Positions 1 through 55,218 of a stretch of 55,218 nucleotides of DNA are shown here, in pieces. Source of the DNA: Bifidobacterium breve (GTDB lineage: Bacteria; Actinomycetota; Actinomycetes; Nanopelagicales; Nanopelagicaceae); the NCBI GenBank assembly GCA_945860275.1, contig CAMAPN010000005.1:1-55218 (forward strand). Direction: 5' to 3'. Within the stretch, counting starts at the first letter, position 1. The number at the start of each line of letters is the position of its first letter. Both the position numbers and the translations under genes were made by a program. Under the pieces are notes generated by a model that was not told the DNA's origin, made no database searches, and saw only the letters and a list, made by a program, of their open reading frames with translations.

Positions 1-420
1 TGCACCTGTGATCTTGTCGATGACGGTGAGTGATACACCTGATGATGCTGCACCCACGATTGCACCGACGCCAGCTGCGATATGTGAATCAGCAGTCTGT
101 TGTGCGATATCGGTGCTGGTATCTCCAGAATCGCCACGGATGTGCTCTACTGGTTGACCAAGAACGCCACCTGCATCGTTGATCTCCTTAACAGCGAGAT
201 CTACACCTGCGAACTCTGGTGGCCCGAGGAATGCGAGGTTACCTGTCTCTGGAAGTAGTGAACCGATCTTCAATGGACCAGTTGAAGCAGGAGCTGCCTC
301 TTCTGATGCAGTGTCGGTAGCGGTCTCTTCGGAAGCTGTGTCAGATGAGGAACAGCCTGCGAGAACGAGAGTCGCTACAGCGAAGGCGGTTACGACCTTC
401 CACTTGTATGACTTTTGCAT
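1..420 (-). CDS. Branched-chain amino-acid-type ABC transporter substrate-binding lipoprotein (N-terminal 140 codons, cut by window edge)
   Basis: This is the extracytoplasmic solute receptor of a LivJ/LivK-type ABC importer, truncated at the left edge. Translating the minus strand from the ATG at 420 gives a basic N-terminus (MQKSYKWK), a hydrophobic stretch and a lipobox LAGC with the lipidated cysteine at residue 23. An acidic Ser/Thr/Ala linker follows. The mature domain begins near residue 44 (LKIGSLLPETG) and continues with VKEINDAGGVLGQ, typical of type I periplasmic binding proteins (Peripla_BP_6). A ribosome site, AAAGGG, lies a few bases before the start. The permease and ATPase genes would be expected beyond the edge. 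Substrate specificity cannot be read from this fragment: amino acids, amides or urea are all possible. Confidence 0.85.
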   Translation of the reverse strand, partial: MQKSYKWKVVTAFAVATLVLAGCSSSDTASEETATDTASEEAAPASTGPLKIGSLLPETGNLAFLGPPEFAGVDLAVKEINDAGGVLGQPVEHIRGDSGDTSTDIAQQTADSHIAAGVGAIVGAASSGVSLTVIDKITGA

Positions 421-441
421 TATTTCCCTTTCGATGATTTT

Positions 442-453
442 CGAAGTACTTCG
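442..453. promoter_or_regulatory. 12-bp perfect palindrome upstream of the binding-protein gene
   Basis: CGAAGTACTTCG is a perfect dyad 22 bases upstream of the ATG at 420, just before the ribosome site. Its position fits an operator or a short 5'-UTR hairpin. No known regulator site is recognised, and no convincing -10/-35 pair was found nearby. Calling it an operator is inference. Confidence 0.35.
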
Positions 454-537
454 TATTTCCACCCTGAACACCAGTACTAGATGAACATTCCGGGCGAATT
501 ACTGGCTGAGTATGCCAAATGTGAGGCGAAGTTGTAA

Positions 538-570
538 GTCGGAAGGCCCGCTAAATTGGCTAAATCCGAC
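538..570 (-). terminator. Possible stem-loop after the response regulator gene
   Basis: Arms GTCGGA and TCCGAC (6 bp) enclose a 21-base spacer that contains a further GCC/GGC pair. It starts 26 bases after the regulator's stop codon and no T-run follows. Actinobacterial terminators often lack a U-tail, but the stem is short, so the call is weak. The rest of the 421-596 gap shows only the palindrome at 442-453. Confidence 0.3.
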
Positions 571-596
571 GATTATTTGCAAGAAATCTGCTCGAA

Positions 597-1217
597 TTAA
601 GGGGTACTCGCCCCATCGACCCCGCCAACGTCAGCAGAGCCCTCAATCAAAGAACGCGCCACCTCTGCCATCGACATCCGTCGATCCATAGCGCTTCGCT
701 GGAGCCAGGTGAATGCCTCTGGCTCGCTCATCCCCTGATCTCGCATGAGTAGCCCCTTAGCACGCTCCAAAAGTTTCCGAGCTTCTAATCGAGCCGTCAA
801 ATCTTCAATCTCCCCCGCAAGGAGCTCTCGCTCAAAAAAACGGGTGCGAGCAACTTCGATCGCCGGTATCAAGTCTGCGACGGTAAAAGGCTTTACTAGG
901 TACGCCATCACTCCTGCGTTGTTGGCTCGCTCGATCAGCTCTCGCTGACTAAAGGCTGTCAGCATGACGATGGGTACCTCGCCACGCAATTCCTCCGCAG
1001 CTGTGATTCCATCTTTGAGCGGCATCTTGACATCAAAGAGCGCAATATCTGGTTTCTTGTCGCGAACAATAGAAATCGCATCGTTGCCATTAGCAGCTTC
1101 GCCAACTACTTCGTATCCCTCGCGCTCTAGCATTTCCACGAGGTCCATCCGAATCAGCGCTTCATCTTCGGCCACCACAATCCTCAGCGGCCCGATTTTC
1201 TGCGTTGATGGATTCAT
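597..1217 (-). CDS. pdtaR: ANTAR-domain response regulator (PdtaR-like)
   Basis: Predicted cytoplasmic two-component regulator acting on RNA as a transcription antiterminator. The receiver domain (about 11-125) has the acidic pair E17/D18, phospho-acceptor D62 (FDVKMP), T87 and K109 (LVKP). An ANTAR domain follows at about 140-195 (ERAKGLLM, then SEPEAFTWLQ), after a short coiled linker. At 206 aa the architecture matches mycobacterial PdtaR (Rv1626) and S. coelicolor SCO2013. The ATG at 1217 is only one base from the 3' end of a tRNA gene, so no Shine-Dalgarno can fit outside the tRNA. The message may be leaderless after tRNA 3' processing. The cognate kinase is not in the window. Confidence 0.9.
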   Translation of the reverse strand: MNPSTQKIGPLRIVVAEDEALIRMDLVEMLEREGYEVVGEAANGNDAISIVRDKKPDIALFDVKMPLKDGITAAEELRGEVPIVMLTAFSQRELIERANNAGVMAYLVKPFTVADLIPAIEVARTRFFERELLAGEIEDLTARLEARKLLERAKGLLMRDQGMSEPEAFTWLQRSAMDRRMSMAEVARSLIEGSADVGGVDGASTP

Positions 1218-1218
1218 G

Positions 1219-1291
1219 TGCCCCGAGTCGGATTCGAACCGACACTATGCAGTGTTTGAGACTGCCCTCTCTACCGTTGGAGTACCGAGGC
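1219..1291 (-). tRNA. tRNA-Leu (anticodon CAA) with a short variable region
   Basis: The 73-nt minus-strand sequence folds as a cloverleaf. The acceptor is GCCTCGG with TCGGGGC (two G-U pairs) and discriminator A73. The D-stem is CTC/GAG and the D-loop contains GGTAGA. The anticodon stem is GCAGT/ACTGC around CTCAAAC, giving anticodon CAA. The variable region is only ATAGT; the T-arm is GTCGG-TTCGAAT-CCGAC. CCA is not encoded. The three-pair D-stem with positions 20a/20b is the leucine-type D-arm, and A73 fits leucine, but bacterial tRNA-Leu normally has a long variable arm. It lies 22 bases after pyk and one base before pdtaR, so co-transcription is likely. Confidence 0.88.
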
Positions 1292-1313
1292 GTTGTAGCT
1301 ATCTCCTGCAAGT

Positions 1314-2762
1314 TTAGCGGTAGGCAGGCGCAGCGCCTCCCACAGCATCTCCGATGCGATGCACCCGCATCGCGTTGGTTGAGCCCGGAATACCTGGCGG
1401 GCTCCCTGCAACGATAACGATGTACTCACCAATCGCGGCCCGAGCGGTATCAAGAAGAGCGGAATCAATCTGCTTGACCATCTCGTCGGTGTGCTTTGCC
1501 GCGGGAACAACCATTGGCTCCACGCCCCATGAGAGCGCCAATTGATGTGCGGTACTTGCCTCAGGAGTAAGGGCAAGAATCGGAATTTCTGATCGTAACC
1601 TCGCCATCCGCCGCGCTGAATCACCGCTCTGCGTAAAGGCAACGAGAAAACGAGCACCAACGACTGCACCGACCTCTGCCGCTGCTTTCGTGATTGCGCC
1701 AGATTTAGTGTGCGGGATATGGCGAAGTGGCGCGACCTGCGCCAACGCCTCTTCCTCGATTTTTGCGATGATGCGCGACATCATTGTTACAGCTTCGACG
1801 GGGTACTTACCTACGCTCGTTTCGCCCGAGAGCATCAAGGCATCGGCGCCGTCCAAAATTGCGTTCGCACAATCAGTAGCTTCAGCGCGGGTAGGCGTCG
1901 GCAGATTAATCATTGACTCCAACATTTGTGTTGCGACAATGACTGGCTTGGCATTCTCGCGCGCAGCAATGATGCACTTCTTCTGCACCAGCGGAACCTC
2001 TTCAATCGGAAGTTCCACACCTAAATCTCCGCGCGCAACCATAAGGCCATCAAATGCAGCAACAATCTCGTCGAGATTGGAGACTGCTTGCGGTTTCTCG
2101 ATTTTCGCAATCACCGGAATTCGGATATTGAGTCGATCCATCACGGCATGGGCGCCACGAATGTCATCGGCCGTCCTTACAAAGGACAATGCCACGATAT
2201 CAACGCCAGAGTTGAGCGCCCACTCTAAATCAGCGAGATCCTTCTCGGACAACGCCGGCACAGAAAGCGACGAGCCGGGCGCATTAATTCCTTTGCTATT
2301 ACTGATGAACCCCCCGGTGCGTACGACTGTGAAAATCTCGTCACCTTCGATTTTCGAAACTTGAAGTCGTACCTTTCCATCATCGATTAACAAAACATCC
2401 CCTGGAGTGCAATCTCTAGCAAGGCCCTTATATGTTGTAGAGGCGCGTGAGCTATCGCCAACTATCTCCTGCACGGTGATGACGAAGTTGGCGCCCTGTT
2501 TCAATTCATGCGTGCCATCGACAAATTTCCCAAGTCGAATCTTCGGTCCCTGCAGATCTGCCAAGAGCGCAACGTGTGCGCCCCGCCTTGCGCTCTCAAT
2601 GCGAACGTGTCGGAGTAATTCCTCATGCTCAGTGCGACTGCCATGCGAGAGATTTAGTCGTGCAACATTCATGCCAGCATCGATTAGTTGGCCAATACTT
2701 TGCGCGCTTGCCGTCGCTGGCCCTAACGTGCAGACGATTTTCGCTCTACGGTGCAGGACCAT
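1314..2762 (-). CDS. pyk: Pyruvate kinase
   Basis: Converts phosphoenolpyruvate and ADP to pyruvate and ATP, the last step of glycolysis, in the cytoplasm. The 482-residue length is normal. The N-terminus carries KIVCTLGPA and ARLNLSHG. The active-site signature IPVIAKIEKPQAV contains catalytic K220 and metal ligand E222; MVARGDLG (241-248) supplies D246, and VATQMLESM contains T278. A C-terminal effector-type domain follows (about 345-475). A strong GGGAGG ribosome site precedes the ATG. It lies 40 bases after gltD and 22 bases before the tRNA-Leu gene, suggesting one gltB-gltD-pyk-tRNA-pdtaR transcript unless a promoter hides in the short gap. Confidence 0.97.
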   Translation of the reverse strand: MVLHRRAKIVCTLGPATASAQSIGQLIDAGMNVARLNLSHGSRTEHEELLRHVRIESARRGAHVALLADLQGPKIRLGKFVDGTHELKQGANFVITVQEIVGDSSRASTTYKGLARDCTPGDVLLIDDGKVRLQVSKIEGDEIFTVVRTGGFISNSKGINAPGSSLSVPALSEKDLADLEWALNSGVDIVALSFVRTADDIRGAHAVMDRLNIRIPVIAKIEKPQAVSNLDEIVAAFDGLMVARGDLGVELPIEEVPLVQKKCIIAARENAKPVIVATQMLESMINLPTPTRAEATDCANAILDGADALMLSGETSVGKYPVEAVTMMSRIIAKIEEEALAQVAPLRHIPHTKSGAITKAAAEVGAVVGARFLVAFTQSGDSARRMARLRSEIPILALTPEASTAHQLALSWGVEPMVVPAAKHTDEMVKQIDSALLDTARAAIGEYIVIVAGSPPGIPGSTNAMRVHRIGDAVGGAAPAYR

Positions 2763-2802
2763 TACTTACGCCTCCCTCTCCCCTGATGCCCCAGTTCCTG
2801 GG

Positions 2803-4257
2803 TTACACCATAAGCGGTCTGGCTGTGGGTTCAATAGGAGCTGGTAATTGAGTGCGACCCATGAGGAATCTATCGACTGCCGCTGCTGCTGAACGTCCCT
2901 CTGCAATGGCCCACACAATCAACGATTGACCTCGACCAGCATCGCCAGCGACAAAGACGCCAGGAATAGAGCTTTGATACTCGTCATCGCGCGCCACATT
3001 TCCGCGGGCATCAAGATCAACGCCTAGTTGCGCAATTAAAGGTGATTTCTCTACGCCAGTAAATCCCATAGCAAGGAAGACGTAATCTGCGGGAATCTCA
3101 CGTTCGCTGCCGGGCACCTTTTCAAACTTGCCATTAACGAATTCAGATTCAACGATACGAAGAGCGCGCAAGTTGCCATGTTCATCGCCGAGAAACGCTT
3201 CTGTAGATACCGAATAGATGCGCTCGCCTGCCTCTTCATGTGCGCTCGAAACGCGGTAAATCATCGGATAGGTAGGCCATGGCGCAGATGATGGTCGTTC
3301 ATCACTTGGCCGCGGCATGATCTCTAACTGCGTAATCGATGCTGCGCCTTGTCGCGTCGCTGTACCAAGACAATCAGCACCGGTGTCGCCACCGCCAAGA
3401 ATTACTACATGCTTGCCGTGCACGTCGATGGGCGATTGTGCAATCTCTCCCAGACCAAGCTTGTTGCCCCATGGGAGATACTCCATTGCTTGGAAGACTC
3501 CGTTGAGATCCCGGCCCGGTACAGGAAGATCGCGCCATTGTGTTGCGCCCACTGCAAGAACTACTGCGTCGTAACGAGTGCGAAGTTGTTCACCAGTTAT
3601 CTCTTCGCCAACGTTCACGCCCGCGCGAAAGCGGGTTCCTTCAGCCTTCATCTGCGCGAGTCTGCGATCGAGAATAGATTTCTCCATTTTAAATTCAGGG
3701 ATTCCATAACGGAGTAATCCGCCAATCTTCTCGCCTCGCTCATAAACCGCGACGGTATGGCCGGCTCGGGTGAGTTGCTGCGCAGCGGCAAGTCCGGCAG
3801 GCCCTGAACCAACGACCGCTACGGTTTTGCCCGTTAGGCGATCAGGAATAAGCGGAGTCACACCCCCTGATTCAAAGGCTTCTTCGATAGTACGAAGTTC
3901 CACTTGCTTAATAGTCACTGCATCGCGATTGATTCCCACAACACACGCTGTTTCACATGGGGCTGGACATAAGCGCCCGGTGAACTCGGGGAAATTATTG
4001 GTTGCATGGAGTCGATCAATTGCTTCGCCCACTTCGCCACGCCAAATCAAGTCATTCCACTCTGGAATGAGATTACCTAGCGGGCACCCTTGATGGCAGA
4101 ACGGAATACCGCAATCCATGCATCGCCCAGCCTGCTTTTGCAGGTCGGCAAATGGTTGCTCTTCATAAACCTCACGCCAATCGCGAATCCGAATATCAAC
4201 CGGTCGCCTAGTTGGCGTTTGTCGAGGAGTTTTCATAAATCCTGTTGGATCAGCCAT
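2803..4257 (-). CDS. gltD: Glutamate synthase (NADPH) small subunit
   Basis: The beta subunit passes electrons from NADPH through FAD and iron-sulfur clusters to GltB, which makes glutamate from glutamine and 2-oxoglutarate. The N-terminal cluster region has Cys at 46, 49, 54 and 58 ([13 protein letters not shown]) and at 97, 101 and 105. FAD-binding [10 protein letters not shown] lies near 146-155, the second dinucleotide fold is [13 protein letters not shown], and the terminal FAD motif is [12 protein letters not shown]. The length of 484 aa is standard. Its start overlaps the gltB stop by 8 bases, so translation is coupled and subunit stoichiometry is probably balanced. Confidence 0.97.
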
Positions 4258-7200
4258 GGGTTGCCTCCATTACATAAGTTTCCCGAGGTAGGCCCTCTTT
4301 TTCGGCTCGCTCCATCGCAGCAAGTACGCGAGCGTAATCCCGAGGCATCACAAGTGAGAAGCGTTCCACTGACGATTGCCAATCATTAAGGAGTTCAGCC
4401 GCAATCGTCGAACCACTTTCAGCGCTGTAGCGCGAAAGAATCGTATGTAGCAAGGCCTTGTCGCTCTCAGTTGGGATAAGTACATCTACCATCTCACCGT
4501 TGACGTTTGCCGGATTGATATCAAGCACGAAGGCTCGTCCACCAGACATACCTGCGGCAAAATTTCGACCCGTGCGACCAAGAACTACGACAACGCCACC
4601 GGTCATGTATTCACAACCGTGATCGCCGACTCCCTCGACTACTGCGGTGGCGCCAGAATTTCGCACGCAGAATCGTTCACCAACAATTCCACGAATGAAT
4701 ATCTCACCTAGAGTGCCACCGTAGCCGATGACATTTCCGGCAATGACATTCTCATGCGCATCGAACGTTGCACGCTCATCCGGTTGGACGACAATCGTTC
4801 CACCAGAGATTCCCTTACCAACGTAATCATTGGCATCGCCATAGAGGCGCAAGGTGATTCCCTTAGGAATAAATGCTCCGAAGGATTGACCGGCAGAACC
4901 GTGGAAGGTCAAATCGATTGTTCCTGGTGGCAAACCTGCCCCGCCATATCTACGTGTGACCTCGGCGCCAAGCATGGTGCCCACAGTGCGATTGACGTTT
5001 CGTACCTCAAGGCTGGCACGAACCGGCTGTGCATCTAGAAGCGCACTCTTGGAGAGCTCGATCAATTCATTATCGAGCGCCTTATCCAATCCGTGATCTT
5101 GTTTGTTGATTGCGTAACGCACGCCAGCAGCAGGCGCGACCAACAATGGTGCGAGGTCTAATCCTGCTGCTTTCCAATGATCTATCGCGCGTTTGGTATC
5201 GAGTACTTCGACCTGGCCGACTGCCTCTTCCAAAGTTCTAAAGCCAAGTGATGCCAAGAGTTCACGAACTTCCTCTGCGATGTACTCGAAGAAAGTCTCA
5301 ACAAACTCAGGTTTGCCCGAGAATTTCTCGCGCAGCGCTGGATTCTGCGTAGCCACACCAACTGGACAGGTATCCAGATGGCAGACGCGCATCATGATGC
5401 AACCCGAGACCACAAGAGGCGCTGTCGCAAAACCAAACTCCTCTGCGCCAAGTAGCGCTGCAATAACAACATCTCGACCTGTCTTTAACTGGCCATCAGT
5501 TTGCACAACGATTCGATCGCGAAGTCGATTGAGCATCAAGGTCTGTTGCGTCTCAGCTAAACCAAGCTCCCACGGTGCTCCTGCATGCTTGAGAGAGGTC
5601 AATGGTGAGGCGCCGGTACCTCCGTCATGTCCCGAGATAAGTACAACATCGGCATGCGCTTTGCTCACGCCTGCGGCGACTGTTCCGACGCCAACTTCTG
5701 CAACGAGCTTGACGTGTATCCGCGCATCTTTGTTGGAGTTTTTCAAATCATGAATGAGCTGCGCAAGATCCTCAATTGAATAGATGTCGTGATGTGGTGG
5801 TGGCGAAATTAGTCCAACGCCAGGGGTGGAGTGGCGAGTCTTTGCAACCCATGGATAGACCTTTTGGCCTGGGAGCTGTCCGCCTTCACCAGGCTTAGCT
5901 CCTTGGGCCATCTTGATCTGCAAATCATCTGCGTTGACTAGATACTCACTCGTCACACCAAAGCGTCCACTTGCTACCTGCTTAATTGCTGAACGCTTTG
6001 AATCACCATTGGCAAGTGGGATGTATCGCTCAGGATCTTCGCCGCCTTCGCCTGTATTCGATTTACCACCGAGTCGATTCATCGCAACAGCAAGGGTCTC
6101 GTGCGCCTCTTGTGAAATCGAACCGTAGGACATGGCACCAGTCGAGAATCTTTTGACGATTTCGCTCACTGGCTCGACCTCGTTGACTGATATCGCCTTG
6201 CGATCTGAGGAGAATGCAAAGAGTCCACGCAGAGTCATTAAATCTTTAGAACGATTGTTGACCTTGTCGGTGTATTGCTTGAAAATCTCGAATCTGCGAT
6301 TACGAGTGGAGTGCTGCAATAGGAAGACTGTCTCCGGATCGAAGAGGTGCGGCTCCCCATCGCGACGCCACTGATACTCCCCTCCCGTAGGAAGTTTCTT
6401 CGTTCCTGGAATCTCTCCCCCCGGTGGATACGCAATTTGATGGCGTGCGATCGCTTCACTTGCGATTACATCGATGCCAATTCCGCCCAATCGAGAAGTG
6501 GTGCCCGTGAAGTACGAATCAACAACTTCTTGCGAGAGGCCGATAGCTTCGAAAACTTGAGCGCCGGTGTACGAGGCGATGGTCGAGATTCCCATCTTCG
6601 ACATAACTTTCAAAACGCCTTTACCCAGGGCCTTAATTAAGTTACGGACCGCCTTCTCGGGAGAGATGTTCGTGATTACGCCTTGGTGAACGAGATCCTC
6701 GACGCTCTCCATTGCGAGGTAGGGATTGACTGCGGCCGCGCCATAACCAAGCAAGAGCGCAACATGGTGAACTTCGCGTACATCTCCTGCTTCTACCACC
6801 AAGCCAACTTGAGTTCTACGTTGCTCCCGGATTAAGTGGTGATGAATCGCGGCAGTAAGTAGTAGTGATGGGATTGGTGCGTTGTCAGCGTCACCGTCTC
6901 TATCCGAGAGAACAATAATGCGAGCGCCATTTTCAATTGCACGGCTTACCTCACCTTGAAGTTCTGTTATTCGAGCTGCTAAACCAGCGCCACCCTCGGC
7001 GACCGAGAAGAGTCCACGCACTACATAGGGCGTGAAACCGGTTTGAGTCTTGTCGGCGTTGACGTGGATGATCTTCGCCAGTTCATCGTTATCAATTACG
7101 GGAAACGGCAACAAAATCTGGCGGCACGAATCCGGGCCAGGATCCAAAATGTTGTGCTCTGGTCCAATCGTGGCGCTCAAACTTGTGACGAGCTCTTCAC

Positions 7201-8776
7201 GAATCGCATCCAACGGTGGATTGGTTACTTGAGCGAATAATTGTGTGAAGTAATCAAAGAGCAACCGTGGCTTGTTGGAGAGCGCAGCGATAGGAGAATC
7301 TGTTCCCATCGAGCCAAGTGGCTCTAAACCAGCCCGCGCCATCGGAGTGAGCAAGATTCGCAACTCTTCCTCGGTGTAGCCAAATGCTCGCTGTCGTCGG
7401 ATCACTGAAGCATGCGGGTAAACGATGTGCTCGCGCGCCGGGAGATCCTCTAGTTTGACTATTCCTTTATCAACCCAACTTCCGAAATCGGCGCTCTTTG
7501 CAAGGGTGGATTTAATCTCTTCATCTTCAATGATCCGACCTTCTTTGAGATCGACAAGAAACATCTTTCCTGGCTGCAATCGACCTTTGCGGACAACTGA
7601 TGCTTGCGGAATATCGAGCACTCCCACTTCGCTTGCAAGAACTACCAAGCCTTCATCAGTCACCCAAAAACGCGATGGGCGTAGCCCATTACGATCGAGG
7701 ACTGCACCAACTTGATGGCCATCGGTAAAGGTTACGCACGCAGGACCATCCCACGGTTCAATCAAGGATGAGTGGAAAGCGTAAAAGTCGCGTCGAGATT
7801 GATCCATGGTCGAGTTGTTCTCCCATGCTTCTGGGATCATCATCAACATCGCATGTGGCAAGGTCCTGCCTCCTAGATAGAGCAATTCGAGCACTTCATC
7901 GAATGAGGCAGAGTCGCTGCCACCTTCGGAGACAATCGGAAACACTCGCTTGATATCGCCTGGAATCAGATCGCTTTGCAAAAGGGCTTCTCGGGCGCGC
8001 ATCCAATTTCTATTTCCTTTGACGGTATTAATCTCACCGTTATGTGCGATGTACCGATAGGGATGCGCCAGTGGCCAGGATGGAAAAGTGTTAGTGGAAA
8101 ATCGTGAATGCACTAAGGCAAGCGGGGATGCTACGCGCTCATCGGAGAGCTCCGGGAAGAAATCCTCAAGTTGTCCAGTTGTGAGCATTCCCTTGTACAC
8201 CAAAGTCTGCGTGGAAAGCGATGGGAAATAGATTTCGTGTCCATGTTCTGCTCGCTTACGGAAACAGAAGAGAAGTCGATCGAGCTCTAGATCGCTCTCT
8301 CCTTTTGCTCCGGCAACGAATAATTGTTTGAAGCTTGGCATCACTGACTTAGCGGTAACGCCGAGCATTGATGAGTTAATCGGTAGATCGCGCCAGCCGA
8401 GAACAGTCAGACCTTCTTCGCGCGCTAAAACTTCTACACTCTTGATTACCTCATCTGCCTTCTGCTCATTCGAAGGGAGGAAGGCGATGCCAACTCCATA
8501 GCCTCCACGCTCTGGAAGTGGGAAGGCAACTTCGGCCCGCAAGTAGCTATCTGGAATTCGAATCAAAATTCCTGCACCATCACCGCTATCTGGTTCTGCA
8601 CCCGATGCGCCGCGATGCTCCATATTTCGAAGGGCAGTTAATCCAAGCGCGACAATGTCATGGCGAGCCTCACCGGTGAGTGTGGCAACCATCGCCACGC
8701 CACATGCATCCTTCTCTAAATTGGGATCGTAAAGGCCCTGCGCAACAGGAACGCCTGAGAAATGATGAATGACCAT
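4250..8776 (-). CDS. gltB: Glutamate synthase (NADPH) large subunit
   Basis: The alpha subunit hydrolyses glutamine and channels ammonia to a flavin site that aminates 2-oxoglutarate. I chose the ATG at 8776 (1508 aa) over the longer GTG at 8827, because a GGGGGGA ribosome site lies about 6 bases before it and residues 1-17 of the longer form (rich in Arg) look non-coding. A 24-residue propeptide then precedes the nucleophile C25 (KDACG), normally exposed by cleavage. Domains in order: class II amidotransferase (25 to about 430), central domain, FMN-binding synthase domain, 3Fe-4S cysteines near 1124-1136 ([12 protein letters not shown]), and a C-terminal GXGXG beta-helix. It is translationally coupled to gltD. 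Confidence 0.97.
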
Positions 8777-8899
8777 AAATATCCCCCCAAAAAAGTTCCA
8801 CCGTAACCTGCGCCGTAAGGGGCGCACATTTGGCAGCTACCTGCAATTAATTGGAATGGGACGACATTGGCCCAGATGTAACAGGACAAATACTAGCGA
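8777..8899 (-). promoter_or_regulatory. gltB upstream region with a small inverted repeat
   Basis: This 123-base gap must hold the gltBD promoter, since the upstream VIT gene ends at 8900 with no sign of read-through design. It contains GCGCC-GTAAGG-GGCGC (8810-8825), a 5-bp-arm hairpin about 34 bases before the chosen ATG, and the G-rich ribosome site. I could not fix a -10/-35 pair, nor recognise a GlnR or nitrogen-regulator site. Confidence 0.35.
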
Positions 8900-9610
8900 T
8901 TAAAGGCCGCTCATGTGAACCAGGGCCCCGATGCCCGATGTGACGGCCATCGCCAGTGAGCCGCCGATAAGGATTCGTATCGTGGGCGGCAAGGGCTTGG
9001 TCCCAGAAATGCTTGCGCCAATCACTCCAGCTAAAGCCAAGCCAATCACCGTAACCACGATGATGCTTACCCCTCGATTAATCAGAGTGGGAATGAATAT
9101 GCCAATCATCGGGATCAAGCCACCAGCAGTGAACGCTGCCGCCGATGCGATGGCCGCTTGGATCGGGCGCGCCTTCGTCAAGTCATGCTGACCCAACTCA
9201 TCACGAAGATGCGCCTCAAGCGCATTGTGATTGTGCATTGCTTGGGCAACCTCAAGGGCGAGCGCCTCAGGGACGCCGCGATCTTCGTAAATCTTCGCCA
9301 ATTCGCGAAGTTCTCCCTCTGGATCTAACTCAAGGTGTGCACGTTCGATTTCCCGATCCGCGTTTTCAATATCAGTTTGTGAACTTACCGAAACATACTC
9401 GCCAACTGCCATCGAAAGCGCGCCCGCCGCAATTCCAGCCAAACCTGCAGTGATGATTGTGCCGCGACCAGTTTGCGCAGCCACGAAGCCCAACATCAAA
9501 CTCGCATTAGAAACTAGGCCATCGTTAACGCCCAAGACTGCAGCGCGCAGCCAACCAGAGCGGTGTGCTCGGTGCTCTAGGTTACGTTGGTAAACCTCTT
9601 CAAGGGACAT
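8900..9610 (-). CDS. VIT1/CCC1-family metal (Fe/Mn) transporter
   Basis: A membrane protein of 236 aa resembling vacuolar iron transporter family members, which move Fe(II) or Mn(II) out of the cytosol. The N-terminal segment LGVNDGLVSNASLMLGF and the following AAGALSMAVGEYVSVSSQ are family hallmarks. An acidic cytoplasmic stretch (about 78-140, rich in E, D and H) matches the metal-binding domain, followed by three further hydrophobic segments to the C-terminus. Substrate is inferred from family only. It lies 27 bases after lgt and is the last gene of the his-trp-lgt run. The ribosome site is poor, so the start is less certain than the identity. Confidence 0.87.
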   Translation of the reverse strand: MSLEEVYQRNLEHRAHRSGWLRAAVLGVNDGLVSNASLMLGFVAAQTGRGTIITAGLAGIAAGALSMAVGEYVSVSSQTDIENADREIERAHLELDPEGELRELAKIYEDRGVPEALALEVAQAMHNHNALEAHLRDELGQHDLTKARPIQAAIASAAAFTAGGLIPMIGIFIPTLINRGVSIIVVTVIGLALAGVIGASISGTKPLPPTIRILIGGSLAMAVTSGIGALVHMSGL

Positions 9611-9637
9611 GGGGAGAAGATTAGCGCTCGGGCTGGG

Positions 9638-10471
9638 CTACTGGTCGGCCGCCATACCGTGGTTGCGATTTCGACGCTTGAAAGTGGCAAGCGCTGCGCC
9701 GGCAAAGAGTAGCGAGCTGACCCAAAGATTAAATCGAAGGCCAAGAATCAGTTCGCTCTCATCTATGCGAAGACCTTCGATCCAGAAGCGACCGAGTGAA
9801 TAACTTGCTACATAGAGGAGAAAGATTCCCCCGTCTCGGAAGAGATCTCGCTGGGAAACCCAGAGCAAGAGCAGCGCTACTGCGATACACCAGAGCGATT
9901 CGTAGAGAAACGTCGGATGAAATGTTGCGAAGGATTGATAATCAGAAGGTCGTTTATTAAGTGGCACTTCCAAAGCCCAGGGCAGAGTCGAGGGCTTGCC
10001 AAATAATTCAACATTGAACCAATTACCCCATCGGCCGATCGCTTGCGCCAACACTATTCCGGGCGCTAGCGCATCCATAAAGAGCGCAAAGGGTGGGTAT
10101 GTGATCTCCTCCGTTGCGTTTCGTGTTCTAAGAACGCGATAGCGCAGGTAGGCACCGAGTGCACCAAGGCTGATCGCGCCCCAGATCCCTAGTCCACCGC
10201 GCCAGATGGCAATGGCATCGAGAAAGGTTCGCTCGCTATCCCAAGAGGTGGCTAAGTGATAGAGGCGACCGCCGATGATGCCCGATGGCACCGCCCAATA
10301 TGCAACATCTGTAACAACTCCGGGCGCTCCCCCGCGCGCAACAAAACGCCGCTCTCCCAACCAGACCGCAACGACAATTCCCGCGATGATGCATAGCGCA
10401 TAGAAGTGAACCGTTAACGGCCCCAATGCAAAGACGTTAATTGACGGAGAAGGGAGATAGGCCCACTCCAT
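9638..10471 (-). CDS. lgt: Prolipoprotein diacylglyceryl transferase
   Basis: Integral membrane enzyme that transfers diacylglycerol from phosphatidylglycerol to the lipobox cysteine of prelipoproteins, the first step of lipoprotein maturation. The Lgt signature GRWGNWFNVELFG spans 146-158; GIIGGRLYH (64-72) and HPTFLYES are also present. About seven hydrophobic segments fit the known topology, and 277 aa is a usual length. It lies 7 bases after the DsbA-like gene and presumably shares its transcript. LspA is encoded at 26620-27102, and a lipobox substrate lies at the left edge of the window. The C-terminus is short compared with Streptomyces and mycobacterial Lgt, which often carry long tails. 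Confidence 0.97.
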   Translation of the reverse strand: MEWAYLPSPSINVFALGPLTVHFYALCIIAGIVVAVWLGERRFVARGGAPGVVTDVAYWAVPSGIIGGRLYHLATSWDSERTFLDAIAIWRGGLGIWGAISLGALGAYLRYRVLRTRNATEEITYPPFALFMDALAPGIVLAQAIGRWGNWFNVELFGKPSTLPWALEVPLNKRPSDYQSFATFHPTFLYESLWCIAVALLLLWVSQRDLFRDGGIFLLYVASYSLGRFWIEGLRIDESELILGLRFNLWVSSLLFAGAALATFKRRNRNHGMAADQ

Positions 10472-10478
10472 TGAGAGA

Positions 10479-11189
10479 TTACTTAATGCCGAACTTCGCG
10501 AGTTGCGCGGTGAAACCTTCGGCAGTGTAGTAATTAATTTGTTGTGGATCGCTTTCCATAATGGTTCCGTTGATCACGACAGTTGGCGTGCCGTTGATGT
10601 TCGCATCGCCACCTGCGGCAGCCGAGTTGGTGAGCCACTTGCGGTACTTATCAGTGTTCAAACAGGCAGCAAACTTCGTTTCATCGAGACCGATTTGCCC
10701 TGCCATGGAGATGACGTATGGCTTGGTCCACGTTCCCGAATACTCCTCTTGCTGATTGGTATACATAAAGTTCTTGTAATCCAAGAAGCGACCTTGATCG
10801 GCAGCGCATCCGGCGCCCATGCCAGCAACTACCGATTCATCTCCCAAAAACGAGAGCGTGTGGAAGACCACTTTTGTTTTACCTTGATCAATCAAAGAAT
10901 AGATCTTCGGGCCATTGATGCCTTCAAAGCGCTTGCAGCTTGGGCATTGGAAATCTTCCCAAATATTAATTGTTGACGTTGCATCTGGATTAAAGACGAT
11001 TCCATAACCATCTTCTTTGCTCGCTCCCGGAGGAAGCGCAACGCTCGCTGAGCTCTTGTTGCTAACAACCGTAAAGACTGCTCCAATGATGACGACCAGC
11101 GAGACCATGCCGATGACAATCCATCGAGTTACTGGATCTGGCTCATTGTTTTTTCCGCCACGCTGTGGTCCACGATTCTTTGATGCCAT
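10479..11189 (-). CDS. Membrane-anchored DsbA-like thiol-disulfide oxidoreductase
   Basis: A thioredoxin-fold protein predicted to act outside the membrane. A basic cytoplasmic start is followed by one membrane segment (about 23-43) and an extracytoplasmic domain with active site C82-P83-S84-C85. A second cysteine pair (near 129 and 157) and the cis-proline region NGTPTVVING follow. The layout fits the DsbA/DSBA-oxidoreductase family (thioredoxin_4) seen in actinobacteria; mycobacterial members make disulfides in secreted proteins. It sits 9 bases after a MauE-like membrane gene, which could supply or remove electrons, and 7 bases before lgt. Whether it works as oxidase or isomerase cannot be told from sequence. 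Confidence 0.88.
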   Translation of the reverse strand: MASKNRGPQRGGKNNEPDPVTRWIVIGMVSLVVIIGAVFTVVSNKSSASVALPPGASKEDGYGIVFNPDATSTINIWEDFQCPSCKRFEGINGPKIYSLIDQGKTKVVFHTLSFLGDESVVAGMGAGCAADQGRFLDYKNFMYTNQQEEYSGTWTKPYVISMAGQIGLDETKFAACLNTDKYRKWLTNSAAAGGDANINGTPTVVINGTIMESDPQQINYYTAEGFTAQLAKFGIK

Positions 11190-11198
11190 GAGAAAAGC

Positions 11199-11666
11199 CT
11201 ACTTCCCTCGATTATCCAGCGCAAAACGAGAATATGGTTGGAAATAGAGATAAAAGCCTGCAATCGCCAGGCCGATATCTCGGATTATCTCCTGGAGATA
11301 TTTAGTTTCCCCTGCCGCAACTTGGCCACCACCGCCGAAACATCCACAGTCGATAGTCAGCCCGCGGGCCCATGCTGAGCTAATTGCCGCGATGAAGAGG
11401 ATCATCAATAACGCACCGATCAAACCTGAGAGACGGCTGGCAACGCCAAGAATCAAGAGCAGACCCAGCCCCACTTCAAACCACGGCAAAATGTAGCCAA
11501 AGAATGAAGCGAGCGAATTTGGCAACAACTCATATGCTCGCATTGCAGCAGCGGCCTTATACGGATAGGGAATTTTTATCGCGCCAGCGACAAAGAGCAC
11601 GCCACCGAGCGCCAAGCGCGCAACTAGACCAATCCATGGCAAGAGATTCTCTTTCGTTACCTTCAT
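11199..11666 (-). CDS. MauE/DoxX-like membrane redox protein
   Basis: A 155-residue protein with four hydrophobic segments (about 10-30, 52-74, 78-98 and 126-142). It resembles the MauE branch of the DoxX-like superfamily. The motif DCGCFGGGG contains C107 and C109 just after the third segment, a typical CxC near the outer face. MauE proteins are linked to disulfide formation, and the adjacent DsbA-like gene supports a shared electron-relay role (inference). Its ATG overlaps the trpA stop as ATGA, so it is translated with the trp genes although it has no evident metabolic tie to tryptophan. DoxX-like proteins are diverse, so the partner is unproven. Confidence 0.83.
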   Translation of the reverse strand: MKVTKENLLPWIGLVARLALGGVLFVAGAIKIPYPYKAAAAMRAYELLPNSLASFFGYILPWFEVGLGLLLILGVASRLSGLIGALLMILFIAAISSAWARGLTIDCGCFGGGGQVAAGETKYLQEIIRDIGLAIAGFYLYFQPYSRFALDNRGK

Positions 11667-12478
11667 CGCGCCCCCTTAGTAGCGCTCGCCAACGATTCAG
11701 CTAACTTCTTTAAGTTAGCCAATCCTTCGTCAAGACCCTTATTCAATAACTCTTTGATCAGTGCGCTGCCGATGATCACTCCGTCGGCATACCGTGCGAC
11801 TTCGCGCGCTTGCTCCGGAGTTGATACACCTAACCCAACTGCAACTGGCAAATCAGTTACCTCTCGGATTCGCGTGACCAACTCTTGCGCTGAGTTCGAG
11901 ATGGAATTCCGGGTGCCCGTTACTCCCATCAAACTCGCCGCGTAGACAAAACCTGAGGTAATGCTCGTTACCTTCTGCAACCGTTCCGCGGTCGTGCTTG
12001 GCGCAACCACAAAAATAGTGTTGATTCCCGCTTTCGTAGCGCTCTCTTTCCAGGGGTGCGCTTGTTCGAACGATAGATCAGGCGTAATAACTCCTGATCC
12101 ACCCGCGGCTGCAATTGCATCGGCAAAACTCTCTGCGCCAAACTGTTCAATCGGATTCCAATACGTCATCACCACTGCGGCAGCGCCAGTTGCACTTGCA
12201 TGTGCCAAAGTTGCCATCACATCTTTAGCTTTTACCCCATTTCGAAGGGCTAAATCTGCTGCTTCTTGAATAATCGGTCCATCCATTACTGGATCGCTGT
12301 ATGGGTAACCAATTTCGATCGCGTCAAAACCTGCTGCGACCAATACATCAATGGCCGCTTTACATCCCTCGATGGAGGGAAATCCGGCTGGAATGTATCC
12401 AATAAGGGCTGCGCGATTTTGGGCTTTGGCATCGCGGAGAACTTGCTCGAGTGCAGTTGCACCAATCTGCGTTTTCAT
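11663..12478 (-). CDS. trpA: Tryptophan synthase alpha chain
   Basis: Cleaves indole-3-glycerol phosphate to indole and glyceraldehyde 3-phosphate; indole passes through a tunnel to TrpB. The 271-residue TIM barrel has the conserved segment [18 protein letters not shown], with catalytic E55 and D66, and the later phosphate-site motif [10 protein letters not shown]. Its start overlaps trpB by 4 bases (ATGA), and its stop overlaps the MauE-like gene in the same way. This arrangement is usual for actinobacterial trp operons. Confidence 0.97.
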
Positions 12479-13662
12479 ACCATTCCAAAGTATTCCGCTG
12501 CAGTTTGAACATCCTTGTCACCACGACCGCTTAAATTGATCAGAAGAACTGCCTCTGGTCCCAACTCTTTTCCTAACTTCATCGCACCTGCCAACGCATG
12601 GGCAGTCTCTATCGCAGGAATGATTCCTTCAGTACGACAAAGAAGCGAGAATGCCTCCATTGCCTCTCCGTCAGTAATCGGCCAGTACTCAGCCCGACCA
12701 ATGTCGTGCAAATGCGCATGTTCCGGACCTACCCCTGGATAATCCAGTCCTGCTGAAATTGAATGTGACTCAATGGTTTGCCCATCATCATCTTGCAACA
12801 TGTAGGAACGTGCGCCATGAAGAACTCCAGGGCGTCCACCGGAAATCGCAGATGCGTGGCGACCTGTTTCCAGCCCGTCACCACCTGCTTCTAGTCCGAG
12901 TAATCGCACACCAACATCATCGATGAATGGATAGAAGATTCCAATTGCGTTAGAGCCGCCGCCAACACATGCCAACACTGCCGTGGGCAACGCGCCTGTT
13001 AATTCAAGAACTTGTGCCCGCGCTTCATCGCCAATGATGCGATGAAAGTCTCGAACCATCACAGGAAAAGGATGTGGTCCAGCCACAGTGCCTAAGATGT
13101 AATGGGTCGTGTCAACATTAGTTACCCAATCTCGCATCGCTTCATTGATGGCATCCTTTAATGTTCGCGATCCTGCAGTAACAGGTACGACGGTTGCGCC
13201 GAGCAATCTCATTCGAGCGACATTAAGCGCTTGACGCTTTGTGTCCTCTTCTCCCATATAGACCACACACTCGAGCCCTAATAGCGCAGCTGCAGTTGCC
13301 GAGGCAACGCCATGTTGTCCAGCTCCCGTCTCGGCGATAACACGCTTCTTACCCATTCGCTTTGTTAGCAGCGCTTGACCTAAAACATTGTTGATCTTGT
13401 GTGAGCCAGTGTGATTGAGATCCTCGCGTTTTAACAAAATCCGAGCGCCACCACAATGCTCGGCAAATCTATGCGCTTCGGTAAGGATGCTCGGTCGTCC
13501 CGAATAGGTCTTATGCAGATGCTCAAGTTCAGCGGCGAAGATTGAGTCATCTTTTATCGACGCATGCATCTGCGCGAGTTCATCCAAGGCAGCAATAAGC
13601 GCCTCTGGCACATAGCGTCCGCCATATGGCCCAAATAGGCCGGTGTCGAGGGTGACCGTCAT
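12475..13662 (-). CDS. trpB: Tryptophan synthase beta chain
   Basis: PLP enzyme that joins indole and serine to make tryptophan. The N-terminus has [11 protein letters not shown]. The PLP lysine is K89 in [19 protein letters not shown] follows, and the phosphate-binding loop is [10 protein letters not shown]. The length of 395 aa and sequence are those of the TrpB1 type that pairs with TrpA, not the stand-alone TrpB2. It lies 2 bases after trpC and overlaps trpA by 4 bases. Confidence 0.98.
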
Positions 13663-13664
13663 GG

Positions 13665-14492
13665 CTATAGCCTACGGACTCTCTCCTGCTCTGCGCGATT
13701 TATAAATTCCGCGATACTTCTTGCCGGATTGCCATCTTTTACGAGAGCCTCACCTACCAAAATACCCGCGGCGCCAAGGGCGCTCAATGCGCCAACTTCC
13801 ACGCTATTGGCGATACCTGACTCTGCAATCAAGGCGATTGCCGGTGGCACCAACGGGGCGAGAGTGGCAAATGCTGCCGGATTAATCTCAAGGGTTTTCA
13901 AGTTCCGAGCATTGATCCCAAGGAGGTCGATGGTAAGAGCGCTTTTTTCTGAGAGGTGAATCACTCGGTCAATCTCCTGTGCATCGTGTACTTCAATGAG
14001 GGTCCTCATGCCAAGTGCGTGGGTGAGAGTCGAAAATTCAACGAGCTGATCATCACTCAACGCCGCAACAATAAGCAGGATGATGTCTGCCCCATATGCT
14101 CGCGCTTCGTGAATTTGATAAACATCGACAATAAATTCTTTTCTCAGCACTGGGATGGTGACCGCGCGGCGCACTGCTGCAAGGTCTTCGAGCGAACCTT
14201 TGAATCTGCGTTGTTCTGTCAGCACACTTACCGCACATGCTCCGCCTGCTTGATATTGCCGGGCAAGCTCTGCTGGGTCATCAATTGAAGCCAGCGCACC
14301 TTTACTAGGAGATGATCTTTTCACTTCCGCAATAACGCCAAAGGAACCTTTTGCAAAATGGGCGAGAACATCCAACGGCAACCCAAGTGATGGTTCTTGC
14401 GCACGGACGATGATTTCATTGAGTGGATTCACTCGCTTGCGCGCATCGAGATCTTCTCGAACTCCTTCAATAATTTCATCGAGAACGGTCAT
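13665..14492 (-). CDS. trpC: Indole-3-glycerol phosphate synthase
   Basis: Closes the indole ring from 1-(2-carboxyphenylamino)-1-deoxyribulose 5-phosphate. Single-function TIM barrel of 275 aa: [13 protein letters not shown] contains catalytic K58, VLRKEFIVD contains the second lysine, then [11 protein letters not shown] and AESGIAN. There is no fused TrpF domain, consistent with PriA covering that step. A ribosome site (AAGGCGAG) precedes the ATG, and the preceding small membrane-protein gene ends 39 bases upstream. Confidence 0.97.
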
Positions 14493-14531
14493 CTGCTCGC
14501 CTTAAATGTAGTCGTGGGTGCGCTAACGAAA

Positions 14532-14738
14532 TTAATGAGTGGACTTCTTGCGCCCAAAACCTGCGCTCTTCATTACCAAGCCCACTATCGCACCAATTGC
14601 TACAACGACGAACCCAGCTATTGCTACTGGAACGTTCGCCATGGGAATAGCGATGCCAGCGATGACAGAACCAACAATCACGATAATCGTGGTAGCCCAA
14701 GCAGCTGGAGTGTTGCCATGGTTATTGATGCTAGACAT
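14532..14738 (-). CDS. Small two-segment membrane protein of the trp operon, function unknown
   Basis: A 68-residue protein beginning MSSINNHGNTPAAWA, followed by two hydrophobic segments (about 13-33 and 36-56) and a basic C-terminus (KSAGFGRKKSTH). Similar HGxxPAAW-starting small membrane proteins occur between trpE and trpC in other actinobacteria (recollection, possibly family DUF6704). A good ribosome site, AAAGGGAGCGAG, precedes the ATG. The gene is followed by trpC in the same direction. No enzymatic motif is seen. A role linked to tryptophan metabolism is suggested only by the conserved position. Confidence 0.75.
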   Translation of the reverse strand: MSSINNHGNTPAAWATTIIVIVGSVIAGIAIPMANVPVAIAGFVVVAIGAIVGLVMKSAGFGRKKSTH

Positions 14739-14824
14739 TCTCGCTCCCTTTAATGTTCATACGTTGATACTGCGTGCTCTGTTGCAATCACTATCACGGA
14801 ACTTGACGCGCAATTTTACCGCAC

Positions 14825-15082
14825 CTAATCCTCAGTTGGGTCTTCACCTTTATCAAGCGCGCGCCATGGATCTCTTACCCGCTCATATCGAGATGGCAAT
14901 CCCGCACGCCTGGCTCCCCGGCGGACAAACAACGGGCGAAGTAATAGCGCTACGACCGTAATCAGCGCGACAAGTGCGAGCACTACCGACCAAACCTCAA
15001 GACGTTCGGAGAGATTTCGCGATGCAAAGAGAAGGGCAATCAGCGCAAGAAGTAAGAGCGCCAGGCTTTTTTGCTTTCGCAC
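14825..15082 (-). CDS. Small Trp-region membrane protein, function unknown
   Basis: An 85-residue protein with two hydrophobic segments (about 6-21 and 29-49) and a basic, then acidic, cytoplasmic tail containing RRAGLPSRYERVRDPWRALD. It starts with GTG overlapping the trpE stop (TAGTG), so it is probably translationally coupled. The position and tail recall the actinobacterial Trp-region conserved membrane protein (TIGR02234-like), which is usually roughly twice as long, so this may be a shortened form. The 86-base gap after it (14739-14824) holds only the next gene's ribosome site. Confidence 0.7.
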   Translation of the reverse strand: MRKQKSLALLLLALIALLFASRNLSERLEVWSVVLALVALITVVALLLRPLFVRRGARRAGLPSRYERVRDPWRALDKGEDPTED

Positions 15083-16569
15083 TAGAGGGGCTTACGCAGT
15101 GAATTCGCAGTTGCGATAGCGCTCAGCACGGCAGCGGCTTTGTTGACACACTCTTGTTCTTCGCTTTCAGCCACTGAATCTGCGACAACTCCCGCACCAG
15201 CTTGCACATATGCAATTCCATCCTTAATGAGCGCAGTGCGAATAGCGATAGCAGAATCGAGATTGCCGCGGAAATCTATATACCCAACGATGCCACCGTA
15301 TAGCCCGCGACGAGTTGGCTCTAGCTCTTCGATAATTTCCATGGCGCGCGGCTTAGGTGCACCTGAAAGAGTGCCGGCAGGAAAGACTGCTGAGAGCGCT
15401 TGCACCACAGATACATCGTCATTCAACTCTCCAATGACCGTGGAAACTATATGCATGACATGCGAGTATCGCTCGATATTCATAAACTCCGTTACCTCGA
15501 CAGAGCCCGCCTTGCATACTCGTCCGAGATCATTTCTGCCAAGATCAACCAACATGAGATGTTCAGCGCGCTCTTTGATATCTGCCAACAACTCTTCGGC
15601 TAACTTATTATCTTCTGCATCACTCTTGCCGCGTGGCCGGGTTCCTGCGATGGGATGAACCATCGCTGCTCGATCGGTGATTTTGACCAATGCTTCGGGG
15701 CTGGATCCAACCACATCAATACCGTCGGTGAAACGTAAGAGGTACATGTATGGACTCGGGTTGTGCAATCGGAGCATGCGATAAACATCCAATGCGCTGG
15801 CATCGATTTGTGTTGTAAAGCGCTGTGAAAGAACTACCTGGAACGCTTCTCCAGCGAGAATCTCTTCCTTGATCTTTAAAACAGCCGCGCAGTAATCAGT
15901 CGCGCTGGTATTACGTTCAAATCTCGGCTCCACTTTTGGGCCTTGGTAAGAGATTTCACTTGTCGTATCACCAGTTAAATCCTCTTGCATTCGATCTAGC
16001 CGAGCAATAGCGTCAAGATATGCCTCATCAACTCGTTCGCTGCTGCCATCCCAATTAATTGCATTAGCTATAAGGGTGAGCGAGCCGGTCGTATGATCGA
16101 AAATCGCCAAGTCAGAGATCAACATGAATGACATCTCAGGTATGTGTAGATCGTCTTTTGCCAGCGAGGGAAGTTTCTCCATTCTTCGAACCGCGTCGTA
16201 GCCCATGAATCCAACGAGGCCACTAGTTAGTGGTGGCAAATCAGCAAGCGCCACGCTTCTCAGGTGCGATGTCGTAATCTCAAGCGCCACCAATGGATCG
16301 ATTCCTTCTGGTGCGCCCGCAGGTTTGGTTCCGCTCCACGTGGCAACTCCCCCACGCTCGGTTAATGTGGCATCGCTGCGCACGCCGATAAAGGAGTAGC
16401 GAGACCAAGTTCGACCATTTTCAGCTGATTCAAGGAGAAAAGTGCCAGGTCGCTCTTTAGCAAGTTTGCTGTAGAGACTAAGTGGTGTTTCTGAATCCGC
16501 AAGGAGAGTGCGCGTCACCGGAATGACCGTGTGATTCTTGGCAAACTCGCGGAAGTCTTCGATGCGCAT
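15082..16569 (-). CDS. trpE: Anthranilate synthase component I
   Basis: Makes anthranilate from chorismate with ammonia from a TrpG partner that is not in the window. The 495-residue protein has the N-terminal tryptophan-feedback element FLLES (44-48), so allosteric inhibition is likely. The chorismate-binding domain is complete: [32 protein letters not shown], and [15 protein letters not shown]. Its ATG overlaps the hisI stop as TAATG, tying the first tryptophan step to the his genes. The ribosome site is therefore inside hisI. No leader peptide or attenuator was seen. Confidence 0.97.
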
Positions 16570-16910
16570 TAACTAATCCGTTGTCCAAAACAGGTTCGTG
16601 CACCTGTGTGACATGCAACCCCGGACTGCTCTACTCGCATCAAAAGTGCATCACTATCGCAATCGCTGTCAATAGAAATTACCCGTTGGGTATTTCCAGA
16701 TGTTGCACCCTTGATCCAGAGTTCACTTCGACTTCTACTCCAGTATGTGGCGTTTCCCGTTGTGATTGAATGGAGCAAAGCTTGTCGATTCATCCACGCA
16801 AGCATTAAAACTTCAAGAGTCGTCGCTTCCTGAACAATGACAGGTACAAGCGCGTCGGGCGCGGCAAGTAGACTCTCGAGCTCTTCTGGTAATGCTGGCA
16901 TGCTCTCCAT
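16569..16910 (-). CDS. hisI: Phosphoribosyl-AMP cyclohydrolase
   Basis: Opens the adenine ring of PR-AMP, the third step of histidine synthesis. This is the stand-alone cyclohydrolase (113 aa) without a fused HisE pyrophosphohydrolase. The metal ligands lie in the motif [11 protein letters not shown] and in [21 protein letters not shown] and [11 protein letters not shown] are also typical. It lies 19 bases after hisF and overlaps trpE by one base. An alternative ATG lies three codons inside. hisE and hisG are not in the window. Confidence 0.96.
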
Positions 16911-16929
16911 CCCGATATTCTCCCCTATT

Positions 16930-17706
16930 TCAACGAATGATGTAGCCGCTATTACGAAGGTGCTCCTTTACTGCGCCGATCCGGAAAACGCCAAAATGAA
17001 ATATCGAAGCGGCTAGCAGCGCGTCAGCACCTGCTGCAATCGCCTTCTCGAAGTCATTGAGCGAGCCCGCTCCTCCACTAGCAATCAGCGGGGTTCGACA
17101 GTGGCGCCTAGCCAACGAAATCATTTCGATGTCATATCCGGCTCGAGTGCCATCGGCATCCATGGAATTAAGTAACACTTCCCCGATACCACGACGACAT
17201 CCCTCTTCGATCCATGCAATCGCATCGACGCCAGAACTCTGCCGACCACCATGTGTGGTGACTTCAAAACCACTTGGCGTATTTGCCCGTCGCGCATCTA
17301 CCGAGAGAACGAGAACTTGTGATCCAAACCGTTCACTTATCTCATTGATGAGCTCTGGACGAGCAAGAGCTGCAGTATTCACAGAGACTTTATCTGCCCC
17401 TGCCCGTAATAATTTGTTGACATCGTCAACACTTCGCACACCACCGCCGACCGTCAGCGGAATGAAAACTTCCTCGGCGCAGCGTGACACGACCTCATGC
17501 ATAGTTTCGCGGGCTGCGCTACTTGCAGTGATATCCAAGAAAGTGAGTTCATCTGCTCCTTCGGCGTTATAAACCTTGGCCATTTCGACGGGATCGCCAG
17601 CATCCACGAGATTAGTGAAGTTCACTCCTTTGACAACGCGACCATCGGTCACGTCGAGGCAAGGAATGATGCGAATAGATGGGCGCTTATTCATAATGCT
17701 ATTCAC
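16930..17706 (-). CDS. hisF: Imidazole glycerol phosphate synthase cyclase subunit
   Basis: Uses ammonia from HisH to turn PRFAR into imidazole glycerol phosphate and AICAR. The 258-residue barrel has [16 protein letters not shown] with catalytic D18, the second catalytic aspartate in LSVDARR, and the phosphate loops GGGVRS and ASGGAGS. The GTG at 17706 overlaps the priA stop as GTGA. An ATG four codons downstream (17694) is an alternative start; neither has a strong ribosome site. HisH is encoded nearby at 18413-19036, so the complete complex is present. Confidence 0.96.
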
Positions 17707-18422
17707 TCTGCTGCAATCAGCGCTTCCTGCATTGTGAAAGCCCCCGCGTAGAGAGCCTTACCAACGATAGAACCTTCAATGCCAATCTCCGTTAAGGCGC
17801 GAAGTGCTCGAATATCCTCAAGAGTTGATACGCCCCCGCTTGCGATAATCGGCGCTTTAGATGCCGCTGCGACCTCTTTTAGCAATGCGAGATTTGGACC
17901 TTGCATCGTGCCATCTTTCGCGACATCAGTGACAACGTAACGAGCACATCCATCACGATCGAGTCGCTCAAGAGTCTCGAAAAGATTTCCACCCTCTTGA
18001 GTCCAGCCGCGTGCAGCGAGCGTATGTCCGCGCACGTCGAGTCCCACAGCAATTTTCTCGCCGTGCTTTTTAATCACCGTAGAGGTCCATTCTGGATTTT
18101 CAAGCGCTGCAGTGCCTAAATTGATGCGAGCGCACCCAGTTGCCAATGCGCGCGATAACGATTCATCGTCACGAATGCCGCCTGAAAGCTCAACGTTGAT
18201 ATCAAGCTTGCCCACAACTTCCGCAAGGATCTCATGGTTACTCCCACGACCAAATGCCGCATCAAGATCTACTAAGTGGAGCCATTGCGCACCCGCGCTC
18301 TGAAAGTCGAGCGCTGCGGCAAGTGGTTGGCCATAACTAGTTTCACGTTGTAGTTCTCCTTGTACTAATCGAACAGCTTTGCCATCTTTAACATCAACAG
18401 CTGGCAGTAATATCAACGACAT
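17703..18422 (-). CDS. priA: Bifunctional isomerase PriA (HisA/TrpF activities)
   Basis: Isomerises ProFAR in the histidine pathway and, in actinobacteria, also phosphoribosylanthranilate in the tryptophan pathway. I chose the ATG at 18422 over a TTG at 18434, giving 239 aa and the usual start [11 protein letters not shown]. Catalytic D10 and R18 (AVRLVQG), [18 protein letters not shown] and [10 protein letters not shown] match PriA from Mycobacterium and Streptomyces, including the Arg and Trp used in the TrpF reaction. No trpF gene is in the window, and trpC is not fused to one, which supports dual function. The activity itself is inference from similarity. Confidence 0.92.
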
Positions 18423-19036
18423 GTTGCGATCCAATTCTCGATTAGGGTTGCGCCTGCATCTCCTGATTTCTCAGGGTGGAACTGAGTTGCACTCAGCGGT
18501 CCATTCTCAACTGCGGCGATGAATGCACTGCCATATTCGCTCCAGGTTACTTTCGCTGGCGCCAAACTCTCAGAAGGCTCTATCTCCCACTTTTGCGCAG
18601 CATAGGAGTGTACAAAATAGAAACGTTCATTCGTTACCCCTCTAAAAAGCGTAGAACCTCCAGCAACCTGAACTTCGCTCCAGCCGATGTGCGGCAAAAC
18701 ATCCGACTGCAGCTGCTCGATTGTTCCTGGCCACTGCGCAAGACCGTTGCGAGTTACACCGTGTTCGACGCCAGTGGTAAACAGAACTTGCATTCCAACG
18801 CAAATTCCGAGCGTGGGTCGATTAGCCACCAAACGTGCATCGACGATTGCAGATGCGCCCACTGCGTCCAGGCCATCCATGCACGCTGCGAATGCGCCAA
18901 CTCCAGGAATAACTAGTCCATCGGCTTCGATACACATTTGAGTTTCAGAAGTGATTTCGGACGCAATTCCGTGACGCGAAAATGCTCGTTGCGCAGAACG
19001 AACATTTCCAAAACCATAATCAAGAATTGCTATCAA
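18413..19036 (-). CDS. hisH: Imidazole glycerol phosphate synthase glutaminase subunit
   Basis: Class I glutamine amidotransferase that feeds ammonia to HisF. The 207-residue protein has the start [14 protein letters not shown], the oxyanion-strand region IPGVGAF, nucleophile C79 in LGICVGMQ, and the His-Glu dyad H187/E189 in TQFHPEKSG. The start overlaps the hisB stop by 4 bases; the end overlaps priA by 10 bases with the start chosen for it. The order hisB-hisH-priA-hisF is the standard actinobacterial order. Confidence 0.97.
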
Positions 19037-19617
19037 AGGGTTCCTTTGGTGGAAGGAATTCCCGCAACTCCATCTCGTGCGACGGCATCTCTGAGAGCTC
19101 GCGCAACTGCTTTGAATTGCGCCTCCATGACGTGATGCGCATTCCTGCCTTCAAGTACGCGCACGTGCAAGGCGATTCGCGCCTCGGCAATTAGCGATTC
19201 CCAAATGTGGCGAGTCAGGGTTGTGTCATAGGTGCCGATCAGTTCAACAATTTCGGGTTGGCGGTGAATCAGGTACGGACGACCTGAAAGGTCGACCGCC
19301 GCTTGCACGAGAACCTCATCAAGAGGCACGGTTGCATCGCCAAAGCGACGAATGCCTGATTTATCTCCAAGCGCTTCGCGCAAGGCTTGTCCTAATGCTA
19401 AGGAGGTGTCCTCGACCGTGTGATGAGCATCGACTTCGATATCTCCGGTGGTCTTCACGGTGAGATCAAATCCAGCGTGCTTTCCCAGTTGATTTAACAT
19501 GTGATCAAAGAACGGCACCTGCGTCTCTATTGATATCTGACCAGTTCCATCAAGTTCCAAATCAATGTGGACCGATGACTCTTTGGTGGTGCGCTCTACT
19601 ACTGCTCGACGACTCAT
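19033..19617 (-). CDS. hisB: Imidazoleglycerol-phosphate dehydratase
   Basis: Manganese enzyme that dehydrates imidazole glycerol phosphate to imidazole acetol phosphate. The 194-residue single-domain form has the metal motifs DAHHTVED and [11 protein letters not shown] plus FFDHML near the start, and no fused phosphatase domain, so histidinol phosphatase must be encoded elsewhere. A ribosome site (AAGGGGG) precedes the ATG. It begins 50 bases after hisC, the only sizeable gap in the his run. Confidence 0.97.
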
Positions 19618-19635
19618 CGTGCCCCCTTATGTGAG

Positions 19636-19659
19636 ATCTCGTCCGTATTAGAGCGAGAT
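19636..19659. promoter_or_regulatory. Inverted repeat in the hisC-hisB gap
   Basis: Perfect 6-bp arms ATCTCG and CGAGAT flank a 12-base spacer, 19 to 42 bases upstream of hisB. It could form a small RNA hairpin that tunes hisB translation, or a protein site. It is short enough to be chance, and the function is not known. Confidence 0.3.
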
Positions 19660-19667
19660 TTTACCCT

Positions 19668-20768
19668 TTAAATTAACCCCCGTGCTTTAGCCATTGCGGC
19701 AATGAACCTATCGTTCTCCTCGGGAGTTCCGATTGTCACGCGCAAAGCACCTGGCAAGCCCACGTCTCGAATCAGTACCCCTTCGGCGAGCAATTTCTGC
19801 CAAAGCTCCCCTGGAGTGGCGGTGGCAAAGAGGAAGAAATTAGCTCCACTGCGCAATGCCTGCACGCCAAGCTTCTCCAATTGTTGCATCACTCGCTCGC
19901 GCTCCTTTGAAAGGAGCGCGACATTACCTAAAAGTTCTTGCGAGTATGAGAGCGCTACTAGCGCCAGTGATTGCGTGGCAGTACTCAAGTGATAAGGCAG
20001 TCGAACCAATTGCAAAGCTTCGATGACTTTCGGATCAGCAACCAAGTAGCCCAGGCGAGTACCAGCGAAGGCAAAGGCTTTACTCATCGTTCTCGAGACA
20101 AGAACGTTGGGATATCGCTCGATAAGTGTGACAGCGCTTAGCTCTGAAGAGAACTCCTGGTATGCCTCATCAACTACCAAGAGCGCATTGCGCTTTTGAC
20201 ATAGCTCAGCGATGTGCTCAATATCTGCAAGTGAGGTAACAGTTCCTGTTGGGTTATTAGGTGTGGTGAGAAAGATCAGAGTTGGAGAGTGTGCGCTCAT
20301 TACCTCGGCGGTTTTTAGACGATCTATTGCGTAATCACTATCCCGCTCGACGGCAATCCATTGAGTTCCGGTAGAACGCGCGATATTGCGATGCATGGAG
20401 TACGAGGGTTCGAAACCAAGCGCGCTTCGACCAAATCCCCCGAATGCAAGGAAAATGGTTTGCAGAACTTCGTTACTACCATTTGCGGCCCATACCGAAC
20501 GTTCATCAAAAGTCGTATCGGAGAGTTGGTTGATGTATCGCGCGAGCGCACGGCGAAGTTCAATCGCATCTCTATCAGGATAACGATTGAGGTGTCCGCC
20601 GACTTCACTTAGCGCTCGTTCAAGATCTTTCACAAGTGCGCGACTTGGACCAAACGGATTCTCGTTGGTGTTCAGACGAACTGGCACGTCTAACTGCGGC
20701 GCTCCATAAGGAGTTTGATCGGCAAGATCTGCGCGAAGTGGCAGCCATGCCGGCCATTGATTAGTCAT
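19668..20768 (-). CDS. hisC: Histidinol-phosphate aminotransferase
   Basis: PLP transaminase that converts imidazole acetol phosphate to histidinol phosphate. I chose the ATG at 20768, which overlaps the hisD stop as ATGA and gives 366 aa. The longer reading frame upstream is Arg-rich and lies inside hisD. Motifs: [12 protein letters not shown] near the start, [17 protein letters not shown], and the PLP lysine K230 in [12 protein letters not shown], then GTRLGY. The sequence fits HisC rather than the related cobalamin or tyrosine enzymes, and context agrees. Confidence 0.96.
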
Positions 20769-22084
20769 GCGCGAAACCGTGCCGCGATTGCCTCGCCGTG
20801 CGCCGGAAGATCTTCGGAGTTCGCGAGCGTAATGACGGTCTCGGCCACCTGCTCGAGAGCCGCCTGCGAATAATTCACAAAATGTAAACCTTTCAAGAAG
20901 CTCTGCACGGAAAGACCGCTGGAATGGCACGCACACCCACCAGTAGGGAGCACATGGTTTGATCCTGCGGAATAATCACCCAGTGATACTGGAGCAAAAG
21001 AGCCAATGAAAATTGCGCCACCATTTCGCACCTGTTTGGCAACTAACTCTGCATCACGAGTATGTATTTGCACGTGTTCGCCCGCATAGCCATTGAGTAC
21101 GTGAAGGCCTTGTTCAATATCTTTCACAATCACAATTGCGGATTGAACTCCGCTAAGTGCCGTGGCAATTCGCTCACTATGTTTGGTCTTGGCCACCCGA
21201 ATCTGTAACTGCTGCTTCACCTTTTCGGCGAGAGCGCGGCTAGGGGTAACTAGCACTGCTGCAGCAATCGTGTCGTGTTCTGCTTGACTAATGAGATCAG
21301 CAGCGACGTAACCAGGCTCTGCAGAATCATCAGCGAGAATGATGATCTCTGTTGGACCTGCCTCTGAATCGATACCGATAATTCCCCGTAGCGCACGCTT
21401 TGCCGCAGCAACATAGACATTGCCAGGTCCTGTCACCATATCTACCGCTTGACATCCGATTCCGTATGCAAACATCGCTACGGCTTGCGCACCTCCTACG
21501 GCATAGACCTCGTCGATCCCTAAGAGTGCGCACGTCGCCAAAATCGTCGGGTGTGGCAAACCACCAAATTCTTTCTGTGGTGGTGAGGCAACAGCTATTG
21601 ATTGCACGCCTGCAATTTGTGCAGGAATGACGTTCATCATCACGCTGCTTGGATAGACCGCGCGGCCTCCCGGCACATATAAACCCACTCGGTCGACCGG
21701 AACCCATCGTTCGGTGACAGTACCGCCAGGAATTACCGTCACGCTTTTTTCGGCACGTAATTGTTCCTGGTGAACTTTCTTGATTCGTTCGATAGAGAAC
21801 AGGAGGGCTTGCTTGACCTTCTCATCAAGATTCTCTAGAGCGCTGGATATTTCCGAAGGACTGACTCGGAGCGAGTGTGGACGCACCCCATCAAACTTCT
21901 CCCCCAAATCCAAAAGAGCGCTCACGCCACCGGTACGAACGTGATCAATGATTTCTTGGACATCGCGCATCGCCCCTGCGACATCGAGCGTCGCGCGCGG
22001 AATCAGTGCGCGTATTTCATCGCGTGAGCTCTTGTTGGTGAGTTGAGCGCTCGCGTCGATTTCACGGATGATTGGGCGGCTCAC
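20765..22084 (-). CDS. hisD: Histidinol dehydrogenase
   Basis: Zinc enzyme that oxidises histidinol to histidine in two NAD-linked steps. The 439-residue protein contains [20 protein letters not shown], and the zinc ligands in LISQAEHD (Gln, His), [11 protein letters not shown] (Asp) and PAHGEAI (His). The segment [13 protein letters not shown] is the actinobacterial variant of the C-terminal signature. It starts with GTG, preceded only by a weak GA-rich ribosome site. It lies 34 bases after dnaE, so the his-trp transcript may begin here or further upstream. No clear promoter was seen in the gap. Confidence 0.97.
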
Positions 22085-22118
22085 TTACTCATTCTACTCA
22101 AGGAGCCATGGCGCGTGC

Positions 22119-25100
22119 TTAGACCAGACAGTTTGGCCCTAAAAGGGCTTTCAGGTCGGCGCTTAAGCTTGCAGTAGCGCTCACCTTTAACCCTTCGTCG
22201 ATGGTCAACAAGGTGTTCTCGGTTGCGCTCTCCAGCCGAAGATGCACATCCGTTGTGCCAGGGTGCGAACGCAATACCTCTTTCATCCGTTCAACAACGG
22301 GCGGTGTGCATCGAGCTAATGGCAGGGTAATGACCAATGGGCCTTTTCGCTCTTGATGAAGATCCGGTAGCGACATTTCGATCAAGATGAATTTTGGGAC
22401 CTCTTCGCGACGATCAACCCGCCCCTTAACAAGGACGATGACATCTTCACCCATCATCGTTGCGTATTGATTGTAGGTATTCGAAAAAGCCATCACATCG
22501 ATTGCTCCGCTGAGGTCTTCGAGGGTGACAATGGCCCATGATGCCCCTTGTTTGGTGACCTTTCTTTGGATGCTGGTAATAAGACCTGCGATCGTCATAA
22601 CTTCGTCCCCATGATTTCCATGTAGCTCATCGCCTGATATCGCACTAATTGGTCGATCAGAGAGCGAGGCGAGCAGCGATTCGACGCCAAGTAGTGGATG
22701 GTCAGAAACATAGAGTCCAAGCATTTCTCGTTCGTGTGCGAGAAGCGTGCGCTTATCCCATTCATCGACTGGGTAATCTAAATCGATACTGGCAACTTGA
22801 TTCTCGTTTGCCCCTCCGAAGAGATCAAACTGTCCAATAGCTTCAGCGCGTTTGGTCTCTGAAATACTGTCGAGCGCCTCAAGATAGATTGCCATCAAAC
22901 CGCGCCGAGAGTGTCCGAGCGAATCGAAGGCGCCGCCTTTGATTAACGATTCTAAAGTTTTCTTGTTACAAACCTGCGCATCTACTTTCGCAAGAAAATC
23001 TCCAAAAGAGGTGAAGGCGCCTTTGCTCTCGCGAGCTTTTCTGATTAATTCGACCGCGCCAGTTCCAACATTTCGAATTGCAGCCAGACCAAAACGAATA
23101 TCTTTGCCGCGCGGTGTGTAATCAGATTCAGACTCGTTGACATCTGGGGGTAAGACTTTGATCCCCATTCTGCGACATTCACTTAAGTACAGCGCACTCT
23201 TATCTTTATCATCGCGGACGCTTGTGAGCAGCGCTGCCATGTACTCCGTCGGAAAGTTGGCTTTAAGGTATGCAGTCCAGTACGAGACCATGCCATAGCC
23301 CGCGCTGTGCGCGCGATTAAACGCATAATCCGAGAACGGAACGAGAATCTCCCAGAGCATGGAGATTGCATTATCGGAGTAGCCCCGCTCCTGCATTCCA
23401 GCTTGAAATGGGATGTACTCTTTATCAAGAATCTCTTTCTTCTTCTTGCCCATAGCGCGACGCAAGAGATCTGCGCCACCAAGTGAGAATCCGGCTAACT
23501 TTTGAGCAATAGCCATGACCTGCTCTTGGTACACAATCAAACCGTAAGTATCTCCAAGAATCTCTGCGAGTGGTTCTGCTAATTCGCGATGAATAGGAAT
23601 TACCGGTTTGCGATTGTTTTTTCGATCCGCATAATCATTATGCGCATTAGCTCCCATGGGGCCAGGTCGATAGAGAGCGATAACCGCTGAGATATCTTCG
23701 AATGAATCTGGCGCAAGCGATCGCAAGAGCGAACGCATGGGACCACCGTCGAGCTGGAAGACACCAAGGGTCTCACCTCGCGAGAGGAGCTCATACGTTT
23801 TCTTATCATCTAATGCTAGATCTTCGAGTGCAAAAGTAATCCCCTGATTACTTTTGATGTTGATCAGGCAATCATCCAAAACGGTGAGATTGCGCAAGCC
23901 AAGAAAATCCATTTTAAGTAGACCAAGCGATTCGCAAGCACCCATATCGAATTGAGTGATGATGGATCCATCCGCCTCGCGTCGTTGAATCGGAATAACA
24001 TCAAGGAGCGGCTCTTTGCTCAGAATTACACCCGCGGCATGCACGCCCCATTGACGCTTGAGACCCTCTAAGCCTTTCGCGGTATCAATGACCCGTTTGG
24101 CTTCGATATCACTGTCATAAAGCGCACGTACCTCGCCCGCCTCAACATATCGCTCATCATCAGGATTAAAAATTCCCTCGAGCGAAATATCTTTACCCAT
24201 TACAGAAGGCGGAAGAGATTTATTGATCTTCTCTCCGATTATGTATGGCAAACCCAATACTCGTGTTGCATCTTTCACCGCTTGTTTCGCTTTGATTGTT
24301 CCGTACGTAATGATTTGAGCAACGCGCTCCTCACCATAACGTGAGGTCGCATATTGAATCATCTCGCCACGATGGCGCTCGTCGAAGTCAAGATCGATAT
24401 CAGGCATGGAAATACGTTCAGGATTGAGAAAGCGCTCGAAAAGTAAGCCGTGCTTAATAGGATCTAGGCCGGTAATTCCTAGCGCGTACGCAACGACCGC
24501 GCCTGCCGCCGAACCACGTCCAGGGCCGACGCGAATCCCTTCTTTGCGCGCGTAATTCACAAGGTCTGCGACCACGAGGAAGTAGCCAGGAAAACCCATC
24601 TGACAAATAACTTGCACTTCATACGCGGCACGTTTGAGATGTTCTGGTGGTACGCCATCAGGAAAGCGCATCGCCAGACCGCGAGCTACTTCCTTCTCCA
24701 GCCACGATTCCTCGGTTTCACCTTTAGGGACAGGAAATTGCGGTAGAAGATTCTCGCCTTCGCGGAAGGAAATCTGACACCTTTCTGCAATCAAAAGAGT
24801 GTTATCGCAGGCTTCTGGAATCTCAGCAAAGAGTTCGCGCATCTGTCGAGCAGATTTGAGATAGAACTCATCGTTCTCGAATTTAAATCGCTTTGGGTCA
24901 GCAAGCGTTGATCCCGATTGAATACAGAGCAAGGCAGCGTGAGCTTGCTCATCTTCTTTGTAGGTGTAGTGGAGATCATTCGTTGCTAGCAATGGAATGT
25001 TAAGGTCTTTTGCGAGTTTTAAGAGATCTGTTCGAGTTCGCTTTTCAATTTCTATTCCATGCTCCATTAACTCGAGAAAGTAATTCTCTTTGCCGAAGAT

Positions 25101-25640
25101 TTCTTGATAGTCGCCAGCAGCTTTCTTGGCTCCTGCATAGTCGCCCATGCGAAGTCGAGTTTGAATTTCACCACCGGGGCACCCAGTAGTCGCGATCAAG
25201 CCTGCTGAATACTGCTGCAGCAACTCCCGATCCATTCGAGGCTTGTAGTAATACCCCTCAAGTGAGGCCAAGGATGAGAGTTTGAAGAGATTGTTCATCC
25301 CATTGTTGTTCTGGGCAAGAATTGTCATGTGGGTATAGGCGCCTCCACCGGAGACATCATCTTCGCCACCTTCAGCCCACTTGACGCGCTTACGATCATG
25401 GCGTGATCCGGGGGCGATATATGCCTCGATACCGATGATGGGTTTAACGCCGACAGCTTGTGCGCTTTTATAGAAATCGTATGCGCCGAAGAGATTGCCG
25501 TGATCTGTTATCGCGATTGCGCGCGCCTGCGGGTTCTCAACCTTTGCAACTTCACCAACGAGCTCCTTAACGCGAGCGGCACCATCGAGCATCGAGTACT
25601 CGGTATGGACATGGAGGTGGACAAAATCGTTGGTGCTCAC
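22119..25640 (-). CDS. dnaE: DNA polymerase III alpha subunit (replicative DnaE1 type)
   Basis: Main replicative polymerase, 1173 aa. The N-terminal PHP domain begins VHLHVHTEYSMLDG with intact His ligands (H8, H10, H12) and AITDHGNLFGAYDF, so it may keep 3'-5' exonuclease activity, as shown for mycobacterial DnaE1. The polymerase aspartates lie in PDIDLDFDERHR (near residue 410) and LLKMDFLGLRNL. Finger, HhH and C-terminal OB-fold regions follow (ITSIQRKVTKQG and on). It starts with GTG and lacks a clear ribosome site in the 23 bases after rluD. The second, divergent copy at 51834-55208 is the error-prone type. Confidence 0.97.
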   Translation of the reverse strand: MSTNDFVHLHVHTEYSMLDGAARVKELVGEVAKVENPQARAIAITDHGNLFGAYDFYKSAQAVGVKPIIGIEAYIAPGSRHDRKRVKWAEGGEDDVSGGGAYTHMTILAQNNNGMNNLFKLSSLASLEGYYYKPRMDRELLQQYSAGLIATTGCPGGEIQTRLRMGDYAGAKKAAGDYQEIFGKENYFLELMEHGIEIEKRTRTDLLKLAKDLNIPLLATNDLHYTYKEDEQAHAALLCIQSGSTLADPKRFKFENDEFYLKSARQMRELFAEIPEACDNTLLIAERCQISFREGENLLPQFPVPKGETEESWLEKEVARGLAMRFPDGVPPEHLKRAAYEVQVICQMGFPGYFLVVADLVNYARKEGIRVGPGRGSAAGAVVAYALGITGLDPIKHGLLFERFLNPERISMPDIDLDFDERHRGEMIQYATSRYGEERVAQIITYGTIKAKQAVKDATRVLGLPYIIGEKINKSLPPSVMGKDISLEGIFNPDDERYVEAGEVRALYDSDIEAKRVIDTAKGLEGLKRQWGVHAAGVILSKEPLLDVIPIQRREADGSIITQFDMGACESLGLLKMDFLGLRNLTVLDDCLINIKSNQGITFALEDLALDDKKTYELLSRGETLGVFQLDGGPMRSLLRSLAPDSFEDISAVIALYRPGPMGANAHNDYADRKNNRKPVIPIHRELAEPLAEILGDTYGLIVYQEQVMAIAQKLAGFSLGGADLLRRAMGKKKKEILDKEYIPFQAGMQERGYSDNAISMLWEILVPFSDYAFNRAHSAGYGMVSYWTAYLKANFPTEYMAALLTSVRDDKDKSALYLSECRRMGIKVLPPDVNESESDYTPRGKDIRFGLAAIRNVGTGAVELIRKARESKGAFTSFGDFLAKVDAQVCNKKTLESLIKGGAFDSLGHSRRGLMAIYLEALDSISETKRAEAIGQFDLFGGANENQVASIDLDYPVDEWDKRTLLAHEREMLGLYVSDHPLLGVESLLASLSDRPISAISGDELHGNHGDEVMTIAGLITSIQRKVTKQGASWAIVTLEDLSGAIDVMAFSNTYNQYATMMGEDVIVLVKGRVDRREEVPKFILIEMSLPDLHQERKGPLVITLPLARCTPPVVERMKEVLRSHPGTTDVHLRLESATENTLLTIDEGLKVSATASLSADLKALLGPNCLV

Positions 25641-25663
25641 GGTTGGGAAATGTAGCGCCTTGC

Positions 25664-26623
25664 CTAGGAAGGGTTACGTAGGCTGGCTAAAGCGCTGGTC
25701 AGGTCGGTTGGGTAGGCGCTGGTAAAGCTCTCTTCCTGGCCGCTGCCTGGGTGGATGATGGTCAATCGATGGGCATGGAGCCACTGCCTGGTCAGCCCCA
25801 AAGCCTTGGCAAAGGTTGGGTCGGCGCCATACATCAAGTCGCCAACGAGGGGGTGGCGTAGCGCTGCAAAGTGCACCCGAATCTGATGAGTTCGCCCAGT
25901 CTCCAACTCGACCTCTACCAATGTGGCGCCAGCAAAACTTTCGAGCGTTTGATAGTGGGTGATGCTTGGTTTTCCATCGGCCACAACAGCAAACTTAAAT
26001 TCATCGCGTGGGTGGCGGTCTATTGGGGCATCAATTGTGCCGCGAGTGGGATCTGGATGCCCTTGCACAATTGCGTGATAGATCTTCTGCACTTGTCGAG
26101 AACGGAACTGCTCTTTGAGAGAGATATATGCGCGATCAGATTTGGCGACAACCATTAGTCCTGAGGTGCCAACATCCAGGCGATGAACAATTCCGGCTCG
26201 CTCTGTTGGTGCAAGATGTGAGAGCGAAATGCCACGTGCGGTTAAGACACCAACAACAGTCGGCCCACTCCAACCTATCGATGGATGCGCTGCGACACCC
26301 AGTGGCTTGTCAATCACAAGAATATCGTCATCGCTGTACACCACTTTAAGTTCGGGAAGATCAGATGTATCCAGCTCGGCAACACGACCGGCTTCATGAA
26401 TGATGTCAATCTCAATCACATCGCCTGCAGCAAGTCGGGCAGATTTATCTACGCGCTTACCGTTGACAAAAATCGCCCCGCGTTCAGCCGCTGCGGCGAC
26501 CATTGTGCGAGAGAGTCCAAGCGCGCGAGCAAGTGCAGCATCGACGCGTTCGCCATCGAGCCCCTCAGGAATTTCCAGCGTGCGCGTTTGAGTGATTTCA
26601 TGTGGTTCATTTGGTTGGCTCAT
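25664..26623 (-). CDS. rluD: RluD-type 23S rRNA pseudouridine synthase
   Basis: RluA-family enzyme that probably isomerises uridines in 23S rRNA helix 69 (specific sites inferred). An N-terminal S4 RNA-binding domain (about 20-78, with GERVDAALARALGLSR) precedes the catalytic domain. Catalytic D150 lies in GIVHRLDVGTSGL, followed by TGRTHQIRVH. The length of 319 aa is normal. Its ATG overlaps the lspA stop as ATGA. The lspA-rluD-dnaE order is common in actinobacteria. Confidence 0.95.
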   Translation of the reverse strand: MSQPNEPHEITQTRTLEIPEGLDGERVDAALARALGLSRTMVAAAAERGAIFVNGKRVDKSARLAAGDVIEIDIIHEAGRVAELDTSDLPELKVVYSDDDILVIDKPLGVAAHPSIGWSGPTVVGVLTARGISLSHLAPTERAGIVHRLDVGTSGLMVVAKSDRAYISLKEQFRSRQVQKIYHAIVQGHPDPTRGTIDAPIDRHPRDEFKFAVVADGKPSITHYQTLESFAGATLVEVELETGRTHQIRVHFAALRHPLVGDLMYGADPTFAKALGLTRQWLHAHRLTIIHPGSGQEESFTSAYPTDLTSALASLRNPS

Positions 26624-27102
26624 CGATTATCTCCGTGATAACTTCCGCCGCGCCACGAGAGCACAGCCATTACGGCAACCGAAAGGACTATCGCTGAATC
26701 GGCAATATTAAATAGCGCCCAATTTGGTAGGCCGATCCAATCGACAACGTGGCCGCGAAATGGTCCGGGATCGCGGAAGAGACGATCGGTGAGATTGCCC
26801 ATGACGCCACCGATTAAACCAGCCCACGGATAGCTCCATGCTCGAATCGAAACGCGTGGGATACGAATGAGAAGGTAAAGGAGGACGAAAACACTGATGG
26901 CGGTGAGTGCGAAGGTGGCGCCAGTAAATGAGCTAAATGCCGCGCCGGGATTACGTGCAAACTCCCAACGCAAAAATCGCCCAATGACATATTGAACCGG
27001 TTTGCCTTCGAGCGTTTCTACTGCCCAGATTTTTGTGGCGAGATCGAGTAGGTAAACGGCGAGCGCACCGCTAGAGATAATCCGCCAATGCGAGGTGCGA
27101 AT
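26620..27102 (-). CDS. lspA: Lipoprotein signal peptidase, apparent ATT start
   Basis: Membrane aspartyl protease that cuts the signal peptide before the lipidated cysteine. Catalytic aspartates D106 (GNLTDRLF) and D135 (FNIADSAI) are present, as is WEFARNPGAAFS. The frame has no ATG, GTG or TTG from the upstream stop until a TTG at 26973, which would delete the first membrane segment (GALAVYLLDLATK). The frame is open back to the upstream gene, and ATT at 27102 overlaps that gene's stop (TAATT), with GAGGAG 8 bases before it. Starting there gives 160 aa, the family's normal length. The identity is firm; the ATT start is inferred from spacing and length. Confidence 0.9.
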   Translation of the reverse strand: MRTSHWRIISSGALAVYLLDLATKIWAVETLEGKPVQYVIGRFLRWEFARNPGAAFSSFTGATFALTAISVFVLLYLLIRIPRVSIRAWSYPWAGLIGGVMGNLTDRLFRDPGPFRGHVVDWIGLPNWALFNIADSAIVLSVAVMAVLSWRGGSYHGDNR

Positions 27103-27986
27103 TAGCGTCGCTCCTCTTTCTGTTTGCAGAGCATGCAGAGTGTGGCCCGAGGGAAAACTTGTAGTCGCGCTTTACCTATTGGGTTTCCGCAGATTTCACA
27201 TTTGGTGTAGCTGCCTGCCGCAATGCGCGCGAGCGCTAATTCTGTTTGCAAGACAAGATCTTGCGCGTTGTAAACAAGCGAGAGCTCATGTTCTCGTTCA
27301 AAAGTCTTGGTTCCTGCATCGGCTTGATCATCACCAGCGCCATCCGAAGAGTCTTGCAATAACTCAGCAGCTTGAGCCTCAGCAGAGGCAAGCTCTTGCT
27401 TGTAGGTGGCCAAATCCTTTGTCAGTCGAGCCTTCATCTCTTTCAACTCATCTTTGCTCCACGGATTCTCTGAGCCCGAGACAATCAAAGGCGTAGGAAT
27501 GTCGCGTAAGGGCTTCAAAGCGTGTTTGCTCTTACGCTCGACCTTCGGCGGAGGCGGCAGTAATAAACGTCTTTGGAAACCATCATTGGGAGTACTTGAG
27601 CCACTCGAATTCGATGGCGTTGCAGAGGTAGCAGAGCTCGCACCCGAGCTCCCCCCTGCAGATTTGCTTGCCTTGCTCGCCTTACCAGCAGCTGGCGCGC
27701 TCTTGACTGGTGCCGGTGTTGGTGCGCTCTCATTCTTCTTGGGAAATGGTCGCCCCTTGCTTGCTGCTGGAGCTTTTTTGATGGGCTTGGCTGACTGAGC
27801 AGGCTTGGCAGGTTTCGCCGGAGCTTTCTTTATTGGCTTAACAGACTTGGCAGGGGCTTTCTTAACAGGCTTGGCTGGTGCTTTCTTGCTGGGTTTGGCA
27901 GGTTTCGCCGGAGCTTTCTTTGCCAGCTTTTTCGCCGGAGCTTTCTTTGCCAGCTTTTTCGCCGGAGCTTTCTTCGCAGGTGCCAT
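27102..27986 (-). CDS. DksA/TraR-type zinc-finger protein with a Lys/Ala/Pro-rich N-terminal tail
   Basis: The C-terminal part (about residues 180-294) has a coiled-coil hairpin and a Cys4 zinc finger, CEICG and CMLC separated by 17 residues, as in the DksA/TraR family, which binds RNA polymerase. The first 80 or so residues are repeats of KKAPAKK and PAKP, like a histone H1 or HupB tail, followed by a Ser/Ala/Pro linker. I chose ATG 27986 (294 aa), which begins directly with the repeats; upstream ATGs at 28046 and 28067 remain possible. It precedes lspA with overlap. A homologue occupies this place in Streptomyces (SCO2075 by memory). DNA or RNA binding by the tail is inference. Confidence 0.85.
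   Translation of the reverse strand: MAPAKKAPAKKLAKKAPAKKLAKKAPAKPAKPSKKAPAKPVKKAPAKSVKPIKKAPAKPAKPAQSAKPIKKAPAASKGRPFPKKNESAPTPAPVKSAPAAGKASKASKSAGGSSGASSATSATPSNSSGSSTPNDGFQRRLLLPPPPKVERKSKHALKPLRDIPTPLIVSGSENPWSKDELKEMKARLTKDLATYKQELASAEAQAAELLQDSSDGAGDDQADAGTKTFEREHELSLVYNAQDLVLQTELALARIAAGSYTKCEICGNPIGKARLQVFPRATLCMLCKQKEERR
27907..27976 (-). repeat. 27-bp tandem repeat coding for the lysine-rich tail
   Basis: Two perfect 27-base copies (27907-27933 and 27934-27960) and a partial third copy code for the unit KLAKKAPAK. Part of the unit recurs with its flank near 27806-27832. The in-frame period makes expansion or contraction by slippage likely, so tail length may vary between strains. 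Confidence 0.85.
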
Positions 27987-28090
27987 GGCCGAGAAGGGTA
28001 GCCCCTTTTTCCTCAAATTTCGCACTCTAAGGGCGCTAAACTTCATCCCATCCTCTAGGTTCGACATGGCCTAGGGGCAACTGCGTCGGT

Positions 28091-28336
28091 ATTGAGGCCA
28101 TCACCTCGAGAGCAGAGCGGAAGAAAGGCTTTGCGCGAGGAAATCTCGCAAAAAGCGAAGTAGAACCGAAAAATGTCAGAAGTGATCTGAGCGCGAGAGG
28201 CGCGCCTGGATAAAGCAGGTGGTACCGCGGCTTCACAAGAGTCGTCCTGCTCACTGAAGTCTGCGCATATCTGCATATATAGATATATATGAAGAATGCA
28301 TCAGAATTCAGAGGATGAGCCGGGGGCGCACTGCAG
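28091..28336 (+). promoter_or_regulatory. ileS T-box riboswitch, ultrashort Stem I, translational type
   Basis: Stem I is UUGAGG/CCUCGA (28092-28097 with 28104-28109), and its 6-base loop CCATCA carries isoleucine specifier ATC at 28100-28102. Stem II is TTTGCG-C-GAG with CTCGCAAA (near 28130-28152); a GC-rich Stem III lies near 28189-28208. The T-box core GGTGGTACCGCGG is at 28218-28230, and TGGT can pair with the 3' ACCA of uncharged tRNA-Ile. GCAGG/CCTGC (28215-28219 with 28246-28250) forms the antisequestrator. CCGCGGCT (28225-28232) can instead pair, with one mismatch, to AGCCGGGG (28318-28325), hiding the G-rich ribosome site before the ATG at 28337. This matches the known actinobacterial ileS class. 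No promoter is confidently placed in the rest of 27987-28090. Confidence 0.92.
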
Positions 28337-31300
28337 ATGAATCCACCAATCAACTCACGCACATATGAGGCCTTGCCAACGCATGTAGACCTTCCAGCGA
28401 TGGAACGTGAGATTCTTGAATTTTGGAAGCGCAGTGGCATCTTCGACAAAAGCATCGCGGCTCGAAATGTGACGGGCGCACAGCAGTGGAGCTTTTATGA
28501 AGGCCCCCCAACGGCAAATGGCCTACCTGGCACCCATCACATCGAAGCGCGCGTATTCAAGGATGTCTTTCCACGTTTTCATACGATGAAAGGAAAATAC
28601 GTTCCTCGTCGCGCTGGCTGGGATTGTCACGGATTGCCGGTCGAGCTTGCCGTAGAGAAAGAACTTGGTTTTACCGGAAAGCAAGATATCGAGAAATACG
28701 GTGTAGCGCAGTTCAATCAAAAATGTCGCGATTCGGTATTGCGCCATGTCGATGCATTTACTGAGATGACCGAGCGGATGGGATTCTGGGTTGATTTTGA
28801 TAAGGCATATTGGACGATGTCGAGTGAGTATGTGGAGAGCGTTTGGTGGTCACTCGCGCAGATTTGGAAGAAGGGGTTACTCGTCCAAGACCATCGCGTA
28901 GCGCCGTATTGCCCGCGATGTGGCACAGGGCTCTCCGATCACGAACTTGCGCAGGGCTACGAGAACATCACAGACCCTTCGGTCTATGTGAAATTTCCAA
29001 TCACTTCAGGTCCGTTTGAAAAATTGGGCGCATCGTTTCTTGTGTGGACGACTACTCCCTGGACACTTGTTTCTAACACCGCGATTGCAGTTCACCCTGA
29101 AGTTACGTATGTGTTAGCTGAGAGTGAGAGCGAGAAACTAATCGTTGCAGAAGATCTACTAAGTTCTTTAGGTGATGGTTTCACCGTCACAGAGAAGATT
29201 TCTGGACGAGAGCTCGAACATACAAAGTACCGCCGACCATTTGATTGGGTTGATATTCCTGATGCACATTTCGTGGTGCTCGCGGAGTATGTAACAACAA
29301 CCGATGGAACGGGACTAGTTCACCAATCCCCCGCCTTTGGCGCAGACGATCTCCAAGTCTGTCGAAAATACAACCTCCCAGTTGTTAATCCGATCATGGG
29401 CGACGGCACCTTTGAGAAATCCATTCCATTAGTAGCAGGCATGTTCTTCAAAGAGGCAGACAAACCGCTCGTGAAAGAACTAAAAGCACATGGACTACTT
29501 TTTAAACAACAAAATTATGAACACTCCTATCCACATTGTTGGCGATGCCATACGCCGCTGATGTACTACGCACAACCCTCTTGGTATATCCGTACTACGG
29601 CGATCAAGGATGCGTTACTGCGCGAGAATGAGAAGACCGATTGGCATCCAGGCACCATCAAAACAGGTCGTTATGGGGATTGGCTCGAGAACAACATCGA
29701 TTGGGCGCTCTCCAGAAATAGATACTGGGGCACGCCACTACCCATCTGGCGTTGCGAAAACGGCCACATGATCTGCGTGGAATCACTCGCTGATCTCTCG
29801 GCGCGCGCGGGTAAGGATTATTCTGCCCTCGATCCGCACCGCCCTTACGTCGATGATGTTGTGCTCCAGTGCGCCGAGTGCCAGAGCTCTATGGTGCGAG
29901 TGCCTGAAGTAATTGATTGTTGGTACGACTCTGGCGCGATGCCATTTGCTCAACTTGGCTATCCACATAAACCAGGTTCACATGAAGAGTTTGCGGCTAC
30001 CTATCCAGCAGATTTCATCTGTGAAGCAATTGATCAAACTCGTGGATGGTTCTACACCCTGATGACAATTGGCACGCTGGTCTTTGATAAATCATCCTAT
30101 AAAACAGTGCTCTGCCTCGGTCACATCCTCGATAAAGATGGTCGCAAGATGAGTAAGCATCTCGGGAATGTGCTTGAACCGATTCCGCTCATGGATCGAC
30201 ATGGTGCAGATGCCGTTCGATGGTTCATGTTGGCCGCTGGTTCTCCATGGTCAGCTCGTCGAGTGGGCCATGATGCAATTAGTGAAGTTATTCGCAAATC
30301 ACTTCTGACCTATTGGAATACCGTCTCATTCTTGACTTTGTACGGGAGCGTTGCGAATTTCGTCCCCACGGGCGAACTTCGACTCATTCATTCTTTGGAT
30401 CGTTGGATCATTGCAGAGCTCAATCAAACCATCGCAACCGTTGATGGTGCGTTGAACGATTTTGATTCACAAGAGGCCGGTCGCGCGCTTGCCCACTTCA
30501 TCGACGATCTCTCGAATTGGTATGTCCGTCGCTCACGCCGGAGATTCTGGGATGGCGAAGTCGATGCGCTCGAGACGCTCCATCACTGCATCGAGCAACT
30601 CACTCTCCTCATGGCGCCCATGGTTCCATTCATCTCAGAACAGGTGTGGCAGAAGGTGCTGCGACCAGTCGACAGCTCTCTCCCAGAGTCGGTCCATCTC
30701 GCCGATTTCCCCACCTCTGATACGAAGCTAATTGATCAATCGTTGATGACCAAGGTGGCAACCACTCGGAGAATCGTCGAACTGGGACGAGCAGCGCGAG
30801 CAACCTCGCAAGTTAAAATCAGGCAACCGTTAGGCCGAGCGCTCGTTGCTGGGTATTCACTCTTAGATACAGAGCTGCAAGAACAAATCGCCGATGAACT
30901 TAACGTCCATCGAATTGAAGATATCTCACAGGTTGGAAGTGATTTGGTGACCTATGCGGTGAAAGCAAACTTCCGAAGCCTTGGCGCTAAATATGGCGCA
31001 GCAGTCCAAGCGGCAGCGAAAGCTATCGCCAGTAAAGAACCTGGCGAACTCGTGCGTGCCGTGCGAAGCGCAGGTACGGTGACGGTCGGAGAATTCGAAG
31101 TCGCTACTGAAGATTTGGTCATTACTGAGACACCAAAATCTGGCTGGGCAGTTGCAAGTCATGACGGGGAATCGGTTGCGCTAGATCTAGAACTAAATCC
31201 CGAGTTAATAACAGAGGGTTATATCCGTGAAATTATTCGCGTGATCCAAGAAGAGCGTAAGCAAAGTGGCTTACACGTTTCTGATCGAATTCATCTGGCA

Positions 31301-31465
31301 TGGAACGGAGATGCGGAGATTATTCGCGCTTTCGCTTCAGGTGGTGAAGAGATTGGTCAAGAAGTCTTGGCGTTATCGATTACTCGAAATGAAATTCTTT
31401 CCCTGCCAAGTGCTGATTCTGGAGACGATCAATTGCCAATAGCAATTCAGATTACGAAAGTTTAA
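28337..31465 (+). CDS. ileS: Isoleucyl-tRNA synthetase (eukaryote-like IleRS2 type)
   Basis: Class I synthetase that charges tRNA-Ile, with an editing domain removing valine. The ATP motif region reads GPPTANGLPGTHHIEAR, with HHIE at 67-70, and KMSK lies at 604-607 (DGRKMSKHLGN). The CP1 editing region includes LVWTTTPWTL. The length of 1042 aa and the ANGLPGTHH form are those of the long, eukaryote-like group found in actinobacteria such as Mycobacterium, a group noted for low mupirocin sensitivity. It is the only plus-strand gene between 1 and 48800, diverging from the TraR gene and ending 4 bases from yggT. Expression should rise when uncharged tRNA-Ile accumulates. Confidence 0.98.
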   Translation: MNPPINSRTYEALPTHVDLPAMEREILEFWKRSGIFDKSIAARNVTGAQQWSFYEGPPTANGLPGTHHIEARVFKDVFPRFHTMKGKYVPRRAGWDCHGLPVELAVEKELGFTGKQDIEKYGVAQFNQKCRDSVLRHVDAFTEMTERMGFWVDFDKAYWTMSSEYVESVWWSLAQIWKKGLLVQDHRVAPYCPRCGTGLSDHELAQGYENITDPSVYVKFPITSGPFEKLGASFLVWTTTPWTLVSNTAIAVHPEVTYVLAESESEKLIVAEDLLSSLGDGFTVTEKISGRELEHTKYRRPFDWVDIPDAHFVVLAEYVTTTDGTGLVHQSPAFGADDLQVCRKYNLPVVNPIMGDGTFEKSIPLVAGMFFKEADKPLVKELKAHGLLFKQQNYEHSYPHCWRCHTPLMYYAQPSWYIRTTAIKDALLRENEKTDWHPGTIKTGRYGDWLENNIDWALSRNRYWGTPLPIWRCENGHMICVESLADLSARAGKDYSALDPHRPYVDDVVLQCAECQSSMVRVPEVIDCWYDSGAMPFAQLGYPHKPGSHEEFAATYPADFICEAIDQTRGWFYTLMTIGTLVFDKSSYKTVLCLGHILDKDGRKMSKHLGNVLEPIPLMDRHGADAVRWFMLAAGSPWSARRVGHDAISEVIRKSLLTYWNTVSFLTLYGSVANFVPTGELRLIHSLDRWIIAELNQTIATVDGALNDFDSQEAGRALAHFIDDLSNWYVRRSRRRFWDGEVDALETLHHCIEQLTLLMAPMVPFISEQVWQKVLRPVDSSLPESVHLADFPTSDTKLIDQSLMTKVATTRRIVELGRAARATSQVKIRQPLGRALVAGYSLLDTELQEQIADELNVHRIEDISQVGSDLVTYAVKANFRSLGAKYGAAVQAAAKAIASKEPGELVRAVRSAGTVTVGEFEVATEDLVITETPKSGWAVASHDGESVALDLELNPELITEGYIREIIRVIQEERKQSGLHVSDRIHLAWNGDAEIIRAFASGGEEIGQEVLALSITRNEILSLPSADSGDDQLPIAIQITKV

Positions 31466-31469
31466 GGAG

Positions 31470-31754
31470 CTAGAGCATCCGAGCAAATGGTATGAGTAGT
31501 GAAACGAGTAAAAAGACTGCGATGTAGGCAAGGTCAAAACTCACTGCTCCCATGCGAATTGGTGGGATGAAACGGCGCGCAAAATTAAGTGGTGGATCCG
31601 TGATTGCGTAAATCAACTCCACCAATGCCAACACAGGGCCTTTTGGTCTCCAGTTTCTGGCAAACATGCGCACGTAGTCAAGGATTAATCTGCCAATAAG
31701 GGTGTAAATGAAGATTTGCAGGATAGTTGCAAGCAGTGCACCGAAGGCGCTCAT
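31470..31754 (-). CDS. yggT: YggT-family membrane protein
   Basis: A 94-residue protein with two hydrophobic segments (about 7-28 and 70-90) around a loop containing ITDPPLNFARRFIPPIR, the YGGT family signature. It lies 9 bases after sepF and is the last gene of the cell-division run. Its function is not settled; position next to sepF suggests a role in division or envelope shape. In Streptomyces and mycobacteria divIVA/wag31 follows yggT, but here inverted ileS begins 4 bases away and divIVA is absent. Confidence 0.9.
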   Translation of the reverse strand: MSAFGALLATILQIFIYTLIGRLILDYVRMFARNWRPKGPVLALVELIYAITDPPLNFARRFIPPIRMGAVSFDLAYIAVFLLVSLLIPFARML

Positions 31755-31763
31755 AGCGCGTGA

Positions 31764-32312
31764 TCAGCTCTGGTTGAAGAAGCTTGCTTCGGCAGCTGCG
31801 AATTTATCTTCGGCGCTTACCTTCACATTTGGCGGTGAGAGGAGGAACACTTTTGCTGTAACGCGTTCGATAGAACCGCGATGACCGAAGACTAAACCTG
31901 CCGCGAAATCAACAAGGCGCTTTGCATCTGCATCATCCATGTCCGTGAGATTCATAATCACTGGAGTGTGGTCGCGATAGTGCTCGCCGATCATCCGAGC
32001 ATCGTTGTAACTATGCGGATGAAGCGTGATGATGCGATCTAGCACTGGCTCTTCTTTGTAAACAGGAGTCACCGTCTCTACCGCTCGAAATCTCGGAGCG
32101 GGTTCAGAGATAACTGGTGCGCTCTCTGAGCGAGAGCCGAAAAATCTACTGCCTGCACTTTTTGCTACCGGAGTAACTGGAGCAACTGGAGTACGTGCCG
32201 GGGTGGATACGGCAGTTGCAGGGACTGAATGGCTCTCTGGAGCGAGTGAGTCGTCACTTCCATCATCAACAAGTCCGAGATAGAGGGCAACTTTCCGAAG
32301 TGGGCTCGACAT
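31764..32312 (-). CDS. sepF: Cell division protein SepF
   Basis: Links FtsZ filaments to the membrane in bacteria without FtsA. The 182-residue protein starts with an amphipathic-type segment (LRKVALYLGLVDD) for membrane binding, followed by a Pro/Ala/Ser-rich linker (about 25-90). A C-terminal SepF domain follows (about 93-172; ITLHPHSYNDARMIGEH, then NLTDMDDADAKRLVDFAAG). No ftsA or zipA is in the cluster, which fits the actinobacterial division system. It lies 5 bases after yggS and upstream of yggT. Confidence 0.95.
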   Translation of the reverse strand: MSSPLRKVALYLGLVDDGSDDSLAPESHSVPATAVSTPARTPVAPVTPVAKSAGSRFFGSRSESAPVISEPAPRFRAVETVTPVYKEEPVLDRIITLHPHSYNDARMIGEHYRDHTPVIMNLTDMDDADAKRLVDFAAGLVFGHRGSIERVTAKVFLLSPPNVKVSAEDKFAAAEASFFNQS

Positions 32313-32317
32313 AATGT

Positions 32318-33076
32318 CTAAATGTAGACCCCGGATGTACGAGAACCCAGGATTGACGAGCCTATTCGCAGATGTGTCGCACCACAGGCGAGCGCTGGGA
32401 TGAAGTCTCCGCTCATTCCCGCCGAGATTTTCGTCATCGCAGGAGATAACTCTTTGAGCTCATAAAACACCTTCTCAAGCTTTGCAAATGCGCTCTTTGG
32501 TTGCGCTTCGAGCGGGGCTACCCCCATGACGCCCGTGAGGGAAATTCCCGATAGACAACCTGCGCTCTGCTCATCCTGGAGGTGTGTGAGTAGTTTGCGA
32601 GCGCCCGCCACAGTGATGCCGCCTCTACCCGCGTTACCTGCGCTCTCTGCTTGAAGATCGCCATCTAACGAAACCTGAATCAAGCATTCCACGGTCCGTC
32701 CATGCTTAATCGCCGAGTCTGAGAGCCCTTGGAGATATTTCTGATCATCAACCGAGTGAACAAGACTGGCCCATGATCCGATAGAGGCCAATTTATTTCG
32801 CTGTAACTGCCCTTGATAGTGCCATCGAATATCGTTGAATTTACTCATTGGTGCCGCAGCAAAGTATTCAACTTTCTCGCGCGCCTCTTGCTCCCGGTTT
32901 TCACCAAAATCACGGACTCCCAAGTTGTAGAGAATTTCGATGTCGCGCACGGGGAAATTCTTTGTAACAGCAATAAGCGTGATCTCAGAGCGATCTCGGC
33001 CTGCATCACTAACTGCCGCGGCAACCTGCGCTTGGACCCGCGCAAGGTTCTCAGCAATTTCCGTTTCACGATCCAT
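32318..33076 (-). CDS. yggS: YggS/PROSC-family pyridoxal-phosphate homeostasis protein
   Basis: A 252-residue alanine-racemase-like barrel that binds PLP without a known enzymatic reaction and helps keep vitamin B6 and amino-acid pools balanced. PLP lysine K39 lies in LIAVTKNFP. Other conserved parts are GVRDFGENREQE, WHYQGQLQRNK, and the C-terminal SAGMSGDFIPALACGATHLRIG (split across the phosphate site). It overlaps the pgeF end by 11 bases and is followed by sepF, the usual order downstream of ftsZ in actinobacteria. Confidence 0.94.
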   Translation of the reverse strand: MDRETEIAENLARVQAQVAAAVSDAGRDRSEITLIAVTKNFPVRDIEILYNLGVRDFGENREQEAREKVEYFAAAPMSKFNDIRWHYQGQLQRNKLASIGSWASLVHSVDDQKYLQGLSDSAIKHGRTVECLIQVSLDGDLQAESAGNAGRGGITVAGARKLLTHLQDEQSAGCLSGISLTGVMGVAPLEAQPKSAFAKLEKVFYELKELSPAMTKISAGMSGDFIPALACGATHLRIGSSILGSRTSGVYI

Positions 33077-33785
33077 GAACTACTACCCCCGCCTGACGTC
33101 CTGTGATGCGCTCGCGCCGAAAAGAATAGTAATCCTGATTTTCATAGGTACAGATTCCGTTCCATTCTGCGTTGAGCACTTCCACAACCGATTGTTTTTT
33201 CACGATTCCAAGAATCGACTGGGGAATATCAAGAGTGCTGCGCTCTGGGTGATTGTCGGAAGCTAGCGTGGATCGACCCACAACAAAGCCCCGAGCGTGA
33301 GCGCGCTCGGCAAGCTCATCTGCAACTTCGTAACAGTTCCCGCAAATGGTGGCTCCAATGTGGAGCGCGAAGGGTTCGTGGGTCATTAGAGCCAACGCCT
33401 TTTCAACAATGCCATCGAATAATCCACGCCATCCCACATGAATGGCAGCTACGGTCGTTGCCCCGATGAAGAGCACTGGGGCGCAATCTGCAACAAGTAC
33501 CGCAAGACCCACGCCAGGAGTTTTGGTGATGAGTCCATCGCACTCATGAATCACATCTGAATCCGAAGTCGAATCAATTTCGATAATTGTTGATCCATGC
33601 ACTTGATTCATAAAAAAGAGTTGCTCTTTTTTTAACGCTAGCGCACCGGCAAGAGCTGCGCGATTTGCTACTACGCAATCGAGATCATCTCCTACGTGGG
33701 TAGCAAGATTGTTCTGATCATAGGGAGGAGAGCTCCTCCCAGATGCTGGAGAGGTGCGCGAGGTGAAGAAGAAGCTACTCTCCAC
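33066..33785 (-). CDS. pgeF: PgeF/YfiH-family (laccase-domain) protein
   Basis: A 239-residue single-domain protein of the YfiH family. Members act as purine nucleoside phosphorylase/deaminases, and E. coli PgeF edits a wrong amino acid in peptidoglycan precursors. Conserved metal-site motifs are MNQVHGS, VADCAPVLF, HVGWRG and ICGNCYEV. The start is a GTG preceded by AAGGA with 6-base spacing. It lies 36 bases after ftsZ and overlaps yggS. A role in envelope precursor editing would suit this cell-wall context but is inference. Confidence 0.92.
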   Translation of the reverse strand: MESSFFFTSRTSPASGRSSPPYDQNNLATHVGDDLDCVVANRAALAGALALKKEQLFFMNQVHGSTIIEIDSTSDSDVIHECDGLITKTPGVGLAVLVADCAPVLFIGATTVAAIHVGWRGLFDGIVEKALALMTHEPFALHIGATICGNCYEVADELAERAHARGFVVGRSTLASDNHPERSTLDIPQSILGIVKKQSVVEVLNAEWNGICTYENQDYYSFRRERITGRQAGVVVHGS

Positions 33786-33821
33786 CCTTAGTCCTTACAC
33801 TCCCCGATAACTGGCTTCCGA

Positions 33822-34964
33822 TTACTTAAGAAAATCCGGGACATCTAATTCGTCGACAGTGCCATCCTCTTCGAAAATTATTCGCTTTCTGGTGGCTCCG
33901 CCACCGAGCGCGCTGCCCGAATTTGCAGGAATCGTGGCTGCAACCTCAACCGGATCATTCTTCTCGCGCACAGGCGCAACCGGAGTGTCAATGACTGGTA
34001 CATCAATCTTTGTCGGTTCGCCACTTTCAAAACCAGCAGCAATCACCGTGACTCGGACTTCATCGCCCAAGGCATCATCAATTACGGTGCCGTAAATGAT
34101 GTTGGCATCAGGATGAGCCGAAGCAGCCACCAATTCAGCAGCTTCGCTAATTTCGAAGAGGCCGAGATCCGAACCACCTGCAATAGAGAGCAACACACCG
34201 TGCGCCCCATCAATCGATGCCTCAAGCAATGGGCTGGCAATCGCAGTTTCAGCTGCGCGCGTTGCTCGATTCTCTCCTCGGGCAGAGCCAATTCCCATCA
34301 ACGCAGAGCCAGCGCCATACATCACCGAACGAACATCGGCGAAATCTAGGTTAATTAAACCTGGTGTGGTGATGAGATCTGTGATTCCTTGAACGCCCGC
34401 CAAGAGAACTTGATCTGCGCTCTTAAATGCTTCGAGAGCGGTAATCGTTCGATCGGAAATTGAGAGTAAACGATCGTTTGGAATGACAATTAACGTATCA
34501 ACCTCTCTGCGAAGCGCTGCGATTCCCTCATCAGCTTGTGTTGCCCGCCGCTTACCTTCGAAGGTAAATGGTCTGGTCACTACACCTACAGTTAGTGCGC
34601 CCAACTCGCGCGCAATTCGAGCAACGATTGGAGCGCCACCTGTTCCCGTGCCGCCACCTTCACCGGCAGTAACAAAAACCATGTCAGCGCCGCGAAGTAC
34701 TTCTTTAATTTCCTCTTCATGATCTGCAGCAGCCTGACGTCCAACATCCGGTGAGGCGCCAGCACCTAAACCGCGCGTAACCGCTCTACCGATATCTAAC
34801 TTCACATCTGCATCACTCATAAGCAACGCCTGTGCATCTGTATTAATAGCGATGAACTCAACGCCCTTTAATCCGACATCAATCATTCGATTGACAGCGT
34901 TAACCCCACCGCCACCAATGCCAACAACTTTTATTACTGCAAGATAATTTTGCGGGGTTACCAC
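33822..34964 (-). CDS. ftsZ: Cell division GTPase FtsZ
   Basis: Tubulin-like GTPase that forms the division ring. The GTP motif GGGTGTG, the T7 loop region NLDFADV, and a C-terminal conserved peptide DVPDFLK, which should bind SepF, are all present. I prefer the GTG at 34964 (380 aa) over the GTG two codons earlier, because GAGAGG then has a 7-base spacing rather than 1. From the GTPase core to the end it closely follows Streptomyces and mycobacterial FtsZ, with a moderately long linker (about 315-365). A 148-base upstream gap containing inverted repeats suggests a dedicated promoter besides read-through from ftsQ. Confidence 0.98.
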
Positions 34965-35007
34965 AGTCACGCCTCTCGACAGGAGATAACCCTCATTCTC
35001 TACTTGA

Positions 35008-35063
35008 GAGTGAGCGCTAACTCAAAACTTGGCGAGAAGGTAGAGGTATTCCCTTCGCTCTAC
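35008..35063 (-). promoter_or_regulatory. ftsZ upstream region with two inverted repeats
   Basis: The 34965-35112 gap upstream of ftsZ contains a 16-bp dyad with one mismatched pair, GAGTGAGC/GCTAACTC (35008-35023). A second repeat has 6-bp arms GTAGAG and CTCTAC and a 12-base spacer (35040-35063). Such elements could bind a regulator or form 5'-UTR hairpins for ftsZ. I could not assign -10 and -35 boxes with confidence. Confidence 0.4.
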
Positions 35064-35112
35064 AAACACCAACGCGTTTTTTCTTTGTTGTGTCGCAGAG
35101 AAATTCTTTTGA

Positions 35113-35781
35113 TTAACGAACGGTGGGCGTCAGAGGCGTGGCGATATCAACAAATCGCGCCCTCTTGTTCTCAGGAGCTGCTAGCAGCGCGTCAAGAACG
35201 GTGAGTTTCGCTTCTTGATCGCCAACGCTCCCCCAGAGGATCTTCAGCCCGCCTCGAAGTTCAAGTGTGATTGATGCCTTGCTCGGCAGATCAATCCTTG
35301 CCACTCGCTGGCGAATTTTCTTTGGCAAAGCGTCATATATCTGCATCGCATCATTGATAAAACGTCGGTCACCTGCAATTACCGGAACCCCTTGCGGCGG
35401 TCTTGATACTTCGACGAAAGTTACGCCATTTTTATCTCCAAGAAGAAATTTTCCTTGACGTGTGGCAAATGCGACATCAACCTCTCGCAACTGTATGACG
35501 AGTTCGACGGTGTGGAGCGGTTTTCGATTGATGTCAACGCCTGCTACTTCAGGGTAGACGCTAAGCGCTCGCGCAACATCACCCGCATTGACGCGCGCCA
35601 ATTTGTCACCTATGCCAATTCCACTTTTCCGGATGATTTTTTTCGCTGTCAAAGTTTTCGAGCCCTCTAATCCAGATACTTCAATCGAACGAATATCAAA
35701 AATGCTTGACCAACCAAAGAGATATCCCAGCGCCGCAACGAGGATGATGGGAATGAGTAATTTTTTAAACTTAACGCTCAT
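35113..35781 (-). CDS. ftsQ: Cell division protein FtsQ (DivIB)
   Basis: Bitopic division protein of 222 aa linking the FtsL/FtsB layer to FtsW-FtsI. One membrane segment (about 8-26) follows a short cytoplasmic end. The POTRA domain comes next (about 28-98; FDIRSIEVSGL), then the FtsQ beta domain. The cytoplasmic tail is very short compared with many actinobacteria, which often have 50 or more residues. It overlaps the murC end by 11 bases and precedes ftsZ. Confidence 0.93.
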   Translation of the reverse strand: MSVKFKKLLIPIILVAALGYLFGWSSIFDIRSIEVSGLEGSKTLTAKKIIRKSGIGIGDKLARVNAGDVARALSVYPEVAGVDINRKPLHTVELVIQLREVDVAFATRQGKFLLGDKNGVTFVEVSRPPQGVPVIAGDRRFINDAMQIYDALPKKIRQRVARIDLPSKASITLELRGGLKILWGSVGDQEAKLTVLDALLAAPENKRARFVDIATPLTPTVR

Positions 35782-37156
35782 TGATTGCCGAGATTATTTG
35801 AGGAGCCAGGGATGTCACATCCCCCGCCCCTAAGGTGAGAATGAGATCTCCTGCTTCTGCGTGCGAAATAGCAATGTCGATGGCGCGAATCAAATTAGGC
35901 TCAAAGAGCGCCGAACCACCGTGCTCGTTAACGGCAGCGGCAATTACAGCGCTACTTGCACCAGGAATTGGATCTTCTCCGGCGCCATAAATATCAAGCA
36001 GAACCACATGGTCTGCGGCAGCTAAGGCGGTGGCAAACTCTTGAGAGAAAGCCAACGTTCGTGAATATCGGTGCGGTTGGAAAATGGCTATAACTCGCCC
36101 AGCGCCGGCGGCAAGACGAGCGGTAGCAATTGTTGCTCGGATCTCCGTTGGATGGTGGGCGTAATCATCGATGATTCGAATGCCCCGCGCTGCTCCACGC
36201 AACTCAAATCGTCGTCCTACTCCAGTAAATGTTCCTAAAGCCGAGATGGCACCTTGCGCTGGCGCATCCAATAAGAGCGCCATAGCCAAAGCGCCTGCGC
36301 AATTGAGGATGTTATGTTCGCCTGGGATAGCCAACTTCACCTCGCCAAGAGTCCTGCCCTGCCAGGTCGCTCGGAATACCGAGGATTCCGCTGATGCATG
36401 AATGTGTGAGATTCGAAGATCTGCCCCCTGGCTCTGACCATATGAATATGTTTCAAGGCCTAAATCGCCAGCTTTCTTTGCAAGACGCGCGCTACCAGCA
36501 TCATCTGCACAGAGAACCACGCCTCGAACTACGGTTGATAGGAGTTCTTCGAAGGCGCTGTTGATTGCAGCTTCGTCAGCGAAGTGATCCACATGATCCA
36601 CTTCGACATTAGTGATAATCGCATAATCCGGGTGGTATTCGATAAATGATCCATCAGATTCATCGGCCTCTACAACAAAGAATTCTCCTTGTCCGTGGTG
36701 CGAGTTGGAACGAGAATCGTGTGGCGTACCGCCAATGGCAAAGGAGGGATCCAATCCAAGATTTTGCAACATAATCGTCAACATCGAAGTTGTGGTTGTT
36801 TTCCCGTGAGTGCCAGCAACAGCAATTGATGTGTACCCCTGCAAAAGCGTAGCCAGCGCTTGAGCTCGACTAATCACGGGAATTCCTTGCTCCCGCGCAG
36901 CTTTGAGCTCTGGATTTGATTCTTTAATTGCACTGGAAATCACGACAGTTTTAGCGGCACCCACGTTAGCCGCCTGATGCCCAATGTGAATTCTGCCCCC
37001 ACGTAGCGTGAGAGCCTCAAGCGTCGTCGAGTTTTTGATATCAGAGCCAGAGATTTCCATGCCACGATCAATACAGATTCGTGCAATACCGCTCATGCCT
37101 GCGCCACCGATACCAATGAAATGCACTGGTGGATTCAAGAGCTCTGAATTTCTCAT
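35771..37156 (-). CDS. murC: UDP-N-acetylmuramate--L-alanine ligase
   Basis: Adds L-alanine to UDP-MurNAc, the first amino acid of the stem peptide. With the ATG at 37156 it has 461 aa and lies 4 bases after murG; a TTG at 37201 would overlap murG by 41 bases and adds a non-conserved end. Motifs: FIGIGGAGMSG near the start, ATP loop GTHGKTTTT (115-123), central EADESDGSF, and DDYAHHPTEI. It is one of five consecutive-pathway Mur enzymes in this cluster; murA and murB are not in the window. Confidence 0.97.
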   Translation of the reverse strand: MRNSELLNPPVHFIGIGGAGMSGIARICIDRGMEISGSDIKNSTTLEALTLRGGRIHIGHQAANVGAAKTVVISSAIKESNPELKAAREQGIPVISRAQALATLLQGYTSIAVAGTHGKTTTTSMLTIMLQNLGLDPSFAIGGTPHDSRSNSHHGQGEFFVVEADESDGSFIEYHPDYAIITNVEVDHVDHFADEAAINSAFEELLSTVVRGVVLCADDAGSARLAKKAGDLGLETYSYGQSQGADLRISHIHASAESSVFRATWQGRTLGEVKLAIPGEHNILNCAGALAMALLLDAPAQGAISALGTFTGVGRRFELRGAARGIRIIDDYAHHPTEIRATIATARLAAGAGRVIAIFQPHRYSRTLAFSQEFATALAAADHVVLLDIYGAGEDPIPGASSAVIAAAVNEHGGSALFEPNLIRAIDIAISHAEAGDLILTLGAGDVTSLAPQIISAINER

Positions 37157-37160
37157 TATG

Positions 37161-38279
37161 TTAGGCAGTTCGCTTTCTGCTGCGTTTACGCTCGCTAGCA
37201 AGTTGGCAAATGCTCATCGCCAAGATTGCTGCCGCTGATTCCCGGTCAGATGTTTTGGTAAAGCCCTCGCTCTCCAAAGTTGAAATAGCGGACATCAGTG
37301 CATCCTGAGAGAGTGACTCATTCTTAATTATCTGGACCCCTCCGCGGTGGGCTAGCGCTTTCGCATTAAGCAATTGCTCGCCATTTCCAATTGGCAGTGG
37401 AATCAACACCGCCGGAAGAGCGCTCGCCTCTATCTCAGCGCATGTGCCAGCACCACTTCGTGCCACGACAAGATCTGCAGCGAGAAAGGCCTGATCCATC
37501 TGGTCAATATAAGGCACGGGGTGATAGCCCTCTGAACGAAGAGGAAGCGAATTTCCCGCTCCTACTGCATGCAGAATCTGAAACCCTCGGGCAACTATTT
37601 CATCAAGGGCTTGTGCAATAACTTCGTTTACTTTTGCAGCACCCAAAGAACCGCCGAATATCAACATCGTTTTGCGATTAGGCTCGAGGCCAAAGTGTGC
37701 TCGAGCTGCGCTCTTACATTCTTCGCGCTGACTCACGTTTAATTTAGAAATATCCGCAATGGACTGGCGAATTGGCAATCCGATTGCAGGGGCATCGTTC
37801 CACTCTGGAATGGAAAAATTCGAGAAGGCTTGGGTTGCCATCCATTTACCCACGCGATTTGCCAAGCCTGGCAATGCGTTGGCCTCGTGAATCACCAAAG
37901 GCGTTTTGGCAAGTTTGGCTGCGCAATATGCAGGAAGGGCAACATAGCCACCGAATCCTACGACGACATCCACGTGCAAACTTTTAATTGTCTTTCTGGT
38001 TTTTACCACGGCGATAATCAAGCGCGGCAAGAAAGAGAGTAAGTCGCCATTGAGCTTTCGCGGGAAATCAGTTTTTGGAACGAGCCTAAAAGTTGCGTGA
38101 GCTTTCTTGAGTAGAGGTAGCTCCGCTCCGCTCTTTGTCGCTAAATAAATGGCATTCAGTTGGTCAAATCCTGAGCCGGAGAGCATCGCATGCAACTGCT
38201 CTTCAGTTGCCATTGCCGGCAATAAATGGCCAGCTGTTCCGCCGCCAGCGAATAACACGGTCAATGGGCGCATACTCAT
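37161..38279 (-). CDS. murG: UDP-GlcNAc:lipid I N-acetylglucosaminyltransferase
   Basis: Peripheral membrane GT28 glycosyltransferase that turns lipid I into lipid II on the inner membrane face. I chose the ATG at 38279, which overlaps the ftsW stop as ATGA and gives 372 aa. Motifs: FAGGGTAGHLLPA, VVGFGGYVALPA, HEANALPG, FGGSLGA, and the UDP-GlcNAc site SGAGTCAEIEASALPAVLIP (abridged boundaries). The basic C-terminal tail (ERKRSRKRTA) is suited to membrane association. Confidence 0.97.
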   Translation of the reverse strand: MSMRPLTVLFAGGGTAGHLLPAMATEEQLHAMLSGSGFDQLNAIYLATKSGAELPLLKKAHATFRLVPKTDFPRKLNGDLLSFLPRLIIAVVKTRKTIKSLHVDVVVGFGGYVALPAYCAAKLAKTPLVIHEANALPGLANRVGKWMATQAFSNFSIPEWNDAPAIGLPIRQSIADISKLNVSQREECKSAARAHFGLEPNRKTMLIFGGSLGAAKVNEVIAQALDEIVARGFQILHAVGAGNSLPLRSEGYHPVPYIDQMDQAFLAADLVVARSGAGTCAEIEASALPAVLIPLPIGNGEQLLNAKALAHRGGVQIIKNESLSQDALMSAISTLESEGFTKTSDRESAAAILAMSICQLASERKRSRKRTA

Positions 38280-39457
38280 CGACCACGCCACATTAATAGC
38301 TTGGGTCGCGCATCGAAGTAACTTTTAGCTTCAGGCTCGCGCCGAGCCACACCAAGAATGAATGCGAGCCCCACCATGGATGAGATCAGCGCAGAGCCGC
38401 CATATGAGACCAGAGGTAATGGCAACCCGACAACCGGGAATACGCCAGTAACCGAGCCGATGTTGATCGAAGCCTGAGCAATAATCCACGTGGTGACTCC
38501 AGCAACGGCATAGCGGGAGAAGGGATCGCGAGTTGTTATGGCGGTTTTAATACCCGCCCACGCGATCATAAAGAACGCCGCCAACACAATAGTTGTACCT
38601 AACAAACCAATCTCTTCGCCAATGACGGCAAAAATAAAATCGGTGTGCGCTTCTGGCCCTAAGTTCCCCCATTTCTGCCTACTACCGCCGAGGCCAACCC
38701 CAAATATTCCACCAGTGGCTAACGCCATACGAGAGTGTGCAGGTTGCCACCCTAATCCCAAATAATTTGCAGCCGAGAATGGATCAAGGAATGCTGTCAA
38801 TCGACTTAACAAGGTAGGTCTAAGGAGCGCTAATCCAATAATCGTGGCCAGGCATACTCCACTAATAGCTAGTAGACGAGTAATCCGCTCGCCAGAGATA
38901 AAAAGCATGCCAATCATTATGAGCGCCAGGACCATGACGGTGCCAATATCTTTGCCGAGCAGGATAAGTAGCGAGATGCCGCCAAAACCAACAAGTAACG
39001 CCCCAGTACCCTGATTGCGCAAGAATTCGCCGCGTTCAACTTTTGCCAGAATGAAGGCTGCCCAAATGATCAGAGAAATCTTTGAGAACTCACTCGGTTG
39101 AATCGTTATGGGGCCAAGATGAATCCAGTTTCTATTTCCATTTATCTCAAGACCAATCCCGTCGACGAAAACGAGCCCGAGTAGCATCGCCGAACCAAGA
39201 AGTAGTGGCGGTGAAATCCTTCGCCAACCTTTCGTTGGGAGCTTGAATGCGAAGTAACCCAGTAGCAATCCAGCGCTAAACCAAATGATCTGTCGGAACA
39301 CGATTGAAAATGATGAACCTGAATTTGCATATGCACGCACACCTGATGCAGAAAGCACCATGAGTAGACCCATGAAGATAAGAACGCCCATTCCTGAGAG
39401 CAGAACATAGAAAGGAGCCGTTGGGTGGGTGAGTAATGGTTTCTTTGCCCCGCTCAT
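38276..39457 (-). CDS. ftsW: Septal peptidoglycan glycosyltransferase FtsW (SEDS)
   Basis: Ten-segment SEDS protein that polymerises lipid II at the septum with FtsI. The 393-residue protein has NRNWIHLGPITIQPSEFSK, the probable catalytic aspartate in GKDIGT, LGGSRQKWGNLGPEAHTDF, IGEEIGLLG, and PLPLVSYGGS near the end. It lies one base after murD and overlaps murG. The short C-terminal tail (about 25 residues) lacks the long proline-rich extension of mycobacterial FtsW that binds FtsZ. RodA is possible by family, but the dcw position favours FtsW. Confidence 0.95.
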   Translation of the reverse strand: MSGAKKPLLTHPTAPFYVLLSGMGVLIFMGLLMVLSASGVRAYANSGSSFSIVFRQIIWFSAGLLLGYFAFKLPTKGWRRISPPLLLGSAMLLGLVFVDGIGLEINGNRNWIHLGPITIQPSEFSKISLIIWAAFILAKVERGEFLRNQGTGALLVGFGGISLLILLGKDIGTVMVLALIMIGMLFISGERITRLLAISGVCLATIIGLALLRPTLLSRLTAFLDPFSAANYLGLGWQPAHSRMALATGGIFGVGLGGSRQKWGNLGPEAHTDFIFAVIGEEIGLLGTTIVLAAFFMIAWAGIKTAITTRDPFSRYAVAGVTTWIIAQASINIGSVTGVFPVVGLPLPLVSYGGSALISSMVGLAFILGVARREPEAKSYFDARPKLLMWRGR

Positions 39458-39458
39458 C

Positions 39459-40877
39459 TCACAGCTGCCCTACCAACTCAGTTACCGCTTCGACAAAGAG
39501 CTCTCCGCGCTGCGCATAAGATTGGAATTGATCCATGGATGCGCACGCTGGCGCTAGTAGCACGGTATCTCCATCATGTGCCACACGACTTGCAGCCAGT
39601 ACTACCTCGCGCATTAATGCCTTCGCGCGCTCTGCACCCTCTAACGAAGGATCCTCATCAATCAAAATGATAGGAGTTTCGGGCGAGTGTTTTTCCAGCG
39701 CATTCTTTATCAATGGTCGATCGGTGCCGATGAGAATTGCCGCTCGAATCTGCTGATGGCGACGCTTGACCAGCGTTTCGATATCAGCGCCTTTTGCCAG
39801 CCCGCCAGCAATCCAGATGATTGAATCGAAAGCTGCGAAAGCGGCATTTGTTGCGTGCGGATTGGTGGCCTTGGAATCGTTAACCCACGTGATGCCATCT
39901 TTATGAGCTACTTTCTCAATTCGATGATGGCCAGGAGTAAATGCCCGAAGACCCTGGCTGATGGCATCTGGCTCGATACCCACCGCTCGAGCTAGCCCGG
40001 CTGCGGCAAGCGCGTTTGAGACATTGTGCGGCGCTGGTGGGTTGATATCACTAAGTTGCGCAAGTTCGGTTGCAACATTTTGCGCTCCAGTAAATGCGCG
40101 GTCGATCAGAAGATCTTCAACAACGCCCAATTCACCGTATTGAGGAACTTGTAAGGTGTAGGTCGTAATCTCACGCTCGCGCAGGAGCGACTCTATTGAT
40201 TCATGGAGCCTTGGATCATCGCCGTTGATTAACACCTGTTCTGCACCATTAAAAATCTTTAGCTTTGCCTGCAAGTAGTTCTGGAAGTTGCCATGCCAAT
40301 CAAGGTGGTCGTCATCAATGTTGAGCAGCGCACCAGCGCTAAGTTGCAGATTGGAAGTCCAATGCAACTGGAATGAGGAAAGCTCAACAATGAGGTACTC
40401 ATAAAACTCTGGCGCTGTGAGAACTTCGATAACCGGGGTGCCAACATTGCCGCATGCGATTGCACTCTTGCCTGCAGCTTTGATAATCGACTCGACCATA
40501 CCCACGGTTGAAGTTTTGCCATTGGTACCGGTGACACCTAACCAGATTCGTTTGGCACTCTTGCCAGCTTTTAGCTGTTGTTGATCATGCATGAAAGAGA
40601 ATTCAATCTCCCCCATCACGTGAGCGCCGTGCTCAAGAGCCGCAAGCAGGATGGGGTGCTCTGGTTTCCAACCCGGAGAAGTGATGACTAACGGCGGAAA
40701 CTTCTCTGGGATATCAAAGGTGACGTGGATTCCAAGTGCGCCAAGTTCTTTTGCTAATTCACGATGTCTACTATCGTCCCGCTCTTCGAAGACTGTTACT
40801 TCATAGCCAATCTTTACCAGTGCGCGTGCAGTGGCATCGCCAGTAACGCCCAGTCCAGTAATCAAGACTTGGGACAT
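39459..40877 (-). CDS. murD: UDP-N-acetylmuramoylalanine--D-glutamate ligase
   Basis: Adds D-glutamate to UDP-MurNAc-L-Ala. The 472-residue protein has an N-terminal Rossmann domain (VLITGLGVTGDA), the ATP loop TGTNGKTS (116-123), the central ELSSFQL and DDDHLDWHG, and C-terminal NDSKATNPHAT and PACASMDQF. It lies 3 bases after mraY and one base before ftsW, so expression is tightly linked. Confidence 0.97.
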   Translation of the reverse strand: MSQVLITGLGVTGDATARALVKIGYEVTVFEERDDSRHRELAKELGALGIHVTFDIPEKFPPLVITSPGWKPEHPILLAALEHGAHVMGEIEFSFMHDQQQLKAGKSAKRIWLGVTGTNGKTSTVGMVESIIKAAGKSAIACGNVGTPVIEVLTAPEFYEYLIVELSSFQLHWTSNLQLSAGALLNIDDDHLDWHGNFQNYLQAKLKIFNGAEQVLINGDDPRLHESIESLLREREITTYTLQVPQYGELGVVEDLLIDRAFTGAQNVATELAQLSDINPPAPHNVSNALAAAGLARAVGIEPDAISQGLRAFTPGHHRIEKVAHKDGITWVNDSKATNPHATNAAFAAFDSIIWIAGGLAKGADIETLVKRRHQQIRAAILIGTDRPLIKNALEKHSPETPIILIDEDPSLEGAERAKALMREVVLAASRVAHDGDTVLLAPACASMDQFQSYAQRGELFVEAVTELVGQL

Positions 40878-40880
40878 CGT

Positions 40881-41939
40881 CTACCCCGTCACCCATGCAC
40901 CATAAAAGAGGCCAAGTCCGCCGGCCACCATGATTCCAGCGATGATCCAGAATCGAATCACGATAGTGACCTCACCCCAACCCAGAAGTTCGAAGTGATG
41001 TTGCAGCGGCGCCATGCGAAAAATTCTCTTTCCTTTTGAAATCTTGAAGTAACTCACCTGGAGAATTACAGATAGCGTGATAATTGCGAAGAGGCCACCA
41101 ATAAGGGTGAGTAATAATTGAGTTCTGAGCGTGATTGCCAATCCTGCTAACGCGCCACCAAGAGCTAACGACCCAGTATCTCCCATGAAGATTTTTGCTG
41201 GACTTGCGTTCCACCATAAGAAAGCAAAACATGCACCACTGAGCGCTGCAGCTAACACTGCCAAATCAAGTGGATCTCGGACCTCGTAACACTTGGCCCC
41301 TGCGCTGATGGTACAACTTTGCCCAAACTCCCAGACGCCAATGAGAATGAAGGCGCCAAAACTCATTACTGCCGCTCCCGTAGCCAAACCATCGAGGCCA
41401 TCAGTGAGATTCACCCCGTTGCTTGTTGCCGTAATCATGAAAAAGACCCAGACAACGACTAGGACTGCACCTAGCTTGATTGATGTGTCGCGCACCGTTG
41501 ACAAGTTGAGCGACACTGGCGTTAACCCACGTTCGTCCGGGAAATTCAATCCAGCAACGGCGAATGCAAGTGCGACAACGCTCTGCGCAAGCATCTTGGT
41601 GCGCGCGCGAAGTCCAAGTGATCTCTGTTTGGAAACTTTGAGCCAATCATCGAGAAACCCGACCAAACCCAGCCCACTCATCAGGCCGATAACCAACAAC
41701 GCTGAGACAGTAACTGCCCGTTGGGTGATTAGATGAGTGATGAAGTAACTTCCCACAACTGCACCAATAATGACAATGCCGCCCATAGTGGGTGTACCGC
41801 GCTTGGTGTGGTGTGTTGTCGGGCCATCATCTCGAATAAACTGTCCATATCCGCGCTTAACCAGAACCCTGATTGCAGCTGGCGTGCCAAAGAATGCAAA
41901 GAGAAAAGCTAGTGCGCCTGCGGAAAGAATGCCTCTCAT
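40881..41939 (-). CDS. mraY: Phospho-N-acetylmuramoyl-pentapeptide transferase
   Basis: Integral membrane enzyme that attaches phospho-MurNAc-pentapeptide to undecaprenyl phosphate, forming lipid I. The 352-residue protein has about ten membrane segments. Catalytic motifs are D97-D98 (GFLDDWLK), [10 protein letters not shown] and [12 protein letters not shown], and the C-terminal HHH-type motif reads [11 protein letters not shown]. It lies 11 bases after murF and 3 bases before murD. Confidence 0.98.
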
Positions 41940-41950
41940 CGCGCAATCAC

Positions 41951-43366
41951 CTAACGTCCGTTCTCTTCAAAAGTTTCTGCTGTTTCTTCTGTTTTTTCTG
42001 TTTCCTCGTGCAATAAAGAGTTCCTGAGCGCATCGCTTAGCTTTTCCAGCCCTTCAGCTCGGGAACCTTTGACTAGTATCACATCACCTGGCGTGATTTC
42101 CTTGGATATAGCCAGCGCCTCATCGAACGAACGAACATGCTGCACGTGGGACTGTGAATGTGCAATCTCTCCGTATTCCGGGGTATTCACTGCGATTACG
42201 TGGTCTATCTCCATCTTTTCGGCGAAGAGCGTAATGTCCTGGTGAGCGTGATTGGAATCTCCACCTAGCTCATGCATTTTGCCGATGAATGCCCAAGCTC
42301 GACCGCCACGTTCCTGAGCGAAATAGCGGAGCGTTTCAATGGCAGCTCGCATACTCTCAGGATTGGCATTGTAGGAATCATTAATGAGCAGAATTGAACC
42401 TACCTCTGAGATTTCCATCCGCCATTTGCTGGCGATTTCTGCAGTAGAAAGTCCGCTTGCGATTTTATCGATTGGTATCTCGAGAGCTGTTGCAATTGCT
42501 GCGGCAGCAAGTGCGTTCGGGACTTGATGTCGACCAATCAAACGTAAGGCAACCGGTTCGCGACCAGCCTTTGTTACAAGATCAAAATGCGCGCAACCCT
42601 CTCGCACATCTATATCTGCAGCTCGCACATCACAGGAGTTCTCCTCGCCGAAGGAGATCACTGCAGCTGCAGTTTGTGCGGCCATTTTTGGCGTGAACTC
42701 ATCGTAGGTACCGAGAATAACCGTTGCGCCTTTGGTGAGATTAGAGACTATTTCTGATTTTGTTTTCGCAATTGCCGTCCTTGATCCAAATTCGCCAATG
42801 TGTGCACTGCCCACCACTAACACAACTCCGATATCTGGTTGCGCCATCTGAACTAACCGAGCGATATCACCCTGGTGGCGGGCACCCATTTCAAGGATGC
42901 AAAACCGCGTCTTCTCTGTAGCCCGCAGTAAGGTAAGCGGAACTCCAAGGTCGTTATTAAATGATTGTTGCGGCGCAATCGTCTCTCCTGCAAGCGATAA
43001 CACGTGTCGAGCAATATCTTTAGTTGTCGTCTTTCCCTGGGAGCCAGTAATCCCAATGACTTTCATATTAGGTAAGCGCCGTCTAATCTCTGCACCTAAT
43101 TTGCTAATCGCCGTTAGCACATCTGTAACTACTATGCAGCTAGCGCCGACCTGCCGAGTGGTCAACGCTGTCGTGGCCCCTTTTTCAAGCGCCTCTGCAA
43201 CATAACTGTGGCCATCAACTGTTTCACCGTTTAGAGCAAGAAAGATTCCACCTTTGATTGGTTGGCGGGAATCAAAGAAAGGTTCTGCCGTAACTAGAGC
43301 ATTCACATCACCAACAGGTGTGCCGTCTACTATTTTGGCAATCTCGGCTACGGTGAGCGCAATCAT
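41951..43366 (-). CDS. murF: UDP-N-acetylmuramoyl-tripeptide--D-alanyl-D-alanine ligase
   Basis: Adds D-Ala-D-Ala to finish the pentapeptide. The 471-residue protein has ATP loop TGSQGKTT (107-114), [25 protein letters not shown], and [11 protein letters not shown] near the end. The final 20 or so residues ([17 protein letters not shown]) are a low-complexity acidic tail not needed by the family fold, coded by a TTTCT-rich stretch at 41960-42007 on the plus strand. The start overlaps the murE stop by 4 bases. Confidence 0.97.
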
Positions 43367-44868
43367 TTTCTTTTTCCTATCAATTCCTGAGCAATTTCTC
43401 GATCATCAAAGGGATGGATGGTGCCGTTGATTTCCTGACCCGTCTCATGTCCTTTCCCAAGAATGAGAACAACATCGCCTTTGATGGCCAGCTCGAGCGC
43501 TCGCTCAATGGCAACCTTTCTTTCGATTTCTACTGTCACGTTAGTAAATCTCTTTGGTCCCATCTGCTCAATGATTGCAGAGGCAGATTCACTTCGCGGA
43601 TTATCACTTGTAAAGATCGCGATATCGCAACCTTGTGCAAGCGCCGCACCCATCAACGGACGTTTACCTGGATCTCTATCACCACCACAACCTAAGATGC
43701 CAATAACGCGCCCTGGAAGATTGGCACGTACCGCCGCTAGTACTCGTTCAATTGCATCAGATGAGTGTGCATAATCAATCAAAACGTGAACGCCTTCGGG
43801 ATGAGCTACTCGCTCCAATCGCCCTGGGGCGCCTTGAGCTGTTGAGAGCGCAGCAGCAGCACTTAAAGGATCAATCCCACTATCAACTGCTAACGCAATG
43901 GCCATTAGTGCATTTGCTACGTTGTACTCTCCGACCAATGGCGTGCTCACATCTAATAGCACCCCATTGGGGCCGCGTACCGAAAAGTTCATTCCGCTTG
44001 GAGTGGTTGCCGAATAATCAACCAGGTGCCATGCAGATTTCCGATTGGTAAGTGATAAATCAAGGGCGGGAATTGATGCTTCGGCGTAAAGTCGAGCGCC
44101 CCATTCGCTATCCACATTAATCATGGCGCTCTCAGCAAAAGAAAGTGTGAAAAGTCGTTTCTTTGCTCGATAGTAGCTATCCATGTCGCCATGAAAATCT
44201 AGGTGATCTTGTGAGAGATTAGTAAAGCCCACCGCTGCAAATCGAGTGCCATCGACTCGGTGTAGCGCAAGGGCATGACTTGATACTTCCATCACCACAT
44301 TAGCAATATGTCGTTCGCTAAAAGTAGCAAGAAGCGCTTGGAGATCGGGTGCTTCAACCGTTGTGCGCACGCTGGGAAATCGTTCTTGACCAATCTTGGT
44401 CTCTACTGTTCCCATCAGGGCTGATTGCCGTTTGTTCTCACGCCAGATGTGATCTAACAGGTATGCGACAGTAGTCTTGCCATTGGTGCCTGTTACTCCA
44501 TACAGCCGTAAATCGTGCGTAGGTGCGCCATAGAACCAGGCCGAGAGTGGTCCAAGGGCGCCGCGAAGATTTTTCGTTACCAGGATTAGTGGTGCGTGAG
44601 CTTTCGCGCCCAGTTGCTCCCGAGCAATCGCATAACCACTTTCATCTGTAAGAATTGCAGCAGCTCCAGCGGCGATAGCTTGATTCATAAAATGTATGCC
44701 ATGAGTCTTTGCGCCCTGAAGGGCGACAAAAAGATCCCCAGCGTCAATTTTCTGCGAATCTAATGAGATTCCGGTGACCAAAGCATCTTTAGCGGCATGG
44801 GTAATCTCAAGAAAGTCTGCAATTTGCTTTAGCGAGCGCGAGTATTCATATTGGAGTAATTCGCGCAT
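43363..44868 (-). CDS. murE: UDP-MurNAc-dipeptide--meso-diaminopimelate ligase
   Basis: Adds the third stem-peptide residue. The DNPR motif at 422-425 (TSDNPRSE) is the signature for meso-diaminopimelate, so the wall is probably DAP-type rather than lysine-type. The ATP loop TGTNGKTT lies at 126-133, and YYRAKKRLF holds the carbamylated lysine. IDYAHSSD and LGKGHETGQ complete the C-terminal domain. Length is 501 aa. It lies 2 bases after ftsI and overlaps murF. Confidence 0.97.
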   Translation of the reverse strand: MRELLQYEYSRSLKQIADFLEITHAAKDALVTGISLDSQKIDAGDLFVALQGAKTHGIHFMNQAIAAGAAAILTDESGYAIAREQLGAKAHAPLILVTKNLRGALGPLSAWFYGAPTHDLRLYGVTGTNGKTTVAYLLDHIWRENKRQSALMGTVETKIGQERFPSVRTTVEAPDLQALLATFSERHIANVVMEVSSHALALHRVDGTRFAAVGFTNLSQDHLDFHGDMDSYYRAKKRLFTLSFAESAMINVDSEWGARLYAEASIPALDLSLTNRKSAWHLVDYSATTPSGMNFSVRGPNGVLLDVSTPLVGEYNVANALMAIALAVDSGIDPLSAAAALSTAQGAPGRLERVAHPEGVHVLIDYAHSSDAIERVLAAVRANLPGRVIGILGCGGDRDPGKRPLMGAALAQGCDIAIFTSDNPRSESASAIIEQMGPKRFTNVTVEIERKVAIERALELAIKGDVVLILGKGHETGQEINGTIHPFDDREIAQELIGKRK

Positions 44869-44870
44869 GG

Positions 44871-46676
44871 CTACCTTTTCGCTGAAGCTGTCGCGACTTT
44901 TGCCTCTTTATTCAACGTATCAAGGCCTCGCTTATCCAACGGAAACGGAATGAACTCTTGACCTGTTGGAGGTACTCGATAACTCTTCAAAGCATATGAA
45001 ATAACCGATTTGAATACAGGTCCACCAAGATACCCTCCCCAGTGGATACCTACTGGGTTCTGAACGGTCACGCTCATAGCAAATCGAGGTTTATCTGCTG
45101 GTGCGAATCCGATAAATGAAGCGGTGTACCCGCGATAGCATCCACAATTGCTGTCATACCGTTGCGCTGTGCCAGTCTTGCCTGCGACTCGGTAACCAGG
45201 TATTGCAGCTCGAACTGCTGTACCACCCTCTTGCACAACGCTCTCCATCATGACGCTCAACTCTTTCGCAACGTCCTGGGAGATGACGCGACGAGATTCT
45301 GGACGTGGCGCAGAGGTGTAATGGCCGGATGAATCACTCGTGCCAGCGACTAACGTTGGCGTGACTCGAAGACCAGAATTAGCTATCGTTGCAAAGACGC
45401 TCGTAGCTTGAATTGCAGTAACGGAGTAGCTCTGCCCAAATGAAACAGTAGGGAAAGTTGAGCCTGACCACTTCTCCACTGGATTTAATATTCCGGCCGG
45501 CTCTGCAGGTAGCCCTAACTTCACACGCTCACCGATCCCAAAATTCCTCAAGTATGAGTAGAGCGTATTCTCGCTCATCCGTTCGCTTATCTTGATAGTG
45601 CCGACGTTACTTGACTTGGCGAGAACTCCAGTTGCAGTTAACTTCCATACCGGGTGCTTATCGTGATCATTGAAGGTTTTGCCAGCCCTCTTAATTTTGT
45701 CGGGAGTCTTGAAAAGAGTTGTTGGGGTCACCACTTTCTCTTCAAGAGCTGCCGCCATCGTCATAACCTTGCCAGTTGATCCAGGTTCATACACATCTTG
45801 GACTGATGGAATCTTCAACAAGGAAGCTTTTGTTTGCGAGAAGTTATTAGGATCAAATCCAGGCGCTGTTGCAAGTGCCAAAATTTCTCCTGTTGCCGGG
45901 TCCATGATTACAGCACTCACCGAGCTTGCCTTAGTTTGTTTAGCTAGTGCGGTGATTGCATCTTCTGCGGCCCATTGCAAATCGCGATCTATCGTCAGTC
46001 GCACAGACTTCCCTGGCTGTGGCGGTACTAAAACTTGTCGCGAGGATGGAATTGATGGTCCGCCACCAGACTCATAGGTGAATACACCGTCGGTGCCTGC
46101 TAGAACATGGTTAAGCGAGGCTTCCATGCCACCACCACCCACGCCCGCTGAGTTTACAAAGCCAAGTAGTGAGGCAGCGAGATACTTCTCTGGATAATCT
46201 CTTTGGAACCCGCGCTCGCTAAAGAATCCACCAATCCGTTCCGAAAGCTTCCCTTGCCCATTTTCATTTGCAATAGCAGCTTTGACGCTCTTCCATTGCG
46301 CCGGCGTAATGTCTCGAGCAACGTAGACGAATTTACGTGTGCCCACTAGGCGTGACTTCACATACGAGATGCTCTCGCCAATAATTGGGGCAACAATTTC
46401 CGCTGCACGATCGGGTCGATTGATCAACGTCTGATCCACGACAAGATCTATTGACTCGATGCTGCGAGCTAGCACATTCCCATTGCGATCAGTGATCTCT
46501 CCACGAGGAGCTGGCAGAGTTGCGGTGCGAGTCAATTCTCTCGTCGCTCGCTCGGCATACTCCTGGGCATTTACTGCCTGCACATCAATTAAGCGAAGGA
46601 AGAAAGTAACGAAAAGAAGCGCGATGATTAAAAGAGCTGCTCGCAACCGACCCTGTGCGACCCGTAATGGACTCAT
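44871..46676 (-). CDS. ftsI: Septal penicillin-binding protein FtsI (PBP3, class B)
   Basis: Transpeptidase that cross-links septal peptidoglycan, partner of FtsW. One membrane anchor (about 11-30), a pedestal domain with PAPRGEITDRNG (near 55), and a transpeptidase domain with S300-x-x-K303 (EPGSTGK), S355-S356-N357 and K500-T501-G502. The segment CGCYRGYTASF after the KTG box is usual in actinobacterial FtsI. The length of 601 aa is normal. Its start overlaps the ftsL-like gene by 4 bases. Confidence 0.96.
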   Translation of the reverse strand: MSPLRVAQGRLRAALLIIALLFVTFFLRLIDVQAVNAQEYAERATRELTRTATLPAPRGEITDRNGNVLARSIESIDLVVDQTLINRPDRAAEIVAPIIGESISYVKSRLVGTRKFVYVARDITPAQWKSVKAAIANENGQGKLSERIGGFFSERGFQRDYPEKYLAASLLGFVNSAGVGGGGMEASLNHVLAGTDGVFTYESGGGPSIPSSRQVLVPPQPGKSVRLTIDRDLQWAAEDAITALAKQTKASSVSAVIMDPATGEILALATAPGFDPNNFSQTKASLLKIPSVQDVYEPGSTGKVMTMAAALEEKVVTPTTLFKTPDKIKRAGKTFNDHDKHPVWKLTATGVLAKSSNVGTIKISERMSENTLYSYLRNFGIGERVKLGLPAEPAGILNPVEKWSGSTFPTVSFGQSYSVTAIQATSVFATIANSGLRVTPTLVAGTSDSSGHYTSAPRPESRRVISQDVAKELSVMMESVVQEGGTAVRAAIPGYRVAGKTGTAQRYDSNCGCYRGYTASFIGFAPADKPRFAMSVTVQNPVGIHWGGYLGGPVFKSVISYALKSYRVPPTGQEFIPFPLDKRGLDTLNKEAKVATASAKR

Positions 46677-47101
46677 GGTTTCACTCCCTCTAATTGCTGC
46701 GCGGGGACATCAACCTCGATGGCGCTCTTTGGCCGCAGGTCAAGAAAATCTGGAGTACCACTTGGCACCATACCTAGCGTGCGCGCCCGCTTGGCCAGCA
46801 TGTGCGGCGATGAAAATCGTGCAACTTGAGCAGTAATCGCCTCTTCCTGGTCTGCGATTGCTTGAGCTTCGATCTTTAATCTATGCAGTTTTATCGAATC
46901 CTGATTGAGCGCCATGTTCAATGCCATCACCATAAAAATGCTTGTAATGAGCGCACCAAAAACTAGAGAGACGAAGGCTGTGGTGGTGACAGAACGGCCA
47001 TCAGCAACTTTGAGGTCTTGAACTAAACGTAGTAACGGTTCAGGGGTGCGAGCTGTTGGAATGGATTTAACAAGTGGAATCTTGCGAGCGGTTAGCGCCA
47101 T
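46673..47101 (-). CDS. FtsL-like septum formation protein
   Basis: A 142-residue bitopic protein between rsmH and ftsI, exactly where FtsL lies. It has a basic cytoplasmic end of about 40 residues, one membrane segment (about 43-63) and a coiled-coil-like stretch (about 66-97; QDSIKLHRLKIEAQAIADQE). A C-terminal segment follows with the AKRARTLGMVPSG motif seen in FtsL/DivIC proteins. Sequence similarity in this family is always low, so the call rests on layout and position. The ATG overlaps the rsmH stop as TAATG. Confidence 0.85.
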   Translation of the reverse strand: MALTARKIPLVKSIPTARTPEPLLRLVQDLKVADGRSVTTTAFVSLVFGALITSIFMVMALNMALNQDSIKLHRLKIEAQAIADQEEAITAQVARFSSPHMLAKRARTLGMVPSGTPDFLDLRPKSAIEVDVPAQQLEGVKP

Positions 47102-48051
47102 TATGCAGCCCTCCGTTCGATTGCACGGATTCGAACTGATTGTGCTCGTGGATTTGATTCCATCTCTTCTGCACTTGCGCTCTCACTTGATCGAGTGAGT
47201 AAGTGATAACTAGTGGGTTCCGGTTCGACAGGAAGGCCATGCGGCACCTCAGAGGTGCTGACGTGTGCAAAAGCGCGCTTGATGATCCGATCCTCGAGCG
47301 AGTGATAAGAGAGCACAACCATCCGTCCGCTGATGGCAAGGAGTTCAAGCGCTGCAGGTATTGCCCGCTCGAGAACGTCTATCTCATTATTAACATAGAT
47401 TCGGAGCGCCTGGAAGGTTCGTTTTGCAGGATTGCCACCAGTGCGACGAGTTGCAGCTGGGATGCTCTCCTTGATTATCTGGGCAAGTGCGATGGTTGAT
47501 GTAACAGGAGCAACTTTTCGCGCATCAATTATGCGTGCTGCAATTCTGCTTGCAAATTTCTCTTCTCCATATTCACGAATTATTCGTGTCAACTCTTCAT
47601 GTGAATAGTTATTCACAACTTCAACAGCGCTTACGCCAGTAGATTGATCCATTCGCATATCAAGAGGTGCATCGTGTGAATATGCGAAACCACGATCAGA
47701 TTGGTCAAGTTGCATTGAGGAAACGCCTAAATCAAAGAGAATCCCTTGCACCTGCGTTAAGCCGCGTTCGCTTGCTACATTCGCTATTTGGTCATAGACC
47801 GCATGAACTAACGTTACGCGTTCGTTGAATCGAGCAAGTCGAGCAGCAGCTTTCTCAAGCGCGCTCTTGTCGCGATCAATTCCAATAACGTGGAGATCTG
47901 CAAATCTCTCCAGAAGCTTTTCAGTGTGACCACCAAGACCCAGAGTTGCATCGATCAGGTATGGAGAGGTGACCGAAAGCGCTGGCGTCAATAATTCAAT
48001 GGTGCGCTCAAGCGCCACTGGAATATGCTCATCATGCATTGCTTTCTTCAC
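47101..48051 (-). CDS. rsmH: 16S rRNA (cytosine1402-N4)-methyltransferase
   Basis: Methylates C1402 of 16S rRNA in the decoding centre. The 316-residue protein starts near HDEHIPVALERT, then binds SAM with DATLGLGGHTEKLL. The family motifs ILFDLGVSSMQLD, GFAYSHDAPLDMRMD, TRRTGGNPAKRTFQALRI and VVLSYHSLEDR follow. The GTG at 48051 has GAGGGG 3 bases before it; the ATG at 48039 has AAGGTG with 9-base spacing and may be the true start. It is the second gene of the dcw run after mraZ. Confidence 0.96.
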   Translation of the reverse strand: MKKAMHDEHIPVALERTIELLTPALSVTSPYLIDATLGLGGHTEKLLERFADLHVIGIDRDKSALEKAAARLARFNERVTLVHAVYDQIANVASERGLTQVQGILFDLGVSSMQLDQSDRGFAYSHDAPLDMRMDQSTGVSAVEVVNNYSHEELTRIIREYGEEKFASRIAARIIDARKVAPVTSTIALAQIIKESIPAATRRTGGNPAKRTFQALRIYVNNEIDVLERAIPAALELLAISGRMVVLSYHSLEDRIIKRAFAHVSTSEVPHGLPVEPEPTSYHLLTRSSESASAEEMESNPRAQSVRIRAIERRAA

Positions 48052-48214
48052 CTTCCCCTCTTTCGCTCTACGTCTGCTCTTGTCTTGCTCTGGTATTGCT
48101 GTGCTGCTCTGCTGCTTTATCTCTCCTGACCTTTGGACACCGCCGCCGGACGGACTGTTCGGCGCCGGGGAAGGGGCGTCGAGACTCGGTGCGGCAGTGA
48201 CCGAAAATCAGGGG
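48052..48214 (-). other. mraZ-rsmH intergenic leader: GC-rich inverted element then AGCA-rich stretch
   Basis: Near its middle (48133-48180) there is a GC-rich block with partly self-complementary CCGCCGCCGG and CGGCGCCGGGG that may fold into a hairpin. Downstream toward rsmH (48062-48120) the transcript is purine- and AGCA-rich and unstructured in appearance, ending in the rsmH ribosome site. No open frame was recognised. It could be a partial terminator or leader separating mraZ from the rest of the operon. Confidence 0.4.
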
Positions 48215-48646
48215 TTAAAAGAGACCAGGGAAAACCTCCTCTGATACATCAGCAAAACTCTTTTCACGATCTGCGAGATAGCTCTCCCACGATTGAAGAT
48301 CCCAAATCTCTACCCGAGTGTTTGCACCGATCACTACGCACTCTTTCTCCAACGCTGCGTAACTTCGAAGAGCTTGTGGAATCGTGACGCGTCCTTGCTT
48401 GTCGGGAATCTCGTCATGTGCGCCGGCAAACATCACGCGCATGTAATCGCGGGCAGATTTTGCGGTTACTGGCGCTTGGCGCATTGATTCAGTAAGCGTT
48501 GCGAACTCTTGGGCCGGCCAGACATAGAGACAGCGCTCTTGGCCTTTGGTGATGACAAGACCTGCCGCGAGATCATCACGGAATCGAGCAGGAAGGATTA
48601 GTCGCCCTTTTTCATCCAAGCGGGGTTGGTAGGTGCCAAGAAACAT
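48215..48646 (-). CDS. mraZ: Transcriptional regulator MraZ
   Basis: DNA-binding regulator of the division-cell wall operon that controls its own promoter. Two SpoVT/AbrB-like half domains are visible: [13 protein letters not shown] near 11-23 and [13 protein letters not shown] near 82-94, the duplicated MraZ motif. The length of 143 aa is normal. The start [15 protein letters not shown] is typical, with AAGGGGG 13 bases ahead. It is the first gene of the minus-strand cell-wall run, and four phased boxes lie just upstream. Confidence 0.97.
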
Positions 48647-48679
48647 GCGGTAATGGCCCCCTTCCCCAAGGATCTATCC

Positions 48680-48714
48680 CCCACTTTACTCCACATTTCC
48701 CCACAGTCAACCAC
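48680..48714 (-). promoter_or_regulatory. mraZ promoter overlapped by four MraZ boxes
   Basis: Read on the minus strand, the pentamers GTGGT, GTGGG, GTGGA and GTGGG occur at exactly 10-bp spacing (plus-strand positions 48710, 48700, 48690 and 48680 as first bases), the known arrangement of MraZ binding repeats. A -35 TTGACT (48710-48705) and a -10 TAAAGT (48688-48683), 16 bases apart, lie within the repeats, so bound MraZ would block RNA polymerase. The start of transcription would be near 48676, about 30 bases before the mraZ ATG. Confidence 0.85.
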
Positions 48715-48801
48715 CCTCCCCCCTCCTACTCCCGAAAGGCCCACCCCGAAGTGATGGCCATGTAGGAAGATCGTGATTCTGTGAATCCAGCTCGATGGCC
48801 G

Positions 48802-48807
48802 TACCGT
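48802..48807 (+). promoter_or_regulatory. Possible -10 box for a leaderless flavin reductase mRNA
   Basis: TACCGT ends 7 bases before the GTG at 48815, the spacing expected if transcription starts at the start codon. Leaderless messages are common in actinobacteria. The nearby GGGAG touches the GTG and is too close to serve as a normal ribosome site. No clear -35 was found. Confidence 0.4.
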
Positions 48808-48814
48808 TAGGGAG

Positions 48815-49306
48815 GTGTCCAACTCTGCGATTAATCCCCGCTCCTTCCGCTCTTTGATGAGCGGTTGGATTACGGGCATTGCCGTTGTGACTGCAGAGGT
48901 CGATGGCGAGCGGGTAGGAATTGTCTGCAACTCGCTGACCTCAGTCTCACTCGATCCGATACTCGTCTCGTGGTGCGTTGATAAGAAGATTGCTTCATAT
49001 CCACTTTGGCGGAACGCAATGAATTGGGCAGTTCATTTTGTGGATGCTGGACAAGAAGAGTTAGTCCATCGCTTCACTACTCATGGCGTTGATCGATTTG
49101 CCGGCCTCGAGCTCATTGAGCCCAGCGCTGAACATCCGGCGCTCGCACTTGCCTGTGCGCAGACCTACTTCACTGCCCGAACGACTGCTCAACATGAAGC
49201 GGGCGACCACGTCATCATCGTTGGTGAAGTGCTCGCATTTTCTGATGGCATTTCGCAGCCGTTGACATTCTTCCGCGGAAAATTCCTCCCCGGCCCTACG
49301 GTTTAA
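48815..49306 (+). CDS. Flavin reductase-domain protein
   Basis: A 163-residue FMN-binding split-barrel protein of the HpaC/flavin reductase-like family, which reduces FMN or FAD with NAD(P)H or serves as the reductase partner of a monooxygenase. Conserved parts are FRSLMSGWITGIAVVTA, VCNSLTSVSLDPILVSWCVD, and NWAVHFVDAGQEEL. The GTG start at 48815 is needed to keep the conserved FRSLM region. It is transcribed away from mraZ and converges with nnrD, 18 bases from it. No monooxygenase is nearby, so the partner is unknown. Confidence 0.88.
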   Translation: MSNSAINPRSFRSLMSGWITGIAVVTAEVDGERVGIVCNSLTSVSLDPILVSWCVDKKIASYPLWRNAMNWAVHFVDAGQEELVHRFTTHGVDRFAGLELIEPSAEHPALALACAQTYFTARTTAQHEAGDHVIIVGEVLAFSDGISQPLTFFRGKFLPGPTV

Positions 49307-49317
49307 GCCCGCCGCAC

Positions 49318-49340
49318 TCTGGCTTTACCTTTTAGCCAGA
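49318..49340. terminator. Hairpin between two convergent genes
   Basis: Perfect 7-bp arms TCTGGCT and AGCCAGA flank a 9-base loop, starting 12 bases after the flavin reductase stop and covering the nnrD stop codon. There is no T-run on either side. Position at a convergent junction fits a two-way terminator or RNA 3'-end stabiliser. Confidence 0.55.
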
Positions 49341-50149
49341 AGTAGTGGAATCTCCTCTAGTAAGTCGGTAGCAACTAATGGCGCACGTTTACTCCGTGAA
49401 GATCGTGCAGCTGCAGCAAATAGCGTGACTGCGTTGACCACAATTGAAGCAGCCGAAGAGATCGTTTGTGGCTGGTGCGAGGCGAGCATCGAAGCAATCA
49501 AGCCAGCGAGCACATCACCTGTTCCTGCAGTTGATAATTCAGGGCCACCAATTTCATCAATGTGGAGAATCCCCTCAGGTGTGGCAATAATGGAGCGATA
49601 TCCCTTAAGTATCGTTATGGCATGTAATTCTTGTGCAACGCGCACAGCACAACTCTCACGATCTGACGGGTCAAAACCCATTTTCTGCACTTCGCCTTCG
49701 TGTGGAGTCAGCACCCAAATACGCTCTGCTGGCGCTGGTTTTGTTACCAAACCAAGTGCGCCACCATCAATTATTACGCGCTGCGCTTGAGGTAGCTCGT
49801 GCACATCTGGAGCCCCTGGACCAATTAACGCTGTGGTGCACTTTGCTATCTCTTCGCTATCTCGCTCACGATTAAGCGGCACAACATCTGGATAGGCGTG
49901 CAGAACTAATTCGGTTGGAAGATTCTCGCGAGAGAGATAATTGATATAACCAGCGCCACCACGACGCGCACCACCAACTGCTAAAAGTGCCGCACCAGGA
50001 AATCGAGCGGATCCCGCGTCAATGAGCAAGCGACCGGAGGTGTATTTGTTTCCGGTAGGGATTCTTTGATGGAGAAAATTTGCTAACGCGAAATTGTGAT
50101 CGTGCGTCGTGGCAGGGTGAGAGGTCGAACTACTGTTGGTCGTCGCCAA
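49325..50149 (-). CDS. nnrD: ADP-dependent NAD(P)H-hydrate dehydratase
   Basis: Repairs damaged NAD(P)H by dehydrating the S-hydrate at the expense of ADP. The 274-residue ribokinase-like protein has GNKYTSGRLL and FPGAALLA near the start, TPHEGE (148-153), LKGYRS, and the catalytic anion hole STAGTGD ending at D212. This is the stand-alone dehydratase without the fused NnrE epimerase. The only good in-frame start is a TTG at 50149, overlapping the preceding gene by 20 bases, so translation is likely coupled. Confidence 0.93.
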   Translation of the reverse strand: MATTNSSSTSHPATTHDHNFALANFLHQRIPTGNKYTSGRLLIDAGSARFPGAALLAVGGARRGGAGYINYLSRENLPTELVLHAYPDVVPLNRERDSEEIAKCTTALIGPGAPDVHELPQAQRVIIDGGALGLVTKPAPAERIWVLTPHEGEVQKMGFDPSDRESCAVRVAQELHAITILKGYRSIIATPEGILHIDEIGGPELSTAGTGDVLAGLIASMLASHQPQTISSAASIVVNAVTLFAAAARSSRSKRAPLVATDLLEEIPLLLAKR

Positions 50150-50492
50150 ACTGACGGCGCTCCCAGCGCTCTTCCAACATGCTATTGAGACGATTCTTTC
50201 GCTTCTGGCGCGGAGCCTTCATGCCCATACCGTTTATGACATTTCGCGAAGTAGTAATCAATCGATAGAGACCTGCTAGGGCGATAACAAATCCAATGAC
50301 TCCTGCGACAACTACTTGCATTACAAGACCGATGAATAACGTTACAAATCCACAAGCAATGAGAGTCAGGCTCAAAATTGGCGAGCGCTTCACCTTTTTT
50401 TGCGAGAGCGCCGAGACCAGCTTCGGATCCTCTTGTGAGAGGGCAGCCTCCATTTGAGCTAGTAACCGCTCTTCATGCTCTGATAGTGGCAT
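50130..50492 (-). CDS. DUF3040-family small membrane protein
   Basis: A 120-residue protein starting MPLSEHEERLLAQMEAALSQ, the hallmark of DUF3040 proteins, which are widespread and unstudied in actinobacteria. Two hydrophobic segments lie at about 38-60 and 62-82; a basic C-terminus follows (RQKRKNRLNSMLEERWERRQ). GGGAGG lies 14 bases before the ATG. A -10-like TAAGAT occurs at 50545-50550 on the minus strand. In other actinobacteria such genes also lie near the dcw cluster (recollection). Function unknown. Confidence 0.88.
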   Translation of the reverse strand: MPLSEHEERLLAQMEAALSQEDPKLVSALSQKKVKRSPILSLTLIACGFVTLFIGLVMQVVVAGVIGFVIALAGLYRLITTSRNVINGMGMKAPRQKRKNRLNSMLEERWERRQFGDDQQ

Positions 50493-50587
50493 TGCCTGCT
50501 CGCGCCTCCCTTCTTGAATGAAGCGGCCTACGCCGCTACCAAAAATCTTAGCCCAGTCCAGGAGTTACGGCTTGCCGGTGCTACTGC

Positions 50588-50623
50588 GTGAGCCAATCTG
50601 TGAGCCAATCTGTGAGCCACTCT
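50588..50623. repeat. Three tandem 12-bp repeats between dinB and the DUF3040 gene
   Basis: GTGAGCCAATCT occurs twice perfectly (50588-50599 and 50600-50611) and a third time with one change (GTGAGCCACTCT, 50612-50623), just after the dinB stop. It lies about 95 bases upstream of the DUF3040 start. The array is non-coding in the annotated frames. It may be a replication-slippage product or a cluster of protein sites. Confidence 0.85.
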
Positions 50624-50638
50624 CCGGGCGAGCGCACG

Positions 50639-51841
50639 CTAACTGGGCTCCTGCTCGCCGCCGCTTTCGATCAGGCGGGCTGGCTTGAGCGCTCCCCCGC
50701 CAAAGCGCTTCCTGGCTCGGTCGAGCGCCTTATCTACTTGGCGCCAGCCCTTCTCCCGAGAGCCGAGAGTGAGCTGCTCCACCAATCCCGCATCGCTCTC
50801 AAGGTTTTCTAATCGCACTCCTACCAAGCGCACACGTGCCCGAACCAGTCCTAGGGCGGCAAAGAGGCGTCGAACCTGTTCATAAATTTCTTGCGTACTA
50901 GCGGTAGGTAGGTCGATTGATTTAGAGCGCGTGATAGTTGTGAAATCACTAAAACGAATCTTGATGGCGATGGTGCGAGTAACTAACTCTTGATCGCGCA
51001 GCCTACGCGCTACTCGCTCTGTCACGCGAAGTAGTTCAGCGAGCAACTCTTCGTTATCGTCGATATCGCGGGCGAAGGTCTCTTCCGCGCCAATGCTCTT
51101 TTCGATAGCGCTCTCTTCAACCGCGCGGAGATCTCGCCCCCATGCCAATTCGTAGAGGCTCTCACCTTGACCTTGACCGAGCGCACGAATGAGCGTCCCG
51201 CGTGGAGTATGTGCGATATCGCCGATCGTCTGCAATCCAAGTCTGGTTAGCGCATCACCAGTCTTTGGGCCAACTCCCCACAACTCTCGCACAGGAAGTG
51301 GATGGAGAAATTCCAATACTCGATCATCGGCTATCTCAAGAATTCCATTTGGCTTGCAACGACCTGACGCTAACTTTGCAATCAATTTTGTCGTAGAGAT
51401 TCCTACTGAGCAGGTGATATGGAGCTCCGCTTCAATCTGAGCTCTAATTTTCACTGCAATCTCGCGCGCTGTTCCAATTAACTTAGTTGCTCCCGATACA
51501 TCGATAAATGCCTCATCAAGCGAGAGCGGTTCGACATGTGGTGAGAAGTCATTAAAGATTCTCATGACCTCAGCTGAGACCTCGCCATATCGATGATGGC
51601 GATTGGGTAAGAAGATGGCATGTGGCGCGAGTCTGCGCGCTTGGGCTACTGGCATCGCTGCGCGAATACCAAACTCTCGTGCGAGATAGTTTGCCGAGGT
51701 AACTACTGCGCGTGGACCTGCCCCGACAACAACTGCTTTTCCTTTGAGTTCAGGGTTATCTGCCTCTTCAACTGATGCAAAGAAGGCATCCATATCGACA
51801 TGGAGGATTGTGCTCGGCTTTACGTGCGCGACCTCAGGCAC
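50639..51841 (-). CDS. dinB: Y-family DNA polymerase IV
   Basis: Lesion-bypass polymerase. The palm has the catalytic residues intact: HVDMDAFFASVE near the start and PLSLDEAFIDVSG, so it is an active DinB rather than the catalytically dead ImuB. GVGISTTKLIAKLAS-type residues follow (here SVGISTTKLIAKLAS), and the little-finger domain ends near 350. I chose the GTG at 51841 (400 aa), with GGGAG 9 bases ahead, overlapping the dnaE2 stop by 8 bases. The longer frame upstream is buried in dnaE2. No clear beta-clamp motif at the end: GGALKPARLIESGGEQEPS. Co-translation with the error-prone DnaE2-like protein suggests a shared damage response. Confidence 0.93.
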   Translation of the reverse strand: MPEVAHVKPSTILHVDMDAFFASVEEADNPELKGKAVVVGAGPRAVVTSANYLAREFGIRAAMPVAQARRLAPHAIFLPNRHHRYGEVSAEVMRIFNDFSPHVEPLSLDEAFIDVSGATKLIGTAREIAVKIRAQIEAELHITCSVGISTTKLIAKLASGRCKPNGILEIADDRVLEFLHPLPVRELWGVGPKTGDALTRLGLQTIGDIAHTPRGTLIRALGQGQGESLYELAWGRDLRAVEESAIEKSIGAEETFARDIDDNEELLAELLRVTERVARRLRDQELVTRTIAIKIRFSDFTTITRSKSIDLPTASTQEIYEQVRRLFAALGLVRARVRLVGVRLENLESDAGLVEQLTLGSREKGWRQVDKALDRARKRFGGGALKPARLIESGGEQEPS

Positions 51842-54800
51842 TGGCGCTCTCTCCCTCTTTATTACCTTTATTACTTTCATTGCTGATATTAATAAGAGTA
51901 TCCATCTCACTTCGAAGAACCGAGATATCTCCGCTCTCGCGCCAACGCGCATGGAGTTCGGAGAGATCCCAGGCGCAATCGCCGAGGATGGAGACCCCAC
52001 GCGCACCAGTGCGACGTACAGTGCCATGGACTAGAAGTAATTGGGAGCGATAGAGGGTTCGACCAGAGTGGATTTGTGTCTTCTCGAAGAAGGTTGCATC
52101 GCTACATCCGGTGCCATCATCAAGAGTAATAAAGATGACGCGGCGACCAGAGCGAATTGGGGGGCTCTGCAAAGCAACTTTGACGCCCGCGACAAGAAGT
52201 GGTGTTCGAGAGCGGAGGGTAAGAAGGTCGGCTGCTCGAACGACGCCAAGCTCGCGCAATAGATCGTGATAGAAGTCGATGAGGTGGTGGCTTACATCAA
52301 GGCCAAGAAGCGCGACTTCGTTACGAACTTTCTCGCTCTCAGTCAACGCTGGCAGCCCGCTACTAGTGAGCGCGCCAGCGCTACTACCTGAGAGAAGAGC
52401 AAGGGACATCTGATCAGAGGATGGACCGCTCCACCGATCAAGCTCGGCATAGTGGAGTAAGAGATCACGCCTATTGATATGAGGGTGGAGTTCATCGAGG
52501 GCGCCAAGGAGAATTAAGTTCTCGACAATTGGCTGTGAGATGCGAGCGCGATAGACGAAATCAGCGAGATCGATGAAAGGCCGCCCAGAGATGATCTCGG
52601 TTATCTCTTTCTCGTTGATGCCAGAGATATCAGAGAGCGCTAACCGAATTCCATATCTGTCGGATATCTTCTCTACTTGATACTCGTTTGCTGAACTATT
52701 GATTGATAACGGCAAGAGCGCTACTCCCAACTGCCGCGCCTCATCAAGAAGAAGGCGCTTTGGATACATACCTGGATCATGTGTGAGCAAGCCAGCGAGG
52801 AAGTGCGCTGGATAGTGGCTCTTGAGCCATGCTGATTGATAGGTAGGAAGTGCAAAAGCTGCAGCATGGGCTTTGCAGAATCCAAAGGAAGCAAAAGCGC
52901 GCAAGACATCGTTCACTTCGTTGATGACATCGGCTGAGTAGCCGCGTTCGCTAGCGCGCTCTGCGAACCAGGAATAGAACTCGACGCTACCTTCTGGATC
53001 GTTAAGTAGTCGACGATATGACTCGGCTTGTGCAAGCGAGATACCGGCAATGGTCGCGATGATCCGGATTACCTGTTCGTGAAAGACGACAACGCCTTCA
53101 GTCTCGACGAGGATCTCGTAGAGCGAGGGATGGATAAGGCGCGGTGCGCGCCATCCCTGTCTGGCATTGAGAAATGGAGTGATCATGTCGCTCTTGACTG
53201 GCCCTGGACGAAAGAGCGAGATATCGATGATGAGATCGTTAAAGACTTCGGGTGCGAACTTGCCAATGAGTTCTCGCTGGCCGGGGCTTTCAATCTGAAA
53301 AACGCCAAGCGTCTTGGTGGAACGGATAAGAGTGAAGGTCTTGGCATCATCGAGGGCAATCTCATCGAGTGGAATGCTCTTCTTATCAACTCGCTTAATC
53401 TCATGGAGCGCGTGCGCCATCGCCGATTGCATGCGAACGCCGAGAATGTCGAGCTTAAGAAGACCCACGCTCTCTACATCATCTTTATCCCATTGCGACA
53501 TGGGATAACCCGAGGCGCCTATCTGGCTTGGCATCCGATCAAGAAGCGCCCTATCGGCAAGAATCACCGCGCATGGATGCATCGAAAGGTGGCGCGGCAA
53601 TTTATCAAGTTGTTGTGCAAGAGCGATTGCCTTGCCAAGTGGCGCATTAAGGGAGATATGGCGTAGCTCTGGAAGTTCGCGAATCGCATTAGTGATGTTC
53701 TTTGCTCGAATATGCGGGAGCGATTTGGCTAATGCATCGATCTCTTCATGAGGGAGCGCGAGCGCTGCGCCAACATCGCGAATGGCATGGCGAGCCCGAT
53801 ATGTCTCGACCATCGCAACTGTCGTCGATTGGGCAGGACCATGTGGCCATGACCCTTCAGGGTTATAGCGAGCGAAGACCTGATCGTAGATTTCTAACCG
53901 TCGAGCTGACTCGACATCGATATCGATATCAGGAAGGTCGGTACGAAGGGTGGAACAAAAACGCTCCATCAATAAACCATGCTCGAGCGGGTCAACTCCT
54001 GAGATGCCAAGTAGATGACAGATCAATGAGCCTGCACCGCTCCCGCGCGCTGCCACTCGAATACCAGAGCGGCGAGCGCTATCGACGATGTCAGCAACGG
54101 CAAGAAAGTAGGCCTCGTATCCCAATGTATTGACCGTCTGGAGCTCTTGATGCAGCCGCTCAGTAGCAACGCTTAACTTCTCACCGGAGTAGCGTGAGGT
54201 CAGACGCACCTCACACCGCGCCTTGAGATGGTGGGCCATCTCGCCATAAGAGGAGAGGCCAACTACTTCGGGTTCAGGAAGATGAACTCCCCCTAAACCG
54301 ATATCACGCGTTGGTGAGAGCTCGCACCGCTGCGCCCACTCGTGTGTTGTCGCGAGCAACTCATATTCATTTCTCTCGCCAGCGCTCTGTGCAATCTCTT
54401 TGGCAATCTGAAACATCTCTGCGCTACTTTTCAGATAAGCCTGGTCTGTTACATTCTCGATATGGCGCGACGAGAGCGGGACAAGCTTTCGGATTGCGTC
54501 AAGAACTTCAGCTACTGGCGCATCGCTAGCTTCAAGCATTCGAACGTTATTACTTAAAAGGACAGGAGCTTTCATCATCCGACCAAAGAGCGTTAATTTG
54601 CCGGCATGATGTGTTGACCACTTTCCTACTCCTGGAACGCGATGTGAGACCGCTTCGATGGTGATGAGATCACGCGGGAAGTATTCGCTCCACTCATTGA
54701 AAGCTTGCTCTGCTAGATCGGCGCGATTGGATTCGATATGGCGACCGACATCAGAGTCGGGGCCAAGAAGGAGGATCAATCCTTTGCCGTACCGCGAAAG

Positions 54801-55208
54801 ATTCTCCCGAGTAAGAAGACCCTCTTCAGTTGCAGAGATCAATCGAATGAAATTACGCCACCCAGCAGGAGTAGCAAGAAGAGTCGCGCGCGGATACTTC
54901 CGCTCTACCTCGCTCCCACCTTTTATCGGCGGTATTACTGGCGCTGATTTTTCTTTGCGCGCACGAACAATCAACGGTGGCGCGATGAGAAAATCAGCGC
55001 CGAGAATCGGTCTGATGTTCTTCTTCTGACATGCTTGAGAAAAACGAATCGCACCAGCAAGGGCGCCAAGCTCTGCTCGATCGGTGAGCGCAAGCGCTGG
55101 CATCTCTAACTCGGCAGCGCGAGCAACGAGCGCCTCAGGGAGCGCAGTGCCATATTTAAAGGAGTAACCACTGGCGCAGTGGAGATGCGAAAAGTGCATA
55201 CGAGCCAT
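51834..55208 (-). CDS. dnaE2: Error-prone DNA polymerase, DnaE2 (ImuC)-like
   Basis: A second C-family polymerase of 1124 aa. Catalytic aspartates are kept: PDIDIDVES (near 425) and LLKLDILGVR, with LGVFQIESPGQRELI and LFRPGPVKSDM typical of DnaE2. The N-terminal PHP domain is degenerate: SHLHCASGYSFKYG and ALTDRAELG lack the His residues found at the matching sites of the replicative copy. Therefore it should have no PHP exonuclease. The C-terminus has an OB-fold region (RRVIFITLDDGTG). The ATG at 55208 lies 10 bases from the window edge, so any promoter or LexA box is outside. It overlaps dinB. Confidence 0.93.
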   Translation of the reverse strand: MARMHFSHLHCASGYSFKYGTALPEALVARAAELEMPALALTDRAELGALAGAIRFSQACQKKNIRPILGADFLIAPPLIVRARKEKSAPVIPPIKGGSEVERKYPRATLLATPAGWRNFIRLISATEEGLLTRENLSRYGKGLILLLGPDSDVGRHIESNRADLAEQAFNEWSEYFPRDLITIEAVSHRVPGVGKWSTHHAGKLTLFGRMMKAPVLLSNNVRMLEASDAPVAEVLDAIRKLVPLSSRHIENVTDQAYLKSSAEMFQIAKEIAQSAGERNEYELLATTHEWAQRCELSPTRDIGLGGVHLPEPEVVGLSSYGEMAHHLKARCEVRLTSRYSGEKLSVATERLHQELQTVNTLGYEAYFLAVADIVDSARRSGIRVAARGSGAGSLICHLLGISGVDPLEHGLLMERFCSTLRTDLPDIDIDVESARRLEIYDQVFARYNPEGSWPHGPAQSTTVAMVETYRARHAIRDVGAALALPHEEIDALAKSLPHIRAKNITNAIRELPELRHISLNAPLGKAIALAQQLDKLPRHLSMHPCAVILADRALLDRMPSQIGASGYPMSQWDKDDVESVGLLKLDILGVRMQSAMAHALHEIKRVDKKSIPLDEIALDDAKTFTLIRSTKTLGVFQIESPGQRELIGKFAPEVFNDLIIDISLFRPGPVKSDMITPFLNARQGWRAPRLIHPSLYEILVETEGVVVFHEQVIRIIATIAGISLAQAESYRRLLNDPEGSVEFYSWFAERASERGYSADVINEVNDVLRAFASFGFCKAHAAAFALPTYQSAWLKSHYPAHFLAGLLTHDPGMYPKRLLLDEARQLGVALLPLSINSSANEYQVEKISDRYGIRLALSDISGINEKEITEIISGRPFIDLADFVYRARISQPIVENLILLGALDELHPHINRRDLLLHYAELDRWSGPSSDQMSLALLSGSSAGALTSSGLPALTESEKVRNEVALLGLDVSHHLIDFYHDLLRELGVVRAADLLTLRSRTPLLVAGVKVALQSPPIRSGRRVIFITLDDGTGCSDATFFEKTQIHSGRTLYRSQLLLVHGTVRRTGARGVSILGDCAWDLSELHARWRESGDISVLRSEMDTLINISNESNKGNKEGESASA

Positions 55209-55218
55209 CGCTCAACCC

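Follow-up and report, generated by a model that had tools for sequence, protein, structure and literature searches.

A putative ultrashort-Stem-I translational T-box upstream of ileS in Nanopelagicaceae, and a Stem I that departs from the K-turn signature

Can a T-box leader with a very short Stem I do without the K-turn signature that its relatives carry, and which of its strands would close the ribosome site? We address these questions at the ileS locus of a 1.30 Mb, 92 % complete genome from the GTDB family Nanopelagicaceae (acI), genus of IMCC26077. The window, by which we mean the whole 55,218-nucleotide stretch of DNA that was analysed, is contig 5 of this genome. The encoded IleRS is 85-87 % identical over its N-terminal 400 aa to that of isolate IMCC26077 and of two metagenome assemblies, while the more distant relatives by ileS are freshwater acI / Candidatus Nanopelagicaceae genomes. 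When 60 relatives were searched at the DNA level, only two congeners gave a match to the leader itself. Later comparisons were therefore routed through ileS, with ileS upstream regions gathered from ~170 relatives. The start codon of ileS is at 28337 and the T-box lies directly upstream. The features of the locus are as follows, R1 being a covariance model built from 25 aligned ultrashort T-boxes of other genera with zero members of the window's genus.

28037..28042, + strand: candidate −10 promoter element TAAACT (conservation in congeners)
28081..28115, + strand: ultrashort Stem I (R1 alignment; covarying C and NC helices in relatives)
28081-28084/28112-28115, + strand: Stem I lower helix CTGC/GCAG (R1 alignment)
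28085-28091/28110-28111, + strand: Stem I internal loop GTCGGTA/GA (R1 alignment)
28085..28091, + strand: 7-nt 5' side of that loop, in place of the K-turn NNN-GA (5'-GA absent; 3-nt insertion in the R1 alignment)
28092-28097/28104-28109, + strand: Stem I upper helix TTGAGG/CCTCGA with loop CCATCA (R1 alignment)
28100..28102, + strand: specifier AUC (isoleucine), complement of the tRNA-Ile anticodon GAU (A-T-C invariant in relatives)
28118..28168, + strand: Stem II (helices covary and S-turn strands hardly vary among relatives)
28119-28125 and 28160-28167, + strand: S-turn strands GGAAGAA and GTAGAACC (nearly invariant in relatives)
about 28184..28211, + strand: Stem III region (R1 alignment; covarying helix in relatives)
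28215..28250, + strand: antisequestrator, A1 GCAGG/CCTGC and A2 GCGGCT/AGTCGT (A1/A2 pairs; constrained ON fold of −41.0 kcal/mol)
28220-28226, + strand: T-box bulge TGGTACC (T-box core invariant in relatives)
28242..28253, + strand: predicted anti-Shine-Dalgarno strand TCGTCCTGCTCA (swap tests; MFE fold)
28254..28311, + strand: spacer hairpin CTGAAGTCTG...CAGAATTCAG (−20.7 kcal/mol, z = −4.07)
28312..28326, + strand: ribosome-site region AGGATGAGCCGGGGG (alignment of three congeners)
28337..31465, + strand: ileS, isoleucyl-tRNA synthetase, 1042 aa (ORF; identity to congeners' ileS)

To the R1 model, positions 28081-28251 match with 64.2 bits and E = 1.4e-17, an E-value to be read as rough because the calibration was shortened; the next best hit in the window has 6.4 bits, and the match is the only one in the genome. 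The R1 alignment consensus has 33 pairs, 19 of which show changes on both sides, and compensatory changes among relatives are found in Stem I, Stem II, Stem III and A2. The leader also folds more stably than its shuffles (z = −3.2). Given the R1 match, the compensatory changes and the fold, we consider that the element is not due to chance, and the actinobacterial ultrashort ileS class proposed in the initial annotation is borne out. The T-box covariance search for which that annotation had asked gave a divided answer: R1 is positive, while Rfam RF00230 reaches 23.7 bits on the window against a gathering cut-off of 93, matching in the 3' half (model positions 148-216), and has no match in a search of the whole genome. 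The low RF00230 score is in keeping with the very short Stem I of the class; TBDB needed a separate model for such T-boxes (PMC7778990).

The sequence of 28081-28339 is thus well supported as that of an ultrashort-Stem-I translational T-box on ileS, and its parts correspond to those that define class III. Stem I is short, lacks an IDTM and presents its specifier in an apical loop of 6 nt (5 or 6 nt in the class). Stem II carries the S-turn on a short lower helix of 3 bp (CGG/CCG), with upper helices GCTTT/AAAGC and GCGAG/CTCGC. The specifier AUC agrees with both the amino acid of ileS and the cognate tRNA-Ile(GAU), which the genome carries with discriminator A and without an encoded CCA. Since CCA is added after transcription to this discriminator, the mature end is ACCA and matches the UGGU of the bulge, as NCCA matches UGGN in the class. 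As RNA the antisequestrator reads GCAGG-UGGUACC-GCGGCU...AGUCGU-CCUGC, and it is mutually exclusive with the predicted Shine-Dalgarno sequestrator through the shared strand UCGUCCUGC, for which the swap tests below indicate covariation. Loop CCATCA (28098-28103) with ATC at 28100-28102, core TGGTACCGCGG at 28220-28230, GCAGG/CCTGC at 28215-28219/28246-28250, AGCCGGGG at 28318-28325 and an AT-rich stretch all lie where the initial annotation had put them. Its starting point of 28091 was ~10 nt too far downstream of the true start at 28081 and so missed the lower Stem I helix CUGC/GCAG. To call the element complete-looking was also too generous: the K-turn sequence signature, typical of class III and outside its definition, is missing from Stem I, and a pattern search did not find an F-box. 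The F-box, too, is typical of the class and outside its definition, and in N. farcinica both features are important for tRNA binding (PMC7583486). The F-box pattern (Stem IIA/B), as far as a pattern search goes, occurs in 10/84 leaders of the Stem I-Stem II type, 9 of them in loci L218-L226, and the window is without it. The one match outside these loci (L294) is likely chance.

The strand that would sequester the ribosome site can be addressed by comparing relatives. The predicted anti-Shine-Dalgarno strand TCGTCCTGCTCA has two sets of partners, A1/A2 in the ON fold or the ribosome site AGGATGAGCCGGGG in the OFF fold. In the ribosome-site region, a conserved GAGCCRGGR block holds the likely Shine-Dalgarno GGGGG (AGGAG in G001). 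A direct 5-mer table of 3' strand type versus ribosome-binding site (RBS) type is weakly informative because the RBSs share GGAGG, and duplex energies with swapped partners were therefore used, bearing in mind that any RBS resembles a Shine-Dalgarno and that the energies partly reflect this. Across 94 leaders the antisequestrator 3' strand pairs with its own RBS at a mean of −14.38 kcal/mol compared to −11.28 kcal/mol with the RBSs of other species (0 of 2000 permutations). The same comparison for the 5' core strand gives −9.04 and −8.59 kcal/mol, a difference of 0.45 (28 of 2000 permutations). These energies argue that the sequestering partner conserved across relatives is the antisequestrator 3' strand (UCGUCCUGCUCA), not CCGCGGCU, whose pairing is strong only in the window's species. 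The window's genus is informative in this respect: its A1 is GCAGG/CCTGC, relatives having mostly a CCCTCC 3' strand, and in its RBS block GAGCCAGGA or GAGCCGGGG takes the place of GGAGG. Genus strands pair with genus RBSs at −13.8 on average, compared to −9.0 and −9.7 for the cross-genus combinations. In the window's genus A1 and the RBS changed together, on this comparative evidence. The strand of congener G003 is weak in the duplex test, its own RBS ranking 33 of 94.

The initial annotation had instead paired CCGCGGCT of the core with AGCCGGGG over the ribosome site and left GCAGG/CCTGC to the alternative fold. An OFF state made by this 5' core strand, with the 3' strand forming only the alternative fold, has some merit within the window, where both strands pair well with the RBS: the 5' core strand reaches −15.5 kcal/mol, the best of the 94 RBSs tested, against −14.9 for the 3' strand, and the CCGCGGCT/AGCCGGGG pairing is present in the MFE fold of this species. 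It nevertheless contains a G-G mismatch, its counterparts in the congeners reach −8.6 and −6.9 kcal/mol with middling ranks (31 and 55 of 94), and the class-wide difference of the swap test is small. We therefore regard it as an unlikely description of the OFF state. The support in relatives that the annotation had required of its sequestrator does exist for the 3' strand with the RBS, but not for CCGCGGCT/AGCCGGGG in the congeners. The two pairings are nested rather than exclusive, because the MFE fold has CCGCGGC with GCCGGGG outside and also TCGTCCT with AGGATGA inside.

Sequestration by the 3' strand, reinforced in this species from the 5' side, is consistent with the predicted energies. 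The unconstrained MFE is −47.7 kcal/mol, compared to −41.0 kcal/mol when the antisequestrator is forced, and the mean unpaired probability of the RBS and the region near the start codon is 0.35 when free and 0.64 when forced ON. These model energies would be appropriate for a switch whose default state is OFF and which needs tRNA to turn on. We take the folding numbers as supporting only, since in congener G001 the predicted RBS accessibility hardly shifts (0.45 to 0.48). A short out-of-frame ATG frame at 28315-28368 (ATG AGC CGG ... TGA) overlaps the RBS and the start of ileS; a similar frame is present in G001 and absent in G003.

Between the two strands lies the AT-rich insert that the initial annotation had described as an unusual addition. 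It is indeed species-specific, but it forms the tip of one long imperfect hairpin (28254-28311), an ordinary stable spacer that does not differ between the predicted ON and OFF folds. The hairpin is not common to the congeners and is single copy in the genome, and an IS- or MITE-like origin is unsupported for that reason. Strand and start codon are 94 nt apart in the window, compared to 82 and 54 nt for the congeners and mostly about 40-60 nt for relatives. The hairpin resembles a lengthened spacer holding the two strands near each other rather than an added regulatory element.

The K-turn is described as essential for short Stem I-Stem II RNAs, and a review of the field asks whether any T-box works without one (PMC7583486). 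In 78 of 84 non-identical Stem I sequences, the K-turn's 5'-GA precedes the specifier loop by 4-6 nt. Three of the six exceptions (L069, L075, L213) are longer Stem I forms with a GA that, read by eye, is farther from the loop. The remaining three coincide with the window's genus, GA being present in all 81 others (three by eye). In all three T-box-bearing species of this genus the K-turn's NNN-GA/GA is replaced by an internal loop of 7 nt opposite 2 nt (GTCGGTA, GTTTGAA or GTCATCA opposite GA), in which only the last A of the 5' side, adjoining the upper helix, is conserved. An assembly error is an unlikely cause since G003 is a finished isolate genome. Stem I of the window's genus may still have a non-canonical kink. 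It is conceivable, and we propose it tentatively, that this is a working Stem II T-box without a canonical K-turn, in which the 7-nt/2-nt loop (GTYNNNA/GA) would provide another kind of kink or a flexible hinge, so that docking of Stem I on Stem II is preserved. Elsewhere in the family, Stem I of the genus g6 ileS T-boxes (L040, L041, L042, L044) is longer and holds its specifier in a side loop; the other genera of the family have the ultrashort form.

The element is patchily distributed. By R1, 69 of 151 family genomes have a T-box; for the ileS upstream regions examined in the family, 50/104 have one and 54/104 do not. It is present in three of the five species of the window's genus and absent in two (L033 and L034, corresponding to G002 and G004). 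G002 has TAAACT about 20 nt before the start codon and no leader, and G004 keeps TAAACT and AGCCAGGAGC with no T-box between them. These two cases suggest that the T-box was lost by deletion, and the patchy family distribution points to repeated loss during genome streamlining. A purine-rich GTGAGG repeat precedes the ileS start in G004, and in several genera (g2, g8, g9) none of the sampled ileS upstream regions has a T-box. One relative seems to have a second T-box (G160:C60), but this copy sits at a contig end and the relative's ileS T-box begins with base 1 of another contig, so that overlapping assembly is the most likely cause.

One could accordingly read the leader as a decaying T-box that no longer works, in a genus that is losing the element, with the K-turn gone and Stem II weakened. 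The losses in two of five species and in about half of the family, the absent K-turn signature and an R1 score that is low next to values of up to 126 bits in the family would all be explained. We nonetheless judge decay improbable: although their leaders have diverged to 66 % mean column identity, the three species retain the specifier, the S-turn strands, the bulge, A1/A2 and the RBS block that matches, A1 and the RBS changed together, and the 7-nt loop has kept its length in 3/3 species.

Upstream of the T-box, GCTAAACTT (the candidate −10 region) is identical in the three T-box-bearing congeners, and the two congeners that lack a T-box also retain TAAACT ahead of ileS. We infer TAAACT to be the −10 element from this conservation, since a generic sigma-70 scan found no promoter at the ileS leader. 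The first T-box helix follows the candidate at a distance of ~40 nt, and the leader would be roughly 290 nt long if TAAACT is the −10. A divergent ORF (27102-28067, minus strand) faces away from ileS across the promoter region; its N-terminal part is a long Lys/Ala-rich PAKKAPAKK stretch, and at its C-terminus four cysteines form a motif like that of DksA/TraR zinc-finger proteins. Regulation of transcription by intrinsic or Rho-dependent termination, instead of or besides translation, is very improbable: the majority of T-boxes do act on transcription (PMC7583486) and Rho effects secondary to translational repression are conceivable, but the complementarity to the RBS is specific and a terminator search between the core and ileS found no terminator-like site, on which ground transcriptional attenuation was rejected.

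We consider it very likely that a tRNA-Ile-responsive Class III translational T-box acts on ileS. The Stem I loop would show AUC to the anticodon GAU of tRNA-Ile, with the Stem II S-turn bracing the pairing. When the tRNA is uncharged, its ACCA end would pair with the bulge UGGU and stabilise the antisequestrator (GCAGG/CCUGC plus A2), which would hold UCGUCCUGCUCA, leave the ribosome site free and allow IleRS to be made. When the tRNA is charged, the antisequestrator would not be stabilised and UCGUCCUGCUCA would pair with AGGAUGAGCCGGGG, turning translation off. This OFF pairing would be reinforced in this species by CCGCGGC/GCCGGGG, and the spacer hairpin would merely bring the two strands together. 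The switch thus probably raises translation when isoleucine is short. The anatomy, the covariation, the tRNA and the complementarity of strand and RBS can be read from the sequences, and tRNA binding, the response to charging and the translational output are expected by analogy with the studied Nocardia and Mycobacterium relatives.

As a member of a well-known T-box class, the element is an ordinary find when taken alone. What gives it value is the natural variation at the level of a genus, where three species keep every other T-box part without the K-turn sequence signature. The joint change of the A1/anti-SD/RBS triplet offers comparative evidence for which strand sequesters, and the loss in two congeners lets regulated ileS be compared with unregulated ileS in a natural setting, among streamlined freshwater bacteria.

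The closest known systems are the Class III ileS T-boxes of Nocardia farcinica and Mycobacterium tuberculosis (PDB 6UFM, 6UFG; PMC10482949, PMC10651847), which control the same gene, present AUC in a hexanucleotide loop and also share the Stem II S-turn, UGGU bulge, antisequestrator and sequestering strand. Unlike these, the window has no K-turn GA/GA signature and no F-box found by pattern, its Stem II lower helix is 3 bp, and a 58-nt spacer hairpin separates the antisequestrator from the RBS. Compared to Rfam RF00230, the core and the antiterminator/antisequestrator half are alike and the long Stem I is missing. Other Nanopelagicaceae ileS T-boxes have the same element order, are likewise without the F-box pattern and are recognised by one model. 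The other genera have mostly a CCCTCC-type A1 3' strand, RBS GGAGG and a canonical K-turn, whereas the window's genus has GCAGG/CCTGC, RBS CAGGA or CGGGG and a Stem I internal loop that is 3 nt longer. With the actinobacterial translational ileS T-boxes (PMC1262725) and the TBDB translational class (PMC7778990) it has in common the hairpin that sequesters the Shine-Dalgarno of ileS, with no difference in principle.
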